Assembly: GCA_018669475.1 (NCBI GenBank)
Contig: JABHCC010000019.1
Location: forward strand, 1 to 64,000
Source: Bacteroidota bacterium
GTDB lineage: Bacteria > Bacteroidota > Bacteroidia > Bacteroidales > UBA12481
DNA: 64,000 nucleotides
Reading direction: 5' to 3'
The notes beneath the pieces were generated by a model. It made no database searches and had not been told where the DNA came from. It was given only the letters and a program-made list of their open reading frames with translations. The position numbers were made by a program, and so were the translations under genes. Each line of letters starts with the position of its first letter. Within the stretch, counting starts at the first letter, position 1. This document shows positions 1-64,000 of the stretch, piece after piece.

Positions 1-164
1 AGGCCTATAGAACGAATTAGAGCCACCAAGCCATGCTTGGTTACGTCAGTTAGCCCATCCCGCCCTATGCGGAAATGCGAATTAAACGAATAATTCTTGC
101 AGGAAATATGAGATGAGAAGAGACTCGGTAGTTTACACCATGTTTAAACCGACACCAAATAAAG
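1..164. other. left edge, no confident gene
   Basis: Only one forward frame is open from base 1, ending at a TAA at 91-93 (30 codons). I cannot recognise the product and it may be non-coding. A 24-codon frame from the ATG at 112 to the stop in the following hairpin is equally unsupported. If a gene enters from the left, only its last few codons are here. Confidence 0.25.
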
Positions 165-189
165 AAGAGTTAGCGTTTTGCTAACTCTT
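165..189 (-). terminator. hairpin terminator downstream of tRNA-Val
   Basis: A perfect 10-bp inverted repeat, AAGAGTTAGC (165-174) and GCTAACTCTT (180-189), with a 5-nt loop. It lies 15 nt past the 3' end of the leftward tRNA and is followed on the minus strand by CTTTATTT. A short T-rich stretch also follows on the plus strand, so it could act in both directions. Confidence 0.65.
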
Positions 190-203
190 TCATTTTCAGC
201 TTG

Positions 204-278
204 TGGGACATACGGGATTCGAACCTGTGACCTCTTGCCTGTCAAGCAAGCGCTCTAAACCAACTGAGCTAATACCCC
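204..278 (-). tRNA. tRNA-Val (anticodon GAC)
   Basis: The minus strand folds into a full cloverleaf. The acceptor stem is GGGGTAT with ATGTCCC, the D stem GCTC/GAGC, the anticodon stem CTTGC/GCAAG around loop TTGACAG, and the T loop is TTCGAAT. The anticodon is GAC, which reads GUC valine codons. The T stem has one A-C mismatch at its third pair. The 3' CCA is not encoded, so it must be added after transcription. A hairpin terminator follows downstream. Confidence 0.92.
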
Positions 279-280
279 AA

Positions 281-307
281 GTGGGTGTGGGTGTGGGTGT
301 GGGTGTG
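281..307. repeat. GTGGGT hexanucleotide tandem repeat
   Basis: Four and a half perfect copies of GTGGGT lie directly upstream of the tRNA-Val 5' end (tRNA transcribed leftward) and 63 bp before the cyclophilin start. Such a tract is prone to slippage and could change promoter spacing for either gene. It also creates a spurious His-Pro repeat in a reverse frame. Confidence 0.85.
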
Positions 308-369
308 CGACTTGCGAAAATAAGAATTTCATTTCAATTTTTGTAACTTGCGTCGCTAAAATAATTCGG

Positions 370-1008
370 ATGAAAAGAATAGCTATTGTTTTGTTAATTT
401 CTCTGCTTGCTGGTATTGCGGCAAACGGCCAGAGCACTAAAGTTTTGATGAAAACTTCAATGGGCGATATTACGCTTATGCTGTATGACGATACCCCACT
501 CCACAAAGAGAATTTTATCGATCTGGTGAAGACGAAATTTTTTGATGGGATTTCATTCCATAGGGTTATTCCTGAATTTATGATACAGGCCGGAGATCCT
601 CGTACAAAAAAGGAAAATACCGAACCAGCAAAACAACTGCAAACAATTCCAGCTGAATTCAAAATCAATCATTTTCATAAAAAAGGTGCTCTGAGTGCAG
701 CTCGAATGGGCGATCAGGTCAATCCTCAAAAAGAATCATCCGGCTCACAATTCTATATTGTTCAGGGAAAAACTCTGAGTGACGCAGAACTTGACCAGTT
801 TAATTCCAGACGTAAATCACCTTTTACCAATGATGAAAGAAAAATATATACGGAAATTGGTGGCACTCCGCACCTGGATTTTAATTATACCGTTTTTGGA
901 GAAGTAACTAAAGGTATTGAAGTAGTTGACGCAATTTCAAAGGTGGCATGCACAAGAACAGTACCCGATAAAGATGTGACCATCATCTCAGCAAGAATAA
1001 TAAAGTAG
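370..1008 (+). CDS. secreted cyclophilin-type peptidyl-prolyl isomerase
   Basis: Predicted to catalyse cis-trans isomerisation of peptidyl-proline bonds during folding of exported proteins. The 212-aa product begins with a signal peptide ending near AANGQ (residue 21), so it should act in the periplasm or as an envelope protein. Cyclophilin motifs are clear: FHRVIPEFMIQAGDP at 63-77, GALSAAR at about 106-112, SGSQFYIVQG at about 124-133 and a C-terminal FNYTVFGEV. An insert of about 40 residues after the SGSQF motif is common in Bacteroidota members. The stop is 5 nt before the pheS start, so the two are likely cotranscribed. Confidence 0.93.
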   Translation: MKRIAIVLLISLLAGIAANGQSTKVLMKTSMGDITLMLYDDTPLHKENFIDLVKTKFFDGISFHRVIPEFMIQAGDPRTKKENTEPAKQLQTIPAEFKINHFHKKGALSAARMGDQVNPQKESSGSQFYIVQGKTLSDAELDQFNSRRKSPFTNDERKIYTEIGGTPHLDFNYTVFGEVTKGIEVVDAISKVACTRTVPDKDVTIISARIIK

Positions 1009-1013
1009 ATACA

Positions 1014-2033
1014 ATGCTCGATAACATTAAATCCCTACAGGCTGAAGTTGAAAAATTCAGTACCACCAGCTTGCAGGAGCTTGATGAGTTCAGAATCAGA
1101 ATGCTGGGGAAAAAAGGAGCAGTAACACTATTGTTTGGCGACTTTAAACTTGTTCCGCCAGAACAAAAGAAAGATCTTGGCCAGGCTATTAATGTGCTTA
1201 AAAATACTATCCAGGACAAAATAAAGACCTTGCTCTCTGAGCTAAAGCATAAAGATGAAGGTCCGTCGGGTTTGGATTTAAGTGCACCTGGTGAGCCTGT
1301 TTTACTTGGTAGCCGTCATCCCGTTTCTCTTATCCGAAATCAGATAATTGATATATTTAAACGCTTGGGATTCAATGTGTCAAAAGGTCCTGAAATTGAA
1401 GATGACTGGCATGTGTTTTCAGCACTGAATTTTCCTCCTGAACATCCGGCAAGAGATATGCAGGATACCTTTTTTATTGAACAAGATCCTGATATTCTCC
1501 TCAGAACACATACCTCCTCAGTGCAGGTGCGGGTAATGGAGAATGAAAAACCACCCATACGTACCATATCCCCAGGCAGGGTTTTCAGAAATGAAGCAAT
1601 CTCTGCACGTTCACACTGTATATTTCATCAGGTAGAAGGCCTGTATATCGATCGTAATGTGAGCTTTGCCGACCTGAAACAAACCTTGCTGTTTTTCGCC
1701 AAGGAAATGTACGGACAGGATACCAAAATACGATTACGACCTTCTTATTTTCCGTTCACCGAGCCTTCAGCAGAAATGGATGTTTCGTGTACCTTATGCA
1801 ACGGTAAAGGTTGTAATGTATGTAAATATACCGGTTGGCTTGAAATTCTGGGCTGCGGAATGGTCGACCCCAACGTTCTCGAAAGTGTTGGGATCGATAG
1901 CCAGGAATTTACCGGATTTGCTTTCGGTATGGGTATTGAACGAATCGGACTCCTGAAATATGGAATTAAAGATATCCGTCTTCTCTTCGAAAATGATATG
2001 CGCTTTCTGGAGCAATTCCAAAATGCACTCTAA
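1014..2033 (+). CDS. pheS: phenylalanine-tRNA ligase alpha subunit
   Basis: Catalytic subunit of phenylalanyl-tRNA synthetase (alpha2beta2), which charges tRNA-Phe in the cytoplasm. At 339 aa it has the normal length. Class II motif 2 (FRNEAISARSH, from residue 191) and motif 3 (GFAFGMGIER, 301-310) are intact, and the N-terminal helices fit the tRNA-binding coiled coil. A Cys cluster at 259, 262, 267 and 270 (C-x2-C-x4-C-x2-C) is inserted just before WLEILGCGM; this insert is typical of Bacteroidota PheS and may bind zinc (inference). pheT is not adjacent. The gene abuts the convergent OsmC gene with no intergenic base. Confidence 0.97.
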   Translation: MLDNIKSLQAEVEKFSTTSLQELDEFRIRMLGKKGAVTLLFGDFKLVPPEQKKDLGQAINVLKNTIQDKIKTLLSELKHKDEGPSGLDLSAPGEPVLLGSRHPVSLIRNQIIDIFKRLGFNVSKGPEIEDDWHVFSALNFPPEHPARDMQDTFFIEQDPDILLRTHTSSVQVRVMENEKPPIRTISPGRVFRNEAISARSHCIFHQVEGLYIDRNVSFADLKQTLLFFAKEMYGQDTKIRLRPSYFPFTEPSAEMDVSCTLCNGKGCNVCKYTGWLEILGCGMVDPNVLESVGIDSQEFTGFAFGMGIERIGLLKYGIKDIRLLFENDMRFLEQFQNAL

Positions 2034-2447
2034 CTAGAGTATCACAATTTCATAAGAAATATCTACCGTTTTTCTAAGGGTCTCACTCACTCCGCAGTAC
2101 TTGTCCTGGGATAAAGTCACAGCTTTTTTAAGCTTTTCAGGATCAAGATTCGTGCCTTTGAATTTGTAAATTAGCTTGATGTGAGTATAGTGCATAGGAT
2201 GAGTTTCTGTAAGATCAGCCTCCATCTCAATATCGAAACTTTCAACATCCTGTCGCATTTTGCGGGCAAGCGAGATTACATCCATAGCTGTACAACCCCC
2301 TAGAGAAGCCATCAATAATGGCTTTGGAGTAGGCCCTTTATTCTCTCCACCTACCTTTGTTGAAGCATCCATAGTGATTTTATGCCCCTCAATATCAGCC
2401 TCAAAAGCCATATTCTTCATCCAGCTTATGCTAATAGTTTTTTTCAT
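2034..2447 (-). CDS. OsmC/Ohr family protein (YhfA-like)
   Basis: A 137-aa member of the OsmC/Ohr fold, thiol peroxidases that reduce organic hydroperoxides. Both redox cysteines are present: Cys52 in GGCTAMDV and Cys118 in DKYCGVSETL. The short length and sequence fit the YhfA-like subgroup, whose substrate is poorly known. The start is the ATG at 2447, with an AT-rich leader. The stop codon lies directly against the pheS stop (convergent, zero spacing), so terminators must lie inside coding sequence or be absent. Confidence 0.88.
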   Translation of the reverse strand: MKKTISISWMKNMAFEADIEGHKITMDASTKVGGENKGPTPKPLLMASLGGCTAMDVISLARKMRQDVESFDIEMEADLTETHPMHYTHIKLIYKFKGTNLDPEKLKKAVTLSQDKYCGVSETLRKTVDISYEIVIL

Positions 2448-2550
2448 GTTATAAATATTTATCTGGTATTACTTTTATTCCGTTTGTTAAAAGAAGTATT
2501 CTATTAATGGAAAACCGCTCTAAAGTATATAATCCATATCTTAAAATCTT

Positions 2551-2558
2551 TATATTTG
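2551..2558 (+). promoter_or_regulatory. candidate -7 box (TATATTTG) for the Crp/Fnr gene
   Basis: TATATTTG matches the Bacteroidota -7 consensus TAnnTTTG and lies 57 bp before the Crp/Fnr start codon. No convincing -33 TTTG is present at the usual distance, so this is only a candidate. Confidence 0.35.
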
Positions 2559-2566
2559 TCGATCAT

Positions 2567-2586
2567 AAACTGATAAATGTCAGTTT
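2567..2586. promoter_or_regulatory. 20-bp dyad, possible Crp/Fnr operator
   Basis: AAACTGA and TCAGTTT form a perfect 7-bp inverted repeat around a 6-bp centre. It lies just after the candidate -7 box and 29 bp before the Crp/Fnr start. Size and spacing fit the half-site geometry of Crp/Fnr dimers, suggesting autoregulation (inference). It could instead form a weak RNA hairpin. Confidence 0.4.
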
Positions 2587-2615
2587 TTAGTGTGTTTTAT
2601 TAGCTGCTTTAGATA

Positions 2616-3326
2616 ATGGTAGGAATAAAAAACAATCAGAGTATCCCTTCGTGCGAAGAGTGTCATGCTACTGATCATATGATTTTTAAGGACCTGACAC
2701 CTGAACAACTGGATAATGTGAATTATGACAAGGGCTGCAGTTTCTATAAGCGTGGTAATATTATTTTTCAGGAAGGCCATAGAATTAATGGCTTTTACTG
2801 TGTGCATTCAGGGATTGTTAAGATGTACAAGACCGGAATTGATGGTAAGGAACAGATTATCCGTTTTGCCAAAAAAGGCGATATTATCGGATATCGATCA
2901 GTACTGAGTAATGAGTTAGCATGCACTACATCCAGAGTTATTGAAGATGCTACATTGTGTTATATCCAGGGTGATACATTGATTACTCTTATCAAAGAGA
3001 ATCCGGCTTTTGCAATGCAGCTGATGCAGTTAACCTGTAAGGAGTTGGGCGAAGCAAACAATTATATCACTGATATCGCGCAGAAAACCGTACGGGAGCG
3101 CTTAGCTGAAATTCTACTTTTGCTAAAAGATACTTTTGATCTTGATGAAAACCAGGTTTTGCAAATATCCCTAACCCGGGAAGAGCTGGCAAATATGGTT
3201 GGAACAGCCACAGAATCAGTAATTCGCTTGCTGAGCGAATTCAAGCAAGATAAACTAATAGAACTACAGGGAAGAAAAATAAAAATACTCAACCTGCCTG
3301 GCCTGAAAAAAATTGCCAATTTCTAA
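2616..3326 (+). CDS. Crp/Fnr family transcriptional regulator
   Basis: A 236-aa one-component regulator. An N-terminal cyclic-nucleotide-binding-like beta-roll (about 35-125) leads through a long dimer helix to a winged HTH (LTREELANMVGTATESVIR, about 186-204). N-terminal Cys13 and Cys16 (SCEEC), with Cys41 and Cys103 further on, resemble the iron-sulphur ligands of Fnr but are not spaced as in E. coli Fnr. Oxygen or redox sensing is possible but unproven. A dyad in its own upstream region is a candidate operator. The next gene, a BASS transporter, starts after a 159-bp gap holding an inverted leader-repeat copy, so cotranscription is uncertain. Confidence 0.9.
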   Translation: MVGIKNNQSIPSCEECHATDHMIFKDLTPEQLDNVNYDKGCSFYKRGNIIFQEGHRINGFYCVHSGIVKMYKTGIDGKEQIIRFAKKGDIIGYRSVLSNELACTTSRVIEDATLCYIQGDTLITLIKENPAFAMQLMQLTCKELGEANNYITDIAQKTVRERLAEILLLLKDTFDLDENQVLQISLTREELANMVGTATESVIRLLSEFKQDKLIELQGRKIKILNLPGLKKIANF

Positions 3327-3352
3327 TTCTTGCTTTATCCTTTGGTTTTTAT

Positions 3353-3455
3353 CCGTTTATATTTAATTTTATTTGTCGGATGGAGCTCTCACAACAAAAA
3401 CAATCATCCGCGTGTGTGTTAAAAGGTTTTTCCTTTTGTCATGCTCGGTTCATAA
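3353..3455 (-). repeat. leader repeat copy A (orphan, full length)
   Basis: A full copy of the dispersed leader element, read on the minus strand. It starts TTATGAACCGAGCATGA and ends AATTAAATATAAACGG. It contains a 12-codon upstream ORF, MIVFVVRAPSDK, at 3407-3369. Sixteen nt after its stop, the position that holds ATG in other copies reads ATA (3352-3350), and no minus-strand gene follows because the 3' end of the Crp/Fnr gene lies there. The copy is therefore detached from any gene. A short AAAAGG/CCTTTT hairpin is specific to this copy. Confidence 0.8.
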
Positions 3456-3485
3456 CTTGTGTTTTTTAACCCAAAAACTGGAACT

Positions 3486-4427
3486 ATGTTTTATGACTTA
3501 GCCATTCTGGACTCCGTACGTCTGAATTTCAGTCCGGCCGGATTAACATTCATGAATATTACACTGGCAATCATCATGTTTGGTATTGCCCTCGATTTAA
3601 AATTTAAGCAGTTCAAACATGTTTTTACTAAACCCAAATCCCTCATAGTTGGGGTAATTTCACAATTCTTATTACTCCCTGCCCTGACTTTCTTACTGGT
3701 GCTGCTTATCCAACCATCCCCTGCTGTTGCCTTCGGTATGATTCTGGTTGCCTCTTGTCCGGGAGGTAATATCAGCAACTTCATGTCGCATAATGCAAAA
3801 GCAAATACTGCCCTGTCAATTTCTCTAACAGCTATTGCAACCACTGCAGCACTCTTCATGACGCCACTCAATTTTAAAATATGGGGAAATTTGTACATCA
3901 AATCCTCTCCAATGGGCAGGGCAATCGAAATAGATGCAGGCCAGATGTTTATAACAGTATTTATCCTATTAGGTATACCTCTGATTCTGGGAATTCTTTT
4001 TTCCAATTACTTTCCAAAAATTACTTCAAAAATTGTTAAACCCTTCCGGATTTTTTCTTTCGTAGCCTTTTTAGGATTTGTTGCTGCTGCCTTTGCAAGT
4101 AATTTTGACCATTTTCTGAATTATATTCCTCCAATCTTTCTGATTGTTTTGATACATAATGCACTGGCATTGCTTACCGGATTTAGTTTTGCTTCCATTT
4201 TTAAACGTCCGGCAGCTGACCGAAGAGCAATTACTATAGAAACCGGAATCCAGAATTCTGGTCTGGGACTTATTTTAATCTTCAATCCTAAAATCTTTCC
4301 TCCCGAACTGGAATTGGGCGGAATGGCCTTTATTGCAGCCTGGTGGGGAGTATGGCATATACTTTCAGGATTAACTATTTCAAGCCTCTGGGCACGTCGT
4401 AAGATACCTGTGGAAAAACAAATATAA
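3486..4427 (+). CDS. bile acid:sodium symporter (BASS) family transporter
   Basis: A 313-aa integral membrane protein with about nine or ten hydrophobic segments, of the BASS/SBF family, which move organic anions with sodium. The typical glycine-rich segment ASCPGGNISNFMSHNAKANT and the later ETGIQNSGLGLILIF are the family's two substrate/sodium motifs. The substrate is unknown. I chose the ATG at 3486; an upstream GTG at 3459 would add nine residues that resemble nothing. The acyltransferase gene starts 4 nt after the stop, so the two probably form one transcript. Confidence 0.88.
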   Translation: MFYDLAILDSVRLNFSPAGLTFMNITLAIIMFGIALDLKFKQFKHVFTKPKSLIVGVISQFLLLPALTFLLVLLIQPSPAVAFGMILVASCPGGNISNFMSHNAKANTALSISLTAIATTAALFMTPLNFKIWGNLYIKSSPMGRAIEIDAGQMFITVFILLGIPLILGILFSNYFPKITSKIVKPFRIFSFVAFLGFVAAAFASNFDHFLNYIPPIFLIVLIHNALALLTGFSFASIFKRPAADRRAITIETGIQNSGLGLILIFNPKIFPPELELGGMAFIAAWWGVWHILSGLTISSLWARRKIPVEKQI

Positions 4428-4431
4428 ACGG

Positions 4432-5784
4432 ATGAAAGCTGTTGAAAAATATTCATATGGTTATGAAATAGCCCGTTCCTGGGTACGATGGACACTCAGA
4501 GGGCTCTTCTATCGTAAAGTAGTAATCAGGGGTTTGGAGAAAATTGATCCAAAAAAACCTATAATAATTGCCGGAAATCATCAGAATGCTTTAATCGATG
4601 CTTTGAATATTCTGAGCATTCTTAAAGCCCAGCCTATCTTCCTGGCAAGAGCTGATATCTTTAAGAAAAAAACCATGGCCATTATACTGAACTGGATGAA
4701 AATCATACCGGTTTACCGTATCCGTGATGGTTTCGACAGTTTACAGAAAAACGATGAAGTCTTTGAAAAATGTGCTAAAATATTAAGTAAAGGCAGAAGT
4801 CTGGCGATTTTTCCTGAAGGTAATCATGGCGATTACCGAACACTGAGAATGCTTAAAAAAGGTCTTGCCCGTGTTGCCTTTGGTGCAGAGAAAGTACGAA
4901 ACTATGAATTAGGAGTACAGATAGTACCAATAGGCCTCGATTATTCGCATTTCGAGAAATTCAGAGCAAGGGTTTCAATCAGTATCGGCGATCCTATTAT
5001 TGTAAATGATTTTTCTGATCTGTATAAAGAGGATGTGCAAAAAGGATACCGGGCCTTAAATGATGAAATAAGAAAACGACTTTTTCCTCATATGATCGAC
5101 GTCCCCTGGCAAGCAATTTACGAAGGTGTAATGGGCATGAGATCTGTTTATGGCAAAATATACCGTGAAAAGAATAATCTGCCCGGAAAAACGATTTTTA
5201 ACCGCTTTGATGCAGATAAGAAACTGATTGACGACATCCGGGAGGTTTATGAAGAAAAACCTGAGCAAACAGAAGAAATCAGTAATAAGCTGGTTCGATA
5301 TCTGAAAAGCCTCGACCGTATGAATCTCAGAAATCACATTCTGGAGGCCGGGTCATTTTCTTTGTTCAGATTATTAGGGGAATCTATGTGGCTGGTTTTA
5401 ATGTCGCCCCTCTTTCTATACGGATTGGTGAATAATTTTGTAGTTTTTACAGTTCCTCATGTACTAACCCGTACAAAGATTAAAGATAAACAGTTCAGAA
5501 GTTCGGTGGCTTATGTTTTGGCTTTTGTTATCTTACTACCCTTATTCTTAGCCATTCAAACACTTATAATAGCTGTCGTATTTAAAACCTGGTGGATAAC
5601 TCTGGCATATCTTATTAGCATAATCCCATTGGGCTTATTTGCGATACACTATTCATTCTGGTTTAAAAAAACCCGGGCCAGATTAAAATTCTGGTACATG
5701 TCATTGCGAAAAAACCCTAAAATTATTTCTCTTGTAAAGACCCGTAAAGAATTGATTTCAGATTTAGACAGTCTTATTTCTTAA
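4432..5784 (+). CDS. membrane PlsC-type acyltransferase
   Basis: A 450-aa phospholipid/glycerol acyltransferase. The catalytic motif NHQNALID (49-56, HX4D) and the FPEG motif (127-130) are present, followed by VPIGLDYSH. The family transfers acyl chains to lysophosphatidic acid or related lipids. The C-terminal half adds about three or four membrane segments (roughly 320-410), as in the long Bacteroidota form, so it should sit in the inner membrane. The exact lipid acceptor is unknown. The start follows the BASS stop by 4 nt, in the context AATATAAACGGATGAAA, which resembles the 3' end of the leader repeat. Its last 11 bases overlap the convergent T9SS gene. Confidence 0.88.
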   Translation: MKAVEKYSYGYEIARSWVRWTLRGLFYRKVVIRGLEKIDPKKPIIIAGNHQNALIDALNILSILKAQPIFLARADIFKKKTMAIILNWMKIIPVYRIRDGFDSLQKNDEVFEKCAKILSKGRSLAIFPEGNHGDYRTLRMLKKGLARVAFGAEKVRNYELGVQIVPIGLDYSHFEKFRARVSISIGDPIIVNDFSDLYKEDVQKGYRALNDEIRKRLFPHMIDVPWQAIYEGVMGMRSVYGKIYREKNNLPGKTIFNRFDADKKLIDDIREVYEEKPEQTEEISNKLVRYLKSLDRMNLRNHILEAGSFSLFRLLGESMWLVLMSPLFLYGLVNNFVVFTVPHVLTRTKIKDKQFRSSVAYVLAFVILLPLFLAIQTLIIAVVFKTWWITLAYLISIIPLGLFAIHYSFWFKKTRARLKFWYMSLRKNPKIISLVKTRKELISDLDSLIS

Positions 5785-8314
5785 GCAATTTTCTGATGGT
5801 ATTTTTCTTGCCAGATACAATTCTGACATAATATAAACCCGATGCCAGCTGGTTCATGTTGATTTCAAGCTTATGTTGACCAGGAATTTCTTCTGAATCT
5901 TGTATCATTCTGATTAATCGCCCATTAGTATCCAGTAAGCTAATTCTTACCTTTCCTCCGGTAGTTAAATTATAGTCAACAAATACAGTATGTTCAACCG
6001 GATTTGGGTAGATATTTATTCCAATGGAATTGTGCCATAATTTATTCTCATCTATTCCGGTGAAATGAGCAATCTGGAAATCCCATATACCCCGGCCGTA
6101 AGTACCGAATCGTGCCGTTTTCAGCGCCGGCACATAATCAACCGACCAATATGTCTGCTCAGGTGCACCTGCTCCCGCCAGATCATACCATTGTTCTTCT
6201 TCGTTTATATAAACGAAGGGACCAACTTCTGTGGCTGCGAAGATCAGACTGGCATCTTCGTTGCGAGCCATTTCAAATATGAGGGTTTTGGGTAAGCCTT
6301 TTGTTTTTCCTCTGAAAATTCTTCCTCCGTCATGACTCACCCAAAAAGAATATCCCGAATATCCACTTCCGCCCAAATAAATAGTGTTGATATCGTTCGG
6401 ATCGGGAATAATTGCATTTCCATAAAAATAATGCGATCCGGGGCCTGAACTTACCGATTTTGACCAAGTGGTTCCACGGTCTGAAGAAGTAAAAAGTTTT
6501 CCTTTTGAATTTAGTACATATCGATAATCCTTGTTTATTGGAGAGAAAGCCATTGCTGATATCCGTCCGCCATTTCCCCCGCTGAAATCATTAGGTAATT
6601 CTGTAACTGATATGCTTCCCCCATTATCGTTAAGGTACCACAAATGATTTCCTGTTGTTGAAGTACCTCCTGCCAGATACACACGCTCGGGATAGTATGG
6701 ATCAGCCATTAATGGTGGCATCCAATAGTGATCCTCACCAGTAAATGTCCACCTGACAGTCTGAAGACTGGATATAGCATTAGGATAACGCATGGCGAAA
6801 CCCGGATAAACTGTCCAAAGACTCTGTCCTCCGTCACTTGAAACAATATGCCCATAGTCTCCGCTTATTGTTTGCTCAAAATTGGCCACTCCATCAGTAA
6901 TTTCAGTTGATCTTTGAAAGCCCTGATCCTGAGATCCAACATATATAATCTGCGTTTTTTCCCTGTGTGTGTACGTGGTATAGTATTGCGAAATATTTAA
7001 TCCCTTGAGAGAAAGATTAGAAACCGTTCTCAGATTATCAGTTGATACATAACTACCCCCATCAGTACTTATATATGCCAATTCTGTATCCTCCGATGTT
7101 CTTATAAACTCTATTTCAGGTATATCTGCATGCAACTTGCTCAGCATATCACCATAGTACTCACCCCATCCATTAATCATCGTCCAGGTAGCTCCACCAT
7201 TTTCAGATCGGTATGCATTCACTCCTCCGTATCCCATTATTTTAGGATTAATACTTGAAACGCCAAAACTATTTCTCATAAACGGACCCTCGCTGACCTC
7301 ACCTTTAACTAGCCAGCTTATTCCTCCATCTGCCGAACTAAAAAATCTGGATGAATTCTCAAGGCGATACATTACATGCAAATGAACTGTATCATTTTTC
7401 ACCATACCATTTAATTGCACACTCCTGATTTCACTGTCAGAGAAATTTATACCCACGCTTGATAGTGACTCCAATTTCTCACCATCATTAACAATGAACA
7501 GATCTTTTTTGTCGAGAAAAAATACACGACTGGGTTCATAACGTGAAGTCCATATATCTGACACATTCGTTCCATTATGTGTATCAAGCAAGCTGAATGA
7601 ATTTCCTGAATCGCTTGATTCGTATAAATAATTCATACTGCCGGATTTATGAAAAAGCAAGAATACCTTCTGATCCATAGTGTTTACACCACGTGAAAGT
7701 CTGTTCCCCGACATTGAATTTAAACCATCCCCATTGATCCAGTTTTGGCCTTCATCATCAGAATATCTGAAGAGAGCAGTGTTATTGGTTTGTACAATTC
7801 TGTTGCTTCCATCAGTATTCTTAAAAACGCGAAAATAATGAACACCTTTCACCTGGTAATGATCTGTCAAAGAGACCCAGTTTTCCCCATTCAATCCTCC
7901 TTTCCAAATCTGGCCACCATCTGATGCTGCATAAAGTTTGTTGTTTTCGATATCCAAATCAATATTATGAACACGCCCTGCCAGATTATTACTCCCCTTC
8001 TCCACCCATTTTCCACTCAGATTTCCATCAGCAAGCACTTCAAGATCACCACTGTTTTTCAGTCTTCGGTTTTCGTTCCTTTGCACTTGTAATTCCTGCC
8101 GGATTTGCTCGTCCATTGCTCTCCAATCAACTCCTGGGGCTGTAAGATGCATTTGTTCAATCCATTCTGCACGGGCTTTATGCTTTTCTTCTTCATTTTC
8201 GTGCTTTACAATATCAGTCGGTTCAGGATGGATCAAATCCGCAGAACGATTACAAAGCATACTTATAGTGATTGCAAGGGCAAGCATACTAGAGATAATG
8301 ACAACTCGTTTCAT
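5774..8314 (-). CDS. secreted BNR/sortilin-like repeat protein with T9SS sorting domain
   Basis: An 846-aa exported protein. A hydrophobic N-terminus (residues 2-20, then Cys21 in SMLCNRS, a poor lipobox) precedes repeated Asp-box-like motifs such as SSDGGQSLW, STDGGSYVS, SSDRGTTWS and SHDGGRIF, typical of sialidase/VPS10-like beta-propellers. The C-terminal ~80 residues (IYPNPVEHTVFVDY, then SGLYYVRIVSGK) are a type A T9SS sorting domain, so it is expected on the cell surface or secreted. No catalytic residues point to an enzyme. Its start codon sits 16 nt after the upstream ORF of leader repeat copy E. It overlaps the acyltransferase gene by 11 bp at the 3' end. Confidence 0.88.
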   Translation of the reverse strand: MKRVVIISSMLALAITISMLCNRSADLIHPEPTDIVKHENEEEKHKARAEWIEQMHLTAPGVDWRAMDEQIRQELQVQRNENRRLKNSGDLEVLADGNLSGKWVEKGSNNLAGRVHNIDLDIENNKLYAASDGGQIWKGGLNGENWVSLTDHYQVKGVHYFRVFKNTDGSNRIVQTNNTALFRYSDDEGQNWINGDGLNSMSGNRLSRGVNTMDQKVFLLFHKSGSMNYLYESSDSGNSFSLLDTHNGTNVSDIWTSRYEPSRVFFLDKKDLFIVNDGEKLESLSSVGINFSDSEIRSVQLNGMVKNDTVHLHVMYRLENSSRFFSSADGGISWLVKGEVSEGPFMRNSFGVSSINPKIMGYGGVNAYRSENGGATWTMINGWGEYYGDMLSKLHADIPEIEFIRTSEDTELAYISTDGGSYVSTDNLRTVSNLSLKGLNISQYYTTYTHREKTQIIYVGSQDQGFQRSTEITDGVANFEQTISGDYGHIVSSDGGQSLWTVYPGFAMRYPNAISSLQTVRWTFTGEDHYWMPPLMADPYYPERVYLAGGTSTTGNHLWYLNDNGGSISVTELPNDFSGGNGGRISAMAFSPINKDYRYVLNSKGKLFTSSDRGTTWSKSVSSGPGSHYFYGNAIIPDPNDINTIYLGGSGYSGYSFWVSHDGGRIFRGKTKGLPKTLIFEMARNEDASLIFAATEVGPFVYINEEEQWYDLAGAGAPEQTYWSVDYVPALKTARFGTYGRGIWDFQIAHFTGIDENKLWHNSIGINIYPNPVEHTVFVDYNLTTGGKVRISLLDTNGRLIRMIQDSEEIPGQHKLEINMNQLASGLYYVRIVSGKKNTIRKLLKK

Positions 8315-8376
8315 CCGTTGATGTTTAGATTTAAAATGATCCGATGGAGCTCATATAACAAAAAATAATCATCCAG
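8315..8376 (-). repeat. leader repeat copy E (diverged 3' half)
   Basis: Minus-strand copy of the 3' part of the dispersed leader. An ATG at 8372 in the context GGATGA opens a 13-codon ORF, MIIFCYMSSIGSF, ending at TAA (8333-8331). Sixteen nt of AT-rich spacer ending AACGG then lead to the ATG (8314) of the T9SS protein. The core GAGCTCCATC is kept but an indel has shifted the small ORF's frame relative to copies A-C. The 5' half is not recognisable. Confidence 0.7.
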
Positions 8377-8437
8377 TATATGTCCAAATGTATATATTAT
8401 TGTCACACTTTACTAATGACGAATCATTACTGCAAAG

Positions 8438-9460
8438 TTAGAACAATAGGCTCTGATTTGAGCCAGGAATTTTACCTAAATGTTTAAAAGCACGATCTGT
8501 AGCTTCCCTACCCCTTGCTGTTCTCCGCAAATAGCCTTCCTGAATTAAAAATGGCTCGTAAACCTCCTCAATTGTATCGGCCTCCTCCCCTACTGAAACT
8601 GCGATAGTTGATATTCCCACCGGTCCACCGTTGAATTTTTCAACCAGAGTAAATAAAATTCTGTTGTCCATATCATCCAAACCATGGGCATCTATATTCA
8701 GTGCTTCAAGCGCATACCTGGTAATTTCAATATCGATTTCTCCACTACCCTTCACCTGAGCAAAATCTCTTACACGACGCAATAGTGCATTCGCAATTCT
8801 TGGAGTTCCACGACTTCGACTGGCAATTTCAATTGATGCATTATCATCAATTGTTGTTTTAAGAATGCGGGCTGATCGTTTGATTATCTTTTGAAGTACA
8901 TGTTTGTCATAATATTCCAGATGACAGGTAATTCCAAATCGTGCTCTCAGCGGACTGGTTAATAATCCGGATCTGGTTGTGGCACCCACCATGGTAAATG
9001 GATTCAGATCAATCTGAACCGATCGTGCACCCGGACCTTTATCGATCATTATATCAATTCGATAATCCTCCATTGCACTGTATAGATACTCCTCTACAAT
9101 TGGACTCAAACGATGAATTTCATCAATAAAAAGAACATCTCCTTCATCAAGCCCGGTGAGCAAACCTGCCAAATCTCCTGGCTTATCCAGAACCGGACCA
9201 CTGGTAATTTTAAGTCCTACCTGTAATTCATTAGCTATGATATGTGAAAGGGTAGTTTTTCCGAGACCGGGAGGACCATGGAATAACACATGATCAAGAG
9301 CTTCAGATCTCATTTTGGCAGCCTGAACGAATACCTTAAGATTTGACATGATTTTTTCCTGGCCGGAAAAATCACTGAAATGAAGAGGGCGTAATTTTCC
9401 TTCAATTTCTTGCTCCTCCTTCGAATTTTGCTCATCTCTTACATCAAAATCTTCCTCCAT
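8438..9460 (-). CDS. ruvB: Holliday junction branch migration ATPase RuvB
   Basis: Hexameric AAA+ motor that drives branch migration of Holliday junctions with RuvA. The 340-aa product shows Walker [10 protein letters not shown] (62-70), Walker B with DEIHRL (113-118), sensor GATTRSG, the LRARFG arginine region, and a C-terminal winged-helix domain ([10 protein letters not shown] ... [10 protein letters not shown]). I start at the ATG at 9460; a GTG at 9466 overlapping the upstream stop would add two residues. It lies 2 nt behind the receiver-domain gene, so the two are cotranscribed. ruvA and ruvC are not nearby. Confidence 0.97.
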
Positions 9461-9462
9461 AA

Positions 9463-9849
9463 TCACTCAATTATTCCCAGATCTTTAAACGCTCCGGTCA
9501 ATTTTTCCATATTGAGTGGTTTAGCAAAATATTCATCCATCCCATATGATAAACAGCGCTCTCTGTCGGCGTTAAATGTATTTGCCGTAAGCGCTATAAT
9601 AGGAACGTGTAACTTATCTTTTTGTTCGAAAATTCTGATCTGCCTGGTGGCTTCCAAACCGTCCATCACAGGCATCATGATATCCATAATTATAAGATCA
9701 AAATTCTCTGGTTTGGCCTGATATGCTTCCACAGCTTCCAATCCATTATTAGCCACCTCGATTTTAAACCCAAATCGACGTAAACTTGATTCCATCAATC
9801 TCTGATTTAACTTGTTATCTTCAACCAACAGAATAGATATTTCTTTCAT
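9463..9849 (-). CDS. stand-alone response-regulator receiver protein
   Basis: A 128-aa CheY-like receiver domain with no output domain. Acidic pocket residues (VEDN, Asp11), phosphoacceptor Asp56 in IIMDIMMP, Thr88 (ALTAN) and Lys110 (AKP) are all present, so it should be phosphorylatable. The sequence is closest in style to receivers at the C-terminus of hybrid histidine kinases; the partner kinase is not in this window. The ATG at 9849 is preferred over an upstream GTG at 9864. It precedes ruvB by 2 nt, a curious coupling with no obvious functional link. Confidence 0.88.
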
Positions 9850-9949
9850 ATCTGAAATTTTCACAAAAAGCTCCTGTTTGGGTAAAATTAGTTATTATCT
9901 CAACACTTCCCAGTATGCTTACATTTTTTTGGTCAAAGAATTTCTTCTT

Positions 9950-11488
9950 TTAGTTTTCAATATTTACCCGTACACCATCAATTTTTATTAGAATACCATT
10001 TGAATAAGACAGCGCCAGAAGAATATTTCCCTCATCATCATATTTGCGCCAAATCTTCTGATTAACACCCATCTCATAAAATCTCTCTTCTTTTAATTTA
10101 CCACTTTCAAAATAGTATTTATGACGTCCATTTTTGTATCCCTGCACAAAACTACCACTGAATTTTATTGTCTCATCAGAGAAAAAATGCTGCCAAAGGC
10201 CATCCCTTTCTCCTGCCTTATACACCCCTTTTTCTATTTGATCTCCAATCTTATAAATCCATTCTCCTTCTTCAAAACCTTCTATAAATTCTCCCTGAGC
10301 AATTATTACGCCTTTATTATCATATTCAACAGACATACCATCTTCCTCTCCACGATAATAACTCTCCTCCCGACGCAGAGATCCGTCAGGATAATACCAT
10401 GTCCATAAACCATCCTCAAGTCCATTCTTATAATTTCCCTCTTGTTCTAATAGCTTATTCGGAAAGTAAAACTTCCATAATCCTATTCTTTTGTTATCCC
10501 TGAAATTACCCTCTGATCTAATATTACCACCTGAAAAATAAAACTTCCAATACTCATCTTTTTGCCCTTTATCATCACTAATTCCATCGGCAATAATCTG
10601 ACCCGAATTATTAAACTCCTTTATTTTAATAACAGATTTATCAGCTGTATATTCCCTATGTAAACCAACCGCAACATCATTTATAAAACCCCCACTCGCA
10701 ATAACTTTCCCATTATCATCATATTGATTTATAATCTCAACCTGTATATCTGCCGCTTCTTCACGTTGAATTACTAAACCATTATCGTAAAATTTAGCTT
10801 CCAGTAAACGCCCTCGTTCATCATATTCACGATAATAACCATGTAGAACATTATCTTTATAATTTTCTTCCTTCCGGATATTTTTATAAGAGTAAAAGCT
10901 TTTCCACAAACCCTGCCTGAGACCATTGTCATCGCTTTGATTAATAAACTCCCGATCGATAAGAAAATCATTATGATATTTGTATACAATCTGAATTAAG
11001 CTGTCAGAATTAAAGTCGAAAGTCAAACCATGTTTCTTACCATTCTTGTATGAAACTATTCTGTTAAGAAGACCTGAACCATTGTAATACTTTCCCTGTC
11101 CTTCTCTCAGATTATCAAGAAATAAATCTTTTGATAATAAGCTGTTTACAAGAGAATCATTTTTAATAAGCAATTGATATTTAGTAGTATAACCTGATTT
11201 TTTTCCTCTCAAATAACTTACTTCTTCCGAAATATATCCTTGCTCATTGTAGAACAACCAGATACTGTCAAGTTCAAAATTATTTCGTTTACCAATAGAT
11301 TTGAGTTGACCCCCAACATAATAGGTTTTCCATAAACCATCAGGCTTGCCTTCTTTTATAAAACCCTCACTGGATACCTGTCCGTTACCATAGTAAAACT
11401 TGGTTGGTCCATCATCTAAATCATTCTGAGCCTGGCTGCCATAAAATATGACCAGGCTAAGCAAAATTGTGTATAAACACCTTCTCAT
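9950..11488 (-). CDS. secreted MORN-variant repeat protein (YwqK-like)
   Basis: A 512-aa protein with a signal peptide (to about GSQAQ, residue 21), then about 15 tandem MORN-variant repeats of the type GLWKFYFPNG.LEQEGNY, running almost to the C-terminus. Such repeats are often annotated as YwqK-family antitoxin, but that role is not supported for long secreted Bacteroidota members; a surface or protein-binding role is more likely (inference). I start at the ATG at 11488, just before the signal peptide; the longer open frame to 11563 adds 25 polar residues. No partner gene is adjacent. Confidence 0.8.
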   Translation of the reverse strand: MRRCLYTILLSLVIFYGSQAQNDLDDGPTKFYYGNGQVSSEGFIKEGKPDGLWKTYYVGGQLKSIGKRNNFELDSIWLFYNEQGYISEEVSYLRGKKSGYTTKYQLLIKNDSLVNSLLSKDLFLDNLREGQGKYYNGSGLLNRIVSYKNGKKHGLTFDFNSDSLIQIVYKYHNDFLIDREFINQSDDNGLRQGLWKSFYSYKNIRKEENYKDNVLHGYYREYDERGRLLEAKFYDNGLVIQREEAADIQVEIINQYDDNGKVIASGGFINDVAVGLHREYTADKSVIKIKEFNNSGQIIADGISDDKGQKDEYWKFYFSGGNIRSEGNFRDNKRIGLWKFYFPNKLLEQEGNYKNGLEDGLWTWYYPDGSLRREESYYRGEEDGMSVEYDNKGVIIAQGEFIEGFEEGEWIYKIGDQIEKGVYKAGERDGLWQHFFSDETIKFSGSFVQGYKNGRHKYYFESGKLKEERFYEMGVNQKIWRKYDDEGNILLALSYSNGILIKIDGVRVNIEN

Positions 11489-12086
11489 TCTATCAGTTTT
11501 TATTTGATGGAAGTTAAAGGTAAGACTTATCGGGCAATTGTGATCACTCTGCATTATTATCATTATATATATTTAAATAACTATTATGATGATGATAATA
11601 TCCTGTTGAAACTGTTGGTAAAAAATTCACACCTTTAGTGTACACATTTTATACCAAATTTTAAGCCTGAAATTAACAATGAATTATTGTTCTTTAGTAT
11701 TGAAAATGAAGTATGAAAAATAGCTATTAACAATATGTTGATAGTCACAATGTGAATAAAATGTTCTTTGAAAGCTTCATTTCAATGGTTGAAAAACTGG
11801 TGATAGAATGTATGCCTAAAGTGAAAAAACAGTTTTGCAATTTTGATATAGTTTTATTAGGGATATTTTCAATTTAATAGGCAAGGTTTTTTTATTTTAA
11901 AGTATGATTGTTTAAGCTCGTAATTGTTGAAATCTTGTGAGTAATGACAATTCATTTAAACTGAATACATTGTATTGATTAATGAGTAAATTTGTCTGAT
12001 AAATATTATGTGTGCAAGAGCGGTAATATCTTATTTATAAGTAATTACAGGCTTTGTTAATAACTTGAGCTTAACTGTGAAAAAAA
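11489..12086. other. 600-bp AT-rich intergenic region
   Basis: Nothing coding is recognisable between the divergent MORN and rpiB genes. Stop codons are dense in all frames. TAAATTTG at 11987-11994 matches the -7 consensus TAnnTTTG and could serve rpiB, with a 92-nt leader; no good -33 box accompanies it. I see no stable hairpin or known riboswitch. Confidence 0.4.
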
Positions 12087-12527
12087 ATGAAAGTGAAAAA
12101 AATAGGATTGGCATGTGATCATGCAGGCTATATTCTTAAGGAAATAATAAAGAATAAATTAAGTTTGGAGGGATATCAAATTGTTGATTTTGGATGTGAT
12201 ACGGATGAGTCTTGTGATTATCCTGATTATGCACATCCACTTGCCAGATCACTTGAGAATGGCGAGGTGAATTATGGATTATCTATTTGTGGTTCGGGAA
12301 ATGGAATTAACATGGTGGTAAATAAGTATAGCAGCATTCGTTCAGCTCTTTGTTGGAATGAAGAATTAGCAGAATTGGCAAGATCCCATAATGATGCCAA
12401 TGTATGTGCTTTACCTGCCAGATTTATTAATACAGATACAGCACTTAAAACTGTTAATGTTTTCCTTTCTACAGAATTTGAAGGTGGTCGGCATAAAAGA
12501 AGAATTGATAAAATAGCTATTAAATAG
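12087..12527 (+). CDS. rpiB: ribose-5-phosphate isomerase B (RpiB/LacAB family)
   Basis: Interconverts ribose 5-phosphate and ribulose 5-phosphate in the pentose phosphate pathway. The 146-aa product has the family's N-terminal ACDHAG (9-14, phosphate binding), catalytic Cys68 in ICGSGNGINM and His101 in ARSHND. Length and motifs are typical. The stop is 6 nt before the lutB-like gene, so they are probably cotranscribed. A close relative with allose 6-phosphate preference cannot be excluded. Confidence 0.95.
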   Translation: MKVKKIGLACDHAGYILKEIIKNKLSLEGYQIVDFGCDTDESCDYPDYAHPLARSLENGEVNYGLSICGSGNGINMVVNKYSSIRSALCWNEELAELARSHNDANVCALPARFINTDTALKTVNVFLSTEFEGGRHKRRIDKIAIK

Positions 12528-12533
12528 TACCCT

Positions 12534-13916
12534 ATGGAGCCGAGAGAAAAGGCATTTAAAATAGAATCTGAAAAAATAGGATTTGATCTGAAACACAGGC
12601 AAACTATTAAACATAATATTGGTAAATATTTCAGATCTGTAGAAAAGGGTGTAAACTACTTTTCTGATTTGGATGCAGCTAAGAATACTGCTAGCTCAAT
12701 AAAAGATTATGTTGTTAATAATCTGGATCACTTGCTGCTTAAATTCGAGAAGAATGCCAAGGCTAATAACATGGAGGTGTTATGGGCGAAAACTGCTGAA
12801 GATGTTATTAAACAGGTATTAGCTATTACAGAAAGACATAAGGTAAAAGCAGTTGTTAAAACAAAGTCAATGGTGAGCGAAGAGCTCGAATTGAATAAGA
12901 TACTAGAAGAGAATAATATAAAAAGTCTGGAAACTGACCTTGGAGAGTTTATTGTTCAATTGGCTGGTGAAAGACCATATCATATTCTAACACCGGCAAT
13001 GCATAAATCAAAAGAGGATATTGCTAAACTATTCTCTGAGAAATTTGGAACTGCAGCTGATGCCAGCGTTGAAGAATTAACAAAATATGTTAGAAAATTA
13101 CTGCGTGAGCAATTCGTTCAGGCTGATATGGGTATCACCGGAGCAAATTTTCTTATTGCAGATAGCGGTAGTATTGCACTCACTGAGAATGAAGGGAATG
13201 GCCTGATGACTGTTTCATGGCCTGAAACTCAAATTGTAATTGCAGGATTCGAAAAAATAATTCCTGAATTAACTGATCTTGACTTATTTTGGCCTTTGTT
13301 ATCAGTAATGGGCACAGGACAGAAATTGACAGCATATAACAGCATTTTATCGGGCCCCAGAGCAGATGATGAAAATGATGGTCCTACAAAAGTATATGTA
13401 ATTCTTTTTGATGGAGGAAGAAGTAATGTTTTTGCTGAAAAGGATCATAATCTCGCATTGAAATGTATTCGTTGCGGAGCATGTTTGAATTATTGTCCGG
13501 TGTATCAAAACATAGGAGGGTTTACATACGATACCGTTTACAGCGGACCAATTGGTTCGGTATTATCAATGTATCTTGATGGATCAGAGGATACTGGACA
13601 TTTGAATTTTGCCAGCAGTCTTTGTGGAAAATGTACAGATGTTTGTCCGGTTGAAATTCCACTGCATAAACTACTATTACTCAATCGTAAAAAACTAGTG
13701 GAGCAAGGAAACGCTGGTTTTATTGAAACGAAAGGATATAAGTATTTTGCCAAATATATGGGTAGTCGCCGGAAGCTAGAAAAAATAAAATCTAAATGGA
13801 AAAACAGAGCGATGAAGAGCTTTGGTAAGAAAGCCTGGGGTAAGAGACGTGCTCCTCTTAGATTCCCTAAAGAATCGTTTTCAAAGAGATATATGAATAA
13901 CAGAAAAGATTCTTAG
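12534..13916 (+). CDS. lutB: LutB-like lactate utilisation iron-sulphur protein
   Basis: A 460-aa protein with an N-terminal LUD domain (about 70-300) and two ferredoxin-type 4Fe-4S motifs, CIRCGACLNYCPVY (from Cys311) and CGKCTDVCPVEIP. It matches LutB/YkgF, the electron-carrying subunit of the LutABC L-lactate oxidation complex. The usual partners lutA (Cys-rich CCG protein) and lutC are not adjacent, so it either works with partners elsewhere or has another quinone-linked role. It follows rpiB by 6 nt. The C-terminal tail is strongly basic (KKAWGKRRAP). Confidence 0.87.
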   Translation: MEPREKAFKIESEKIGFDLKHRQTIKHNIGKYFRSVEKGVNYFSDLDAAKNTASSIKDYVVNNLDHLLLKFEKNAKANNMEVLWAKTAEDVIKQVLAITERHKVKAVVKTKSMVSEELELNKILEENNIKSLETDLGEFIVQLAGERPYHILTPAMHKSKEDIAKLFSEKFGTAADASVEELTKYVRKLLREQFVQADMGITGANFLIADSGSIALTENEGNGLMTVSWPETQIVIAGFEKIIPELTDLDLFWPLLSVMGTGQKLTAYNSILSGPRADDENDGPTKVYVILFDGGRSNVFAEKDHNLALKCIRCGACLNYCPVYQNIGGFTYDTVYSGPIGSVLSMYLDGSEDTGHLNFASSLCGKCTDVCPVEIPLHKLLLLNRKKLVEQGNAGFIETKGYKYFAKYMGSRRKLEKIKSKWKNRAMKSFGKKAWGKRRAPLRFPKESFSKRYMNNRKDS

Positions 13917-13921
13917 TAGAA

Positions 13922-14329
13922 TCAAACTACTTTCTTTTGCATAGATATGCGATGGAATAATTTACGGAATAGTATGTAATAAGTAAGAATGCCCAATAAG
14001 CCTCCAATAAGATCAAAAATGAAATCAAGCAGCTCTGCTGATCGATGAACAAATAGGTTTTCCTGAGCAAGTTCAATAAATCCACCATAAATTCCTACCA
14101 AGCCCAATGTGAGTATTGGTCCCAGGCTTCTTAATACAGAAAGACGGGACAAATCAAATACTGCTATAAAGAGAAAAGAAAGTGGAAAATACAACCCCAT
14201 ATGTACTAATTTGTCAAAATGAGGGATAATAGATATTTTGGATTTGGGCAAATTATCACCAGGTAAAGCACAAAGGACCAGTATAATAGCAGCCCAGATA
14301 ATAGATATTAATAGTAATTTACGAAGCAT
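13922..14329 (-). CDS. VanZ-like small membrane protein
   Basis: A 135-aa membrane protein with four predicted hydrophobic helices: residues about 4-22, 43-60, 68-90 and 100-122. The sequence CALPGDNLPK followed by PHFDKLVHMGLYFPL and a later acidic FIELAQ fits the VanZ/YoaI-like family, whose founding member gives low-level teicoplanin resistance; the biochemical role is unknown. The ATG at 14329 gives the normal N-terminus. It is divergent from hemW, with only 50 bp between the starts, and its stop lies 5 bp from the convergent lutB stop. Confidence 0.75.
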   Translation of the reverse strand: MLRKLLLISIIWAAIILVLCALPGDNLPKSKISIIPHFDKLVHMGLYFPLSFLFIAVFDLSRLSVLRSLGPILTLGLVGIYGGFIELAQENLFVHRSAELLDFIFDLIGGLLGILTYYILFRKLFHRISMQKKVV

Positions 14330-14379
14330 TAATGTGAATCTTGAATTATGAGTCCAAATATATAAATTGTGATTCAAAC

Positions 14380-15528
14380 ATGGCAGGAATTTATTTACAT
14401 ATACCTTTTTGTGTTCAGCGATGTTCTTACTGTGATTTTTACTCCAGCACAAGTCTGGAATTGAAAGACAAGTTTATAAAAGCCTGTGGGAATGAGATTA
14501 AATCGAGAAAAGATTATCTTGCTGATAGTGTAGCAGATACAATATACTTTGGCGGAGGAACCCCGTCAGTACTCCATCCGGAGGATATAGATAAACTTCT
14601 GAATATCATTGTCAAACATATTGGAGTAAGTAAGGATACTGAGATTAGTTTTGAAGCTAATCCCGATGATTTGAATCCTGCTTATCTGAAGGAGCTTAAA
14701 AGTGTTGGAGTTAATAGATTGAGTATTGGTATACAATCTTTCAGAGATAGTGATCTCCTGAAAATGAAGCGCAGACATAACGCAAAACAGGCTGTAAAAT
14801 GTCTGGAAGATGCGGATAAGGCCGGATTTAACGATTTGAGTATTGATCTTATTTACGGCCTCCCGGATTTAAGTGTTGATCAATGGTTATTTAATCTTCG
14901 TCAAATCGAATATTTTGAGGTAAACCACTTGTCTGCTTATCATCTTACGATTGAAAAAGGTACGGTTTTTTCAAGATGGTTACAGGAGGGAAAAATAAAA
15001 GAGGCAGAGGATGAGAATAGTTTGAAACAGTTTCAGCTCCTCCAAAAATATACCAGGGAACAGGGTTTTGATCAATATGAGATATCGAACTTTGCCAAAG
15101 ATGAACAGTACAGCAAGCACAATTGTAAATACTGGAAAGCTGAAAAATATATTGGATTGGGACCTTCAGCTCATTCTTTTAATGGTGAAGCCAGACATTG
15201 GAATCAATCTGATTTAATGAATTACCTGTCGGATTTTAAATCGGATAACAAGAAATCATCTTCTGTCATCCGGGAGGAAATACTCTCCCCTTTTGATAAA
15301 AGGAATGAGTTGATTATGACAAGTTTAAGAACTAAATGGGGTATTACCAAAGGAGAATGGGAAGAAAGGCAACATTTACAAAGCTGGGATGATTTTGTGC
15401 TTGAGGTGAGGCCTTTTATAGCAAAGGGTGATATGATTCAGAATGATCAGTGCCTGAGAATTGAAGAAAAATCGTGGTTTAGGGCTGATGGTATTATTGC
15501 TTCACTATTCAGGCTTGAAGGCTTATAG
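14380..15528 (+). CDS. hemW: HemW-like radical SAM protein
   Basis: A 382-aa radical SAM enzyme. The N-terminus IYLHIPFCVQRCSYCDF carries the CX3CX2C cluster motif (Cys11, Cys15, Cys18), followed by FGGGTPS and later SIGIQSF and LIYGLPD. HemW is a heme chaperone that is often misannotated as oxygen-independent coproporphyrinogen oxidase; true HemN carries extra residues and is longer. The ATG at 14380 is chosen because the radical SAM motif starts right after it. Six bases of its 3' end overlap the convergent CarboxypepD_reg-like gene. Confidence 0.9.
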   Translation: MAGIYLHIPFCVQRCSYCDFYSSTSLELKDKFIKACGNEIKSRKDYLADSVADTIYFGGGTPSVLHPEDIDKLLNIIVKHIGVSKDTEISFEANPDDLNPAYLKELKSVGVNRLSIGIQSFRDSDLLKMKRRHNAKQAVKCLEDADKAGFNDLSIDLIYGLPDLSVDQWLFNLRQIEYFEVNHLSAYHLTIEKGTVFSRWLQEGKIKEAEDENSLKQFQLLQKYTREQGFDQYEISNFAKDEQYSKHNCKYWKAEKYIGLGPSAHSFNGEARHWNQSDLMNYLSDFKSDNKKSSSVIREEILSPFDKRNELIMTSLRTKWGITKGEWEERQHLQSWDDFVLEVRPFIAKGDMIQNDQCLRIEEKSWFRADGIIASLFRLEGL

Positions 15529-16791
15529 TTGCATACGATACAATCGTTGAAAGCGTGGATACTGTTTCTCCTGGTACAGAAAATATAAATTGCCACCATG
15601 GATAAGAATTTTATTGATGTAGGGAAAATCCGGAATTCGAATCTCCTCATTCTCCAGTAATCCTGTATTCACATTTACTTCTCGCAGAATGGTTATTCCC
15701 TTATCGAGGTATTGAGTATATACCTTATCTGTTACCACATCGTTATAGAGTTTTTTTTGCCATCCCGGATCGGTATAGAAATTCATCAGGGTAGGTGTTT
15801 TAACGGGATAGCCTTCAGGACCAATAGTTTCTATTAAGCCATTGTTGAAATTGAAAACATACAAGGTATCTTTAATAATCTCCAAAGGGCAGAAAATAGG
15901 TGCATAAAATGCCATTTTAATGAAGCGTTCATCGGCATTGAAAAGGTCAAAATTTGTAGTGCTTTTTCCGGTTGAAGAGATGCGAATGCGACTCATCCAG
16001 CCTTCAACTTTGCGATAAATCTCTGCAGTTGCCTGGGCCCAGATACGGTTTACTGTAGAATCTGATGGTTGATAGAAATAGTACATGAGAGCCTGATCTT
16101 CGAAAGCAAACTGTCGCAATATTATTTTGTCATTATAGACTTTCAGGAATTCGGGAAAAGCTTTTATAAATGAGGCACGGTCAGTAGGATAAAGCAGTTG
16201 AATATCATTTTCATCGAAGTATAATTGATAGGCTGAATCGGGTGCCAGAATATGAAGATTATTAAATGGGTCACGGTAAATATTAACTCCGGCCCTGATT
16301 TCCTTTCGGATAAGAAGTTTACCCATTCTGTCCATTAACATCAGGTGAACGTCTCTACTTCTTTTGCCCGGATGTCCTAAAAGCAAAACATGATCATCAT
16401 AGAAATCATAATCAACCACATACATATCGTGTTGAGAGCTGATGTTAACAGCCCTTCGTTTCGCAGTTATTTCAACTTCTGGAATTTCATGAATGGATTT
16501 TTGAAGAGGCACATTGAAGTCTGCACCCGGACGTTTTGTAAGATTGAAAAACCTTCGGGTATGCCCCACCCTTGAAAAAACGATGAGTGCTGGTAATTTG
16601 TCTATAGTGATTTCAAAATATCCATCATCATTCGATGTTGAGCCTCGCATTGTTTCGTTCAGGTAGATATTAACCTTGGAAAGTGGCTCTGATGTTTCCT
16701 TATCTTTGACATGTCCTTTAAGGATAAAGGATTGCTGAGCATTGACGGTTGATGCAAAGGAAAATATTATGATTATAAGCAGATTCCTCAT
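15523..16791 (-). CDS. secreted protein with CarboxypepD_reg-like domain
   Basis: A 422-aa exported protein: signal peptide ending at VNAQ (about residue 18), then an N-terminal carboxypeptidase regulatory-like beta-sandwich (ILKGHVKDKETSEPLSKVNI, about 22-100). The rest is unrecognised and beta-rich, with propeller-like stretches such as LLGHPGKRSRDVHLML. That first domain is usual at the N-terminus of TonB-dependent receptors, but no barrel follows, so it is not a receptor. The ATG at 16791 sits directly before the signal peptide. Function unknown; a sensor or surface-binding role is possible. Confidence 0.75.
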   Translation of the reverse strand: MRNLLIIIIFSFASTVNAQQSFILKGHVKDKETSEPLSKVNIYLNETMRGSTSNDDGYFEITIDKLPALIVFSRVGHTRRFFNLTKRPGADFNVPLQKSIHEIPEVEITAKRRAVNISSQHDMYVVDYDFYDDHVLLLGHPGKRSRDVHLMLMDRMGKLLIRKEIRAGVNIYRDPFNNLHILAPDSAYQLYFDENDIQLLYPTDRASFIKAFPEFLKVYNDKIILRQFAFEDQALMYYFYQPSDSTVNRIWAQATAEIYRKVEGWMSRIRISSTGKSTTNFDLFNADERFIKMAFYAPIFCPLEIIKDTLYVFNFNNGLIETIGPEGYPVKTPTLMNFYTDPGWQKKLYNDVVTDKVYTQYLDKGITILREVNVNTGLLENEEIRIPDFPYINKILIHGGNLYFLYQEKQYPRFQRLYRMQL

Positions 16792-16899
16792 TTGATCAAA
16801 AGTACTTATTTTTAATTGCTGTGTTCTATGTTTTTGAGCACGATGGTTCATATAAACCGGCAATATTGGTTAATTTGGACAGCATTAAACTGATAAACA

Positions 16900-18156
16900 A
16901 TGAGTAATAGGAGAGCATTCTTAAAATCGGCGGGTACAGCAGGTCTTGCTGTTGGATTTGGGGCCATACAACAACCATTGATCGCTAATTCTTTTCATGA
17001 AATGGCAGTACCAGAAGATCTCACCGCAGATTTACCTGAGTTGTCTGAAGCAGACTATAAAATCCGGCAGGATAAGGCAAGATATTGGATGCGTAAATTC
17101 AATATTGATGCAATATTTGTGGAGGGTGGTACTAATCTGAGTTATTTTACTGATACTTCATGGTGGTCAAGTGAGAGATTATTTGGCTTTATTTTATCTC
17201 CGGATAATGAGCCTGTTTGGATATGTCCGGCCTTTGAATTGAAGCGGGCAAAAGAGGTGATAAAGTATGGAACTGATATAAGAATTTGGGAAGAGCATGA
17301 AAGTCCTTATGCATTGTTTAACGGGGTGATGAAAGATTTGGGTGTACCTGGGGGGAAGCTGGGTATTGGACCTAATGTCAGGAATTTCATGAGCGAAGGC
17401 ATAAGAAAGGTAGCTAAGTTTGAACTGGTTAATGGAGCACCGGTTACTGAAAGGAGCCGGGCTGTGAAAACAGATAAGGAAATTCAATATATGGATGTGG
17501 CTAACAGAATTACTAAGTTAGCTTATCGTGAAGGGTTTGCAAACCTCAGGGAGGGTATGGATACTGGTGATTTGGGACAGATTATCAGGTCAGCTCACAG
17601 TAAATATGGAGCATCAGGAGGAGGAGGTCCATTATTTGGCCACACATCTGCTTTTCCACATGGTACACGAGAAAGAAAGACCTTAGCTGAAGGAGATATT
17701 ATTTTAGTTGATGGAGGGTGTTCTGTAAAAGGTTATCGATCAGATGTTACCCGTACAATTGTGTATGGCGAGCCTAATGCAAAACAAAGAGAAGTGTGGA
17801 ACGTTGTAAAAGAAGCGCAGGACGGTGCATTTGATATAATTAAGGCGGGCCTTCCTTGTTCTGAAGCGGATAAGGCAGCCCGTAGGGTTGTTGAAAAGGC
17901 TGGGTATGGAAAGGGGTATAAAAACTTTGCTCATCGTCTGGGTCATGGAATCGGGATGGAGGGACATGAATATCCATATCTGGTAAGTAGTAATGGACTG
18001 GAAATGGAAACAGGTATGACCTTTACAAATGAGCCGGGAATATATCTTTACGGAGAATTCGGTGTAAGAATTGAAGATAGTTTTGTGGTTACAGAGAATG
18101 GATATAAAAATTTTGGAGATATGGCCTCCGTTTCAATAGATAAACCTTTTGGCTAG
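16900..18156 (+). CDS. Tat-exported M24 family Xaa-Pro peptidase
   Basis: A 418-aa metallopeptidase of the pita-bread fold, which removes N-terminal residues next to proline or cleaves related dipeptides. A twin-arginine signal (SNRRAFLKSAG, residues 2-12) implies export of a folded protein. The creatinase-like N-domain spans about 50-180. Metal ligands are visible: two Asp in ILVDGGCSVKGYRSDVTRT, His in HRLGHGIG, and two Glu in TNEPGIY and VRIEDS. It heads a rightward run with a CDF transporter (4 nt downstream) and a flippase. Confidence 0.92.
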   Translation: MSNRRAFLKSAGTAGLAVGFGAIQQPLIANSFHEMAVPEDLTADLPELSEADYKIRQDKARYWMRKFNIDAIFVEGGTNLSYFTDTSWWSSERLFGFILSPDNEPVWICPAFELKRAKEVIKYGTDIRIWEEHESPYALFNGVMKDLGVPGGKLGIGPNVRNFMSEGIRKVAKFELVNGAPVTERSRAVKTDKEIQYMDVANRITKLAYREGFANLREGMDTGDLGQIIRSAHSKYGASGGGGPLFGHTSAFPHGTRERKTLAEGDIILVDGGCSVKGYRSDVTRTIVYGEPNAKQREVWNVVKEAQDGAFDIIKAGLPCSEADKAARRVVEKAGYGKGYKNFAHRLGHGIGMEGHEYPYLVSSNGLEMETGMTFTNEPGIYLYGEFGVRIEDSFVVTENGYKNFGDMASVSIDKPFG

Positions 18157-18160
18157 AATT

Positions 18161-19033
18161 ATGAAGGAAGATCATTCAGGAGCTAATAGCAAATATGGAA
18201 TTCTTCTTGGATTGATTTCTATTATCGCAAATGTATTACTATTTGTTCTGAAATATATTGCCGGAGTTACAAGTGGATCAGTTGCATTAATTGCTGATGC
18301 CTGGCATACTTTAGGAGATTCAATTAGTTCAATCATCCTTATTATTGGCTTACGGGTTTCAAGAAAGCCGCCGGATGAAGAACATCCCTTCGGTCATGGT
18401 CGTGCAGAATGGATAAGCTCGATGTTGATTGGTATTTTTCTCACTGGAATTGGAGTAAGTTTTTTTCAGGAATCTATTGACCGTTTAAGTTCGCGTGAAG
18501 GCTTCGAATATGGTATTTTAACATGGATAGCTGTTATCACTTCAATTGTAGTAAAGGAAATAATGGCACAGTTTGCTTTTCGGGCAGCAAAGAAAACAGG
18601 TTTACAATCTTTAAAAGCAGATGCATGGCATCACAGAACAGATGCATTATCGTCAGTTATTATACTGATTGGTCTTATTATTGGAGACGGTATATGGTGG
18701 ATTGATAGTGTTTTAGGTATTGTTGTTTCATTAATGATTTTTGTTGCTGCATATGAGATTCTGAAGGATAGTATCAGTAATATTCTGGGAAGAAAGCCCA
18801 GTCAGGAAACCATTGATAAAATCTATAATATTATTGAAGTAAATTGTCAGAAAGACCTTAATTTGCATTCAGTCAGAATTCACTATTATGGATACTATAT
18901 GGAAATGACTGGCCATATAAAGTTGCCTGATGCAATGAGCCTGGAGGAGGCACACAAAATTGCAAACCGGATAGAAGAGATAATTGAGGATGAAATGAAT
19001 ATTCATGCAACCATACATACTGAACCCATGTAA
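18161..19033 (+). CDS. cation diffusion facilitator (CDF) family transporter
   Basis: A 290-aa metal/proton antiporter. Six membrane helices are expected, and the two metal-site motifs are ADAWHTLGDS (first HxxxD) and ADAWHHRTDALSS (second). A C-terminal cytoplasmic domain (about 205-290) has LHSVRIHYYG and His-rich HATIHTEP. Transported metal is likely Zn, Fe or Mn but cannot be told from sequence. The ATG at 18161 is preferred over a TTG at 18149 that lies inside the peptidase gene. The stop overlaps the next start (TAATG). Confidence 0.92.
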   Translation: MKEDHSGANSKYGILLGLISIIANVLLFVLKYIAGVTSGSVALIADAWHTLGDSISSIILIIGLRVSRKPPDEEHPFGHGRAEWISSMLIGIFLTGIGVSFFQESIDRLSSREGFEYGILTWIAVITSIVVKEIMAQFAFRAAKKTGLQSLKADAWHHRTDALSSVIILIGLIIGDGIWWIDSVLGIVVSLMIFVAAYEILKDSISNILGRKPSQETIDKIYNIIEVNCQKDLNLHSVRIHYYGYYMEMTGHIKLPDAMSLEEAHKIANRIEEIIEDEMNIHATIHTEPM

Positions 19034-20505
19034 TGAAGCAAATTAGACAGCTTGCAGGACAAACTGCGATTTATGGGGCTGGAACAATTCTGCCGAAGTT
19101 TCTAAACTGGATAATTTTAACTCCGTTTTATACCAGGATATTTGTGGATCAGGCTGATTATGGATCCATTACAGAATTGTATGCTTATGTTGTGATTCTG
19201 AATGTGATTGTGACTTTTGGTATGGAGACTGGTTTTTTCAGGTTCAGTCAGCAAAACAATAGTTTCAGATCAGTTTATACCACAGCGTTTTTAGTTGTTC
19301 TGGTGCTTGCAACAATTTTAGTTTCAGGTGTTAACCTTTTCATTAAGCCATTGTCAGAATTGATAAGGTATGAGGAAAACTGGCAATACCTGAGTTGGTT
19401 TAGTATCATAGTGGCAGTCGATTGTTTGGCTGCTATACCATTTGCGAAGCTTAGGAGAGAGGAGAGGGCAAAGAGGTTTACTATACTGAAATTGGCTAAC
19501 ATCTCTGTTAATTTGTTATTAATTATCTTTTTTCTGAAGCTATGGCCTGCCTTATATGAATCACATCCTGATGCCTGGTTTACAAAATGGTACGATCCTG
19601 AACTGAAAGTAGGCTATGTTTTTCTGGCTAACCTGATAACAAGTATAAGTGTATTAGTACTGATTTCAGGGGAATTGAGGTTTTTGGGAGGCCCCTTAAA
19701 GAAGAGTATTTTGCGTGATTTACTTAAATACTCAGCACCCCTCGTTATTGTTGGAATAGCCGGAGCTATTAATGAAGTGGCCGACAAAATATTTTTGAAA
19801 TTCTTATTGCCAGAATCAGATTCGGCAATGAAGGAAGTAGGGCAATACGGTGCCAGTTACAGAATTGCGGTTATTATGACCCTTTTTGTTCAAATGTTCA
19901 GGTACGCTTTTGAACCATTTTTGTTTGCCAGGAAGAAGAAGGACGGAACAGAAATATATTCTCAGATTATGAATTTATTTGTTGGTATGGGTTTGGCTCT
20001 GTTCCTTTTCACTGTTTTCTATCTTGATATTTTTAAGGTTTTTTTAGGACCCAACTATCATGAGGGCCTTGAGGTTGTACCACTTATTCTTCTGGCTAAT
20101 CTCTTTGTTGGCGTATTTTACAACTTGTCAGTATGGTATAAACTAAGTGATCTAACAAGGTATGGAGCTTTATTGGCTATTGGTGGATCATTCGTAACTA
20201 TTGCTGCGAATTTCATACTGATACCAAGAATTGGATATATGGGTTCAGCATGGGCTACAATATTGTGTTATTTTTCTATGATGCTGGGAAGTTATTTGTG
20301 GGGTCGAAAGGTTATGCCTATTCCATATAAAATATGGGATTTCCTGATGATGTTACTTGTTGCCCTTGTAATGTTTGCCGTTCATAAATGGATAGACCCG
20401 GGCACAGATCTGATTAAATACAGTATTAATACAGTTATGTTGTTAAGCTTCCTTGTTTTGGTTAATTGGAGAACAGGATTGATGAAAATCTTCTTTGTCA
20501 GATAA
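19033..20505 (+). CDS. polysaccharide/lipid-linked oligosaccharide flippase (Wzx-like)
   Basis: A 490-aa membrane protein with about 14 hydrophobic segments of the MOP exporter superfamily (Polysacc_synt). It should flip lipid-linked sugars or a similar lipid across the inner membrane. The N-terminal signature QTAIYGAGTILPKFLNW and the amphipathic TPFYTRIF are typical. No glycosyltransferases or polymerase lie nearby, so this is not part of a visible O-antigen or capsule locus; such solitary members are common in Bacteroidota. The start overlaps the CDF stop by one base. Confidence 0.88.
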   Translation: MKQIRQLAGQTAIYGAGTILPKFLNWIILTPFYTRIFVDQADYGSITELYAYVVILNVIVTFGMETGFFRFSQQNNSFRSVYTTAFLVVLVLATILVSGVNLFIKPLSELIRYEENWQYLSWFSIIVAVDCLAAIPFAKLRREERAKRFTILKLANISVNLLLIIFFLKLWPALYESHPDAWFTKWYDPELKVGYVFLANLITSISVLVLISGELRFLGGPLKKSILRDLLKYSAPLVIVGIAGAINEVADKIFLKFLLPESDSAMKEVGQYGASYRIAVIMTLFVQMFRYAFEPFLFARKKKDGTEIYSQIMNLFVGMGLALFLFTVFYLDIFKVFLGPNYHEGLEVVPLILLANLFVGVFYNLSVWYKLSDLTRYGALLAIGGSFVTIAANFILIPRIGYMGSAWATILCYFSMMLGSYLWGRKVMPIPYKIWDFLMMLLVALVMFAVHKWIDPGTDLIKYSINTVMLLSFLVLVNWRTGLMKIFFVR

Positions 20506-20550
20506 TTTTAGGAAAGATTAAAACATGTAATTTTGGAAAAAAGTTTTCGT

Positions 20551-20602
20551 TATATGAACCGAGCATGACAAAAGGAAAATATTTTAACAAATACGCGGAT
20601 GA
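20551..20602 (+). repeat. leader repeat copy D (5' half, at dut start)
   Basis: TATATGAACCGAGCATGA through TACGCGGATGA matches copies A and C almost base for base, then similarity ends. The ATG at 20599, which in copies A and C opens the MIVFVV small ORF, is here the start codon of dut. This supports the idea that the element's first half is a real translation initiation region. Confidence 0.75.
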
Positions 20603-21033
20603 AGATAAGAATTGTTAGTGAGTCAAAGCATCAGCTACCAGCCTATAGTACCACCTCGAGTGCAGGTATGGATTTACGTGCAAATATTAAAGAAGCAGTT
20701 AGCTTAAAAGCTCTTGAAAGAGTTTTAATCCCTACCGGATTATATATTGAGCTGCCAGTTGGTTATGAAGCACAAATTCGTCCGAGAAGTGGTTTAGCAC
20801 TGAAGAAAGGGCTTACTGTTTTAAACACTCCGGGTACTATTGATGCTGATTATAGAGGAGAGATAGGAGTTATTCTTATTAATCTTTCTAATGAAGAAGT
20901 TATTATTGAAGATGGAGAGAGAGTATGCCAGATGATAATTTCGCGGCATGAAAGCATAGAGTGGAATAAAGTTGATAGTCTGGAAGTAACTGAAAGAGGT
21001 AGTGGGGGTTTTGGCCATACCGGAACAGAATAG
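20599..21033 (+). CDS. dut: deoxyuridine 5'-triphosphate nucleotidohydrolase
   Basis: Hydrolyses dUTP to dUMP and pyrophosphate, keeping uracil out of DNA and feeding dTMP synthesis. The 144-aa product has all five trimeric dUTPase motifs: [17 protein letters not shown], a third around [13 protein letters not shown] with the catalytic Asp, ERVCQMI, and the C-terminal [10 protein letters not shown] arm. The start codon lies inside leader repeat copy D, at the place where other copies start a small ORF. The TPR gene begins 12 nt downstream, likely in the same transcript. Confidence 0.97.
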
Positions 21034-21044
21034 AGGATAAAATA

Positions 21045-22760
21045 ATGAAGAATGTTTTTTGCTTCTTAGTTTTTATGTTTGTTGGAGTAGTTTTTGCACA
21101 GGAAGGTGTAATACTCGATAAGGTGAAAGAAACTACTCGTATGGAGTATGATTTCTCTTTTGCTGAGGGATTAAAACATAAGATGCTTGGTAACCCTGTG
21201 GAGGCAAGCAGGTTATTTATAAAATGCACTGAATTGTTTCCTGAACGATCAGCTTCATATTTCGAGCTTGGTAATATTGCTTTTGTAATGAAAGATTTTG
21301 TTGCAGCCAGGGAGTACGCCGAAAAAGCCAGACTTATTGAGAAAGAGAATGAATGGTATGGCCTTTTGGAGGTTCAGGTCGCAATAGCCGATAAACGTCA
21401 TTTGGAGGCAGCCGAAATTTATAGGTCTCTGTATGAGTTGAATAAGGAAAAGAAAGAGTATTTGAGTGCTGAGGTGGATGCCAGGATTATTTCTAAAGAT
21501 TTTAAAACTGCCAAAAAAAGGCTGGGAGTTTTAGAAAAAGAGATAGGTTATGGAGCTCACATAGCCTTGAGAATGAGAGATATTTTGAGGGCTGAAGGTG
21601 ATGATAAAAGAGCCTTAAAGGAGATAAAAAAGTTGGTTAAGGAGTTCCCTGATGACATCGAGTATCGCGGAATTTATGCGGAATTTCTAATAGAATTAGG
21701 AAAAGAGGATGACGCCTTTGAGGAATACCAAAAAATAAAAGACGCAAATTCAGGTAATCCGATAGTCTATTTTTCGCTTGGTCAGTATTATATGCAAAAG
21801 GGGGATAAAGAGAAGGCAATCAAAGAGTTTGAAGTAGGTTTTAAATCTAAACAGGTAAACCCTGATATCAAAACTTCTGTGTTTATTGAACTTCTGAGAA
21901 ATGAGAAAACTGAAAACCTAAGTGCGGAATTGGAACAATTGCTTAGCGTTTTGTATGAAAGTGATATGGGGCATCCTGGTGTGGATGCAATGTATGCGGA
22001 TTACATCTATAATAAAGGAAATCTGGTCGGTGCAGAAGAAATTTACAAACGAGTTATTGAGACTAATCCAGCAAATTTTATTGCGTGGCAAAACCTTTTG
22101 TTTATACAGAATACTCAACTTGATTTTGCTGAAATGTTTGAGTATGGTGGTGAAGCTTCAAAAGCTTTTCCGAACCAGGCCATTTTTCTTCTTTTTAAAG
22201 GAATTGGTGCATCAGGAGTTGAAAACTATCCTGTTGCAATAGACGCATTGAAAAGAGGTTCAAGATTAAATGTCGGTAATTCTGAGCTTACAAAGCAGTT
22301 TTATATAAGCATGGGAGATGCGTATTATAAACTCGAGAACTTCAAAGAAGCTTTTATTAATTTCGATATGCTATTAGTTTTGGAGCCTGATAATGTGGTT
22401 GTATTAAACAATTACAGCTATTACCTGGCAGTACTGGATGAGAAGCTGGAAAAGGCTTTGGTGATGATAGAAAAATGTATAAAATTGGAAAGTGAAAATT
22501 CTACTTACCTCGATACTTATGCCTGGGTTCTTTACAAGCTTGAAAGATTTGATGAAGCTTTGATTGCAATTGAGGCTGCAATCCTTAACGAGAAGGATGT
22601 AGTGACAGGTGAAGTATTTGAACATTACGGAGATATTCTTTTTGAGAATGGACAAACTGAAGAAGCAGTTAAGCAATGGAAAAAAGCAGAGGAAACTGGT
22701 GAGGCTTCAGAAAATATAAGCAGCAAAATTCTACAGGAAAATGGCCAAAAACAGAGTTAA
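21045..22760 (+). CDS. secreted TPR-repeat protein
   Basis: A 571-aa protein with a signal peptide (to about VFAQ, residue 19) followed by tetratricopeptide repeats almost throughout, for example PVEASRLFIKCTELFPE, DKEKAIKEFEVGF and a canonical C-terminal set around DEALIAIEAAILNEK and EEAVKQWKKAEE. It is probably a periplasmic or outer-membrane-linked scaffold. In Bacteroidota this TPR gene is usually followed by a DUF4292 lipoprotein and an EnvC-like protein, as here, which suggests a shared role in cell-envelope assembly (inference). Its 3' end overlaps the next gene by 20 bp. Confidence 0.85.
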   Translation: MKNVFCFLVFMFVGVVFAQEGVILDKVKETTRMEYDFSFAEGLKHKMLGNPVEASRLFIKCTELFPERSASYFELGNIAFVMKDFVAAREYAEKARLIEKENEWYGLLEVQVAIADKRHLEAAEIYRSLYELNKEKKEYLSAEVDARIISKDFKTAKKRLGVLEKEIGYGAHIALRMRDILRAEGDDKRALKEIKKLVKEFPDDIEYRGIYAEFLIELGKEDDAFEEYQKIKDANSGNPIVYFSLGQYYMQKGDKEKAIKEFEVGFKSKQVNPDIKTSVFIELLRNEKTENLSAELEQLLSVLYESDMGHPGVDAMYADYIYNKGNLVGAEEIYKRVIETNPANFIAWQNLLFIQNTQLDFAEMFEYGGEASKAFPNQAIFLLFKGIGASGVENYPVAIDALKRGSRLNVGNSELTKQFYISMGDAYYKLENFKEAFINFDMLLVLEPDNVVVLNNYSYYLAVLDEKLEKALVMIEKCIKLESENSTYLDTYAWVLYKLERFDEALIAIEAAILNEKDVVTGEVFEHYGDILFENGQTEEAVKQWKKAEETGEASENISSKILQENGQKQS

Positions 22761-23553
22761 AATTGTTTCGATTCTTATTTTGTCACTCAGTGTAAGTATT
22801 GGGTTTAATTCTTGTAAGATTAAGAAGCGTATTACAAAAGGCAAGAAGCTGGAAGGAATAAATACTGAGCTTATTAAGAAAATAAGGGAAAGCGAAATTG
22901 ATTATACAAGTATTGAAATAAAAGCAAGTACGAAAACTGATGCTTTAGGCAAAAAGTATTCATTCAACATTACTTATAGAAATAGGAGGGATAGCATTAT
23001 ATGGATATCTGCAAGAGTGATGTTGGGTATTGAAGCAGCTCGAATTATTTGTACTCCTGATAGTGTTTGGATGATATCAAGATTAGCCCGAATTGAGGAA
23101 AAGGGAGATTGGAGCACAATGACAGATTTAGTTGGCTATCCTTTAGATTTTAATACTCTGCAAGCTCTGTTTACAAGAAGGATTTTTATTCCTGGTGAAT
23201 GCGGGAAAAATTTGCTAGAGAATTATGTGATTAATGGAAAAGGAAAGGGCGTGTTACTTACTCCTGATTACACGATTGAAGAACAAAGGGATTGTTTAGT
23301 AAAAAGTGGTTTTATGCCTCAATTTCTTCTGGCAGAGGGGCAAATGAGACTTGAAAGGACACGAATTATGCCAGAGGACGGAAATTGGATGATGGATTTT
23401 TTATACGGTGAAAATGCGGTCGAACAGTTTTATGGTTTGCCTGAGAGAATTGCTGTATCTGCTATGGATCAGGATCAGAATTTGACGATAGATTTAAAAA
23501 TAATGCAGGTAAATTTGAATACTGAATTAAAGTTTGCCTTTCCATGGTTCTAG
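22741..23553 (+). CDS. DUF4292 family lipoprotein
   Basis: A 270-aa predicted lipoprotein: hydrophobic leader with lipobox GFNSC (Cys26). The rest fits DUF4292, a Bacteroidota family with a beta-rich fold thought to resemble LolA/LolB-type lipoprotein carriers; that relation is from the family, not from motifs I can see. It overlaps the upstream TPR gene (20 bp) and the downstream EnvC-like gene (10 bp), so the three are translated together. Confidence 0.8.
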   Translation: MAKNRVKIVSILILSLSVSIGFNSCKIKKRITKGKKLEGINTELIKKIRESEIDYTSIEIKASTKTDALGKKYSFNITYRNRRDSIIWISARVMLGIEAARIICTPDSVWMISRLARIEEKGDWSTMTDLVGYPLDFNTLQALFTRRIFIPGECGKNLLENYVINGKGKGVLLTPDYTIEEQRDCLVKSGFMPQFLLAEGQMRLERTRIMPEDGNWMMDFLYGENAVEQFYGLPERIAVSAMDQDQNLTIDLKIMQVNLNTELKFAFPWF

Positions 23554-24755
23554 AAGGAGGAAAAAGTAATTGGAGAATTGTTTTTACAGCTGCAGTAATT
23601 TTACTGATCAGTTCATGTCATTTGTTTGCCCAGGATTTAACAGAATTAAGAGAAGATAGAAGGAATAAACTTGACGAGATTCAGTATACAGAGAAGCTAT
23701 TGTCAGAAACTGCCGATAATAAGAAAAACCAGGTGAATCAGGTTAAATTGATGAATAGACAGATTAGTAATCGGGAATCTGTTATACGCAGCATCAGGCA
23801 AGAGCTGGAATATTTTGAAAAAAGTATTAGCAGCAAGGAGGATACGGTTGAGTTGTTACAGGTTGAAGTTAAGGAACTTAAGGAAGAATATGGTCGTATG
23901 ATCGTAACGGCTTATATGACGAGAAGGTCCTATGATAAAGCACAGTATATTTTGGCTGCAAGTGATTTTAATCAAGCGTATAAAAGGATTAAGTATCTGC
24001 AGCAGTACAGTCGGTTTCGTATACAACAGGCTGAAGAAATTAAAGAGAAAGCCAGTGAATTAGAAATCCAGGTGTCAAAGCTGGAAAACGAAAAAACTGT
24101 GCAGGGAAGATTGCTTAACCAGAGGCAAAAAGAAATTGCGAGCTTGAATAATCAAAAGAGTAATAAGGATCAGTTTGTTAAGCAGTTAAGTAGAAAGGAA
24201 AAGGAATTGAGAAAGGAGTTGAGGGATAAGAGACAGATATACAATCAGATAGAAAATGAGATAAGAAGAATTCTTGCCGAAGCTATTGGGGAAAGTAGTG
24301 AAGGAGGAGACTTTGGTATGACTCCGGAGATGAAGATTATTTCAAATGAGTTCGGACAGAATAAGGGGAGGCATGCCTGGCCTGTTGAGAGAGGTGTAAT
24401 TACTTCGAAATATGGGAGACATCAGCATGAAGTGCTTAAAAATATTGTGATTGAAAATAGTGGAATTGATATTACTACAGATTCAGGTCAATCTATAAGG
24501 TCTGTTTTTGAAGGAAAAGTCAATAGTATTATGTCTTTTAAAGGTGCTAATTTGACTGTGGTTATCCAACATGGTGAATATTTTACTGTGTATCATGGTT
24601 TAGTGGATGTCCTTGTTAAAAAAGGGGATATTGTGAGCAGATTGGAACCTATAGGAAAGGCGTTCAAAGCGGATAATAGTAATAGATCTCAGATGCAGTT
24701 TCAAATCTGGAAAGGAACAGATAGTGTTGATCCGGAGTTGTGGTTGGCCAGATAG
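23544..24755 (+). CDS. EnvC-like murein hydrolase activator (degenerate LytM domain)
   Basis: A 403-aa exported protein: signal segment (about 10-28, ending LFAQ), a long coiled coil (about 30-250) and a C-terminal LytM/M23 domain (about 275-400). The zinc-binding residues of active M23 peptidases are missing: the first His-x-x-x-Asp reads ENSGIDIT (no His), and the last HxH strand reads MQFQIW. This matches EnvC/NlpD-type activators, which stimulate amidases at division rather than cleave peptidoglycan. Context with TPR, DUF4292 and DUF4175 genes fits a conserved envelope cluster. Confidence 0.87.
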   Translation: MVLEGGKSNWRIVFTAAVILLISSCHLFAQDLTELREDRRNKLDEIQYTEKLLSETADNKKNQVNQVKLMNRQISNRESVIRSIRQELEYFEKSISSKEDTVELLQVEVKELKEEYGRMIVTAYMTRRSYDKAQYILAASDFNQAYKRIKYLQQYSRFRIQQAEEIKEKASELEIQVSKLENEKTVQGRLLNQRQKEIASLNNQKSNKDQFVKQLSRKEKELRKELRDKRQIYNQIENEIRRILAEAIGESSEGGDFGMTPEMKIISNEFGQNKGRHAWPVERGVITSKYGRHQHEVLKNIVIENSGIDITTDSGQSIRSVFEGKVNSIMSFKGANLTVVIQHGEYFTVYHGLVDVLVKKGDIVSRLEPIGKAFKADNSNRSQMQFQIWKGTDSVDPELWLAR

Positions 24756-24761
24756 AAAGGT

Positions 24762-27700
24762 ATGAATAATCAAAAAAGATTCAATCAGCTCGAGATAAGA
24801 CTGTCGAGATTCCGAAGGAAATACTATTTCAATCAGATGTTTCAGGGGATATTGATTGGCTTGTTGAGCATTGGCTTGCCTATCGCCTTTATGGTTGTAA
24901 TTAACCAATTCTTTTCTACAGGTAGTGATTTTAGGACTATTGCCTTCATGCTTATAATTGGTATAGCTCTCGTTCAATTTCTGGCATTTGCTGTTTTGCC
25001 TTTTCTTAAGGGAATTGGAGTATTCAAGGGCTTGAGTCTTAGGAAAAGAGAGAAGATTATACGAGTAAAATTTCCTGAAATTGAAGATCTATTACTAAAT
25101 GTCATTGAGCTTAGGGAGTTGGTCGATGAGAAAGAAAATATTGCTTTGCTGGAAGCAAGTATTGATGAGAAGTGCAATCGCCTGAAATGGTATAGGTTTG
25201 ATAAAGCTGTTCCTTTCAAAAGACTGGTTTTACCTGGAGTTATGATTGTGTCTCTGATGTTAATTTTTTCTCTTGGTAGAATAATCTGGCCTGAGTTTGT
25301 TAGTCAGGGTTATGCAAAGACAATACACTATAACCAAGATTTTGAGGAGAATAATTTAATAGGGTTCAGATTATTGAATTCAGATTTAAAAATTGGAATG
25401 GGTGAGGATTTAAAAGTTACGTTCGAGCCAATATTCAAGCTTTTAAGTGAGAACATTTATCTGAAAGTGGGGGAGAGTTATTATTCATGCGAAAATGATA
25501 AGGGAATTATCACTTATCTTTTTGAAGCTGTAAATGGATCTTTCTCATTTAGTATTGTAATGGATGATTTTCAAAGTGAGATTTACTTTGTTGAAGTAAT
25601 ACCAACACCTGAGTTAATTGAATTGCAGATTAAAGTTGATGCACCTGCTTATACAAAACTAAAAAGTATTGTGGAGAGTGGGGGTGTTGATTTAAATGTG
25701 GCTGAAGGATCAATTATTCAATGGAGTTTAGAGAGTAGTTTTACAAACAATATTAGCTTATTGCTACCAACAGATACTGTTTTTAGAAATAACATTAAAA
25801 AGAAAGAAATTTTCAGATACAGAGCTGTAAAAAGTGGGGAATATGTGTTTAATCTGAAATCAGACAAAATAGAAACTAATTACGAACTTGCTTATGAGCT
25901 TATTGTGAATAAGGATGAATATCCAGGTATTGAGGCAAGTCAGGTGATTGACACAATATTTACAGAACAGGTTTATTTTCAGGCTAATATACAGGATGAC
26001 TATGGTTTTTCTAAAGCATCTTTTACAGTTAAGAATGCTGAAGATGGCAGTATTGTTTTCGAGGATAGTATAAGAATCAACCGGGATGTACGGTATCAAA
26101 GGGTGTATTATGCTATTGATTTCGAGAAGATTGGACTCGAGGGTATGTCTTTTAGCTATTATCTTAGCATATGGGATAACGATGGAATTAATGGAGCTAA
26201 AAGATCTGATAGTAGATTATTTACTAAAAGGCGTAGCACAGCTGATGACAGGTTTAACGACAATAGAGAAAGAGGAGCAGAAGTTGAGGAGAAACTAAGC
26301 GATTCAAAGGAGTTGGTTGAGGATATGCAGGATAGACTCAATAAACTGATTAATAGTCAAATAACTGATGAAAAAGACGATTGGGAGATAAAGAATAAAG
26401 TAGAAGAAATCTCTGATATGAAGAATGTTCTGGAAGAGATGATAGACAATATCCGGGAGGAGAATAAGATGATCAATATTAGTGAGAATATTGATGGAGA
26501 GAGAAGAGAAGAGATTATTAGAAAGCAGGAGGAAATTGAAGAGTTATTTGAGAATATGCTGGATGATGAATTGCGCAAATTGTTTGAAGAATTCAAGGCA
26601 CTAGCTGAGGAAATGAATAAAAAGGACAGACTGGAGAAATCAGAGGAACTGAAGATGAATCTGGAAAATCTGGAACGTCAGCTTGAAGTAAATCTTGAGT
26701 TATTGAAAAAACTGGAACTTGAGAAAAAGATATATGATTTAGCTAATCAGATTAAGAAGTTAGGAGAGAAGACTGAAAAAGAAGCTAAGGATGAAAATGC
26801 TGGGGAAATTAAAAAGGAGTTTGAGAAAATTGAAAGGAAATTGGATGAGCAGCTAAAGGATAATGAAGAGCTTGAAAAGCCTCATGATCTGGATAAACTT
26901 AAGGAAGAAAGGGAAAGCATAAAGGATAAATTGGATGAGGCCGAAAAGAAGACAAAGAAAGAAAAGAGTAGTTCGGAGATGAAGGATGCCGGAAAAAAGA
27001 TGAAGGATATGGCTGCCAAGCTACAAAATATGATGTCAGATGGAGGTTCAGGACAAAATAGTATAGACATTGAAATTCTAAGACAGTTATCACGAGAGTT
27101 GAATGATTTCAGTTTTGAGCAGGAAGAATTGTTAAGTAGTATACAGGGAGCTAATGCCAGAAGTTCGGTTTTTCACGAAATTGGTAAGAAGCAGAAAGAT
27201 TTAGATACAAAGTTCAGAACGATAAGCGATTCACTAAAAAGTTTAGGGTATAGACAAGCAATGATTGCCCAACTTCTGAATCAGGAATTGTTTCACGTGG
27301 AAACATCATTCAGCAATTTATTTAGAAATCTTCAGGAGGGAAGAGTTTCTCAGGTGAGATATGAGCAGCAAAAAGTTATGGAAGGAGTTAATGAGTTAGC
27401 TGTTCGTTTGGATGAGTTGATCAATAGTTTGCAGGCAATGTCAGGAGAAGGTCAGGGGAGTAATGCATTTACTGATAGTAAACCAAAAGATGGAGGAGAG
27501 GAAGTTGGAGAGATGAGAAGTAAGCAAGAATCTCTTAAGGAGCAGCTCAAAGGAATGATACAGAAAATGAAAAGTGGCCAGGGAGGAAAAGACGGAAATA
27601 AAGAATTAGCTAAAATGTTAGCCGAGCGTGAAATGATGAGGAAGGCTTTGGAAGATCTAAAGAACGGAGGTACTTTAGGACAAAAGACTAAAGAGAAGTT

Positions 27701-28031
27701 GAATGATGTTTTGAATATGATGGATGAAGTTGAAAAAGATATTATCTACAAAAGACTTAGTGATAATACTCTTGCCAAGGATGAGTGGATTCAAACAAGA
27801 TTGTTAGAGGCTGAAAAAGCTGAGAAAGAGCGAGAGGAAGATAACATACGAAAGGCAACAGAATTTAAGGGAGAGTTAAAGGCTGATGACCCTGAGATGT
27901 GGAAGGAGTACAATAGAGTTGTTAAGAGACAACAGGATATTATGAAGTATCAGGAGATAAAATTAAAAGAATACTATAAAAAGAAATATTTGAAGTATTT
28001 GGAAATACTGGAAAGAGAGGAAATAAAGTAG
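24762..28031 (+). CDS. DUF4175-like membrane protein with long coiled coil
   Basis: A 1089-aa protein. Two hydrophobic helices near the N-terminus (about 28-50 and 58-82) and a third near 148-168 anchor it. A beta-rich region (about 180-480) follows, then a very long Lys/Glu-rich coiled coil (about 500-760) and Gln/Gly-rich helical segments to the end. This layout fits the DUF4175 family of Bacteroidota; its function is unknown, though the syntenic EnvC-like gene upstream suggests envelope or division work. A CACGTG-centred parS-like imperfect site lies inside at 27289-27305. ybeY begins directly after its stop. Confidence 0.8.
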   Translation: MNNQKRFNQLEIRLSRFRRKYYFNQMFQGILIGLLSIGLPIAFMVVINQFFSTGSDFRTIAFMLIIGIALVQFLAFAVLPFLKGIGVFKGLSLRKREKIIRVKFPEIEDLLLNVIELRELVDEKENIALLEASIDEKCNRLKWYRFDKAVPFKRLVLPGVMIVSLMLIFSLGRIIWPEFVSQGYAKTIHYNQDFEENNLIGFRLLNSDLKIGMGEDLKVTFEPIFKLLSENIYLKVGESYYSCENDKGIITYLFEAVNGSFSFSIVMDDFQSEIYFVEVIPTPELIELQIKVDAPAYTKLKSIVESGGVDLNVAEGSIIQWSLESSFTNNISLLLPTDTVFRNNIKKKEIFRYRAVKSGEYVFNLKSDKIETNYELAYELIVNKDEYPGIEASQVIDTIFTEQVYFQANIQDDYGFSKASFTVKNAEDGSIVFEDSIRINRDVRYQRVYYAIDFEKIGLEGMSFSYYLSIWDNDGINGAKRSDSRLFTKRRSTADDRFNDNRERGAEVEEKLSDSKELVEDMQDRLNKLINSQITDEKDDWEIKNKVEEISDMKNVLEEMIDNIREENKMINISENIDGERREEIIRKQEEIEELFENMLDDELRKLFEEFKALAEEMNKKDRLEKSEELKMNLENLERQLEVNLELLKKLELEKKIYDLANQIKKLGEKTEKEAKDENAGEIKKEFEKIERKLDEQLKDNEELEKPHDLDKLKEERESIKDKLDEAEKKTKKEKSSSEMKDAGKKMKDMAAKLQNMMSDGGSGQNSIDIEILRQLSRELNDFSFEQEELLSSIQGANARSSVFHEIGKKQKDLDTKFRTISDSLKSLGYRQAMIAQLLNQELFHVETSFSNLFRNLQEGRVSQVRYEQQKVMEGVNELAVRLDELINSLQAMSGEGQGSNAFTDSKPKDGGEEVGEMRSKQESLKEQLKGMIQKMKSGQGGKDGNKELAKMLAEREMMRKALEDLKNGGTLGQKTKEKLNDVLNMMDEVEKDIIYKRLSDNTLAKDEWIQTRLLEAEKAEKEREEDNIRKATEFKGELKADDPEMWKEYNRVVKRQQDIMKYQEIKLKEYYKKKYLKYLEILEREEIK

Positions 28032-28451
28032 ATGGCAATACGAATTTATAATAATGAAATAAAAGTTCCTGTTTTTGAAAGACGAAAGATGAAGGTATGC
28101 ATGAAGGAGCTCGTTGAGAAGGAGGGAAAAAAATTAGGTGGCATAAATTATATTTTTGTGAGTGATGAGGACTTACTTGAAATTAATAAGAAATTTCTTG
28201 ATCATGATTTTTATACTGATGTAATAAGCTTTGATTATTCTCACGATGGAATTGTAGAAGGTGAAATTTATATGAGCATTGATAGAATTATTGAAAATGC
28301 ACAAAAAATGAAAATTGCTTGTTCAGAAGAGATTTATAGAATCTGTGTTCATGGTTTATTGCACCTCTTATCTTATTCAGATGGAAATTCTGATGAAAAA
28401 GAAGAAATGACAAGAAAGGAGAATGAATTTCTTGAAAACTGGAAAAATTGA
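28032..28451 (+). CDS. ybeY: endoribonuclease YbeY
   Basis: Metal-dependent RNase for 16S rRNA 3'-end maturation and ribosome quality control. The 139-aa product has FLDHDFYTDVISFDY and the zinc motif VHGLLHLLSYSDG. Most bacterial YbeY proteins carry a third His (HGxLHLxGYDH); here that position reads YSDGNSDEKE, consistent with the Bacteroidota variant in which an Asp takes the place. It starts with no gap after the DUF4175 gene. A strong terminator follows. Confidence 0.93.
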   Translation: MAIRIYNNEIKVPVFERRKMKVCMKELVEKEGKKLGGINYIFVSDEDLLEINKKFLDHDFYTDVISFDYSHDGIVEGEIYMSIDRIIENAQKMKIACSEEIYRICVHGLLHLLSYSDGNSDEKEEMTRKENEFLENWKN

Positions 28452-28479
28452 GAATTGAGACTAATGTAAGACATGTTTT

Positions 28480-28504
28480 AGCCCTTTTAAGGGCTTTTTT
28501 TTTT
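28480..28504 (+). terminator. rho-independent terminator after ybeY
   Basis: AGCCCTTTTAAGGGCT forms a GC-rich stem and is followed by a run of ten T residues. It lies 29 nt after the ybeY stop and closes the block that began at dut or at the TPR gene. Confidence 0.92.
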
Positions 28505-28752
28505 GCATGGCATAGTATATCGAAAGTTATTAGAAAGGTGCTTATTCTAAAAAAGCCATAATGTTCAGTTAATCAAGCATTAAGGACAAATAGTGATCTT
28601 GTAGGAAAGAAAATGTAATTTTCGACGATTATTTTACAATTTTTCAGACATGACAACCAGCAAAACGATCTTAAAAACACAGATAAGATTATTTTTGCTT
28701 ATGTGAGACTTCCTGATTATTTAGGGAAATAAATAAATTGATGTAAACTGTT
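28505..28752. other. AT-rich intergenic stretch before mnmG
   Basis: Between the ybeY terminator and leader repeat copy F I see no coding region, hairpin or recognised RNA. The mnmG promoter presumably lies here, but no clear TTTG/TAnnTTTG pair is visible. Confidence 0.4.
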
Positions 28753-28853
28753 GAAGCGAGCATGAATAAAATCAAAATCATTATGACATACATGACGGTG
28801 ATATTTTTTTATTATGCGAACTCGATCCGATAAAACTAAATGATTAAAAACGG
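28753..28853 (+). repeat. leader repeat copy F (full length, diverged)
   Basis: Upstream of mnmG. It keeps the landmarks in order: GCGAGCATGA, ACATGACGGTGATATTTTTTTATTATGCGA, GATCCGATAAA, and AAAAACGG directly before ATG. An ATG at 28762 opens a 23-codon ORF ending in TAA at 28831-28833, 20 nt before the mnmG start. In copy C a 23-codon ORF starts at the same landmark (GAGCATG), which argues that the longer frame is ancestral. Confidence 0.65.
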
Positions 28854-30728
28854 ATGAACAAGGATTATGACGTTATCGTTGTAGGAGCAGGTCACGCTGG
28901 ATGTGAAGCTGCCGCAAGTGCAGCAAATTTGGGATCCAGGGTTTTATTGATAACAATGGACATGAACAAGATTGCCCAGATGTCGTGCAATCCTGCAATG
29001 GGTGGAATAGCGAAAGGACAAATTGTAAGAGAAATTGATGCTCTGGGTGGATACAGCGGATTGGTTACCGATAGAAGTATGTTGCAATTTAGAATGCTCA
29101 ATAAATCTAAAGGCCCAGCGATGTGGAGTCCGAGAGCGCAATGCGACAGAACTATTTTCAGTTTGAATTGGAGAGAGAGATTAGAGAAAACTCCGAATCT
29201 CGATTTTTGGCAAGACACAGTTAAGGAAATAATTGTTGAAAATGATAAGGTCATTGGTGTTAAAACGAAACTGGGAATAATTATAAAATCAAAAACTGTT
29301 ATTCTCACAAATGGAACTTTTTTAAATGGATTGATGCATATTGGTAAAGTTCAGATCAAGGGCGGCCGGGCCTCCGAACCGGGAGTATCTGGATTAAGCC
29401 AGCAATTATTTGGTCTCGGTTTTACCACGGGCCGAATGAAAACAGGTACACCCCCGAGGTTGGATGGAAGGTCAATAGACTTTGAAAAATTGCAGGAGCA
29501 AAAAGGAGATGAGGATGTGGTTCCTTTTTCTTACCTCAATGAAAGTGTTGATATGAAGAAGGGGCTTTCTTGTTATATCGCCCATACATCACAGGAAGTT
29601 CACGACATTCTAAAAACTGGCTTTGATGATTCTCCAATGTTTGATGGTACAATAAAAAGTGTTGGACCAAGATATTGCCCGAGTATTGAATCAAAGCTTA
29701 TCACATTTGCAGATAAAACGCAGCATCAATTATTTGCCGAGCCAGAAGGATGGGATACTGTTGAATATTATCTGAATGGCTTTTCATCAAGTTTGGCATG
29801 GGAGGTACAGCTGGAAGCACTGAGAAAAATTGTGGGATTTGAAAAGGTTATTGCCTTCAGACCTGGCTACGCCATAGAGTATGATTATTTTGATCCAATG
29901 CAATTATATCATTCGATGGAAACAAAGTTAGTGAAGAACCTGTATTTCGCCGGACAAATAAATGGTACTACAGGTTATGAGGAAGCAGGAGCCCAGGGAA
30001 TAATTGCAGGAATAAATGCGCATTTAAAGATTAATGAAAAAGAAGAATTTGTTCTTAATAGAGACCAGGCATATATAGGTGTTTTGATCGATGACCTTGT
30101 AACAAAAGGTGTAGATGAACCATACAGAATGTTTACCTCCAGAGCCGAATATAGAATATTGCTACGGCAGGATAATGCTGATGAAAGACTAAGTGCACTG
30201 AGCAATAATCTGGGTTTGGCAGGAGATGATAGAATGAAAATTCTTGATTATAAGACTGGAAAAAAGGGGAAGCTTGTTGAGTATTTTGCCAAACGCTCAG
30301 TTAAACCACAAGAGATAAATGATTCTTTGAGTACATGGGGAACGAGCCCGATCAAACAAACAATTAAGCTAAAAGATATAATTGCTCGACCCCAGGTTAA
30401 GCTAAGAAGTCTGGTGCCTGTCTTAGAAGATCTGGAAATACTATTAAGTGATATTGAAATTAGAGAGAGTGAGATTGTTGAGGCCGCAGAGATAGAGATG
30501 AAGTACCATGGTTATATTGAAAGGGAGAAAGCTATGGCAGAAAAGATAACACGCCTTGAGGAATTGAAGATTCCGGAGTGGATAAACTACCATGAATTAA
30601 AGAGTTTAACCTATGAAGCTCGAGAAAAACTTTCGAAGGTTAAACCCTCTAATATTGCACAAGCATCCAGAATCCCGGGAGTATCTCCTGCGGATGTTAA
30701 TGTGTTGTTGATAAAGTTGGGAAGATAA
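28854..30728 (+). CDS. mnmG: tRNA U34 carboxymethylaminomethyl enzyme MnmG
   Basis: With MnmE, modifies wobble uridine 34 of certain tRNAs using FAD, NADH and methylenetetrahydrofolate. The 624-aa product begins with the FAD-binding VIVVGAGHAGCEAA, and has MSCNPAMGGIAKG, GTFLNG, GRASEPG, GRMKTGTPPR and the AGQINGTTGYEEA signature. Length is standard. The gene is preceded by leader repeat copy F and followed within 3 bp by a parS-like palindrome; in many bacteria this gene (gidA) lies by the origin and parAB. Confidence 0.97.
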   Translation: MNKDYDVIVVGAGHAGCEAAASAANLGSRVLLITMDMNKIAQMSCNPAMGGIAKGQIVREIDALGGYSGLVTDRSMLQFRMLNKSKGPAMWSPRAQCDRTIFSLNWRERLEKTPNLDFWQDTVKEIIVENDKVIGVKTKLGIIIKSKTVILTNGTFLNGLMHIGKVQIKGGRASEPGVSGLSQQLFGLGFTTGRMKTGTPPRLDGRSIDFEKLQEQKGDEDVVPFSYLNESVDMKKGLSCYIAHTSQEVHDILKTGFDDSPMFDGTIKSVGPRYCPSIESKLITFADKTQHQLFAEPEGWDTVEYYLNGFSSSLAWEVQLEALRKIVGFEKVIAFRPGYAIEYDYFDPMQLYHSMETKLVKNLYFAGQINGTTGYEEAGAQGIIAGINAHLKINEKEEFVLNRDQAYIGVLIDDLVTKGVDEPYRMFTSRAEYRILLRQDNADERLSALSNNLGLAGDDRMKILDYKTGKKGKLVEYFAKRSVKPQEINDSLSTWGTSPIKQTIKLKDIIARPQVKLRSLVPVLEDLEILLSDIEIRESEIVEAAEIEMKYHGYIEREKAMAEKITRLEELKIPEWINYHELKSLTYEAREKLSKVKPSNIAQASRIPGVSPADVNVLLIKLGR

Positions 30729-30730
30729 TG

Positions 30731-30746
30731 TGTTCCACGTGGAACC
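30731..30746. promoter_or_regulatory. parS-like ParB-binding site
   Basis: TGTTCCACGTGGAACC contains the perfect 14-bp palindrome GTTCCACGTGGAAC. This is the ParB centromere motif (consensus TGTTTCACGTGAAACA; the C/G variant is used by Pseudomonas chromosomes). It lies 2 bp after the mnmG stop, where parS sites are often found near replication origins. Confidence 0.8.
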
Positions 30747-30806
30747 TTAAAGCTATTGTTAATAAGCCGTGGATTTAATGATTAACTAATCAGATACTTA
30801 TAGACC

Positions 30807-32459
30807 ATGAATAAGCTAGAAGTAATCGCACTTTTGCCTGATTTTAAGAATCGCTCTTTTTATCCTGGCATAATCAGGATAGAGGGTCATGCTATTAAGG
30901 CGATTAAAAGGATTGAACAATCAGTTATTGATAGATTGGATATTGATTCAATGAAATTCGTTCTTCCACCTTTAGTAGATGCCCATATACACATAGAAAG
31001 TTCAATGTTGGTTCCATCACGTTTTGCTGAAATTGCAGTGAAACACGGTACTGTTGCAACCGTATCAGACCCGCATGAAATTGCTAATGTTTTGGGTGAA
31101 AAAGGAGTAAGTTTCATGATAGAAAATGGCAAAACTGTTCCTCTGAAATTTAATTTTGTTGCACCATCTTGTGTGCCTGCAACAGCATTTGAAGAGTCTG
31201 GTGCGACTTTAAATGCAGACAATATTGCAAGCCTTTTTGATAGTGAAGACTTAGTCGGACTGGGGGAAATGATGAATTTTCCTGGAGTGATCTATGATGA
31301 TCCTGAAGTATACAGAAAGATTGAACTAAGCAAAGAAAGAGGATTGCCTGTTGATGGACATGCTCCTGGATTGAAAGGAGAGGATCTGAAGAAGTACATT
31401 GATGCCGGTATCACAAGCGATCATGAAGCAGTTAGCATTGAAGAGGCTGAAGAGAAGATTCAGCTGGGAATGAAAATACTGATCAGAGAAGGAAGTGCGG
31501 CAAAAAACTTTGATGATTTGGCTGAATTAATATCAAAATATCCCGACCAGCTTATGCTTTGTAGTGATGATTTACATCCTGATGACCTGCAAAAAGGACA
31601 TATAAATAGCTTACTTAAGAGGGCTTTGAATAAGGGAATTAACATTTTTGATCTTATGAAAGTGGCTTCAATTAATCCTGTTGGTCACTATAATTTGAAA
31701 GTGGGGCAATTGAAAGAGGGTGATCCAGCCGACTTTATTGTGGTCAAAGACCTTAAAGAACTCAAAGTTTTGCAAACATTTATTGACGGAATTCCGGTAT
31801 ATAATGAGGGTATTCTATCCTTCGAGTCAAAAGAATCTCGGATTCCGAATAAGATGATTGATTCTGAAACCATAGCTGATGATTTTAGATTCTATGGCAC
31901 CAAAGGAAAATACAGGATTATTATTCCACAGGATGGGAGCTTAATTACCAAGCAGGAAAGACAGGAAATGAGGGATGAAAATGGTATTATTTCCTCTGAT
32001 CCGGATAGAGATATTCTTAAAATTGCGGTGGTAAACCGGTACAGGAAATCAAAACCCGCAGTGGCCTGGATAAAAAATTTTGGGCTTAAAGAAGGAGCAA
32101 TTGCAAGTACGGTCGCACATGATAGCCATAATATTGTTGTTGTTGGAGTAGATGATGAGAGTATAAGCAAAGCAGTAAACTCATTAATCAGACATAGAGG
32201 TGGTATAATAATGGTAAATTCTGTGTCTGAATCAGTACTTCCTTTACCCGTTGCAGGTCTTATGAGCACAGAAAAAGCTGAAGAGGTTGGGCGAGGATAT
32301 GAAAATTTGAATCAAAAAGTTCAGGAACTTGGCTGTCAACTTGAGGCTCCTTTTATGACCCTTTCTTTTATGGCCTTGCTTGTTATTCCAGAACTAAAAC
32401 TTGGCGACAAAGGATTGTTTGATGTGGATGATTTCAATTTTGTTGAGCCTAAAAGCTAG
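30807..32459 (+). CDS. ade: adenine deaminase
   Basis: Converts adenine to hypoxanthine and ammonia in purine salvage. The 550-aa amidohydrolase has metal motif VDAHIHIESS, VSDPHEIANV, the GHAPGL segment, TSDHE and CSDDLHPDDL, then the large C-terminal domain with VAHDSHNIVVVG. Length and motifs match Ade rather than the smaller adenosine deaminase. It sits between mnmG and uvrC, where Bacteroides-type genomes often carry apt. uvrC starts 8 nt downstream, so the two share a transcript. Confidence 0.95.
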   Translation: MNKLEVIALLPDFKNRSFYPGIIRIEGHAIKAIKRIEQSVIDRLDIDSMKFVLPPLVDAHIHIESSMLVPSRFAEIAVKHGTVATVSDPHEIANVLGEKGVSFMIENGKTVPLKFNFVAPSCVPATAFEESGATLNADNIASLFDSEDLVGLGEMMNFPGVIYDDPEVYRKIELSKERGLPVDGHAPGLKGEDLKKYIDAGITSDHEAVSIEEAEEKIQLGMKILIREGSAAKNFDDLAELISKYPDQLMLCSDDLHPDDLQKGHINSLLKRALNKGINIFDLMKVASINPVGHYNLKVGQLKEGDPADFIVVKDLKELKVLQTFIDGIPVYNEGILSFESKESRIPNKMIDSETIADDFRFYGTKGKYRIIIPQDGSLITKQERQEMRDENGIISSDPDRDILKIAVVNRYRKSKPAVAWIKNFGLKEGAIASTVAHDSHNIVVVGVDDESISKAVNSLIRHRGGIIMVNSVSESVLPLPVAGLMSTEKAEEVGRGYENLNQKVQELGCQLEAPFMTLSFMALLVIPELKLGDKGLFDVDDFNFVEPKS

Positions 32460-32467
32460 AGAAAAGC

Positions 32468-34294
32468 ATGGCAGTTTTGTATGAAAAATATTCTCCTCCG
32501 GATAAATTGTATGAGCAAATAAAGCTCTTGCCAGATCTGCCCGGTGTGTATCAATTCGTAAATACCGATGATAAAATTATCTATATAGGTAAGGCAAAAA
32601 ACCTAAAGAAAAGAGTGAGTTCATACTTTAATAAAAATCCGGATAGTGCAAAACTTGCTGTCCTGGTAAGAAAAATATATGACATCAGACACCTGATTGT
32701 TGAAACTGAAAGTGATGCTCTTTTACTGGAAAATAACCTTATCAAAAAGCATCTGCCGAGATACAATGTATTGCTTAAAGATGATAAAACATTCCCGTGG
32801 ATTTGTGTCAAAAATGAAGCCTTTCCAAGAATATTTGCGACCAGGAAAATGATCAGGGATGGATCAAAATATTATGGACCATATACATCCGGGAGGATAT
32901 GGAAGAGTTTGATAGATGTGATAAGAAGCACATATAAAATCAGAACATGCAAGCTAAATTTGAGTAAAGAATCAATACAAACCGGTAAGCTTAAAGTGTG
33001 CCTGGAATATCATATAGGTAACTGTTTGGGGCCGTGTATTAATAAGCAGACAGAGGAGGATTATCAGGAGCAATTAGGACAAATCGAGAAAATATTGAAA
33101 GGTAATACTGTAGAAGTAATAGGTATTATAAAGAGGCAAATGCAAGATCTTGCTGCGAACTATCAGTTTGAACAAGCTGAAGGGATGAAAGAGAGAATAG
33201 AAATATTGAAGCAGTTCCAGGCAAAATCTACTATCGTAAATACGAAGATTAAGGATGTCGATGTTTTCTCAGTTGTTTCTGACGGTAAAGCAGGATATGT
33301 GAATTTTCTTAAAGTGGTAAATGGTGCAATAATCCAAACTCACTCGATGGAGCTAAAGAAGCGCCTCGACGAAACTGATGAAGAATTACTGATGCTAAGT
33401 ATTGTTGAAATCAGAACCCGTATTCAAAGTGACGCAAAGGAAATTTTGGTTTCTCACCATTTGCAGCCCTTTTCTGATGGCCTGAAACTATCAGTGCCGC
33501 AAAAAGGCGACAAAAAAACCCTTGTGGATTTGTCAACCAGGAACGCAAAATACTTCAGATTGGAGAGGCAAAAACAAAAAATAAAACATTTGCCAGCTAC
33601 AAGAGTTTCAAGAAAACTTGAAGTTTTGAGAAAGGATTTACGCATGCAGGAGCTTCCAAGTCATATTGAGTGTTTCGATAATTCTAACACCCAGGGATCA
33701 GAACCTGTCGCCGCCTGCGTGGTCTTTAAAAATGCGAGACCAAGTAAATCAGATTACCGCCACTTCAATATAAAAACAGTTACAGGTGCTGATGATTTTG
33801 CTTCAATGGCTGAAGTAATATTTCGAAGATATAAAAGACTGCTGGATGAAAACCAGGATCTGCCCCAATTGGTTATTGTTGATGGGGGAAAAGGACAACT
33901 TAGTGCAGCCATGAAAAGTCTTGAGCAATTGAATCTCAGAGGAAAAATGACCTTGATTGGAATTGCTAAGCGACTGGAGGAAATCTATTTTCCGAATGAT
34001 AAAATTCCTCTGTATCTGGATAAGAATTCAGAAAGCCTAAAGCTTATACAACAGCTTAGAAATGAGGCACATAGGTTTGGAATTGCTCATCACCGAAATA
34101 GAAGAACCAAAGGAACAATACTGTCTGAACTAACTAAAATTGAGGGAATTGGGGAGAAAACAAGAGACTATTTGCTTACTGAATTTGGATCTGTTGAACG
34201 AATAGCAAAGTCCACCCAGAAGGAATTGGCAGAAAAGATCGGACCAGCAAAAGCCAGGGTAATTTGTGATTATTTTAAGCAAAAAAGAGAATAA
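32468..34294 (+). CDS. uvrC: excinuclease ABC subunit C
   Basis: Makes both incisions in nucleotide excision repair within the UvrB-DNA complex. The 608-aa product has an N-terminal GIY-YIG nuclease (LPGVYQFVNTDDKIIYIGKA, with NNLIKKHLPRYNVLLKDDKT), a UvrB-interacting UVR region (YQFEQAEGMKERIEIL, near 230), the RNase H-like second nuclease (ECFDNSNTQGSEPVAA, with IVDGGKGQL) and terminal helix-hairpin-helix repeats (KIEGIGEKT). All domains are intact. Confidence 0.97.
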   Translation: MAVLYEKYSPPDKLYEQIKLLPDLPGVYQFVNTDDKIIYIGKAKNLKKRVSSYFNKNPDSAKLAVLVRKIYDIRHLIVETESDALLLENNLIKKHLPRYNVLLKDDKTFPWICVKNEAFPRIFATRKMIRDGSKYYGPYTSGRIWKSLIDVIRSTYKIRTCKLNLSKESIQTGKLKVCLEYHIGNCLGPCINKQTEEDYQEQLGQIEKILKGNTVEVIGIIKRQMQDLAANYQFEQAEGMKERIEILKQFQAKSTIVNTKIKDVDVFSVVSDGKAGYVNFLKVVNGAIIQTHSMELKKRLDETDEELLMLSIVEIRTRIQSDAKEILVSHHLQPFSDGLKLSVPQKGDKKTLVDLSTRNAKYFRLERQKQKIKHLPATRVSRKLEVLRKDLRMQELPSHIECFDNSNTQGSEPVAACVVFKNARPSKSDYRHFNIKTVTGADDFASMAEVIFRRYKRLLDENQDLPQLVIVDGGKGQLSAAMKSLEQLNLRGKMTLIGIAKRLEEIYFPNDKIPLYLDKNSESLKLIQQLRNEAHRFGIAHHRNRRTKGTILSELTKIEGIGEKTRDYLLTEFGSVERIAKSTQKELAEKIGPAKARVICDYFKQKRE

Positions 34295-34319
34295 TATTCC
34301 TTTGCCAGCATAAATGCAG

Positions 34320-34327
34320 TAATTTTG
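34320..34327 (+). promoter_or_regulatory. candidate -7 box (TAATTTTG) before DUF4271 gene
   Basis: TAATTTTG matches TAnnTTTG and is 26 bp before the start of the DUF4271 gene. A TTTG at 34301-34304 lies 15 bp upstream, slightly closer than the usual -33 to -7 distance, so the pair is suggestive only. Confidence 0.35.
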
Positions 34328-34353
34328 AGCATTTTAAAACAGAGATTACTGGT

Positions 34354-35019
34354 ATGCTCAAGGAAATATCACATAATATTTTGCACCATAATTGGTTGTT
34401 ATTGTGGATGTTTGGTCTGATTATTACCTACCTGATTATCCGAAGTTTTCATAGAAGGTATTGGAAAAGATATAGAATGGCACTGATTCTTCCACTTGAA
34501 TCTTCAAAGCTGCTGAAAGAAAAAAATATTGATTTTGTGAGGCTGGCTGTTATTCTGAATTTTGTGTCAGGACTATCTATTGCATGTTTCTTTTTCCTGA
34601 GTATTCAACATTTTACCGATTGGGCTTGGCCGGAAATGGAATTTGGAGATTTGATCCTTTTTTCATTGCTGACTGTTGGAGTTATTTTGTTCAGGTATGT
34701 CAGTGTGGAGATTCTCGGACAATTCTTTAAACGAAAAGATGTATCCCTGCAAATCAATCATGTTTGGCTATTACATATTAAAGCAGCTGGTTTTTTACTT
34801 CTCTTGTGCAGTTTTATGATCGAGTATTCACCTAATGAATTGAATACTATAGCCACTATTGGAGGCTTAGTCGTTATATTCATATTGATAATTATAAGTG
34901 TCTTGAGGAGTATACAAATTCTAAGGCAAAATCGGGTTTCTTTATATTATGGGATTTTGTACCTTTGTACTCTCGAAATTTTACCTGTCGTTGTGATCGT
35001 TAGTTTGCTCCTTTTTTAG
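34354..35019 (+). CDS. DUF4271 family membrane protein
   Basis: A 221-aa protein with about six membrane helices and short loops; an Arg/Lys-rich stretch (HRRYWKRYR) follows the first helix. It fits DUF4271, a Bacteroidota family normally found directly before the uroporphyrinogen-III synthase-like gene, as here. Its function is unknown. The fixed synteny suggests a link to heme synthesis or the membrane, but that is inference. Confidence 0.78.
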   Translation: MLKEISHNILHHNWLLLWMFGLIITYLIIRSFHRRYWKRYRMALILPLESSKLLKEKNIDFVRLAVILNFVSGLSIACFFFLSIQHFTDWAWPEMEFGDLILFSLLTVGVILFRYVSVEILGQFFKRKDVSLQINHVWLLHIKAAGFLLLLCSFMIEYSPNELNTIATIGGLVVIFILIIISVLRSIQILRQNRVSLYYGILYLCTLEILPVVVIVSLLLF

Positions 35020-35031
35020 GACACGATCGTA

Positions 35032-35823
35032 TTGTTGAGATTAATACGAACCATAAATCCTTCAGAGTTGAAAATAAAAAGTATACTGATTTCGCAGCCC
35101 AAACCTTCCACAGAAAAATCTCCGTATTTTGAGATTGAGGAAAAACATAAAGTCAAACTCTATTTTAAGCAGTTCATTCAAATTGAGGGAGTTTCGACCA
35201 AGGAGTTCAGAACCAGTAAGGTAGGGATTTTAGAGCACTCTGCTATTATATTTACAAGCAGAACATCTATTGATCATTTCTTTCATATTGCTGAACAAAT
35301 GAGAGTTCAGGTTCCTGACGATATGAAGTATTTCTGTACCTCAGAAAGTATCGCTGTTTATTTACAGAAGTATATAGTTTATAGAAAAAGGAAGATCTTT
35401 TTCGGCCAAAAGCGTTTTATTGATCTTATGGATGTGCTTTGCAAGCATAAAACAGAAAAATTCCTTATTCCTGTTGCGGATATACACAAAGAGGAAATTT
35501 CTAAATTATTGAATAGTAACAAGATCAATCATACTAAGGCTGTGTTTTACCGTACGGTTAGTTCAGACTTAGCTGATATAGAAATTGATAACTTCGATGT
35601 GCTCGTATTCTACAGCCCATCAGGTATAGTATCTCTTTATAATAACTTCCCTGATTTTGCACAAAACGCAACAAAGATTGCAACTTTCGGACCAAATACA
35701 GCTAAAGCGGCAAAAGATGCCGGACTGAAGGTTGATCTGAAAGTTCCTAGTCCGGATTTTCCATCAATGACGATGGCACTTGATCATTTCATAACAGAAC
35801 AAGGGAAGCGTAACGGCATTTAA
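35032..35823 (+). CDS. hemD: uroporphyrinogen-III synthase family protein
   Basis: Predicted to close and isomerise hydroxymethylbilane to uroporphyrinogen III in heme synthesis. The 263-aa product has the two-domain HemD fold signs: ILISQPKPSTE at the N-terminus, AIIFTSRTSIDHF, FYRTVSS, VLVFYSPSGIVSL and FGPNTAKAAKDAG. There is no ATG at the 5' end. The frame opens with TTG at 35032; a second TTG at 35068, just before KIKSILISQPKP, may be the true start by comparison with the usual family N-terminus. Other heme genes are not adjacent. Confidence 0.82.
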   Translation: MLRLIRTINPSELKIKSILISQPKPSTEKSPYFEIEEKHKVKLYFKQFIQIEGVSTKEFRTSKVGILEHSAIIFTSRTSIDHFFHIAEQMRVQVPDDMKYFCTSESIAVYLQKYIVYRKRKIFFGQKRFIDLMDVLCKHKTEKFLIPVADIHKEEISKLLNSNKINHTKAVFYRTVSSDLADIEIDNFDVLVFYSPSGIVSLYNNFPDFAQNATKIATFGPNTAKAAKDAGLKVDLKVPSPDFPSMTMALDHFITEQGKRNGI

Positions 35824-35843
35824 TAATCAATAATATATCCGGA

Positions 35844-36272
35844 ATGAAGGCATCATATAAATTCCGGAAATCCGAAAGACTGTGCAGTCGAAAGGAAATC
35901 CAAAGGCTATTTGAAGAGGGTTATTCATTTTACCTCTATCCTTTTAGGGTTCAGTGGGCATTTTCTGAACCCCCCGAAACTATACCAGCTAAGATTGTGG
36001 TAAGTGTTCCAAAGAGACAATTCAAAAAAGCCGTTACAAGAAATCTTATCCGGAGGAGAATAAAAGAGGCATACCGACTGAATAAAGAAGGGTTTTTATA
36101 TACACTTAAAGAGTCAGAAAAGGAAGTCGCATTCGTTGTAGTGTATACCGGAAAAGAGATACCTCCCTATACTCTGATTAATCAGAAAATAATTCAACTC
36201 TTTCAACGTTTTTTGAAGGATATAGTCAAGATAAATGAAGTATCTCAGAATCATTCTCAAATTTCTCAGTAA
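35844..36272 (+). CDS. rnpA: ribonuclease P protein component
   Basis: Protein subunit of RNase P, which removes 5' leaders from tRNA precursors. The 142-aa product has the N-terminal [32 protein letters not shown] and the RNA-binding [12 protein letters not shown] signature. rpmH, normally upstream, is absent; in Bacteroidota rnpA often follows the hemD-like gene, as here. Its last 38 bases overlap yidD. Confidence 0.95.
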
Positions 36273-36486
36273 ACTATTGGAGGGATTCTTTGTTGTATTG
36301 GTAAAGTTTTATCAAAAGGCAATTTCTCCGGTATTACCTGCAAGTTGCAGATATACACCTACTTGTTCGACTTATTGTGTTGAGGCATTACGTAAACATG
36401 GTCCCTTCAAAGGATTGCTGTTGTGCCTTAAACGAGTAGGATCATGCAATCCATGGGGAGGAAGTGGATATGATCCTGTTCCCTGA
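36235..36486 (+). CDS. yidD: membrane protein insertion efficiency factor YidD
   Basis: An 83-aa small protein that assists YidC-dependent membrane insertion. The signature [20 protein letters not shown], with [15 protein letters not shown] at the end, is unmistakable, and an N-terminal amphipathic segment should attach it to the membrane. It overlaps rnpA by 38 bp in another frame, a common arrangement; yidC itself is not nearby. Confidence 0.95.
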
Positions 36487-36511
36487 CTAACTTATAGTAA
36501 CAAAGACAACA

Positions 36512-38170
36512 ATGAAAAAATCCGCCAGATATTCCATCGTTCTTATCTCTCTTCTTTTTTTACCTATTGCATTTTCAGGTTTTCAGGATAGAGATTTTGA
36601 ACTCTCTAAAAACCTCGACATCTACTATACCCTCATGCGTGAGCTAAATTTATTTTATGTAGATGAAACCGATCCGGGTGAACTGGTTAAAGCGAGTGTG
36701 GACCAGATGCTGAGAACTCTCGATCCCTACACCTCCTATATTCCTGAGTCACGAATGGAAGATCTGCAATTAATGACTACCGGGGAATACGGTGGAATTG
36801 GTGCATTAATCAGACAAAGAGAAGGATATGTTATTGTCACTGATCCTTATGAAGGTTTTCCCGCTCAAAAAGCAGGATTGAGAGCAGGTGATATAATAAG
36901 GAAAATTGACGGACGCAAAATCGCTGATCTGAACTCTTCACAGATTGGTGAACTAATGAAAGGTCAGGTAGGTACAAAACTAAAAATGACTGTTGAAAGG
37001 TCTGAAGAGAAAACCCCTGTAGAGATCGATATAGTTAGAGAAAAAATTCGAATTTCAAATGTTCCATATTATCAGCTACTCAATGATTCATACGGTTATA
37101 TCCGACTTTCGGGATTCACACAAGGTGCAGCAAAAGAAGTCCTTGCTGCCTTTAATGAGCTGAAAGACAATGGAATGGAGAAGTTGATACTTGATCTGAG
37201 AAGCAATCCGGGAGGTCTACTTATTGAAGCAGTTGATGTGATGAATATTTTTGTACCCAACAATCAGGAAATTGTCAGCACAATTGGTAAAGTCAAACAA
37301 TGGAATAAAACTTACTATTGCCGACGAGAACCTGCCGATACCACAATGCCTCTTGTTGTTTTGGTTAACTCGCAGTCAGCCTCAGCAGCTGAAATTGTCG
37401 CCGGAGCTGTGCAGGATCTTGACCGTGGTGTAGTAATTGGCCAGCGTTCATTCGGTAAGGGTCTGGTGCAAACGACCCGGGACCTCAGCTATAATTCAAA
37501 ACTAAAACTTACTACCGCCAAGTATTATATTCCCAGTGGAAGATGTATTCAGGCACTGGATTATTCGCACAGAAGAGAGGATGGCAGTGTCGGACATATT
37601 CCCGATTCACTGATATCCGAATTTGCTACAAAAAATGGAAGGGTAGTATATGATGGGGGAGGTATCCTACCGGATGTAGAAATGCCTGTTCGTATGCTTA
37701 GCAGGCTATCAACAGCCCTGATTTACAAGGATAAGTTTTTTGATTTTGCCACCGACTTCAGAAATAGTATGGATGAAATTGATTCACCTGAAAATTTTCA
37801 TTTAGACGATAAATACTATACTGACTTTGTTCATCAGCTGGTAAAAGATAGCTTTCATTATGAAACAGCCAGCTCAAGAAAATTGAATGAACTTATTGAT
37901 GTGGCCAAACGTGAAAAGTATTATGATAAGGCCAGTAATGAAATTGAGGAACTGAAATCTCTGCTGGAAACCGACCTGGAAAAGGATACTGAGATATTCG
38001 CACAAGAAATAAAGAATATCTTATCAGATGAAATTCTGGGCAGGTATTATTATCAGAAAGGTAGAATCCAGTTTATGCTCAAAGAAGATCCGCTTGTTCA
38101 TAAGGCCAGAGAGATACTGTCGAATGAGAATAATAACTACACAAGCATTCTGAGTAAAAAGAAAGACTGA
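36512..38170 (+). CDS. S41 family C-terminal processing protease
   Basis: A 552-aa exported serine protease of the CtpA/Tsp family. It has a signal peptide (to about SGFQ), a PDZ domain (about 90-175; YGGIGALI, AGLRAGDIIRKIDG) and the S41 core with catalytic Ser in NSQSASAAEIVAG and Lys in SFGKGLVQ. These enzymes trim or degrade periplasmic proteins from their C-termini. The C-terminal 150 residues are helical and charged, usual in Bacteroidota members. Its stop touches that of moaE (convergent, no gap). Confidence 0.93.
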   Translation: MKKSARYSIVLISLLFLPIAFSGFQDRDFELSKNLDIYYTLMRELNLFYVDETDPGELVKASVDQMLRTLDPYTSYIPESRMEDLQLMTTGEYGGIGALIRQREGYVIVTDPYEGFPAQKAGLRAGDIIRKIDGRKIADLNSSQIGELMKGQVGTKLKMTVERSEEKTPVEIDIVREKIRISNVPYYQLLNDSYGYIRLSGFTQGAAKEVLAAFNELKDNGMEKLILDLRSNPGGLLIEAVDVMNIFVPNNQEIVSTIGKVKQWNKTYYCRREPADTTMPLVVLVNSQSASAAEIVAGAVQDLDRGVVIGQRSFGKGLVQTTRDLSYNSKLKLTTAKYYIPSGRCIQALDYSHRREDGSVGHIPDSLISEFATKNGRVVYDGGGILPDVEMPVRMLSRLSTALIYKDKFFDFATDFRNSMDEIDSPENFHLDDKYYTDFVHQLVKDSFHYETASSRKLNELIDVAKREKYYDKASNEIEELKSLLETDLEKDTEIFAQEIKNILSDEILGRYYYQKGRIQFMLKEDPLVHKAREILSNENNNYTSILSKKKD

Positions 38171-38602
38171 TTATTTCTCCAGCCATTTGTGAGACTGGTC
38201 ATCGTATAACTCCTTTTTCCAAACCGGAAGATTAGCTTTTATTTGTTCAACACAATCTTCCATGGCAGCAAATGCCTGTTTACGATGGCCGCATGAAACC
38301 GATACAATCAGAGAGATTTCACCAACTTTTACGAGGCCTTTACTATGGTAAATTTGCACATCTGTCAAGTCATCATATTTTCTTAATAAAGAGCTGGTTA
38401 TTATTTGTACAGCCTTGGTAACCAGATTATCATATGCTGAATATTCAATTCCTACAACCCTTTTATCTGAGACTTTATCTGCTCTGATTTTACCAAGAAA
38501 AAAGGCGTGTGCACCCACTTGCTTTTTGTCAGCCTTATCCAGAATCCCGCTAATAAAAGCTGAGGACAGTGGACCTTGAATCAGGTATTCTGATGCTTCC
38601 AT
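38171..38602 (-). CDS. moaE: molybdopterin synthase catalytic subunit
   Basis: Transfers sulphur from the MoaD C-terminus to precursor Z (cPMP), making molybdopterin. The 143-aa product has GAHAFFLGKIR, VVGIEYSAYDNL, IYHSKGLVKVGEISLIVSVSCGHRKQAF and the KANLPVWKKEL catalytic lysine region. The ATG at 38602 is chosen, 2 nt after the moaD stop; an upstream TTG at 38608 is less likely. It forms a moaE-moaD-mobA group, with moaA, moaC and moeA absent. Confidence 0.95.
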   Translation of the reverse strand: MEASEYLIQGPLSSAFISGILDKADKKQVGAHAFFLGKIRADKVSDKRVVGIEYSAYDNLVTKAVQIITSSLLRKYDDLTDVQIYHSKGLVKVGEISLIVSVSCGHRKQAFAAMEDCVEQIKANLPVWKKELYDDQSHKWLEK

Positions 38603-38604
38603 AC

Positions 38605-38841
38605 TCAACCTCCTGTGAATGGTGGTAATAATGCCACTTCATCACCCGGCTTGACAGAATCGGATAAAGATGAGATTTCCTGGTTTAAAGAATACTGAAA
38701 ATGTTGCGAAGCTAAATCCGGATACTTTTGAATCAGTAGATTCTGTAATTCGTCCAAAGTGCCTGTAAAATCAAGCTCCTCAGTGCTTTTTGCACAAATT
38801 TCTGAAAGGACTCCGAAATAAATGATGTTGATTGTTTCCAT
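38605..38841 (-). CDS. moaD: molybdopterin synthase sulphur carrier subunit
   Basis: A 78-aa ubiquitin-fold protein whose C-terminal Gly-Gly (LLPPFTGG) is adenylated and thiocarboxylated to carry sulphur for molybdopterin synthesis. It is placed directly before its partner moaE and 2 bp after mobA. Length and terminal motif are diagnostic. Confidence 0.94.
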   Translation of the reverse strand: METINIIYFGVLSEICAKSTEELDFTGTLDELQNLLIQKYPDLASQHFQYSLNQEISSLSDSVKPGDEVALLPPFTGG

Positions 38842-38843
38842 AA

Positions 38844-39413
38844 TTATTTTGTCAAATCTTCAGGACGGTTCAAATTTAAAAACAGATCGGGAGAAAAAAA
38901 GTTCAGATTTGAAAATATATTCACATCCTGCCAGTGAGCCGACCGGATAACTGCCGGTGGTTTATGCAGGCCGCTCCTGATAGCCTTTAGAAAAACCTCA
39001 TGAACTGACTTGTTGTAAATACCAATCATAGGTTCATTAATCCCATTATGGGCTGCGAGACTGATGTCATAACCAGTATGCTTTTCAAGTAGATATGCGA
39101 ATAAGTCACTGGAAATCAAAGGAGTATCACAACTGACAAAAATAACAGAAGAATTTGCCGCATGGAACAATCCGGATTCCAGTCCGGCAATCGGACCAAT
39201 TCCCGGAAAGCGATCTGCAATTACATTTTGTCCGCCAAACAATTCAGGATCAGAATTCGATGAAATAAATACTTCATTGCATAAAGGTTTCAGGGCTGCC
39301 AGGGCCCATTCATACAATGCCTTACCGCGCCATAGCATAAATGCTTTGTCCTGACCCATACGTTTGCTTTCACCTCCGGCTAATATGACCCCGCTAAGCG
39401 TTTTTTCTCTCAT
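38844..39413 (-). CDS. mobA: molybdenum cofactor guanylyltransferase
   Basis: Attaches GMP to molybdopterin, giving the MGD cofactor of DMSO-reductase family enzymes. The 189-aa product begins with the nucleotide-binding LAGGESKRMGQDKA, followed by ADRFPGIGPIAGLESG and VSCDTPLIS. The ATG at 39413 is preferred over a GTG at 39425. It lies 15 bp after polA, same strand, and heads mobA-moaD-moaE. A molybdoenzyme is implied somewhere in the genome. Confidence 0.92.
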   Translation of the reverse strand: MREKTLSGVILAGGESKRMGQDKAFMLWRGKALYEWALAALKPLCNEVFISSNSDPELFGGQNVIADRFPGIGPIAGLESGLFHAANSSVIFVSCDTPLISSDLFAYLLEKHTGYDISLAAHNGINEPMIGIYNKSVHEVFLKAIRSGLHKPPAVIRSAHWQDVNIFSNLNFFSPDLFLNLNRPEDLTK

Positions 39414-39428
39414 ACAAAAAGTCACTTA

Positions 39429-42218
39429 TTAATGAGCTTCAAACCAGGAAGTACCAGTTCCGATATCGACAATAAGAGGAACCTGAAGTTGAATAACATG
39501 TTCCATTTCATGTCGAACAATATCTCTTACCTTAGAGATTTCAGGTTTATAAACATCGAAGTTCAATTCATCATGAACCTGAAGGATCATTCTGCTTTTT
39601 AATCCGGAGGATAATAATTCCTGATGTATTCTTATCATGGCAAGTTTGATCAGATCAGCTGCTGAGCCCTGGACTGGCGCATTAATTGCATTCCTTTCGG
39701 CATTTCCTCTTACCATCGGATTTTGCGATTGAATATCCGGCAGGTAACGCCGTCTTCCCATAAGGGTTTTCACATATCCATTGTCTCTGGCCGACTGAAT
39801 ACTCATGTCCATGTAGGTTTTGACTCCGGGATAAGATTTGAAATAACCGTCAATTAACGACTTTGCTTCCCGTCTGGAGATGTTTAGGCGCTGAGCCAAC
39901 CCAAAGGACGAAATGCCATAGATAATGCCAAAATTGGCCGTTTTAGCGCGGCTACGCATCTCTTTGCTCACATCATCAGGTGAGATATTGTTGATTAGAG
40001 CTGCCGTCGCCGTATGAATATCCTCATTTCTATTAAAGGCAGCAATCATATTTTTATCACTGCTCATATGAGCCATCAGTCTGAGTTCTACCTGGGAGTA
40101 GTCAGCCGACAGAAAAATATACTCCTCCGAACTGGGTACAAAGGCTTTTCTGATTTCACGACCACGCTCTTCCCTGATAGGAATATTCTGCAGGTTGGGA
40201 TTGATACTACTCAATCTGCCTGTAGCAGCTACAGCTTGGTTGAAAGATGAGTGTATCTTACCGGTTTTGGGTCGTACTAAACCCGGTAAGGTGTCAACAT
40301 AAGTATTCAATAATTTCCTCAAGCCCCTGAATTCCAGTATCATGGCAATGATAGGGTGCCTGCCGGATAAACGAGAAAGAGTATCTTCAGATGTTGAATA
40401 CTGTTTGCTTTTAGTCCTTTTAGCGTTGGGATCTATTTTCAGATGATCGAATAATACCTCTCCGAGTTGCTTTGGAGATCCTACATTGAACTGAACCCCG
40501 GCCAGTGAAAGAATCTCCTCTTCGATTTTAATGAGGTCGTTTTTCAGATCGATAGAAAACTGTTCCAGGGATCCCGTATTCATAAGCATGCCCTCACGTT
40601 CCATGTCTGCAAGAACTTGAACGAGAGGCATCTCAATATCATTGAATAGTGGGTATAATTCTTTTTCTTCAAGCAGTGGATCAAAAAGATTTTTAAGCTG
40701 CAAAGTAATATCTGCATCCTCCCCGGCATATTCTTTGATCTCGTTCAAAGGGATATCCCGCATACTTTTCTGATTTTTACCTTTCTCCCCAATCAATTTA
40801 GAAATAGGCACCATCGAGTATGAAAGATATTTCCTGGCCAATAAATCAAGATTGTGTCTGCTGTCTGCCTCAAGCAAATAATGGGCAAGCATAGTATCGA
40901 AAAATGGCCCCGAAACTTTTACAGAATAGTTGGCTAAAATCTGAATGTCATATTTCAGGTTCTGAGCAATTTTCAGAATGCTTGCATCTTCAAGAGCCGG
41001 CCTTAGCAATTCAAGTCTCGATTGTAAAGCAGCCGGATCGCTTGAGAAAGGAATGTAATATGCTTCATGTTCGGTGAAAGAGATAGCGAGTCCAACCAGT
41101 TCAGCATCCAAAGCATCCAGACCAGTTGTTTCAGTGTCGAAGCAATACTCTTTCTGCTGAAGCAATTTCTTTGTCAGTTTAATTATCTCATTATCATCAT
41201 CAAGCAGATGATATTGATGATCGACACTATCAATTCCGGGTAAAGAATCCTGCTCCTCAATAACAACTGAAGCCGAACCAAAAAGATCACCCTGAATTGC
41301 AGTACTTGCAGGTTTGCTGACTGCCTGGGGAGTAGCAGGTTTACCATAACCTGCAATAATCCTGTTTGCCATTGTGGCAAATTCAAGTTCATCAAACAAC
41401 TCTTTTAGCTTCTCAAAATCAGGATCCACAGTTTCTAACTGTGCCGAATCAAAATCAATATCTACAGCAGTGTCAATTGTAACTAAATAACGCGCCTGCT
41501 CAATCTGTTCACGGAAATTGATCAGGTTCTCTTTGCGTTTTCCTTTAAATTCCTCAATATGATCGTAAATACCTGAGATGCTTCCATAATTGCCAATAAT
41601 TTCCTTAGCTCCTTTTTCACCAATTCCCGGAGCACCCGGAATATTATCAGCCGAATCACCCCAAAGGGCCAGAATGTCAATCACCTGTTCAGGATCAGTA
41701 ATCTTGAATTTCTCACATATTTCCTCTTTTCCAAGAATTTCAACATCCTGTCCCGAACGCCTTGGTTTATACATCCTTACCTTATCCGAAACCAGCTGGG
41801 CAAAATCCTTATCCGGAGTCATCATAAACACATCAAACCCTTCTTTTTCTGCCTTTTTTGACAGAGTTCCTATCACATCATCTGCCTCAAATCCATCTTT
41901 TTCAAGTTGAGAAATGTTAAATGCTTTAATCACCTCCCGGATGTAAGGGATGGATGTACGAAGATCATCTGGCATTGGTGGCCGTTGCGCTTTATATTCT
42001 GGAAAATGAACATGTCTGAATGTAGGGGTAGGGGGGTCAAAAACGATGGCAATATGACTGGGTTTCTCTTTTCTGAGTAATTCTTCAAGAGTAAGTACAA
42101 ATCCAAAAACAGCCGAAGTATTTAATCCTTTTGAATTGATTCGTGGGTTTTTTATAAATGCATAATATGATCGATAAATCAGAGCATATGCATCAAGGAG
42201 AAACAGTTTTTTATCCAT
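39429..42218 (-). CDS. polA: DNA polymerase I
   Basis: A 929-aa repair and Okazaki-fragment polymerase with all three domains. The 5'-3' exonuclease covers about 1-290 (FLLDAYALIYRSYYAF, FEADDVIGTLS, WGDSADNIPG). The 3'-5' exonuclease is about 330-520 and keeps its acidic residues (FDTETTGLDA, NLKYDIQIL, YAGEDADITL), so proofreading should be active. The polymerase domain is about 540-929 (SADYSQVELRLMAHMS, RSRAKTANFGIIYGIS, QVHDELNFDV). The gene is long and intact. Confidence 0.97.
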   Translation of the reverse strand: MDKKLFLLDAYALIYRSYYAFIKNPRINSKGLNTSAVFGFVLTLEELLRKEKPSHIAIVFDPPTPTFRHVHFPEYKAQRPPMPDDLRTSIPYIREVIKAFNISQLEKDGFEADDVIGTLSKKAEKEGFDVFMMTPDKDFAQLVSDKVRMYKPRRSGQDVEILGKEEICEKFKITDPEQVIDILALWGDSADNIPGAPGIGEKGAKEIIGNYGSISGIYDHIEEFKGKRKENLINFREQIEQARYLVTIDTAVDIDFDSAQLETVDPDFEKLKELFDELEFATMANRIIAGYGKPATPQAVSKPASTAIQGDLFGSASVVIEEQDSLPGIDSVDHQYHLLDDDNEIIKLTKKLLQQKEYCFDTETTGLDALDAELVGLAISFTEHEAYYIPFSSDPAALQSRLELLRPALEDASILKIAQNLKYDIQILANYSVKVSGPFFDTMLAHYLLEADSRHNLDLLARKYLSYSMVPISKLIGEKGKNQKSMRDIPLNEIKEYAGEDADITLQLKNLFDPLLEEKELYPLFNDIEMPLVQVLADMEREGMLMNTGSLEQFSIDLKNDLIKIEEEILSLAGVQFNVGSPKQLGEVLFDHLKIDPNAKRTKSKQYSTSEDTLSRLSGRHPIIAMILEFRGLRKLLNTYVDTLPGLVRPKTGKIHSSFNQAVAATGRLSSINPNLQNIPIREERGREIRKAFVPSSEEYIFLSADYSQVELRLMAHMSSDKNMIAAFNRNEDIHTATAALINNISPDDVSKEMRSRAKTANFGIIYGISSFGLAQRLNISRREAKSLIDGYFKSYPGVKTYMDMSIQSARDNGYVKTLMGRRRYLPDIQSQNPMVRGNAERNAINAPVQGSAADLIKLAMIRIHQELLSSGLKSRMILQVHDELNFDVYKPEISKVRDIVRHEMEHVIQLQVPLIVDIGTGTSWFEAH

Positions 42219-42222
42219 GTTT

Positions 42223-42230
42223 CAAAGATA
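42223..42230 (-). promoter_or_regulatory. candidate -7 box (TATCTTTG) for polA
   Basis: On the minus strand TATCTTTG matches TAnnTTTG and ends only 4 nt before the polA start codon. If used, the transcript would have almost no leader. No clear -33 box is seen at the usual spacing, so this is weak. Confidence 0.3.
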
Positions 42231-42286
42231 GGAGATAATGGACAACCTGTGAGAATTAAGATAAACAGCAAATTTCGTGATGAGAA

Positions 42287-42736
42287 TTACTGATTATCAG
42301 CAGCCAGCCACTCTGCATAAGAGTTTGCTGTTTCATAGAGAACAATGGATTCGAGCTTTACAGTATTTGGCAATTCCCGGTTGAGAAGCTCAGCAAAATA
42401 AATTACCATGTTCTCAGCTGTAGGTTGAAAGCTTGTGAAATGATGACGGTCAAACATCTCATCGAGCAGAAGAAGTTGTTCAACAGGAGCCTTTTTGTTC
42501 AGGACAACAGAGTGGTCGTACACATCTACAATATACTCCTTGACTACCCTTTTCAGATCCCCAAAATCAATAACCATCCCTTCTTTAATATCCTCCTGAT
42601 CAGTAATAGGTTCACCTGATACCGTAACATTCATTATATAAGAGTGTCCGTGCATGTTTTTACATAAACCATCGTATCCCAACAGCGCATGCGCCATTTC
42701 AAAACGGAAGATTTTTGTCACCCTGATTTTTGGCAT
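42287..42736 (-). CDS. queD: 6-carboxytetrahydropterin synthase (QueD family)
   Basis: A 149-aa 6-pyruvoyltetrahydropterin synthase-like enzyme, likely making 6-carboxy-5,6,7,8-tetrahydropterin for queuosine/7-deazaguanine synthesis. Zinc ligands are present: His15 in FEMAHALLGY, and two His in NMHGHSYIMNV; catalytic Cys26 is in DGLCKNMHGH, with the Asp-His pair in YDHSVVL and Glu in LYETANSY. No other queuosine genes are adjacent. A close homologue in pterin synthesis cannot be fully excluded. Confidence 0.9.
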   Translation of the reverse strand: MPKIRVTKIFRFEMAHALLGYDGLCKNMHGHSYIMNVTVSGEPITDQEDIKEGMVIDFGDLKRVVKEYIVDVYDHSVVLNKKAPVEQLLLLDEMFDRHHFTSFQPTAENMVIYFAELLNRELPNTVKLESIVLYETANSYAEWLAADNQ

Positions 42737-42787
42737 TATATATATATATTGATCGTATCAAAGCATACAATCAGAAAGAAGAAGTGT

Positions 42788-43099
42788 TTAACAGGCGCAT
42801 TTTGAAATGCATTCCACGATATTGCTCAGCTGTTCGTGACGCAAAAAGTAATAGGTGTTTTTGCCATCTCGCTTACTGGCAAGAACACCCTTGTCTTTGA
42901 GAATTCCAAGATGGTGTGAAGTAGTGGATTGTTTAAGATTTAACTTCTCATGTATTTCTGTTACAGTGAGTTTCTTGCCATCTTCCAGGAAGGAAATTAT
43001 GCTTATTCTCGTCGGATGAGCAATGGCTTTAAGCATAATGGCTGCTTTCTCCAATTGTTCCGGTTGTAATCCCTGAACTTTCATATTATTTATCTTCAT
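42788..43099 (-). CDS. ArsR-family winged-helix regulator
   Basis: A 103-aa repressor-type protein. The HTH runs through LTVTEIHEKLNLKQSTTSHHLGILKDKGVL, with the AHPTRISI helix before and a KRDGKNTYYFLR wing after. Its C-terminus ends CISKCAC (three Cys), a possible thiol or metal-sensing site; the canonical ArsR alpha-3 ELCVCDL motif is absent. Target genes are unknown; no metal transporter is adjacent. Two in-frame ATGs (43099, 43084) could start it. Confidence 0.87.
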   Translation of the reverse strand: MKINNMKVQGLQPEQLEKAAIMLKAIAHPTRISIISFLEDGKKLTVTEIHEKLNLKQSTTSHHLGILKDKGVLASKRDGKNTYYFLRHEQLSNIVECISKCAC

Positions 43100-43184
43100 C
43101 GGTATAGATGCAAATATATAAATATTTAACTAGTCTGTAGTGTTATTGAGCAAACAATAATAATGATTTTTGTCAGGTTAGAGG

Positions 43185-44063
43185 CTAGAAATGATTTACT
43201 TCCTGACCCTTAATTGAGCTTAATAAATGGTTGGCCAAACGACTGGCACCAATTCTGAAAAGTCCGGGTGTTAACCATTCCTCACCAAGCAGATTTTCAA
43301 TAAGCGTATAATAAATCATAGCATCATCAAGGTTTGAAATTCCTCCGGCTGGTTTAAGTCCAACCATTTTATCTGTATGCGAATGATAATCCCTGATTGC
43401 TTTAGCCATGACATAAACAGCTTCAGGAGTAGCAGCGGGACTCAGTTTTCCGGTTGATGTTTTTATGAAATCAGCTCCGGCTTCCATAGCAATTAGGCTG
43501 GCCAAACGAATATTCTGAGCGGTTTTAAGTAGGCCGGTTTCCAAAATAACTTTCAAATGGATATCACCTATCATGTTCTTTATCAGGTAGATCTCGTCAA
43601 AAACCCTTTGATAATCACCCCCGAGAAAACGACCCACCGAAATAACGATATCAATCTCATCAGCACCTTTAGATACTAATAGTTCGCATTCAGCCAGTTT
43701 TATTGAAATGAATGTTTGTGACGAAGGGAAGCCAGCCCCGACGGCGGCAATATTTATATTCGAAACCGTTAATGATTTTCGAATTTCCTCCACAAGTGTT
43801 GGGTAAACACATACCGCAGCGACTGATGGAATGGATGGAAAACGTTCTTGAAACAGGCTCAGGTTGCGACAAAACCTGCGCGCAGTTGCACCATTATCAT
43901 CTGTGTTTAAAGTAGTAAGATCAATGCATGAAAAAAGTAATTTCTGAACCTCAATATCAGGATTCTGAGCTCTGTCTTTCTGTATTTCAGCAGTACGTAG
44001 CCTAACAAAACGATCATCTTCCCCCGGCCCATAATTCTCATGGTACTTATTTACTTCGTCCAT
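43185..44063 (-). CDS. deoC: deoxyribose-phosphate aldolase
   Basis: Cleaves 2-deoxyribose 5-phosphate to acetaldehyde and glyceraldehyde 3-phosphate during deoxynucleoside catabolism. The 292-aa class I aldolase has the Schiff-base lysine in FIKTSTGK, VILETGLLKT, and GLKPAGGISN. The N-terminal ~50 residues are longer than in E. coli DeoC. It is a one-gene unit between the ArsR gene and a block of heptanucleotide repeats. Confidence 0.95.
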   Translation of the reverse strand: MDEVNKYHENYGPGEDDRFVRLRTAEIQKDRAQNPDIEVQKLLFSCIDLTTLNTDDNGATARRFCRNLSLFQERFPSIPSVAAVCVYPTLVEEIRKSLTVSNINIAAVGAGFPSSQTFISIKLAECELLVSKGADEIDIVISVGRFLGGDYQRVFDEIYLIKNMIGDIHLKVILETGLLKTAQNIRLASLIAMEAGADFIKTSTGKLSPAATPEAVYVMAKAIRDYHSHTDKMVGLKPAGGISNLDDAMIYYTLIENLLGEEWLTPGLFRIGASRLANHLLSSIKGQEVNHF

Positions 44064-44271
44064 TTTTTTTAATCAAAATTAAAAAAAAAAGTCATCAGTC
44101 ATCAGTAAAGAAAAAAGTTATCAGTTTTCAGTTTTCAGTCATCAGTAAAGAAAAAAGTTATCAGTTATCAGTTTTCAGCAAAAAAACGTCCCCAGTCCCC
44201 ACGTCCCCGATTCCCTACTCCCGATTCCCGCCTGCCCCGATTTCAATCGGGGATTCCCGCCTGCCCCGAAT
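44064..44271. repeat. heptanucleotide-repeat block I (between deoC and dtd)
   Basis: A 208-bp non-coding block made of drifting 7-bp repeats. The deoC-proximal part is runs of CAGTCAT, CAGTTTT and CAGTTAT alternating with A-rich AAAGAAAAAAG. Then come GTCCCCA-type units and GATTCCC-type units. It ends in a hairpin, CCCCGATTTCAATCGGGG (44235-44252). A second block with the same order lies on the other side of dtd. Confidence 0.85.
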
Positions 44272-44724
44272 TCATTTTCGATTCTTCGAATCAATAAACA
44301 AAGTAACCGGCCCATCGTTAATCAGAGCAACATCCATCTCTGCACCAAAAATTCCTGATCCAATTTTTTTTGTAGTATCCTTTTCCAACTGTTTGATAAA
44401 ACCTTCGTACAAGGGTATCGAAATATCAGGGGGTGCAGCGTCAATATATGAGGGACGAAAACCTTTTCTAACTCTGGCGTGGAGAGTAAACTGACTCACG
44501 GTAAGAATTTCACCATCAATATCTTTTACCGAAAGATTCATTACTCCATTCTCATCATCAAAAATTCTCAAGCCACAAATTTTGTTGCTCAACCAAATAA
44601 TATCCTCCTGATTGTCCTCAGCTTCAATACCAACTAAAACAAGCATACCCTGTTCAATAGATGAAACAATTTTTTCATCAACAGAAACAGAAGCAGATTT
44701 AACACGTTGAATTAGAAGACGCAT
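44272..44724 (-). CDS. dtd: D-aminoacyl-tRNA deacylase
   Basis: Removes D-amino acids (and glycine from tRNA-Ala) from mischarged tRNAs. The 150-aa product has MRLLIQRVKSASVSVD at the start, the active-site SQFTLHARVRKGFRPSY, and the second signature INDGPVTLFIDS. Length is standard. The gene is isolated between two blocks of heptanucleotide repeats. Confidence 0.95.
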   Translation of the reverse strand: MRLLIQRVKSASVSVDEKIVSSIEQGMLVLVGIEAEDNQEDIIWLSNKICGLRIFDDENGVMNLSVKDIDGEILTVSQFTLHARVRKGFRPSYIDAAPPDISIPLYEGFIKQLEKDTTKKIGSGIFGAEMDVALINDGPVTLFIDSKNRK

Positions 44725-44885
44725 AGAGAAAAAAGTTTTCAGTTTTCAGTTATCAGCAAGAAAAAAGTCATCAGTCATCAGTCATCAGCAAAAGACTTGT
44801 CCCCAGTCCCCACGTCCCCAGTCCCCGCCTGCCGCGATTCCCGAATCCCGAATCCCGGAATTCGATCGGGGACTCCCGATTGAAT
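44725..44885. repeat. heptanucleotide-repeat block II (between dtd and yqaE-like gene)
   Basis: Same composition and order as block I: A-rich plus CAGTTTT/CAGTCAT units, then GTCCCCA units, then AATCCCG units. It closes with an imperfect hairpin, AATTCGATCGGG and CCCGATTGAATT around GACT (44859-44886), which runs into the stop codon of the next minus-strand gene. All units have period seven. Confidence 0.85.
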
Positions 44886-45041
44886 TCACCTCGCCCTATT
44901 TAAAATCACTAATGCCGCTATCACTCCTGGCACCCATCCGGCAAGTGTTAATAAAAAAACAATCACCACCGATCCACATCCTTGGTCGATTACAGCAAGG
45001 GGTGGAAAAAAAATCGCCAGAAGGACGCGCAATATTGACAT
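44886..45041 (-). CDS. YqaE/Pmp3 family small membrane protein
   Basis: A 51-aa protein, start ATG at 45041 and stop TGA at 44888-44886. The sequence reads MSILRVLLAIFFPPLAVIDQ, then a short Gly-Cys-Gly turn and a second hydrophobic helix containing LAGWVPGVIAALVI. This two-helix layout with FFPPLAV and LAGWVPG is diagnostic of the YqaE/Pmp3 (UPF0057) family, linked to stress and membrane potential in other organisms. Its role in this organism is unknown. Confidence 0.9.
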   Translation of the reverse strand: MSILRVLLAIFFPPLAVIDQGCGSVVIVFLLTLAGWVPGVIAALVILNRAR

Positions 45042-45076
45042 GTCTCAATAATTTAATCACGAAAGTACAATATTAT

Positions 45077-45916
45077 TCAGCACAGATCTAAGGAAATTAC
45101 ATATTCCCAATCATGTAATTCTTCAGGGGCATTTTCAAACCGCCATTTTGCTTCGAGCTGCTCAGATCTCATCATAATATCGAGGTGGCTCATAGCGATT
45201 CCCATATCAATCATTTGAATATCGACTACTCCAAACATTTTCTGATAGCCAGGCTTACGGTTTAAATATAATTGGAATTTATCAGGAAAAACCATGATTC
45301 TCCATGGCTGATTGTTTGAAGCAGAGGGGCCAATTCTGAGCATCTCGAGCCAAAGACTTTTATTACCCATTTCATCAGCCAGTGCAGGCTTTTTAGTTTC
45401 ACCCGAGAAAAACAGTTCCTCCCAGCTTTTTCTTCTTTTCGATCCTGCTCCCGCTCTTATCACAGTATCACCAATAGACCTGTTTTTAGTTGAATATCCT
45501 ACCGGAGTGATGGCCGGAATAACCCAACCTTCTTTTTGATTTATTGCTTTGCCAAAACCAGAACGGTCAAAAGTGCCTCCTAACCAGCAAGTTGCCATAT
45601 TGAGATGCGTCAATTCAAGCACTATTTTTTCCAGGAGAAAACCGTAGTCTAGCATAGCGTCTTTCGTTGGTTTGACCTGACCAACAATAAACTGCCCGGC
45701 ACCCTGGATGAAACCATATGTCCCTAATTTGAGTTTTCTATTAGAGGGAGCATGTTTTGATACAAGCTGAAACTCTACCTCAGTGCCCAACGGGCCTTGT
45801 GAATACTTACCAAGTAAGCTTTGAATCTCAAGTAGATTTTTCTCAGTTAATGCATTGCTGATATACGAACGACGAGATGTTCTTTTTGGAATAATATAAA
45901 CCGGATCAAACTTCAT
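45077..45916 (-). CDS. nitroreductase-like flavoprotein
   Basis: A 279-aa protein of the nitroreductase fold, of the type with two fused half-domains. IPKRTSRRSY resembles the N-terminal FMN-contact (RRSxR) region, LNMATCWLGGTFDRSGF matches the family's GxGTCWLGG segment, and RIGPSASNNQPWRI resembles the second FMN contact. The reaction and substrate are unknown. The ATG at 45916 is chosen over one at 45952. It diverges from the DUF1080 gene with 65 bp between the starts. Confidence 0.78.
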   Translation of the reverse strand: MKFDPVYIIPKRTSRRSYISNALTEKNLLEIQSLLGKYSQGPLGTEVEFQLVSKHAPSNRKLKLGTYGFIQGAGQFIVGQVKPTKDAMLDYGFLLEKIVLELTHLNMATCWLGGTFDRSGFGKAINQKEGWVIPAITPVGYSTKNRSIGDTVIRAGAGSKRRKSWEELFFSGETKKPALADEMGNKSLWLEMLRIGPSASNNQPWRIMVFPDKFQLYLNRKPGYQKMFGVVDIQMIDMGIAMSHLDIMMRSEQLEAKWRFENAPEELHDWEYVISLDLC

Positions 45917-45981
45917 ATCTGGTAAATTATTCAATAAATATAGTACAATCACTATCTTTACTGCAAAACAAGATCTAAAAC

Positions 45982-46686
45982 ATGAAAAAATTTACTACTC
46001 TTCTGCTTCTGGGGCTTCTTATGGTAGCCTGGAATGTGAATGCTCAGCACTTGAATAAATTAACCCAACAAGAAATCGATGAAGGCTGGGAATTGCTCTT
46101 TGACGGAAAATCGATGGAGAAATGGCGTTGCTACAAAAAAGACAAAGTTCAGGGATGGGTTATTGAGGAACATGCGATGAAAGCTCAGGGATTACCACAT
46201 GGGCAAGGTGGCGATATTATTTCGAAAGAAATATATGGTGATTTTGAACTGTATCTCGAGTGGAAGCTCGGCGAAAGAGCAAATTCGGGTATATTCTTTC
46301 ATGTGGTAGAAGCCGATGAGTACGGTGCTGTTTACCACACAGGCCCTGAGTATCAGTTATTGGACGATGTGGGTGTTCCACAGTCTGGCCCTCTGCATGA
46401 TTCAGGAGCAAATTACGATGTTCACCCTCCGATATTCGGACAGGTAAAAACCCTGGATGAGTGGAATACTGCAAAAATTATTGTCAAAGGAGCCCATGTT
46501 GAGCACTATCTGAACGGTAGAAAAGTTGTTGAATACGATATGTGGACCGATGAGTGGACCGAATTGAAGAACAATTCCAAATGGAAAAATGCAGCTGGCT
46601 ATGCCAAGTACAAAGAAGGTCATATTGCCCTGCAGGATCATGGTGGAATTTCGATGTTCAGAAATATCAAGATAAAAAAGCTTTAA
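45982..46686 (+). CDS. secreted DUF1080 (3-keto-disaccharide hydrolase) family protein
   Basis: A 234-aa exported protein with a signal peptide (to about VNAQ, residue 22) and one DUF1080 domain, a concanavalin-like beta-sandwich: GWELLFDGKSMEKWRCY, DFELYLEWKLGERANSGIFF, GPEYQLLDD and EGHIALQDHGG. Some family members hydrolyse 3-keto-glycosides; many others have no known activity. The next gene starts directly after its stop. Confidence 0.88.
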   Translation: MKKFTTLLLLGLLMVAWNVNAQHLNKLTQQEIDEGWELLFDGKSMEKWRCYKKDKVQGWVIEEHAMKAQGLPHGQGGDIISKEIYGDFELYLEWKLGERANSGIFFHVVEADEYGAVYHTGPEYQLLDDVGVPQSGPLHDSGANYDVHPPIFGQVKTLDEWNTAKIIVKGAHVEHYLNGRKVVEYDMWTDEWTELKNNSKWKNAAGYAKYKEGHIALQDHGGISMFRNIKIKKL

Positions 46687-47289
46687 ATGAGAATTCAGAA
46701 CTGGCTTGTACTGCTCATTTGCAGTGCAAGCCTTTTTTCTTGCTCAGGTCCCAAATCAAACATCAGGATATCAATAGAGTCAGAGATGAAACTGCATCCT
46801 GAAAGCCATCTTGTTGATTTGTATAAATATTTTTTTCAGGATTATTTTGGTCCCGGACACCTCCTCGGAGATACGGCTAAATCGCGCCGTTATATCGACT
46901 ATGAACTTGAAAACGCAAAGTCATTTGAAGACTTTGACCATCAGCCTTTGCTGTATAAGAAGCAATTCAGCAGAGTGAATCTCTCAACCCTCGTGAATGG
47001 AAAAATAAGCCAGGAACAATTGCTGGATGCCTTTTACCGCAGTGCCGAGAAATTTAAAATACCTGATGTAAATATTTGGAAAACAGATTGGGATGAAATC
47101 ATGTCGCATATTATGGATATGAACCTTAACCTGCCGGATTTTAAAGAGGAGCGCCAAATGATTGATTCTGTTCTCAATTCAGGAAAATACGTAATTCATC
47201 ATTCTGAGCAATATATTGAAACTTATGATCCCCATTATCGGATCATTCATGTAGATGAATTGGAATCACTAAAACTATTGCTTGATTGA
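46687..47289 (+). CDS. lipoprotein of unknown function
   Basis: A 200-aa predicted lipoprotein with lipobox LFSC (Cys19). I do not recognise a family. The body is acidic and helical, with YFFQDYFGPGHLLGDTAKSR and a C-terminal PHYRIIHVDELESLK that look conserved in style. It starts at the base after the DUF1080 stop, so the two are cotranslated and may work together in the envelope. Confidence 0.7.
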   Translation: MRIQNWLVLLICSASLFSCSGPKSNIRISIESEMKLHPESHLVDLYKYFFQDYFGPGHLLGDTAKSRRYIDYELENAKSFEDFDHQPLLYKKQFSRVNLSTLVNGKISQEQLLDAFYRSAEKFKIPDVNIWKTDWDEIMSHIMDMNLNLPDFKEERQMIDSVLNSGKYVIHHSEQYIETYDPHYRIIHVDELESLKLLLD

Positions 47290-47318
47290 TATGTTGTTTT
47301 TAAAGTAAACTGAATGTC

Positions 47319-47789
47319 ATGACTAAAGGAAAAGTACGCCAATATACCAACGGAGAGATCACAGTCGTTTGGAAACCCGATGATTGTGTCCACACTACTG
47401 TATGCATGCAAAAACTCAGGAAAGTATTTGACCCCTCCCAAAGACCCTGGATCAATATGGATGCTGCCCCAACAGAAGAAATAATCAATGTTGTGAACCT
47501 TTGTACCAGCAAGGCAATCAGCTGGAAATACAACACAGAACTCACTGAGGAAGAGAAAGCTCAATTGGCCAGGTATTTAAAACCAAAAGAGCCTGAGCAC
47601 AAATCCGAAGAGACAAAGATTATGGTTGTGAGTAATGGTCCGGCAATTGTAAAAGGAAATTTCAGAGTGGAAGATAATAAGGGCAAAATAATCGACACAG
47701 CCAATCAGGTAGCACTCTGCCGCTGCGCTGGATCTAAAAATCAACCTTTTTGTGACGGAAGCCATCTGGTAAATGGTTTCAGGGGCTGA
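47319..47789 (+). CDS. Fer4_19 and CDGSH iron-sulphur fusion protein
   Basis: A 156-aa small redox protein. The N-terminal half (1-70) fits the Fer4_19 mono-cluster domain (GEITVVWKPDDCVHTTVCM, with VNLCTSKAISW). The C-terminal half has the CDGSH 2Fe-2S motif CRCAGSKNQPFCDGSH (Cys-x-Cys-x8-Cys-x3-His), as in mitoNEET-like proteins. The role is likely electron transfer or cluster handling in the cytoplasm. The start is the ATG at 47319; an ATG 5 nt earlier is followed at once by a stop. Confidence 0.88.
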   Translation: MTKGKVRQYTNGEITVVWKPDDCVHTTVCMQKLRKVFDPSQRPWINMDAAPTEEIINVVNLCTSKAISWKYNTELTEEEKAQLARYLKPKEPEHKSEETKIMVVSNGPAIVKGNFRVEDNKGKIIDTANQVALCRCAGSKNQPFCDGSHLVNGFRG

Positions 47790-47859
47790 ACTAATTATTA
47801 TTTTGTATGTTTAGGAATTAGAGCTTTCAACCACCCTGCACCTTACGTGATAAAAGGAT

Positions 47860-49785
47860 ATGGATGATTATAAACAAATATTGATTTATGTATTAGGTTT
47901 TATCTGGATACTCTTCTCATCAAAGTATTTTGCTAACTTTTTTCAAAAAATCAAGTTTCCTCTGATAACTGGATTCCTGGTAACAGGGATAGTTTGCGGA
48001 CCTCATGTCTTGAATTTAATTGAGACAGAGGCTCTTGAAAAGCTTGGCTTCATTAACGATATTTCACTTGCTTTTATAGCTTTTGCAGCTGGATCGGAGT
48101 TGTACCTCAAGGATATAAGAAGCAGGATAAGGAGCATAATTTGGAATACTATCGGACAGTTGGTAGCAACTTTTGTAGTCTCTACTGTGGCGGTATATTT
48201 TTTAGCTTCCTATATCCCATTTATGCAAAATATGACAACTGGTGTAAAATTAGCTGTTGCCATCCTTGTAGCCACGATTTTTATTGCACGATCGCCTTCA
48301 TCCGCGATTGCTGTTATTAGTGAAATGAGGGCAAAGGGGCCATTCACCCAAACAGCCATGGGGGTAACTGTGATTATCGATGTACTCGTTATTGTTCTGT
48401 TCACTATTTGTTTCTCCATTGCAGTGACTATTGTTTCGGGTGTTGCTTTTAATTTGAGTTCATTCTTCATACTCTTGCTCGATTTGGCACTTGCTATAGG
48501 CTTGGGATACTTGCTGGGTAAGGTAATCTCCGGAATCCTGGCTCTTCCAATAAGAATATTGCTGAAGACATTGATTATCCTGGCACTTGGCTATGGAACA
48601 TTTGTTCTTTCGCATTTCATCCGGGAGGTGAACGTAGAAAGTCTTCAATTTAAACTACATCTTGAACCTCTACTTATTTGCATTGTAGCTAGCTTTTCAG
48701 TTACAAACTACAGTAAATACCGGGCTGAATTTCGTAAGATTTTACATGACACCGGACCTCTGATCTATGTTGCCTTCTTTACTTTGATTGGGGCTATGTT
48801 GTCAATTGACATTTTAGTTGAAGTATGGTTCATTGCCTTGATTTTGTTTGTGGTGAGGCTATTAGCCATGATAATTGGAGCATATACAGGAACTGTAATG
48901 GCAGGAGATCCGGCAATTTTTAAACGCTTTGGATGGATGCCATATGTTACGCAAGCTGGGGTAAGCCTCGGGCTGGTTACTGAGATTGCGGGAGAGTTTG
49001 ATGGCTGGGGGGCTGAATTTGCAACAATAATTATTGCTGTGGTTGTACTGAATCAATTTGTTGGTCCGCCACTATTTAAATGGGCAATCAGCCGTATTGG
49101 AGAAGCACATGTAAGAGCAGAAACACCAAAATTTGATGGGACACGTGACGCCATTATTTTTGGTTTTGAAGATCAATCTCTGGCTTTAGCCCGTCAACTG
49201 CAAAAGCATAATTGGGGAGTTAAGATTGCCTCTCTGAAGACTATGGATGAGGTAACTGAAGCATCAGATGTTTACATTGAGTTCATTGACAGCCTGACCC
49301 TCAACACATTAAAAAATATTGATGCCATGAAGGCTGAGGCTATTGTTCTTATGCTTTCAGACAAAGAAAATGCCATTATTTGTGAATTGGTATATGAGCA
49401 TATAGGAACACGGGAGATTATTGTAAGATTAAATGACCGTGCCAACTTTAATCGTTTTCATGAACTGGGCGCCCTGATAATGGAACCCTCTACAGCCATG
49501 GTGGGTTTGCTCGACCATCTTGTGCGCGCACCAATGGCCACCACCATGCTTTTGGGTATGGATGAGGATCATGACACAGAAGACATCGAGGTACTTGATA
49601 GAAGCATCCATGGTATGGCATTGCGGGATTTAAGATTACCCACAGATATCCTCATTCTTTCTGTTCAACGCAAAGGCCATATGGTTGTTACCCACGGCTA
49701 CACCCGACTCAGAATAGGTGACATAATCACAGTAATAGGTTCAGATGAAAGCCTCGAAGAGCTGAGGTTAAAATTCGAGGTTTAA
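47860..49785 (+). CDS. CPA2-type cation:proton antiporter with RCK domains
   Basis: A 641-aa inner-membrane transporter. About 12 helices occupy residues 1-410 (Na_H_Exchanger fold; the FAAGSELYLKDIRSR and ARSPSSAIAVI segments are typical). A TrkA-N nucleotide-binding domain (RDAIIFGFEDQSLALARQL, about 425-545) and a TrkA-C domain (about 560-641) follow. It resembles KefB/KefC-like K+/H+ or Na+/H+ antiporters gated by nucleotides. The glycine-rich loop GFEDQS is not the classical GxGxxG, so ligand preference is unclear. Confidence 0.9.
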   Translation: MDDYKQILIYVLGFIWILFSSKYFANFFQKIKFPLITGFLVTGIVCGPHVLNLIETEALEKLGFINDISLAFIAFAAGSELYLKDIRSRIRSIIWNTIGQLVATFVVSTVAVYFLASYIPFMQNMTTGVKLAVAILVATIFIARSPSSAIAVISEMRAKGPFTQTAMGVTVIIDVLVIVLFTICFSIAVTIVSGVAFNLSSFFILLLDLALAIGLGYLLGKVISGILALPIRILLKTLIILALGYGTFVLSHFIREVNVESLQFKLHLEPLLICIVASFSVTNYSKYRAEFRKILHDTGPLIYVAFFTLIGAMLSIDILVEVWFIALILFVVRLLAMIIGAYTGTVMAGDPAIFKRFGWMPYVTQAGVSLGLVTEIAGEFDGWGAEFATIIIAVVVLNQFVGPPLFKWAISRIGEAHVRAETPKFDGTRDAIIFGFEDQSLALARQLQKHNWGVKIASLKTMDEVTEASDVYIEFIDSLTLNTLKNIDAMKAEAIVLMLSDKENAIICELVYEHIGTREIIVRLNDRANFNRFHELGALIMEPSTAMVGLLDHLVRAPMATTMLLGMDEDHDTEDIEVLDRSIHGMALRDLRLPTDILILSVQRKGHMVVTHGYTRLRIGDIITVIGSDESLEELRLKFEV

Positions 49786-49817
49786 TTTGTCGAGCAAGTA
49801 TATCGTTATGCCCAGAT

Positions 49818-51101
49818 TTAATCATCCTTAATGCATCTGACTGAATATCCAAAATCTCTTAAAGCATCATCCCTTAAAAATCCATCATTCGCAGCATCGG
49901 CTCCTCGACACCAAAACATGGTATTCAGATTTATATTTACAGAGGAGGTCCAAAGGCCGACCCAGTCTCCAATATATTCGAAGTACCCCTCATGCCACCT
50001 TAATCCTCCTGGCAGGAGATTGAAACCATAGTTGTTAGTTCCGTTACCATCATTAATCCATCCTGATGTAGATTTTAATTTTCTGCCAACATTACCTGAC
50101 AAGCGGAATTCAATTCGTGCAATATCATCCATACTCATCCCTAAAAATTCTTCCAGCACCTTAAATTCATCATCAGATGGTAAATGCCAACCCTCAGGAC
50201 ACGCAATTATTGAGGCAGGGTAATTATAAAGGACTCCATAAGTGCTATAATTATCAGTTTGTTTGGCTTCAGATACATTAGATCCCTCATAAGCATAAAC
50301 ATAGTAATATGGATCCACGGTTGATTCATCGTTTGAGTTGCTTACAGAAGGCAGCCAGGCAAGGTTTTCTGCCATCCACAATTGCTCTCCAATCTTAACC
50401 ACAGAATAGCCCTTTCCTGCATTATCAATGCATGGATAAAATTCAACAGTGTAATTGTAGTCTTTAATCTCCCGCGGCATCTCCTGAAAGACTGTGGTAT
50501 GGAATCCTGAATAGCAAGTATAGCGTATCATATCACCGAGGACATAGGGAAGAGTATTTGTATTGGATCCCGATTTTCGTGATGATTGAAGGTTGCCATG
50601 TAATGAGTGACCAAGGTAATGGATATTGTTCCCAGAGGAAGTGTTACTTGTAGATACTACCTGAAAAACTTCATTGTTTTTGTGGTAACTGATCTGAACT
50701 GAATAGATGCCTGCCGATCGAAGTGAGAGGGCAAAGCTATGGTTTCCGCCTTGTACAGGTATCTGGTTTTGACATATCAATTGACCGAGCTGGTTCCGTA
50801 CTGAGATAACAATATCTTGTTGTTCAGGAATCCACATAGTTATTGTAGCTTGTCCGGCGCTGGGATTAGGAAAAACTATCGCACTGAGCTGATCAGTGTC
50901 AGACAGTTCAACACCTGTTCCTGAAGATAAAATAAGTTCCTCGTTTCCGGGAAAAGTAATACTCTCACCACTACGTAAATTCTCAGCACTTATACTGTCA
51001 ATAGGGCTAGCATCACTGCATGTAAAACTTATTACGAGATCCTGTGCGGATATTGCAATAGGGAAGAGAAATAGTAAAAAGAGTAGAGTTTTTGTTTTCA
51101 T
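49818..51101 (-). CDS. secreted FISUMP-domain protein with internal sorting-like domain
   Basis: A 427-aa exported protein: signal peptide (to about ISAQ, residue 19), then a Bacteroidota sorting-type domain at about 80-150 (IVFPNPSAGQATITM, SAGIYSVQISY). It ends with a Fibrobacter succinogenes major paralogous (FISUMP) domain, about 230-427 (VKIGEQLWMAENLAW, CPEGWHLPSDDEF, GYSVRCIKDD). T9SS sorting domains normally end the protein; here it is internal, so use as a secretion signal is doubtful. A second FISUMP protein lies at 61128-62093. Confidence 0.85.
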   Translation of the reverse strand: MKTKTLLFLLFLFPIAISAQDLVISFTCSDASPIDSISAENLRSGESITFPGNEELILSSGTGVELSDTDQLSAIVFPNPSAGQATITMWIPEQQDIVISVRNQLGQLICQNQIPVQGGNHSFALSLRSAGIYSVQISYHKNNEVFQVVSTSNTSSGNNIHYLGHSLHGNLQSSRKSGSNTNTLPYVLGDMIRYTCYSGFHTTVFQEMPREIKDYNYTVEFYPCIDNAGKGYSVVKIGEQLWMAENLAWLPSVSNSNDESTVDPYYYVYAYEGSNVSEAKQTDNYSTYGVLYNYPASIIACPEGWHLPSDDEFKVLEEFLGMSMDDIARIEFRLSGNVGRKLKSTSGWINDGNGTNNYGFNLLPGGLRWHEGYFEYIGDWVGLWTSSVNINLNTMFWCRGADAANDGFLRDDALRDFGYSVRCIKDD

Positions 51102-51356
51102 GTTGTTGTTTTATGATGTTGAATACTAGAGCCTGATATTGAGCAGATATTATTTAACCAACTGATTTTCAATTCAAAAAGTTTGTAATTTTGACTAATC
51201 ATAAACATAATGTAATCCCATGCTCTAATTATGGAGAGTATGTCAAGAAGTGCCAAGATTTGTTAAGAAAAGGCGAGAGTTGGGAGCCGTTTTTAGGGAA
51301 ATGTAATAGGGAAATGAAGCAGATGATCTCTCAGCTTGCTAATTGCGTAATAAAAA

Positions 51357-52787
51357 TTATTGGCTGAGTTTACTTAGCCTTTCCCTACTTTCATTATAAA
51401 AGAAGCCGGCAAAATACTGATCCAGTGATTTGATGAGTTTATTATAGAATAGTATTGCTTGCTCCTTATTACCACTCAGGTCATTTGTTTTTGCTAAATA
51501 ATATTTTTGTGCCGAACTAACACTTGTAGCAGGGGAAGTAAGGTGTGAAATTGCCATGTCATAATTGCCGTTCATATTGTCATAGGCAGCTTCATAAGAA
51601 TTTAGTAAACCCTTTGAGTAGTATTGTGGACCGTAAGCCGCATATAACGACCTGGCTATGTTCAAATGATATTTTGATTTTTCCTTCATCAGCATTTCAC
51701 CATACGCAACACTAAGTCCGCCGTGGAGTCCCATAACAAGCATATTTTCATCGTCTGCAATATTGATGCTATCATTTATTAATTCTATTCCGTCAGTAAA
51801 AAATTCTATGGCCAAATTGTGCACATCCCCCCTTAAAGCATACCATCCTTTTTGATGTATTGCTAAGAGCAAGCCATAAAGATTGTTTTCTTCGTACAAT
51901 TGCTGAATGTAACTATCCATTATTTCCAATGCCCCGGATAAATTTCCCTGGATGAACTCGATGTTGGCCATCATGCAAACGCCCCATTCTTTTTCTTTTG
52001 AAGCAGGATCTGAATTATAAAGATCAGTGCATGTATTTACGGCTTCTATGTAATTTTCAAAAAATATATTAAGCCATGCAATCTTTACGTTGACAAATGA
52101 ATTTGTTGGATCATACAATTTAACTTTCTTGTATTGGTTTAAGGCCTCTCTTTCTTCGCCTGTTATAAATAGCATTTCTGCATAAGAGTCTATAATGTTC
52201 TCCGATTCCGGATAAATGTCTAAATAGCGTAAGAACGCCTCTCTAGCTTCATCATATCTCTGTAACTCAATTAATTCATAGCCCAATAGATTATAAGCTG
52301 CGGCATAATAAGGATCACTTTTAATGGCTTTGTACAAATATTCAAGGGCTTTATCTGCATTATTTCTGTAGTAAACTTTGTTGGCATAATACAAACAATG
52401 TTTGTCCTTGGGAAACAAGTTTATAAGGCTATCGATGGTTATAACAGCCAGGTTTGTATTACCTGACTGTCTTGCTCCATAAGCCTGAATTAGCAATTTT
52501 TCACCCGGGGTAACTTTGGATGCCAGAGATTTTGCGTTATTGATACCGTCACCCATACTGAGATAAAGGTGTGCCAATGCAAAATCGGGATCAAGATCAA
52601 TGGCCTGCATCAAAATTGAATCGCCGGTAAATCTTTCTCCATTCTCATTCAAATCTCTACCTGTAATGAATAAGCCCAAGGCTTCCTCAGAGGAGGTTGT
52701 AATAGGCATCTCATGCCTGGCGGTGCTACAGGCGGTGAAGATTAACAGAAAGGCTGCAATAACTAAATGTGCAAATTTCTGATTCAT
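51357..52787 (-). CDS. TPR-repeat lipoprotein
   Basis: A 476-aa predicted lipoprotein: leader with lipobox FTAC (about Cys20), then TPR units such as ADKALEYLYKAIKSDPYYAAAYN, then YDEAREAFLRYLDIYPES and EALNQYKKVKLYDP, and further helical repeats to the end. The ATG at 52787 precedes the signal sequence. Bacteroidota TPR lipoproteins of this type are often near adenylate-cyclase or serine/threonine kinase-like genes, but none is here. Function unknown. Confidence 0.8.
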   Translation of the reverse strand: MNQKFAHLVIAAFLLIFTACSTARHEMPITTSSEEALGLFITGRDLNENGERFTGDSILMQAIDLDPDFALAHLYLSMGDGINNAKSLASKVTPGEKLLIQAYGARQSGNTNLAVITIDSLINLFPKDKHCLYYANKVYYRNNADKALEYLYKAIKSDPYYAAAYNLLGYELIELQRYDEAREAFLRYLDIYPESENIIDSYAEMLFITGEEREALNQYKKVKLYDPTNSFVNVKIAWLNIFFENYIEAVNTCTDLYNSDPASKEKEWGVCMMANIEFIQGNLSGALEIMDSYIQQLYEENNLYGLLLAIHQKGWYALRGDVHNLAIEFFTDGIELINDSINIADDENMLVMGLHGGLSVAYGEMLMKEKSKYHLNIARSLYAAYGPQYYSKGLLNSYEAAYDNMNGNYDMAISHLTSPATSVSSAQKYYLAKTNDLSGNKEQAILFYNKLIKSLDQYFAGFFYNESRERLSKLSQ

Positions 52788-52988
52788 AATTGAAACCATA
52801 GATTTTGACACCTTCTCAGAATAATACTATCAAAGGTAAAAATTCCTGTTTAAGTGAACATATCCAATTATGGAAATAGATGACACGAAACCTCTTGAAG
52901 ATATAAAACACAGCTCATTGTATTTTGCGAAACTAAACTATATAGATTCACCTGTTATCTAACAAAAAATAAATTAAACGAGGTAAAT

Positions 52989-53600
52989 TTATTTTGCTTT
53001 GGAGAAAAGATTGTAAGATAGTACCGGTAAAACTCCCATAAGTGGAATAACATATAATGGTGACATTTCCATAAACTGGTTACTTGCTCTCTCTGGTGAT
53101 CCAAAGTATATTGCCGTTTCCCAAATAATGGTTGAAACCAGGCTACCGATTAGGGCATGCCAGATTTTCCCCTGGGGATGGGATGACTTGCCCACTTTAT
53201 GAACAAGTAATGGGGAAAAGAAGGTTACAGGTAGCATAGTACCATAATAGAAAAGTGGATTGCCATCCGTACCCCAATCAAGCATGGCTGTTAAAAAAGC
53301 ACCACCAATAAAAGATACTTCCGCAAGAAGATATTCTCCAACATAAGCACCAATTTTTTTAAAGGTATTATCCATCTGGATGTTTTTATTTTGATCATTT
53401 TCGATAAATAATAGAGAAGGTTTAACATAATGATTTGAGAACTCCAATGCACTGTTCTGAATCTGAATAGGCGGAATTATAAGAGATTGAGATTGGGAAT
53501 AGTTTAAAGTGTGATTATTTGATGAATTCTTAGAATATTGGGCGTAAATATTGGGGATAATCGCCATTAAGATCATTTGAAGAAGGATAATTTTTTTCAT
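52989..53600 (-). CDS. secreted/membrane protein of unknown function
   Basis: A 203-aa protein with a signal peptide (to about IYAQ, residue 21), a polar N-terminal stretch and about three hydrophobic segments in the C-terminal half (around 88-110, 117-135 and 150-200; GGAFLTAMLDWGTDG, YVIPLMGVLPVLSY). No family recognised. Its start codon sits 16 nt after the small ORF of leader repeat copy B; the longer open frame into the repeat (start 53651) is an artefact of that leader. Confidence 0.65.
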   Translation of the reverse strand: MKKIILLQMILMAIIPNIYAQYSKNSSNNHTLNYSQSQSLIIPPIQIQNSALEFSNHYVKPSLLFIENDQNKNIQMDNTFKKIGAYVGEYLLAEVSFIGGAFLTAMLDWGTDGNPLFYYGTMLPVTFFSPLLVHKVGKSSHPQGKIWHALIGSLVSTIIWETAIYFGSPERASNQFMEMSPLYVIPLMGVLPVLSYNLFSKAK

Positions 53601-53656
53601 TCGTTTATATTTAATTTTATTTATCGGATGGAGCTCGCACAACAAAAACAATCATC
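53601..53656 (-). repeat. leader repeat copy B (3' half)
   Basis: Minus-strand copy beginning in TGATGATTG and ending AATTAAATATAAACGA. It carries the 12-codon ORF MIVFVVRAPSDK (53655-53617) and 16 nt of spacer before the ATG (53600) of the downstream gene. The stop codon of the upstream M20 peptidase gene overlaps the small ORF's start (TGATG), so in this copy the peptidase, the small ORF and the secreted protein could be translationally coupled. Confidence 0.8.
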
Positions 53657-55121
53657 ATTGTCCTTTGTTTTTTGTTATTCCAATAAGGAAATTATAATAG
53701 ATTTCCGCACCAACATTCAGTGCGGTAATGGGGATACGCTCATTGAAGTTATGCATAGTGGAAAGCAGATCCTCGCTTAGGGGGAATGGGTTTGATCCGT
53801 AGGCTGGAATTCCTTTGAGACGGAAGTGAATACAGTCAGAGAATCCTGGAAGTAATGCAGGGATTACTTCACAGGAAGGGAAACTCTTTTTAATAGCCTC
53901 TTGATATGTTGAATAATAAACATTATCGAGGGATGAAGGAATAGTTCCCGATAGTGAATCACTTATTATGACTTTAATATCAGGATTGTCAATAGTTTTC
54001 TCAATTGACCGAATGAAGTCCTCTATATTCTCCTCTGGCATTAAGCGGCAATCCAAACGACATTCCAAGCATTGAGGTAGTGAATTTGATGAATGTGAAA
54101 CAGTTTTGTAGTCAACAAGTGTAATCGAGTTAGAAAAGAATATCATCATACGAGAATCTTTTCTGATCTTCATGGAAATTAAAGGTTTGAATAGGCGGGG
54201 ATACTTCATTACAAATCCCGTAATTCCCCTTTCCAATTTGCCAAGTCCTTTTAACATACCGACATTCGTTTCGTTATAAACAAAATCACGTTTTGCGGAT
54301 AATAAACGGCTCAGTGCCAGCGTAAGGTCTTTTGCCGGGTAGTGCTCAGGGCAACTTGCGCTATGGGCAAAAGAACTATGAGCTAATTGCAGCTTAATCC
54401 ATAGCGGCTTTTTGTCAACAACGCTTATTCCAAAAACTTCTTGGTCCTTGTCAGTTTGTACAATTCCCTTCATTCCCGATGGCCCTTCGCAGAAGACCAC
54501 AGCAGGGTTAAGTATATCGATGTAGGTATCTGTAACATGGCTAGCACCATTATCGCTAATAATCTCCTCAGCAGAGACAGCTAAAAAAGTTATATTGAAA
54601 TCCGAGCTATTGTTAAGGTAATCAGATTTGAATTTCAGCAAACTAACTAGCTGTGCAACTGCTACCCCTTTCATATCTAGGGCCCCTCTACCCCATATTT
54701 CTCCATCCACAATCTTGCCATGGAATGGTGGTTGTTCCCACTTTGATCCTGATCCTGCAGGAACTACATCCATGTGGTTTAATAAAATAATATTCGGCTT
54801 GCCTTCTTCTAGTGGATATAAGGATGCAGCAAAATTGTAGTTACCCTGCTCACTCCCCAATTGTTTTATAAAAAGACCATTTTCCACGCACACAGTTAGC
54901 AAAAATTCACCTGCCGCCATCTCTTGTCCGGATACAGATGGAATCTGAAGATATATGCTTAACAAATCTTCAATAGAAGTCTCTTTTCCTTCAAGCTCAA
55001 CAGACCAATAGTCTGGAGGCAAACTATATTGTGCGCAATTTTCTTCCGGAATACAAATGCCTATCAATAAGAAGATCCAAAATACCAGAATTTGACTTTG
55101 CTTAAGGTGCCTTCGGCTCAT
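53655..55121 (-). CDS. M20 family metallopeptidase (PM20D1-like), exported
   Basis: A 488-aa zinc peptidase with a hydrophobic signal region (about 9-25). M20 motifs are present: LLNHMDVVPAG with the metal His and Asp, EIWGRGALDMKG, SAEEIISDNGASH with the catalytic Glu pair, and a dimerisation domain in the middle. The overall form is closest to carboxypeptidase S/PM20D1-like enzymes, which form or cleave N-acyl amino acids or dipeptides. Its stop overlaps the small ORF of leader copy B. Confidence 0.9.
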   Translation of the reverse strand: MSRRHLKQSQILVFWIFLLIGICIPEENCAQYSLPPDYWSVELEGKETSIEDLLSIYLQIPSVSGQEMAAGEFLLTVCVENGLFIKQLGSEQGNYNFAASLYPLEEGKPNIILLNHMDVVPAGSGSKWEQPPFHGKIVDGEIWGRGALDMKGVAVAQLVSLLKFKSDYLNNSSDFNITFLAVSAEEIISDNGASHVTDTYIDILNPAVVFCEGPSGMKGIVQTDKDQEVFGISVVDKKPLWIKLQLAHSSFAHSASCPEHYPAKDLTLALSRLLSAKRDFVYNETNVGMLKGLGKLERGITGFVMKYPRLFKPLISMKIRKDSRMMIFFSNSITLVDYKTVSHSSNSLPQCLECRLDCRLMPEENIEDFIRSIEKTIDNPDIKVIISDSLSGTIPSSLDNVYYSTYQEAIKKSFPSCEVIPALLPGFSDCIHFRLKGIPAYGSNPFPLSEDLLSTMHNFNERIPITALNVGAEIYYNFLIGITKNKGQ

Positions 55122-55391
55122 AACAATTATTTTTTGTTAATACTTAGAAGTTTCGTTCCGTTGATACGAGAGAAATTAGGTTCTATGTAAAAGTAAGCTA
55201 TCTAAAGGCTTTATTATGGCTGTATTTAGTATTCAACAAGAATGGATGAGTATTGGTAAAGTATGCTCGAGGATTTGAGATAAATGAGTTTTCATAAACT
55301 ACCTCACCTTCACCTTAGTATCTAGTATTTCTAGTGATCCTGAACCATTCATCAGGGTCTTTCCTGTGTAGCGGACATTAATTTCCATTTT

Positions 55392-55562
55392 TTAATATTT
55401 CTCCATTTTCCTATCAATCCAACCGAGAAAACGTAAGGGTCCATTCCAATTTCTCTTGTCAATCGTACCGATAATACTAAAGGATGCTCCCTCTTTTGGA
55501 CTTAAAATATTTCCCGCAAAACGAAGATTTAAATCCTCTTCAATGTCAGGATTGAAAAGTCT
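55392..55562 (-). pseudogene. C-terminal fragment of an unidentified gene
   Basis: A minus-strand frame of about 57 codons reading LRFAGNILSPKEGASFSIIG and further DKRNWNGPLRFLGWIDRK, which looks like genuine beta-rich protein but is not identified. It stops at TAA, and the same frame then stays open for another 30 codons (MEINVRYTGKTLMNGSGSLE onward, to about 55300), suggesting one nonsense change in a longer gene. Its upstream end meets the decapitated LytTR gene at about 55562, so its 5' part has been lost. Confidence 0.45.
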
Positions 55563-56049
55563 GATTAAGGCAATCAAATTCAATGCACTGGATTATTTGT
55601 TGAAACCAATTGACATTGATGAACGTAAAAATTCAGTTCAAAAAGTTAAGAATAAGATATTTGCACAAAAAGAAAACCAGCTCCTCAGGAATCTGGTTAC
55701 CAACCTTCAACTCGAAGATGCCGAAAAGAAAATTGCTTTGCCTCAGGAAAATGAGGTTGTTTTTGTGCCGATAAAGGAAATTATACGTTGTCAGGCAGAG
55801 AGTAATTATACTCGTTTCTATCTGTTGTCCGACAGATCCCTGCTTATTTCTCGTACGCTCAAAGAATTTGATCAGGCTTTATCAGAATATAATTTTGTGA
55901 GAGTACATCAATCTCATTTAGTCAATACCAAACAAATCGCCTCGTATGTTAAACAGGATGGAGGTTATTTGAAAATGCTAGATGGAACATCAGTTCCTAT
56001 TGCCAGATCAAGAAAAGATGAAATAAGCCATATTCTATACAACTTTTGA
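55563..56049 (+). pseudogene. LytTR response regulator missing its receiver domain
   Basis: The readable protein starts inside the last helix of a receiver domain (KAIKFNALDYLLKPID) and continues through a linker to an intact LytTR DNA-binding domain (FVPIKEIIRCQAESNYTRFY, FVRVHQSHLVN, PIARSRKDEI). The first ~95 residues of the receiver, including the phosphorylated Asp, are gone. The open frame continues upstream to 55456, but there it is antisense to the neighbouring minus-strand fragment. A deletion between two divergent genes explains both. Any product would be an unregulated DNA-binding domain; no partner kinase is nearby. Confidence 0.8.
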
Positions 56050-56272
56050 GATGATTCAAGCACCAATTCCTGCGACGTCAAGGGCAAATCAATGTTGGTT
56101 GTAATTCCAAGTTCCTGACTTAAAAAAAGCACCTCAGGCTAGCAGTTTCATAAATATCACCTGCTCCGCCCTATTTGTTTTAATTCTAAAAAAAGGATGG
56201 GTGACGATATATTTGGGAAAAAGGGAAAGTCAAGGTTACAGATAAAAATGTATAGCCCTTAATTTTGTAAAA

Positions 56273-57220
56273 CTAGTTATACAGACTCATTAGATAGTTC
56301 TCTATTTGCTCAATTGTTGGGTCTCTGAAAATAACAGTTTTATCGTAATCAAGCAGATAAAGTGTAGGAATGGCCTTTAGGTCATAAATTTCCTCATCCA
56401 TGATAACTGTTTCCTTGTCATAAGAATTTATCCATGAAACAGGAAATTCATCGTAATGGCTATGCCAAAGCTCTAGTTCTTTATCAGGGTATATTGCAAG
56501 AATCTTTAGCTCATTGTTTCCTGTGAGTTGTTGAATGATTTGCGAATCAACCATTTTCCCTCTGCTTATCTTACACTCTGGACAATCAGGATTATGGAAA
56601 TAAAGAATCAATTTTTTAGCCTGGATTTTATACAAACTTGACACTGTACCATCTTTCAAGGTGTAATAAAAATCAGTAGCAATATTTCCAGGCTTATTCT
56701 TTTGAGCCGTATCAAACTGATACTGATAGCGAATTTTAATAACAGGATCTATCTGCTTGGAAGTGAGAGCTCCTTTAAGGAATTCTTCATACAAGAATTC
56801 ATTTCGAACCGGCGAGTTTGGATTGTACAAATATTTCTCAGCCATCTCAAAGAAATACGATGAGATTGATGAATTAACTGATGCCTTAGATATCAAACTG
56901 CTAATGCCCTTACTTGATTTTTCGGCATTAACTTGATCTAAAATGAACAGGTAGTCAACAAAGATCCTTTCGACATTCTCATGAGATTTAAGAGCTGATG
57001 AATCCTCGAAATTAAAGTTATCCCAATAGTGCTCTACTAAAAACATAGCTTGTTGTTCCTGAGTGTTAAGAAGCAAGGGGATATCAGGAATTGTAAACTT
57101 ATCTCCCGATAATACTGCAGATTCATTTCCCTGCTCTTTCTTTTCCTTCGACACACATGAAACTAATGCCAGGCTCAATAAAATAATAATTGCTGAAATA
57201 ACACGATAGTTTATTGACAT
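56273..57220 (-). CDS. thioredoxin-fold lipoprotein with DUF5106-like N-domain
   Basis: A 315-aa predicted lipoprotein (lipobox LVSC, Cys22). Residues about 45-190 are helical and fit DUF5106. The C-terminal thioredoxin-like domain holds a CPEC redox motif (YFHNPDCPECK) and the cis-Pro region KAIPTLYLLD. Such Bacteroidota proteins are membrane-anchored periplasmic thiol-disulfide oxidoreductases of the TlpA/ResA type. It lies alone between fragments and unknown genes. Confidence 0.82.
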   Translation of the reverse strand: MSINYRVISAIIILLSLALVSCVSKEKKEQGNESAVLSGDKFTIPDIPLLLNTQEQQAMFLVEHYWDNFNFEDSSALKSHENVERIFVDYLFILDQVNAEKSSKGISSLISKASVNSSISSYFFEMAEKYLYNPNSPVRNEFLYEEFLKGALTSKQIDPVIKIRYQYQFDTAQKNKPGNIATDFYYTLKDGTVSSLYKIQAKKLILYFHNPDCPECKISRGKMVDSQIIQQLTGNNELKILAIYPDKELELWHSHYDEFPVSWINSYDKETVIMDEEIYDLKAIPTLYLLDYDKTVIFRDPTIEQIENYLMSLYN

Positions 57221-57398
57221 CTTAATGGAATTGATAAACGGATGAAATTATAAAGGATTGAACAACTTTACGCAATAAAAACCTCTTAATTTGAAACAAA
57301 CGATTGAATATATCCGATTCCAAGCTTTTGCCATCTTGTCAACCCCATATCTGTCATGCAAAAGTGTTTGAGTACTTGCTGGCAATTCGGAGGCTATA

Positions 57399-57905
57399 TT
57401 ATTGAGATAATGATAATGTAATCTGCGCACCAACAAAGCAATTCTTTTGTTGCCAACTAATACTTGGGGATATTTTAACACTAGAAAGATTATTTCCAAA
57501 TGCTTTGTTTACATCAGATATTCGGTTTTTGCCAATTATCCAGGTTGGAATCCCTAAAGGAATCGCAGCAGCCCCTAAACCTACGAGGAGCGCACCTCCA
57601 AGTAAACCACTTACGAAAGATAATGGTGATGAAGGCGATCTCCCGGCAGGGCCATTAAACTGATTAGCTGCATGTATGAAAAGCCCACTGCCGGACGCAA
57701 TAAATCCTAAGCCAATGAAGGTTACTATTTTACCTTTTTTTACATTCAAATTTGCCTTTTGTAATGCATCATTAACTTGATCTTCAGTTAAATCGTTAAT
57801 ATTTTCAACGCCAAACTGTTTATTAAACCATTGACCATTGGCTGATTGTGGGAGCAACGTAACGAATAGAATAGTACAGAAAAATAATACTGATATTGTT
57901 TTCAT
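57399..57905 (-). CDS. secreted/membrane protein of unknown function
   Basis: A 168-aa protein: signal peptide (to about ANGQ, residue 25), a short helical DUF4920-unlike region (NINDLTEDQVNDALQKANLNVKKG), then two Gly/Ala-rich hydrophobic segments (TFIGLGFIASGSGLFIHA and SGLLGGALLVGLGAAAIPLG) and a polar tail. Family not recognised. The start codon lies 16 nt after the small ORF of leader repeat copy C. Confidence 0.62.
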   Translation of the reverse strand: MKTISVLFFCTILFVTLLPQSANGQWFNKQFGVENINDLTEDQVNDALQKANLNVKKGKIVTFIGLGFIASGSGLFIHAANQFNGPAGRSPSSPLSFVSGLLGGALLVGLGAAAIPLGIPTWIIGKNRISDVNKAFGNNLSSVKISPSISWQQKNCFVGAQITLSLSQ

Positions 57906-58008
57906 ACGTTTATATTTATTTTTAAAGGCCGGATGGAGCTCGCACAACAAAAACTATCATCCGCGTGTGTGTTAAAATATTTTCCTTTTGCATGCTCGGT
58001 TCATAATA
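57906..58008 (-). repeat. leader repeat copy C (full length)
   Basis: The most complete copy attached to a gene. From the 5' end on the minus strand it reads TTATGAACCGAGCATGC, AAAAGGAAAATATTTTAACA, CACACGCGGATGATAG, TTTTTGTTGTGCGAGCTCC, ATCCGGCC, and ends AAATAAATATAAACGT. The 12-codon small ORF is MIVFVVRAPSGL (57960-57922); because one A is missing after GCATG, the frame is open from the earlier ATG at 57993, giving 23 codons. Spacer to the main ATG is 16 nt. Confidence 0.82.
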
Positions 58009-58272
58009 GGATTAGTTGAAAGGTTTGGTTAACATAAAGTTACGAAAGAGTGATCATATGACCAAAATTCTTTATAGCAGGAATAAAGATTTTGTCGGGT
58101 ATGTACAAATGACAATATCAATGGCAATGATCTGAACCTGGTTATTAGCGGACTTGGCTATAATAATGATTTAGTTGAATGATAATCTGTGGAATACAAT
58201 ATTGATCATCTTGCTCCGTTTTTTCTAAGAACCTAAGTAAATCATAACTCGCTCACAGCAATCTGGCAAGCC
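58009..58272. other. intergenic stretch with a probable coding scar
   Basis: Mostly AT-rich with no gene. Within it, 58108-58182 (listed separately) reads like the tail of a secreted FG-GAP-type protein. The promoter of the beta-propeller gene presumably lies in the last 90 bp but shows no clear consensus. Confidence 0.4.
58108..58182 (+). pseudogene. short FG-GAP-like coding remnant
   Basis: One frame gives NDNINGNDLNLVISGLGYNN then DLVE and a stop. The pattern N-x-D/N-G-x-D-L-x-L-V-I-S-G is that of FG-GAP/VCBS calcium-binding repeats common in T9SS-exported proteins. There is no start codon and no continuation, so this is at most a 24-codon relic. Confidence 0.3.
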
Positions 58273-59508
58273 ATGAATCGAACGAATTTATTATTAGCCC
58301 TTTTAGCTATTATCTTTTCTAGCGTTTCATGCGATTCATCAAAATCAGCTTCTCACGAGAATCAGAAAGAGGAAAGCATGCAACAAAATGGTGCGATTCA
58401 ACTAGAAGATGTATGGAATTCAGAAGGCACAATAAATCTTTCTGCTATTGCTGCAAGTATTGAATATATTCCCTTGAAGATGACTAATGATCCCTTATCT
58501 GTACTTCCAGGATCAAAAAAATTGATCATCGAAATGACTATGGACTACTTTATTATTTTCGATCACCAGTCATCTGTTCGAGTATTCTCTGCAAATGGAG
58601 AGTTCATATGTTCAATTGGAAGTCTTGGGAAAGGGCCAGGAGAGTACTTGGTGGTTGGCAAGATACTTGTGACAAATAATGAGAATCAGCTATGGATTTT
58701 TGATTATAGACAAAAGAAAATGATCCGATACGATTTTAGTGGAAGGTTTATTAATGAGTTTAAAATAGATGGAAAAAGTTCACAAGCTACAATAGATCCT
58801 GATGGTGATATTCATATTGTGGAACTTGAGCGTGAAATGAGTATAATGGATTCTTCAAAGATTGTTGTGTATAGTAATGATGGTAAGGTTAAACACAGTT
58901 TCAGTTTATACGAGGATCGAAGACTTGGCCCAGGTTCATTTTGGGGGATGGTATCGCACCTAAGGTATGTAAATGGTGCGGTAGAGCACTTTGAACCACC
59001 TTACGATACAGTTTTTCGATATGAAAATGGAAGATGGAAGGCAATCTGGTCTCTACATCCAGGTTCGAAAAGAATTCCATTTGAGGCATATTCTGAAAGA
59101 ACTTTCAATGACGTATTTCATCCTTACTCCTTCATATCAAACATATTGGAAACACCAGACCATTTCTTTATTGACGGAGTCCACAAGCAAAGAATGAAGA
59201 AAATACTGGTGGATAAATTAACTCTATCTGCTCAGCCCTGTGACTTTACAACTGAGAAGCTGGAACAAGTCTGGAGGTTTCAGGGACTAAGCAATGACCT
59301 GGATGGTGGTATTCCTTTTTGGCCCACAGCTGCTTATCAGAATGATTACCTCATAAGCATGTTTGATCCCCTAATGCTAAAGAGTTTTGAACCTGCAATC
59401 TCTGATGCATCAGAGTTTGACCAGAAAAACAGGGCCAAGCTTGATGAGCTAATAGAGAGTCTTGATCCTGAAGGTAATCCGATTATAATGCTGGTGAAAT
59501 TGAAGTAA
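58273..59508 (+). CDS. 6-bladed beta-propeller lipoprotein
   Basis: A 411-aa predicted lipoprotein (lipobox SVSC, Cys20). After a linker it shows the features of the Bacteroidota 6-bladed beta-propeller family: EYIPLKMTNDPLS, FIIFDHQSSVRVFSANGEF, IGSLGKGPGEYLVV and IFDYRQKKMIRYDFSGRF. Such proteins are surface or periplasmic and often sit with other secreted unknowns; ligands are unknown. The gene appears intact. Confidence 0.85.
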   Translation: MNRTNLLLALLAIIFSSVSCDSSKSASHENQKEESMQQNGAIQLEDVWNSEGTINLSAIAASIEYIPLKMTNDPLSVLPGSKKLIIEMTMDYFIIFDHQSSVRVFSANGEFICSIGSLGKGPGEYLVVGKILVTNNENQLWIFDYRQKKMIRYDFSGRFINEFKIDGKSSQATIDPDGDIHIVELEREMSIMDSSKIVVYSNDGKVKHSFSLYEDRRLGPGSFWGMVSHLRYVNGAVEHFEPPYDTVFRYENGRWKAIWSLHPGSKRIPFEAYSERTFNDVFHPYSFISNILETPDHFFIDGVHKQRMKKILVDKLTLSAQPCDFTTEKLEQVWRFQGLSNDLDGGIPFWPTAAYQNDYLISMFDPLMLKSFEPAISDASEFDQKNRAKLDELIESLDPEGNPIIMLVKLK

Positions 59509-59682
59509 GCCCTTGACCTTTTTTAATTACGAATATTTTTTAACTAGATATTACCCTATCGATCCACAAACCACCGCCACCAAGTCGCTTCTCCTGGTAC
59601 AGGTGTCATCCCAGAAGTTTTCAAAGGCACCTGAAAGGAATCATTCACCTTTTTTTTTGACGAATCGAATACTTTTAGTTAA

Positions 59683-60489
59683 ATGACAAACGAAATAATT
59701 ATATATCAGGAAAATGAGCTTTCTACCAGATTAGAAGTTCGAATAGAGAAGGAAACTTTATGGTTAAATCGTCAACAATTATCATTATTGTTCAACAGAG
59801 ATGTTAAGACAATAGGCAAACATATTGCAAATGTTCTGAAAGAAGAACTTAAAGGCATTTCAGTTGTCGCAAAATTTGCGACAACTGCTTCAGACGGTAA
59901 AGACTACCAAATAGAGCACTACAATTTAGACATGATAATATCTATTGGCTATCGAGTTAAATCACAGCGAGGTATTCAATTCCGTATATGGGCAAATAAG
60001 GTGCTAAAGGATTACTTATTAAAAGGTTATGCGGTTAATCAGCGTATGGATAGAATTGAAAATGATGTACATTATTTGAAAGAAAAAGTTAATGAATTTG
60101 ATTTGCAAATTAGAACCACTCTACCTCCAAATGAAGGCATTTTTTTCAATGGGCAGGTTTTTGATGCGTATGTTTTTGTAACGAGTCTCATTAAATCAGC
60201 AAAAGAATCCATAGTCTTGATTGACAATTATATTGATGAAACTGTACTGTCAATGTTAAGCAAACGCAAATCCGGTGTACAAGCAACTATTGTTACCTCA
60301 AAGCCAACAAAGCAAATCAGACTCGACATGCAAAAGCACAATAAGCAATATCCTGAAATCGAATTAAAAGCTTTTACAAAATCGCACGACCGGTTTTTGA
60401 TTATCGTCCTTGCTGGAAAGGATGGGAGAAACTCAATTTGTCTTCCAGGACAAATGCTGATGAAGTGTTTTCCATTTCCCGTCTCTTAA
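59683..60489 (+). pseudogene. RhuM-family gene, 3' truncated
   Basis: The open frame is 268 codons. Residues 1-130 match the RhuM virulence-protein N-domain (ETLWLNRQQLSLLFNRDVKT, VVAKFATTASDG, DMIISIGYRVKSQRG). Residues 140-241 match the C-terminal PLD-like module (EGIFFNGQVFDAYVFV, IVLIDNYIDETVLSML, SHDRFLII). The family normally continues for about 40 more residues; here similarity stops near codon 241 (about 60405) and the rest reads antisense into the neighbouring lipoprotein gene. The 3' end was thus lost. A perfect 27-bp inverted repeat lies inside at 59861-59887. Confidence 0.8.
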
Positions 60490-60936
60490 TACATAAACAT
60501 ATGAACCACTCATGGGTGTTGGATCAGTTGTAGTCCCTTCTTTATAAGTTATTGTGAACGAACCTTTAAACACATAAACTGCACTTTCAGCTGATAACAC
60601 AGCGACATAGTCTTCATCGACAGTAAAATCTGTAGAAGATCGAACCTCACCTATTGGTTTCCAAACCTCATATATTTTGTCTTGGTCTGGATAAAGAGTC
60701 ATGAGATTTAACCAAAGTGCAGGTTTTCCCAACCATGCCTTATCATCGTTTTCAACCCAACTAGATAAGAACTCGTCAACCCAATTATCAGTTGAGGGCT
60801 GATCCATCAAATCTTTAAAATGTTGCGTAATTGTGCTTGCAATCTCCTGTCTTTGCTCATCTGTCATCTCCGATTCTGTTTGCTGGCAAGCACAGAATAG
60901 AATTATTACTCCAAGAATTACTGTAAGTTTTTTCAT
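60433..60936 (-). CDS. SnoaL-like lipoprotein
   Basis: A 167-aa predicted lipoprotein (lipobox LFCAC, Cys15 or Cys17). The rest fits a SnoaL/DUF4440-like cone fold (about 25-165), ending in YVYVLRDGKWKTLHQHLSW, the usual last strand of that fold. No catalytic residues can be named. It overlaps the broken 3' end of the RhuM gene on the other strand by 57 bp, but its own reading frame looks complete. Confidence 0.75.
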   Translation of the reverse strand: MKKLTVILGVIILFCACQQTESEMTDEQRQEIASTITQHFKDLMDQPSTDNWVDEFLSSWVENDDKAWLGKPALWLNLMTLYPDQDKIYEVWKPIGEVRSSTDFTVDEDYVAVLSAESAVYVFKGSFTITYKEGTTTDPTPMSGSYVYVLRDGKWKTLHQHLSWKTN

Positions 60937-61127
60937 GATAATAAGATTTAGTTAGCACTAAGTTATGACATAAGACGGACGTGACCAATAGTACTAGTTG
61001 GTAAGGAGTTATATTTCAACTCTTTCTACGAATACTAAGCTAATATCCGTATAGCTGGAATTCAAACGTTTAGAACCTTATCAGGAGATGGGGTAGTAGC
61101 TGTTGTAATATCCTCTGTATATAGAGT

Positions 61128-62093
61128 TTATTCGTCTTTTATGCAGCGGACTGAGAAGCCATATCTTCGGCTATATTTCAGCCTTCCAACACCATCACCT
61201 TTATTGTTAAGGTAACGATTAATTCCTTTAACTTCTGAATCACCGACAGAGGAACTCCAGAAAAATACGTACATATTAATATTCCAAAAATTGTTTTCAT
61301 TTGATAGTCCTCCAGCTGGCAAAGCATTAAAACCTGAACTGTTATCTCCATTAAACTCTAAATTGTCTGATTTAAGCTTCTTACCAACTTCACCCGTATT
61401 TCTCCAATACTTTTCAGTATAATTTCCGATTTCTGCAAGTGTCATGCCTAAACGGAGCTCTAATTCTTTCCATTCTTCATCACTTGGGAGATGCCAATCT
61501 CTTGGACATGCTGTCATTGCTGCAGCCCAGTTATAGAGGGTACCAAACAACAAATAGTTTTCACGCGTTTTCGCCTCGTTTGGATCAATACCTGAATAGC
61601 TATAAACATACAGAAAAGGTATCTCTACGGAAACCATACTTGGATGGTTAACACTTGGGAGATAGGCCAAATTCTCAGCCATCCAAATCTGCTGACCTAT
61701 CTTCACCCACTTGTATTCATGGTTGTCACGTGGATCAACAAAAGAACCTAGGGTATCAAGAACAGTAACTAATAAACTGTCTTTAGTAATATTTTCATCG
61801 TCGTCTAATGATAATGTTATATAATATTGACCAGGTGTGCTTGGAGCGATCCAATTAAATGTAGTGCCTGTTGGATAATTGGGATTGTAAAGTTCACCAA
61901 ATGGGCAAAGCCATTCAAAATGATTTGACAAGCTCCCCTCATCTGTATACTCACACGTTAGAATCAGTGTGTCCCTTGGGAAAACAGATTCAGGATTCGC
62001 ATTCATAGAGATAATTGTTGGGGCTGGGTTTTTCTCACAACTCAAGCAAGCAACCAAAATACCAACTGCCAGGATTACATGTTTAGGCTCCAT
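61128..62093 (-). CDS. FISUMP-domain lipoprotein
   Basis: A 321-aa predicted lipoprotein (lipobox CLSC, about Cys19). A PKD/Ig-like domain (about 28-110; ANPESVFPRDTLILTCEYTD) precedes a FISUMP major paralogous domain (about 120-321; VKIGQQIWMAENLAY, CPRDWHLPSDEEW, RYGFSVRCIKDE). It is clearly paralogous to the FISUMP domain at 49818-51101 but has a different N-terminal part. Surface exposure is likely; function unknown. The ATG at 62093 is chosen. Confidence 0.85.
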   Translation of the reverse strand: MEPKHVILAVGILVACLSCEKNPAPTIISMNANPESVFPRDTLILTCEYTDEGSLSNHFEWLCPFGELYNPNYPTGTTFNWIAPSTPGQYYITLSLDDDENITKDSLLVTVLDTLGSFVDPRDNHEYKWVKIGQQIWMAENLAYLPSVNHPSMVSVEIPFLYVYSYSGIDPNEAKTRENYLLFGTLYNWAAAMTACPRDWHLPSDEEWKELELRLGMTLAEIGNYTEKYWRNTGEVGKKLKSDNLEFNGDNSSGFNALPAGGLSNENNFWNINMYVFFWSSSVGDSEVKGINRYLNNKGDGVGRLKYSRRYGFSVRCIKDE

Positions 62094-62291
62094 TTTCAAT
62101 ATCCTTTTGTTGTAAGGACAATCTAAGTTACAAAATTGATTTCGAAGTCACCACCCGCTAAATTTTTTTCCATATTTTTTTGAGGATCTGATAGAGATAG
62201 CCATTTCCTCCATACAAGCCCCTCACGCCTCTGAATGGGGCAATACCCCCCGTCACTTTTATCTCTATTATTAATTCAAAAATGAATCACT

Positions 62292-62672
62292 ATGGTACAA
62301 ATCATTGCTTATGAAAAACGCTTAAACTCAGAGGGAGAGGAATTTAATGTTCTTGTTCTGGCAGGAGGTTTAGAAATGGTCAAATCTCGTTCAACGGGAC
62401 GATATTATGCCACCAGAAAAGAGTCTACCGTCTCTTGCACAATGGCTAAGGATCAATGCAAGGAGTTAATTGGTCAGGAGCTACCCGGTTCGATCAAGAG
62501 AGTCGAATGTGAAGCTTACAAAGTCACTGATGAAAAGACAGGTGAGACACTGATAGTAAATCATTGGTGGCGGTACTCTGAAGAAATTGAATCACTGGAG
62601 GAGATAGTCCTGGATCACCTTATTCTAACTCATGAAAGGTATTTGTCATTTGCTGATGAGAATCTAATATAA
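62292..62672 (+). CDS. conserved-looking cytoplasmic protein of unknown function
   Basis: A 126-aa soluble protein with no signal or membrane segment. Sequence pieces such as NVLVLAGGLEMVKSRSTGRY, VSCTMAKDQCKELIGQELPG and VECEAYKVTDEKTG suggest a compact alpha/beta domain. I do not recognise the family. Codon use and composition match neighbours, and the start ATG is unambiguous. It stands alone. Confidence 0.6.
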   Translation: MVQIIAYEKRLNSEGEEFNVLVLAGGLEMVKSRSTGRYYATRKESTVSCTMAKDQCKELIGQELPGSIKRVECEAYKVTDEKTGETLIVNHWWRYSEEIESLEEIVLDHLILTHERYLSFADENLI

Positions 62673-62724
62673 ACCAGTACAATAAAAATGAACTTAAAAC
62701 AAGCGACACGCAACCAAGCCCGAA

Positions 62725-63252
62725 TCAAGTCTTTGATTGTCCTATCCACCTGTGCATCCCAACCCTTAGACCAATTGTGGCAACTGGGAATGGCATCCAG
62801 GGATGAGTATGGGTTAAATTGTAAGATATAGGAAATGCATGACTTAGATAAGGTTCAACAAGGACTTTGCCGTTTATCAATGATTTGTGAGTAAGCTTTA
62901 ATCCAGGCAAGAACGCTAAATTCAGCTTTTCCTGATTATTGTACATTAACGAAGTTCCAAGATACCAGCACAAGTTCAACCCTGAGAATTTATCCCGTTT
63001 AAAGTACAATCTCCTTTCTATTGCCCCTTCGATTCCAAATGCTGGCTCATTCAAGTAGATGGCAGAACCAACAATTCCACCTCCAACCCAGCAATTCCAT
63101 GTGGTTCTTGGATAAACTACCTTTTCATAACAAATTATTCCCTCAAAAGAATAACCAATAAGCGCATAGTGGTGTAGCCAGTAGGGGATCATATCGCATT
63201 TAGCAGATTTACTTGCAAATACCAGCAGTAGAACTATAAGAAGTTTTCGCAT
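62725..63252 (-). CDS. exported protein of unknown function, barrel-like
   Basis: A 175-aa protein with a signal peptide (to about SAKC, residue 19). The mature part is rich in alternating aromatic/Gly strands (GGGIVGSAIYL, CWYLGTSLMYN, FPVATIGLRVGMHRW) and looks like a small beta-barrel or outer-membrane fold. No family named. Neighbours give no hint. Confidence 0.6.
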   Translation of the reverse strand: MRKLLIVLLLVFASKSAKCDMIPYWLHHYALIGYSFEGIICYEKVVYPRTTWNCWVGGGIVGSAIYLNEPAFGIEGAIERRLYFKRDKFSGLNLCWYLGTSLMYNNQEKLNLAFLPGLKLTHKSLINGKVLVEPYLSHAFPISYNLTHTHPWMPFPVATIGLRVGMHRWIGQSKT

Positions 63253-63437
63253 TAGTCAGATAAGTATAGTAAAGGGGGCTTCAAGAGTAAAGATACTATC
63301 TATTTCTAATTTTATGATCTTAGGGTTTGGTACCGCTTTAGTTTTGTACATATTCAGTCAAAACATGGCATGATAGTTGTATTTTATGAGGCCCCCCAAT
63401 CGTTCTTAAAATAGACTGATCCACTAACTGAACTTTT

Positions 63438-63752
63438 ATGAAAAAACCATTGATTGTGGCTTTATGCCTCTGCGTGCCTTTTTTTGCCTTTTCGCAATTT
63501 CAGAAATATGATTTGAGTACTTATAAGCTACCGAATATTAAAACCAGACTGTTGAATTTTGAGGGGTATTTTACGGGTTCTCAGAATTCATACCAGAAAT
63601 ATATTAATCCAACAGAACCAATTCCTGAGAGCTGGACATATAACAATCAATTGAAAGGAGATGGGAAAGTGAGTTATTCGCAATTCATTAATAATGAAAA
63701 CTATCAGGGGAGCCTGAATGCAACAGCATCACTGCTTTACAGTATCTTTTAA
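63438..63752 (+). CDS. short exported protein, probably truncated
   Basis: A 104-aa product with a clear signal peptide (to about AFSQ, residue 20), then YDLSTYKLPNIKTRLLNFEG and later NATASLLYSIF before a stop. The N-terminus has the look of a larger outer-membrane protein of Bacteroidota (early strands begin near the end, GSLNATASLLYS), so the gene may be cut short by a deletion or nonsense change. I cannot identify the family. Confidence 0.5.
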   Translation: MKKPLIVALCLCVPFFAFSQFQKYDLSTYKLPNIKTRLLNFEGYFTGSQNSYQKYINPTEPIPESWTYNNQLKGDGKVSYSQFINNENYQGSLNATASLLYSIF

Positions 63753-63771
63753 GCACCAGGAATTAAAAAAC

Positions 63772-64000
63772 CTATATTTGGTTTTGTTTCATACGAAGAA
63801 TCATAATTATTGGGCCCTGATCTTCTGCTGGATTATCTGCAAGCTCAAATAATTCATCCCTTAATTCAGGATTTGTTACCTCCATATTTCTGATTTTATC
63901 TCTTTCTCGATAGTAACCATTGTCTTCCCAATAATATCTACTCACACAGATATCTTGATCAGGATAATAGCTACCATAACTTGCAATGCTTACACGAAAC
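63772..64000 (-). CDS. partial CDS running off the right edge
   Basis: The minus strand is open from the window edge to a TAG at 63774-63772, giving the last 75 codons of a protein whose start lies outside. The sequence includes VSIASYGSYYPDQDICVSRY, WEDNGYYRERDKIR and ELADNPAEDQGPIIMILRMK, and looks like real protein (Tyr-rich, then acidic helix). The family is not recognised. Confidence 0.6.
   Translation of the reverse strand, partial: FRVSIASYGSYYPDQDICVSRYYWEDNGYYRERDKIRNMEVTNPELRDELFELADNPAEDQGPIIMILRMKQNQI

Follow-up and report, generated by a model that had tools for sequence, protein, structure and literature searches.

A short sequence lies directly against the start codon of a minus-strand gene (57402–57905; 168 aa, no family found by Pfam search) in the 64,000-nucleotide stretch of DNA analysed here (the window), and similar sequences precede unrelated genes elsewhere in the window. 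What is this sequence, and why does it recur at start codons? The copy under study (57906–58004, minus strand) extends from ATGAA at its left end (58004) up to the base preceding the ATG of the gene (57905). Direct reading of the window confirms the six copies reported in the earlier note, all of them where it had placed them. Apart from the copy under study, these are a full element at 3353–3453 (minus strand), with its right end against ATAAAA and no start codon; a diverged copy at 8315–8417 (minus strand) that ends at the ATG of a T9SS sorting tail protein (5777–8314); a copy of the first half alone at 20554–20598 (plus strand), fused to the ATG of dut at a site that is empty in three relatives; an old full copy at 28751–28853 (plus strand) that ends at the ATG of mnmG; and an incomplete copy, mainly the second half, at 53601–53683 (minus strand), which runs up to the ATG of a 203-aa protein that has no Pfam family. 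Five of the six, listed in that note as 8315, 20551, 28753, 53601 and 57906, adjoin a start codon, as claimed there, and the one at 3353 adjoins ATAAAA instead.

The two core motifs of the element did not occur in 100 shuffles of the window. A covariance model (R1) with 20 pairs, built from 43 of the 80 copies that we collected, recovers all six copies at E < 0.01, with scores of 100.3 bits (3353), 67 bits (8315), 25.5 bits (20554), 72.3 bits (28751), 55.6 bits (53601) and 89 bits for the copy under study, where the match (57901–58004) takes in the ATGAA of the gene. The weakest match is the truncated copy at 20554 (E 0.0049), and no other match in the window falls below E 0.26. R1 was built without window references, yet two of the six are among its copies, listed by locus name or represented by close kin.

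The copies share a common architecture, namely, ATGAA[A/C]CGA, a long hairpin, GAG[C/T]TCCATnnG, an AT-rich stretch, AAACnn and the ATGAA of the gene. The ends of the element, in most copies from the order, are ATGAA[A/C]CGA and AAACnnATGAA. Stem 1 is formed by GCATGAC.. with ..GTYATGC, and stem 2 by CATnnG with CnnATG, the ATG of which is the start codon of the gene. In the copy under study, hairpin 1 (57942–57995, minus strand), assigned on the basis of covariation, pairs GCATG..CAAAA with TTTTTGTTGTGC around a loop with the motif CACACA..GGATGAT, and has lost one base of the 5' arm. The arm CATCCG (57930–57935, minus strand) pairs with the last three bases of the element and the start codon (CGTATG, 57903–57908) at five of six positions, a pairing that is backed by covariation across copies. 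A small ORF, MIVFVVRAPSGL* (57922–57960, minus strand), runs from an ATG in the loop through the CATCCG arm and stops 16 nt before the main ATG.

Is the position at start codons general? The earlier note proposed a genome-wide search for copies at start codons, and we carried it out with two patterns, allowing up to three mismatches. This yielded 91 first-half and 87 second-half matches in the 5.56-Mb genome, compared to none across the whole genome for reversed control patterns. Combined, the matches define 114 places: both halves are present at 64, the first half alone at 27 and the second half alone at 23. Four of these are directly followed by another copy, head-to-tail. One more runs into a contig end and is apparently the same place as another (C140 and C208). 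Without these five, 109 places can be judged. Under a loose reading, where the longest ORF among the candidate ATGs is taken, the right-end ATG opens an ORF of at least 60 aa at 92 of the 109 places. Under a strict reading, which accepts only the first ATGA[AC] beyond the expected body of the element, the number is 83, and ten of the misses have no ATGA[AC] at all in the short stretch inspected. CGG, the element's own end, precedes the ATG in 56 of the 83 strict cases. By a simple ORF-based split, the ATGA[AC] sites available in the window comprise 31 start-like, 40 noncoding non-start and 362 coding ones. Thus, start codons are the preferred location, not the exclusive one.

The genes behind the copies are unrelated. 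Among ten that were searched against Pfam, there are a T9SS-tail protein, dUTPase, MnmG, a class I (M) tRNA synthetase, a tRNA_Me_trans (MnmA-type) protein, an IGPD protein with a HAD domain (HisB-type), an L-PSP (RidA-type) protein, a protein with B3/4 and tRNA-binding domains (PheT-like), and two proteins without a Pfam family.

No gene-bearing version of the element was seen. We also considered, and rejected, a long autonomous version: the 50 of the 114 places that carry one half only were inspected by eye over about 150 bp and appear truncated or degenerate in place. A first-half and a second-half place on one strand of C214, 4.1 kb apart, were likewise examined as the two ends of a long element, and each looks like a separate relic. 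The possibility that the halves are two independent modules, each with an ATGA start and a CGG end, was dropped because other genomes contain the full unit with different letters at the inner site, so that the half-copies are better taken as truncations. About 15 of the 27 first-half copies (by eye; 17 by an automatic flag) are fused directly at GGATGA[A/C], for example, at 20554–20598 in the window. Deletion between the inner and outer copies of the motif, or a short mobile subfamily, would explain these fusions.

The element is not confined to this genome. BLAST at E 0.001 found a match in 3 of 59 relatives (own genome excluded), strong in G002 and weak in G016 and G059. Scanning named genomes for an exact 20-mer returned 29 matches, spread over 28 stretches. 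Of these stretches, 15 are in CSMAG_487 (labelled Bacteroidales), five in C2.bin.40 and seven in five further MAGs of Bacteroidota or Bacteroidetes, and the last lies in a contig binned as Mcinerneyibacteriota. The latter copy (L141, DAOVMD010000295.1), on a contig assigned to Candidatus Mcinerneyibacteriota, reflects either transfer or mis-binning. R1 was applied to 295 genomes of the same order and gave matches at E ≤ 0.01 in 99 of them, in a search that scored up to 13 candidates per genome, with rough E-values and about three genomes expected by chance. From the 89 order-level loci that were fetched, we obtained 108 matches, about 90–140 bp in length, with an ATG at the right end in 105; since both the structure and the ATGAA end are part of the model used to sample and align them, copies with these features are favoured. 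The match opens an ORF of 60 aa, or runs off the locus, in 76 of the 108. Among the remaining 32, ten were flagged as having a next matching copy, five more such cases were recognized by eye, three have no ATG, and 14 lie at an ATGAA that opens no 60-aa ORF and is followed by no copy. Removal of the element in silico at these 32 sites produced only one ORF of at least 80 aa across the site, on the opposite strand; thus, the element was not found to break genes in the order-level sample. Arrays of three head-to-tail copies with a fixed period occur at G231:C1:824925–825322, L342 and L363; the period is 131 bp in G231 and about 91 bp in G203. Near-identical copies are present in G231 and G269. 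No element was found in viral contigs by two pattern scans, or in phage and plasmid records by one distant search each with one order-level copy as the query.

This is a real and widespread family of mobile elements with a preference for start codons. Head-to-tail copies, copies at non-start ATGAA and the local target preference described below all fit a mobile element. We consider it likely that it is a non-autonomous element of about 90–140 bp, widespread in the order, that would be directed by a guide and would survive at start codons.

Traces of insertion can be seen at dut. In this genome, the native UTR end (..TTTTCGTTAT) is followed by the first-half element and then by ATGAAG. In G001, from the same genus, ..TTTCGTTTT is joined directly to ATGAAG, and in G004 and G006, from the same family, ..CGTTTT is joined directly to ATGAAG, with no element in any of the three. 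Since the end of the 5' UTR and the start codon are closely similar in these element-free relatives, the element is an insertion between the UTR and the start codon, as judged from a single aligned site with a short UTR end and a half copy. At the joints, the native UTR end adjoins the left ATGAA of the element, and the gene's own ATGAA comes after the right end; thus, ATGAA is present at both ends of the element and once in the empty site, which fits duplication or a carried copy alike. The element is also absent in G001 at mnmG and at the counterpart of the gene at C171:48024, the latter being the one additional element-free gene that came out of a search of 20 G001 contigs, picked by number only; in both cases the UTR is not alignable.

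A further case is found in two related MAGs, JADFUQ C2.bin.40 and JAUVHQ CSMAG_406. Their common gene is 92.8% identical over 600 bp, and the upstream sequence 85% over 60 bp and 73.5% over 200 bp, and different subfamilies of the element (81%) occupy one and the same start codon. This is recurrent insertion or replacement at one site. Exchange between leaders by homologous recombination or gene conversion, instead of transposition, could yield the same pattern, and fusion at the repeated GGATGA[A/C], seen in 15 of the 27 first-half copies, might be read in this way as well. However, gene conversion needs homology, and the empty dut site has just ATGAA in common with the ends of the element, so we regard this alternative as very improbable.

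Pairing in the two stems was compared between different sets of copies. Among 43 copies, 90.8% of the cells pair, and 47 cells show double changes compared to 16.4 after shuffling, a value that none of 500 shuffles reaches; two measures that count by pairs or by types are weaker (reached by 30 and 73 of 500 shuffles). Across 102 distinct order-level rows, in an alignment fitted to the structure, there are 229 double-change cells compared to 63.6 after shuffling, with double changes in 19 of the 20 pairs, and no measure is reached by any shuffle. Between the stem-2 arm and the right end, the bases CTG/CAG are found in 52 of the 102 copies, ATG/CAT in nine, CCG/CGG in eight, GTG/CAC in seven, ACG/CGT in four, and AAG/CTT and GCG/CGC in one each. 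The arm and the right end are fully paired in 84 of the 102 order-level copies and in 48 of 73 copies in the own genome. Variable pairs are formed in 95.1% of cases in 34 copies from other genomes (78.9% shuffled; 0 of 2000 shuffles) and in 87.7% in the own genome (85.4% shuffled; a level reached by 37 of 2000 shuffles).

Covariation across subfamilies shows that the structure is important, and the simplest view is that it serves the element itself; the conservation of landmarks inside the own genome follows from the common descent of the copies. We read this pattern, without claiming proof, as constraint while the element moves, followed by decay in place. RNA folding gives a z-score of 0.05 for the 57906 copy, no better than shuffles, a weak −1.3 for a second copy in the window, and −2.2 to −5.9 for five copies from other genomes, with stem 2 absent from the best folds of two of these (L284 and L299). 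Folding of the antisense DNA strand of four copies gave z-scores of 1.3, −3.8, −1.2 and −2.2.

The earlier note favoured a translational or attenuation leader under selection, citing a gap of exactly 16 nt between the small-ORF stop and the main ATG position. Direct reading confirms this gap for 3353, 8315, 53601 and 57906. A leader of this kind, that is, a cis-regulatory attenuator or riboswitch-like device with the start codon locked in hairpin 2 and freed by translation of the small ORF, would account for the inclusion of the start codon in the covarying hairpin 2. It would also fit the small ORF, which is open across the 5' arm of this hairpin in 159 of 170 copies (86 of 90 from the order-level set, 46 of 48 from the own genome and 27 of 32 from other genomes), and the excess of G.T over A.C wobbles in the stems on the sense strand, which is seen by cells (50 vs 9 and 51 vs 16) and hardly at all by distinct types (6 vs 6 and 16 vs 11). 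The frame of the loop ATG is open in 126 of 133 copies, compared to 95 of 133 for one control frame (the other begins with a stop by construction), so selection on the loop small ORF is weakly shown. Across the family, the small-ORF stops lie at many different distances from the main ATG; the 16-nt spacing thus reflects descent and is not a rule, and a plain attenuator fits less well.

Several other observations argue against a selected leader. The downstream genes are unrelated and include housekeeping ones (dut, mnmG and methionyl-tRNA synthetase, among the ten tested), copies occur at non-start sites too, and three relatives have no element at dut. Resident copies often lose pairing, with own-genome pairs barely above the shuffled level, and the 57906 copy itself shows no folding signal. 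Conservation at orthologous genes, as would be expected of an attenuator, was not found among the few genes that could be compared. We therefore consider a dedicated cis-regulatory leader quite unlikely as the origin of these sequences. The mobile element might have some leader function.

The copies probably lie within transcribed leaders, judging from the sequences upstream. Twelve of 70 copies have the motif TAnnTTTG, which we take to be the Bacteroidetes-type promoter consensus, in the 45 nt upstream, whereas 1000 base shuffles gave 2.2 on average and never more than 8; this count left out six of 76 copies that follow the end of another copy, and all second-half places. Such a location, the weak lean of the wobbles to the sense strand and the enrichment at start codons would be expected if the element spread through RNA, with a DNA copy made from the leader RNA and inserted at start codons, for example, by pairing of a guide with the ATG in a transcript or a transcription bubble. 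We hold this to be an unlikely route, given that copies exist at non-start ATGAA and that a DNA mechanism with an ATGAA target accounts for the same facts.

How, then, could a mobile element find start codons? Between the two stems lies G[T/C]TCCATnnG, a motif complementary to Cnn-ATG, that is, to the right end and the target. In the A/T type, it is complementary also to the left end, ATG-A-AAC, save for one A.C (G.T on the other strand); in the C/C type, the left-end half of the motif has a mismatch, so that pairing with the left end holds for the A/T type only. The left base and the guide base are A with T in 62 and C with C in 14 of the 102 order-level copies, the only set in which this count is informative, as C with C was forced by the search pattern in the own and other sets. 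Since C with C is not a pair, the association may reflect the history of subfamilies. On the antisense strand, TTCAT is present at both ends, and CnnATG lies 5' of the hairpin and pairs with TTCATnnG. The sequence around the insertions is biased as well. T or G precedes the left end in 58 of 70 copies and in 65 of 91 copies of the order-level set, compared to 26 of the 51 native ATGAA starts. ATGAA is followed by A in 75 and by G in one of 93 copies, compared to A in 29 and G in nine of 51 native starts. This local preference supports sequence-directed insertion.

From this anatomy, we infer that the central motif, GTTC-CAT-nnG, could be a guide. Its CAT-nnG part would pair with the right end and the target (Cnn-ATG). 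GTTC-CAT comes close to the complement of ATG-AAAC at the left end, so that one guide could bring both ends of the element to an ATG target. The logic would be that of the single-strand IS200/IS605 transposons, with TTCAT on the antisense strand as the putative cleavage and target site, and a putative nuclease acting in trans would move the element. We propose that insertions at start codons would survive because the element supplies a fresh initiation region and the small ORFs, which begin at the old start position and in the loop, may serve as a relay, with ribosomes crossing the start-codon hairpin and restarting at the gene; copies landing within genes would not persist. The relay is a prediction from sequence. 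Tentatively, and with considerably less confidence than in the mobile element as such, we suggest that this element may specifically attack start codons, its guide CATnn reading the ATG, and could occupy even essential genes owing to the small-ORF relay. The guide and both ends would form one complementary junction, and the element would represent a new guide-directed kind, the movement of which might depend on RNA or on an enzyme that belongs to none of the known transposase families.

The obvious candidate for the mover is a Y1 transposase. A search with Pfam PF01797 located 85 places with Y1 genes in 26 genomes: one place in the own genome, 29 in seven of nine genomes, and 55 in 15 of 16 element-bearing genomes. 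Sixty of the 85 were fetched and searched with the covariance model, and the element was present at none of these genes, so for these places a Y1 transposase was rejected as a linked mover, and an associated gene may lie among the other 25; two of the 60 places have an element about 1 kb off (L311 and L314). No Y1 gene was found at E 0.001 in G082, which has seven element matches, nor in G001 (62% complete) or G066, and the other carriers tested have one or more. Among 14 Y1 genes that were read with their flanks, most have other palindromes beside them. An apparent element beside the Y1 gene in L317 proved false on reading, and a weak match (E 2.2) by the Y1 gene in L251, which sits beside other repeats, may be an old right end. 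The only Y1 gene of the own genome (L145:1408–1857) carries the motif DHVH..YIKNQREHHKK, similar to subclass 1.2 in the table of PMC6006769, where no REP is listed for this subclass.

The claim that no element of this form has been described agrees with our searches. Rfam returned nothing above the gathering score at the element in 14 loci (a sub-threshold microRNA model overlaps the element in L299), and no description of such an element was found in the titles and abstract openings of the literature searched. Among known systems, the IS200/IS605 elements are the closest in logic. They lack terminal inverted repeats, and their target is short and fixed (TTGAT in ISDra2, for example); their non-autonomous derivatives are known as PATEs. 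In these elements, an internal hairpin is accompanied by an adjacent guide complementary to the cleavage site (PMC8266576), an arrangement that the hairpin and the guide-like motif described here would match. Unlike IS200/IS605, this element is not linked to Y1 (60 of 85 places), has one hairpin by the guide instead of two, shows complementarity that reaches into both ends, is enriched at start codons and carries small ORFs.

REPs and REPINs, which are proposed to be non-autonomous elements moved by the Y1 enzyme TnpA_REP (RAYT) (PMC8266576, PMC3116915), likewise form many short structured copies per genome. However, REPs are palindromes of 20–40 bp (PMC3733652), whereas our element is about 90–140 bp long and was not found at the Y1 genes searched. 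In the Bacteroidetes, the subclass 2.6 genes are described as having atypical flanking structures with copies elsewhere in the genome (PMC6006769). The earlier note suggested a MITE-like unit that carries its own initiation site. This holds insofar as the element is short, present in high copy number, dispersed mostly against start codons, with initiation sites of its own, and probably moved in trans. It fails in that the ends are ATGAA on both sides, without terminal inverted repeats, and it is the internal structure that covaries. IStrons also are mobile elements whose insertions are rendered harmless to the host (PMC4227781), and, unlike these self-splicing elements, the one described here would keep the gene working via translation restart.

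Short structured non-autonomous elements are known; what is unusual here is the target, the guide-like pairing and the position in leaders. If our reading is correct, many genes in the order, housekeeping ones included, carry a transposon-derived leader that replaces the native translation start, and the start codon is a safe harbour for a selfish element. Such genes would also provide a natural system for translation restart in bacteria with little dependence on Shine-Dalgarno pairing, and a short element with a guide-like motif offers a pairing rule that can be tested. For annotation, the real start of the gene comes after the element.

Some of the elements contain a nested small palindrome, TCCCGAT..ATCGGGA, located in the loop or substituting for the CATnnG arm (L117:6182–6310, L121, L124, L129, L132, L135, L136, L144, L174, G000:C133:57648 and C71:47099), which is perhaps another repeat inserted into the element.
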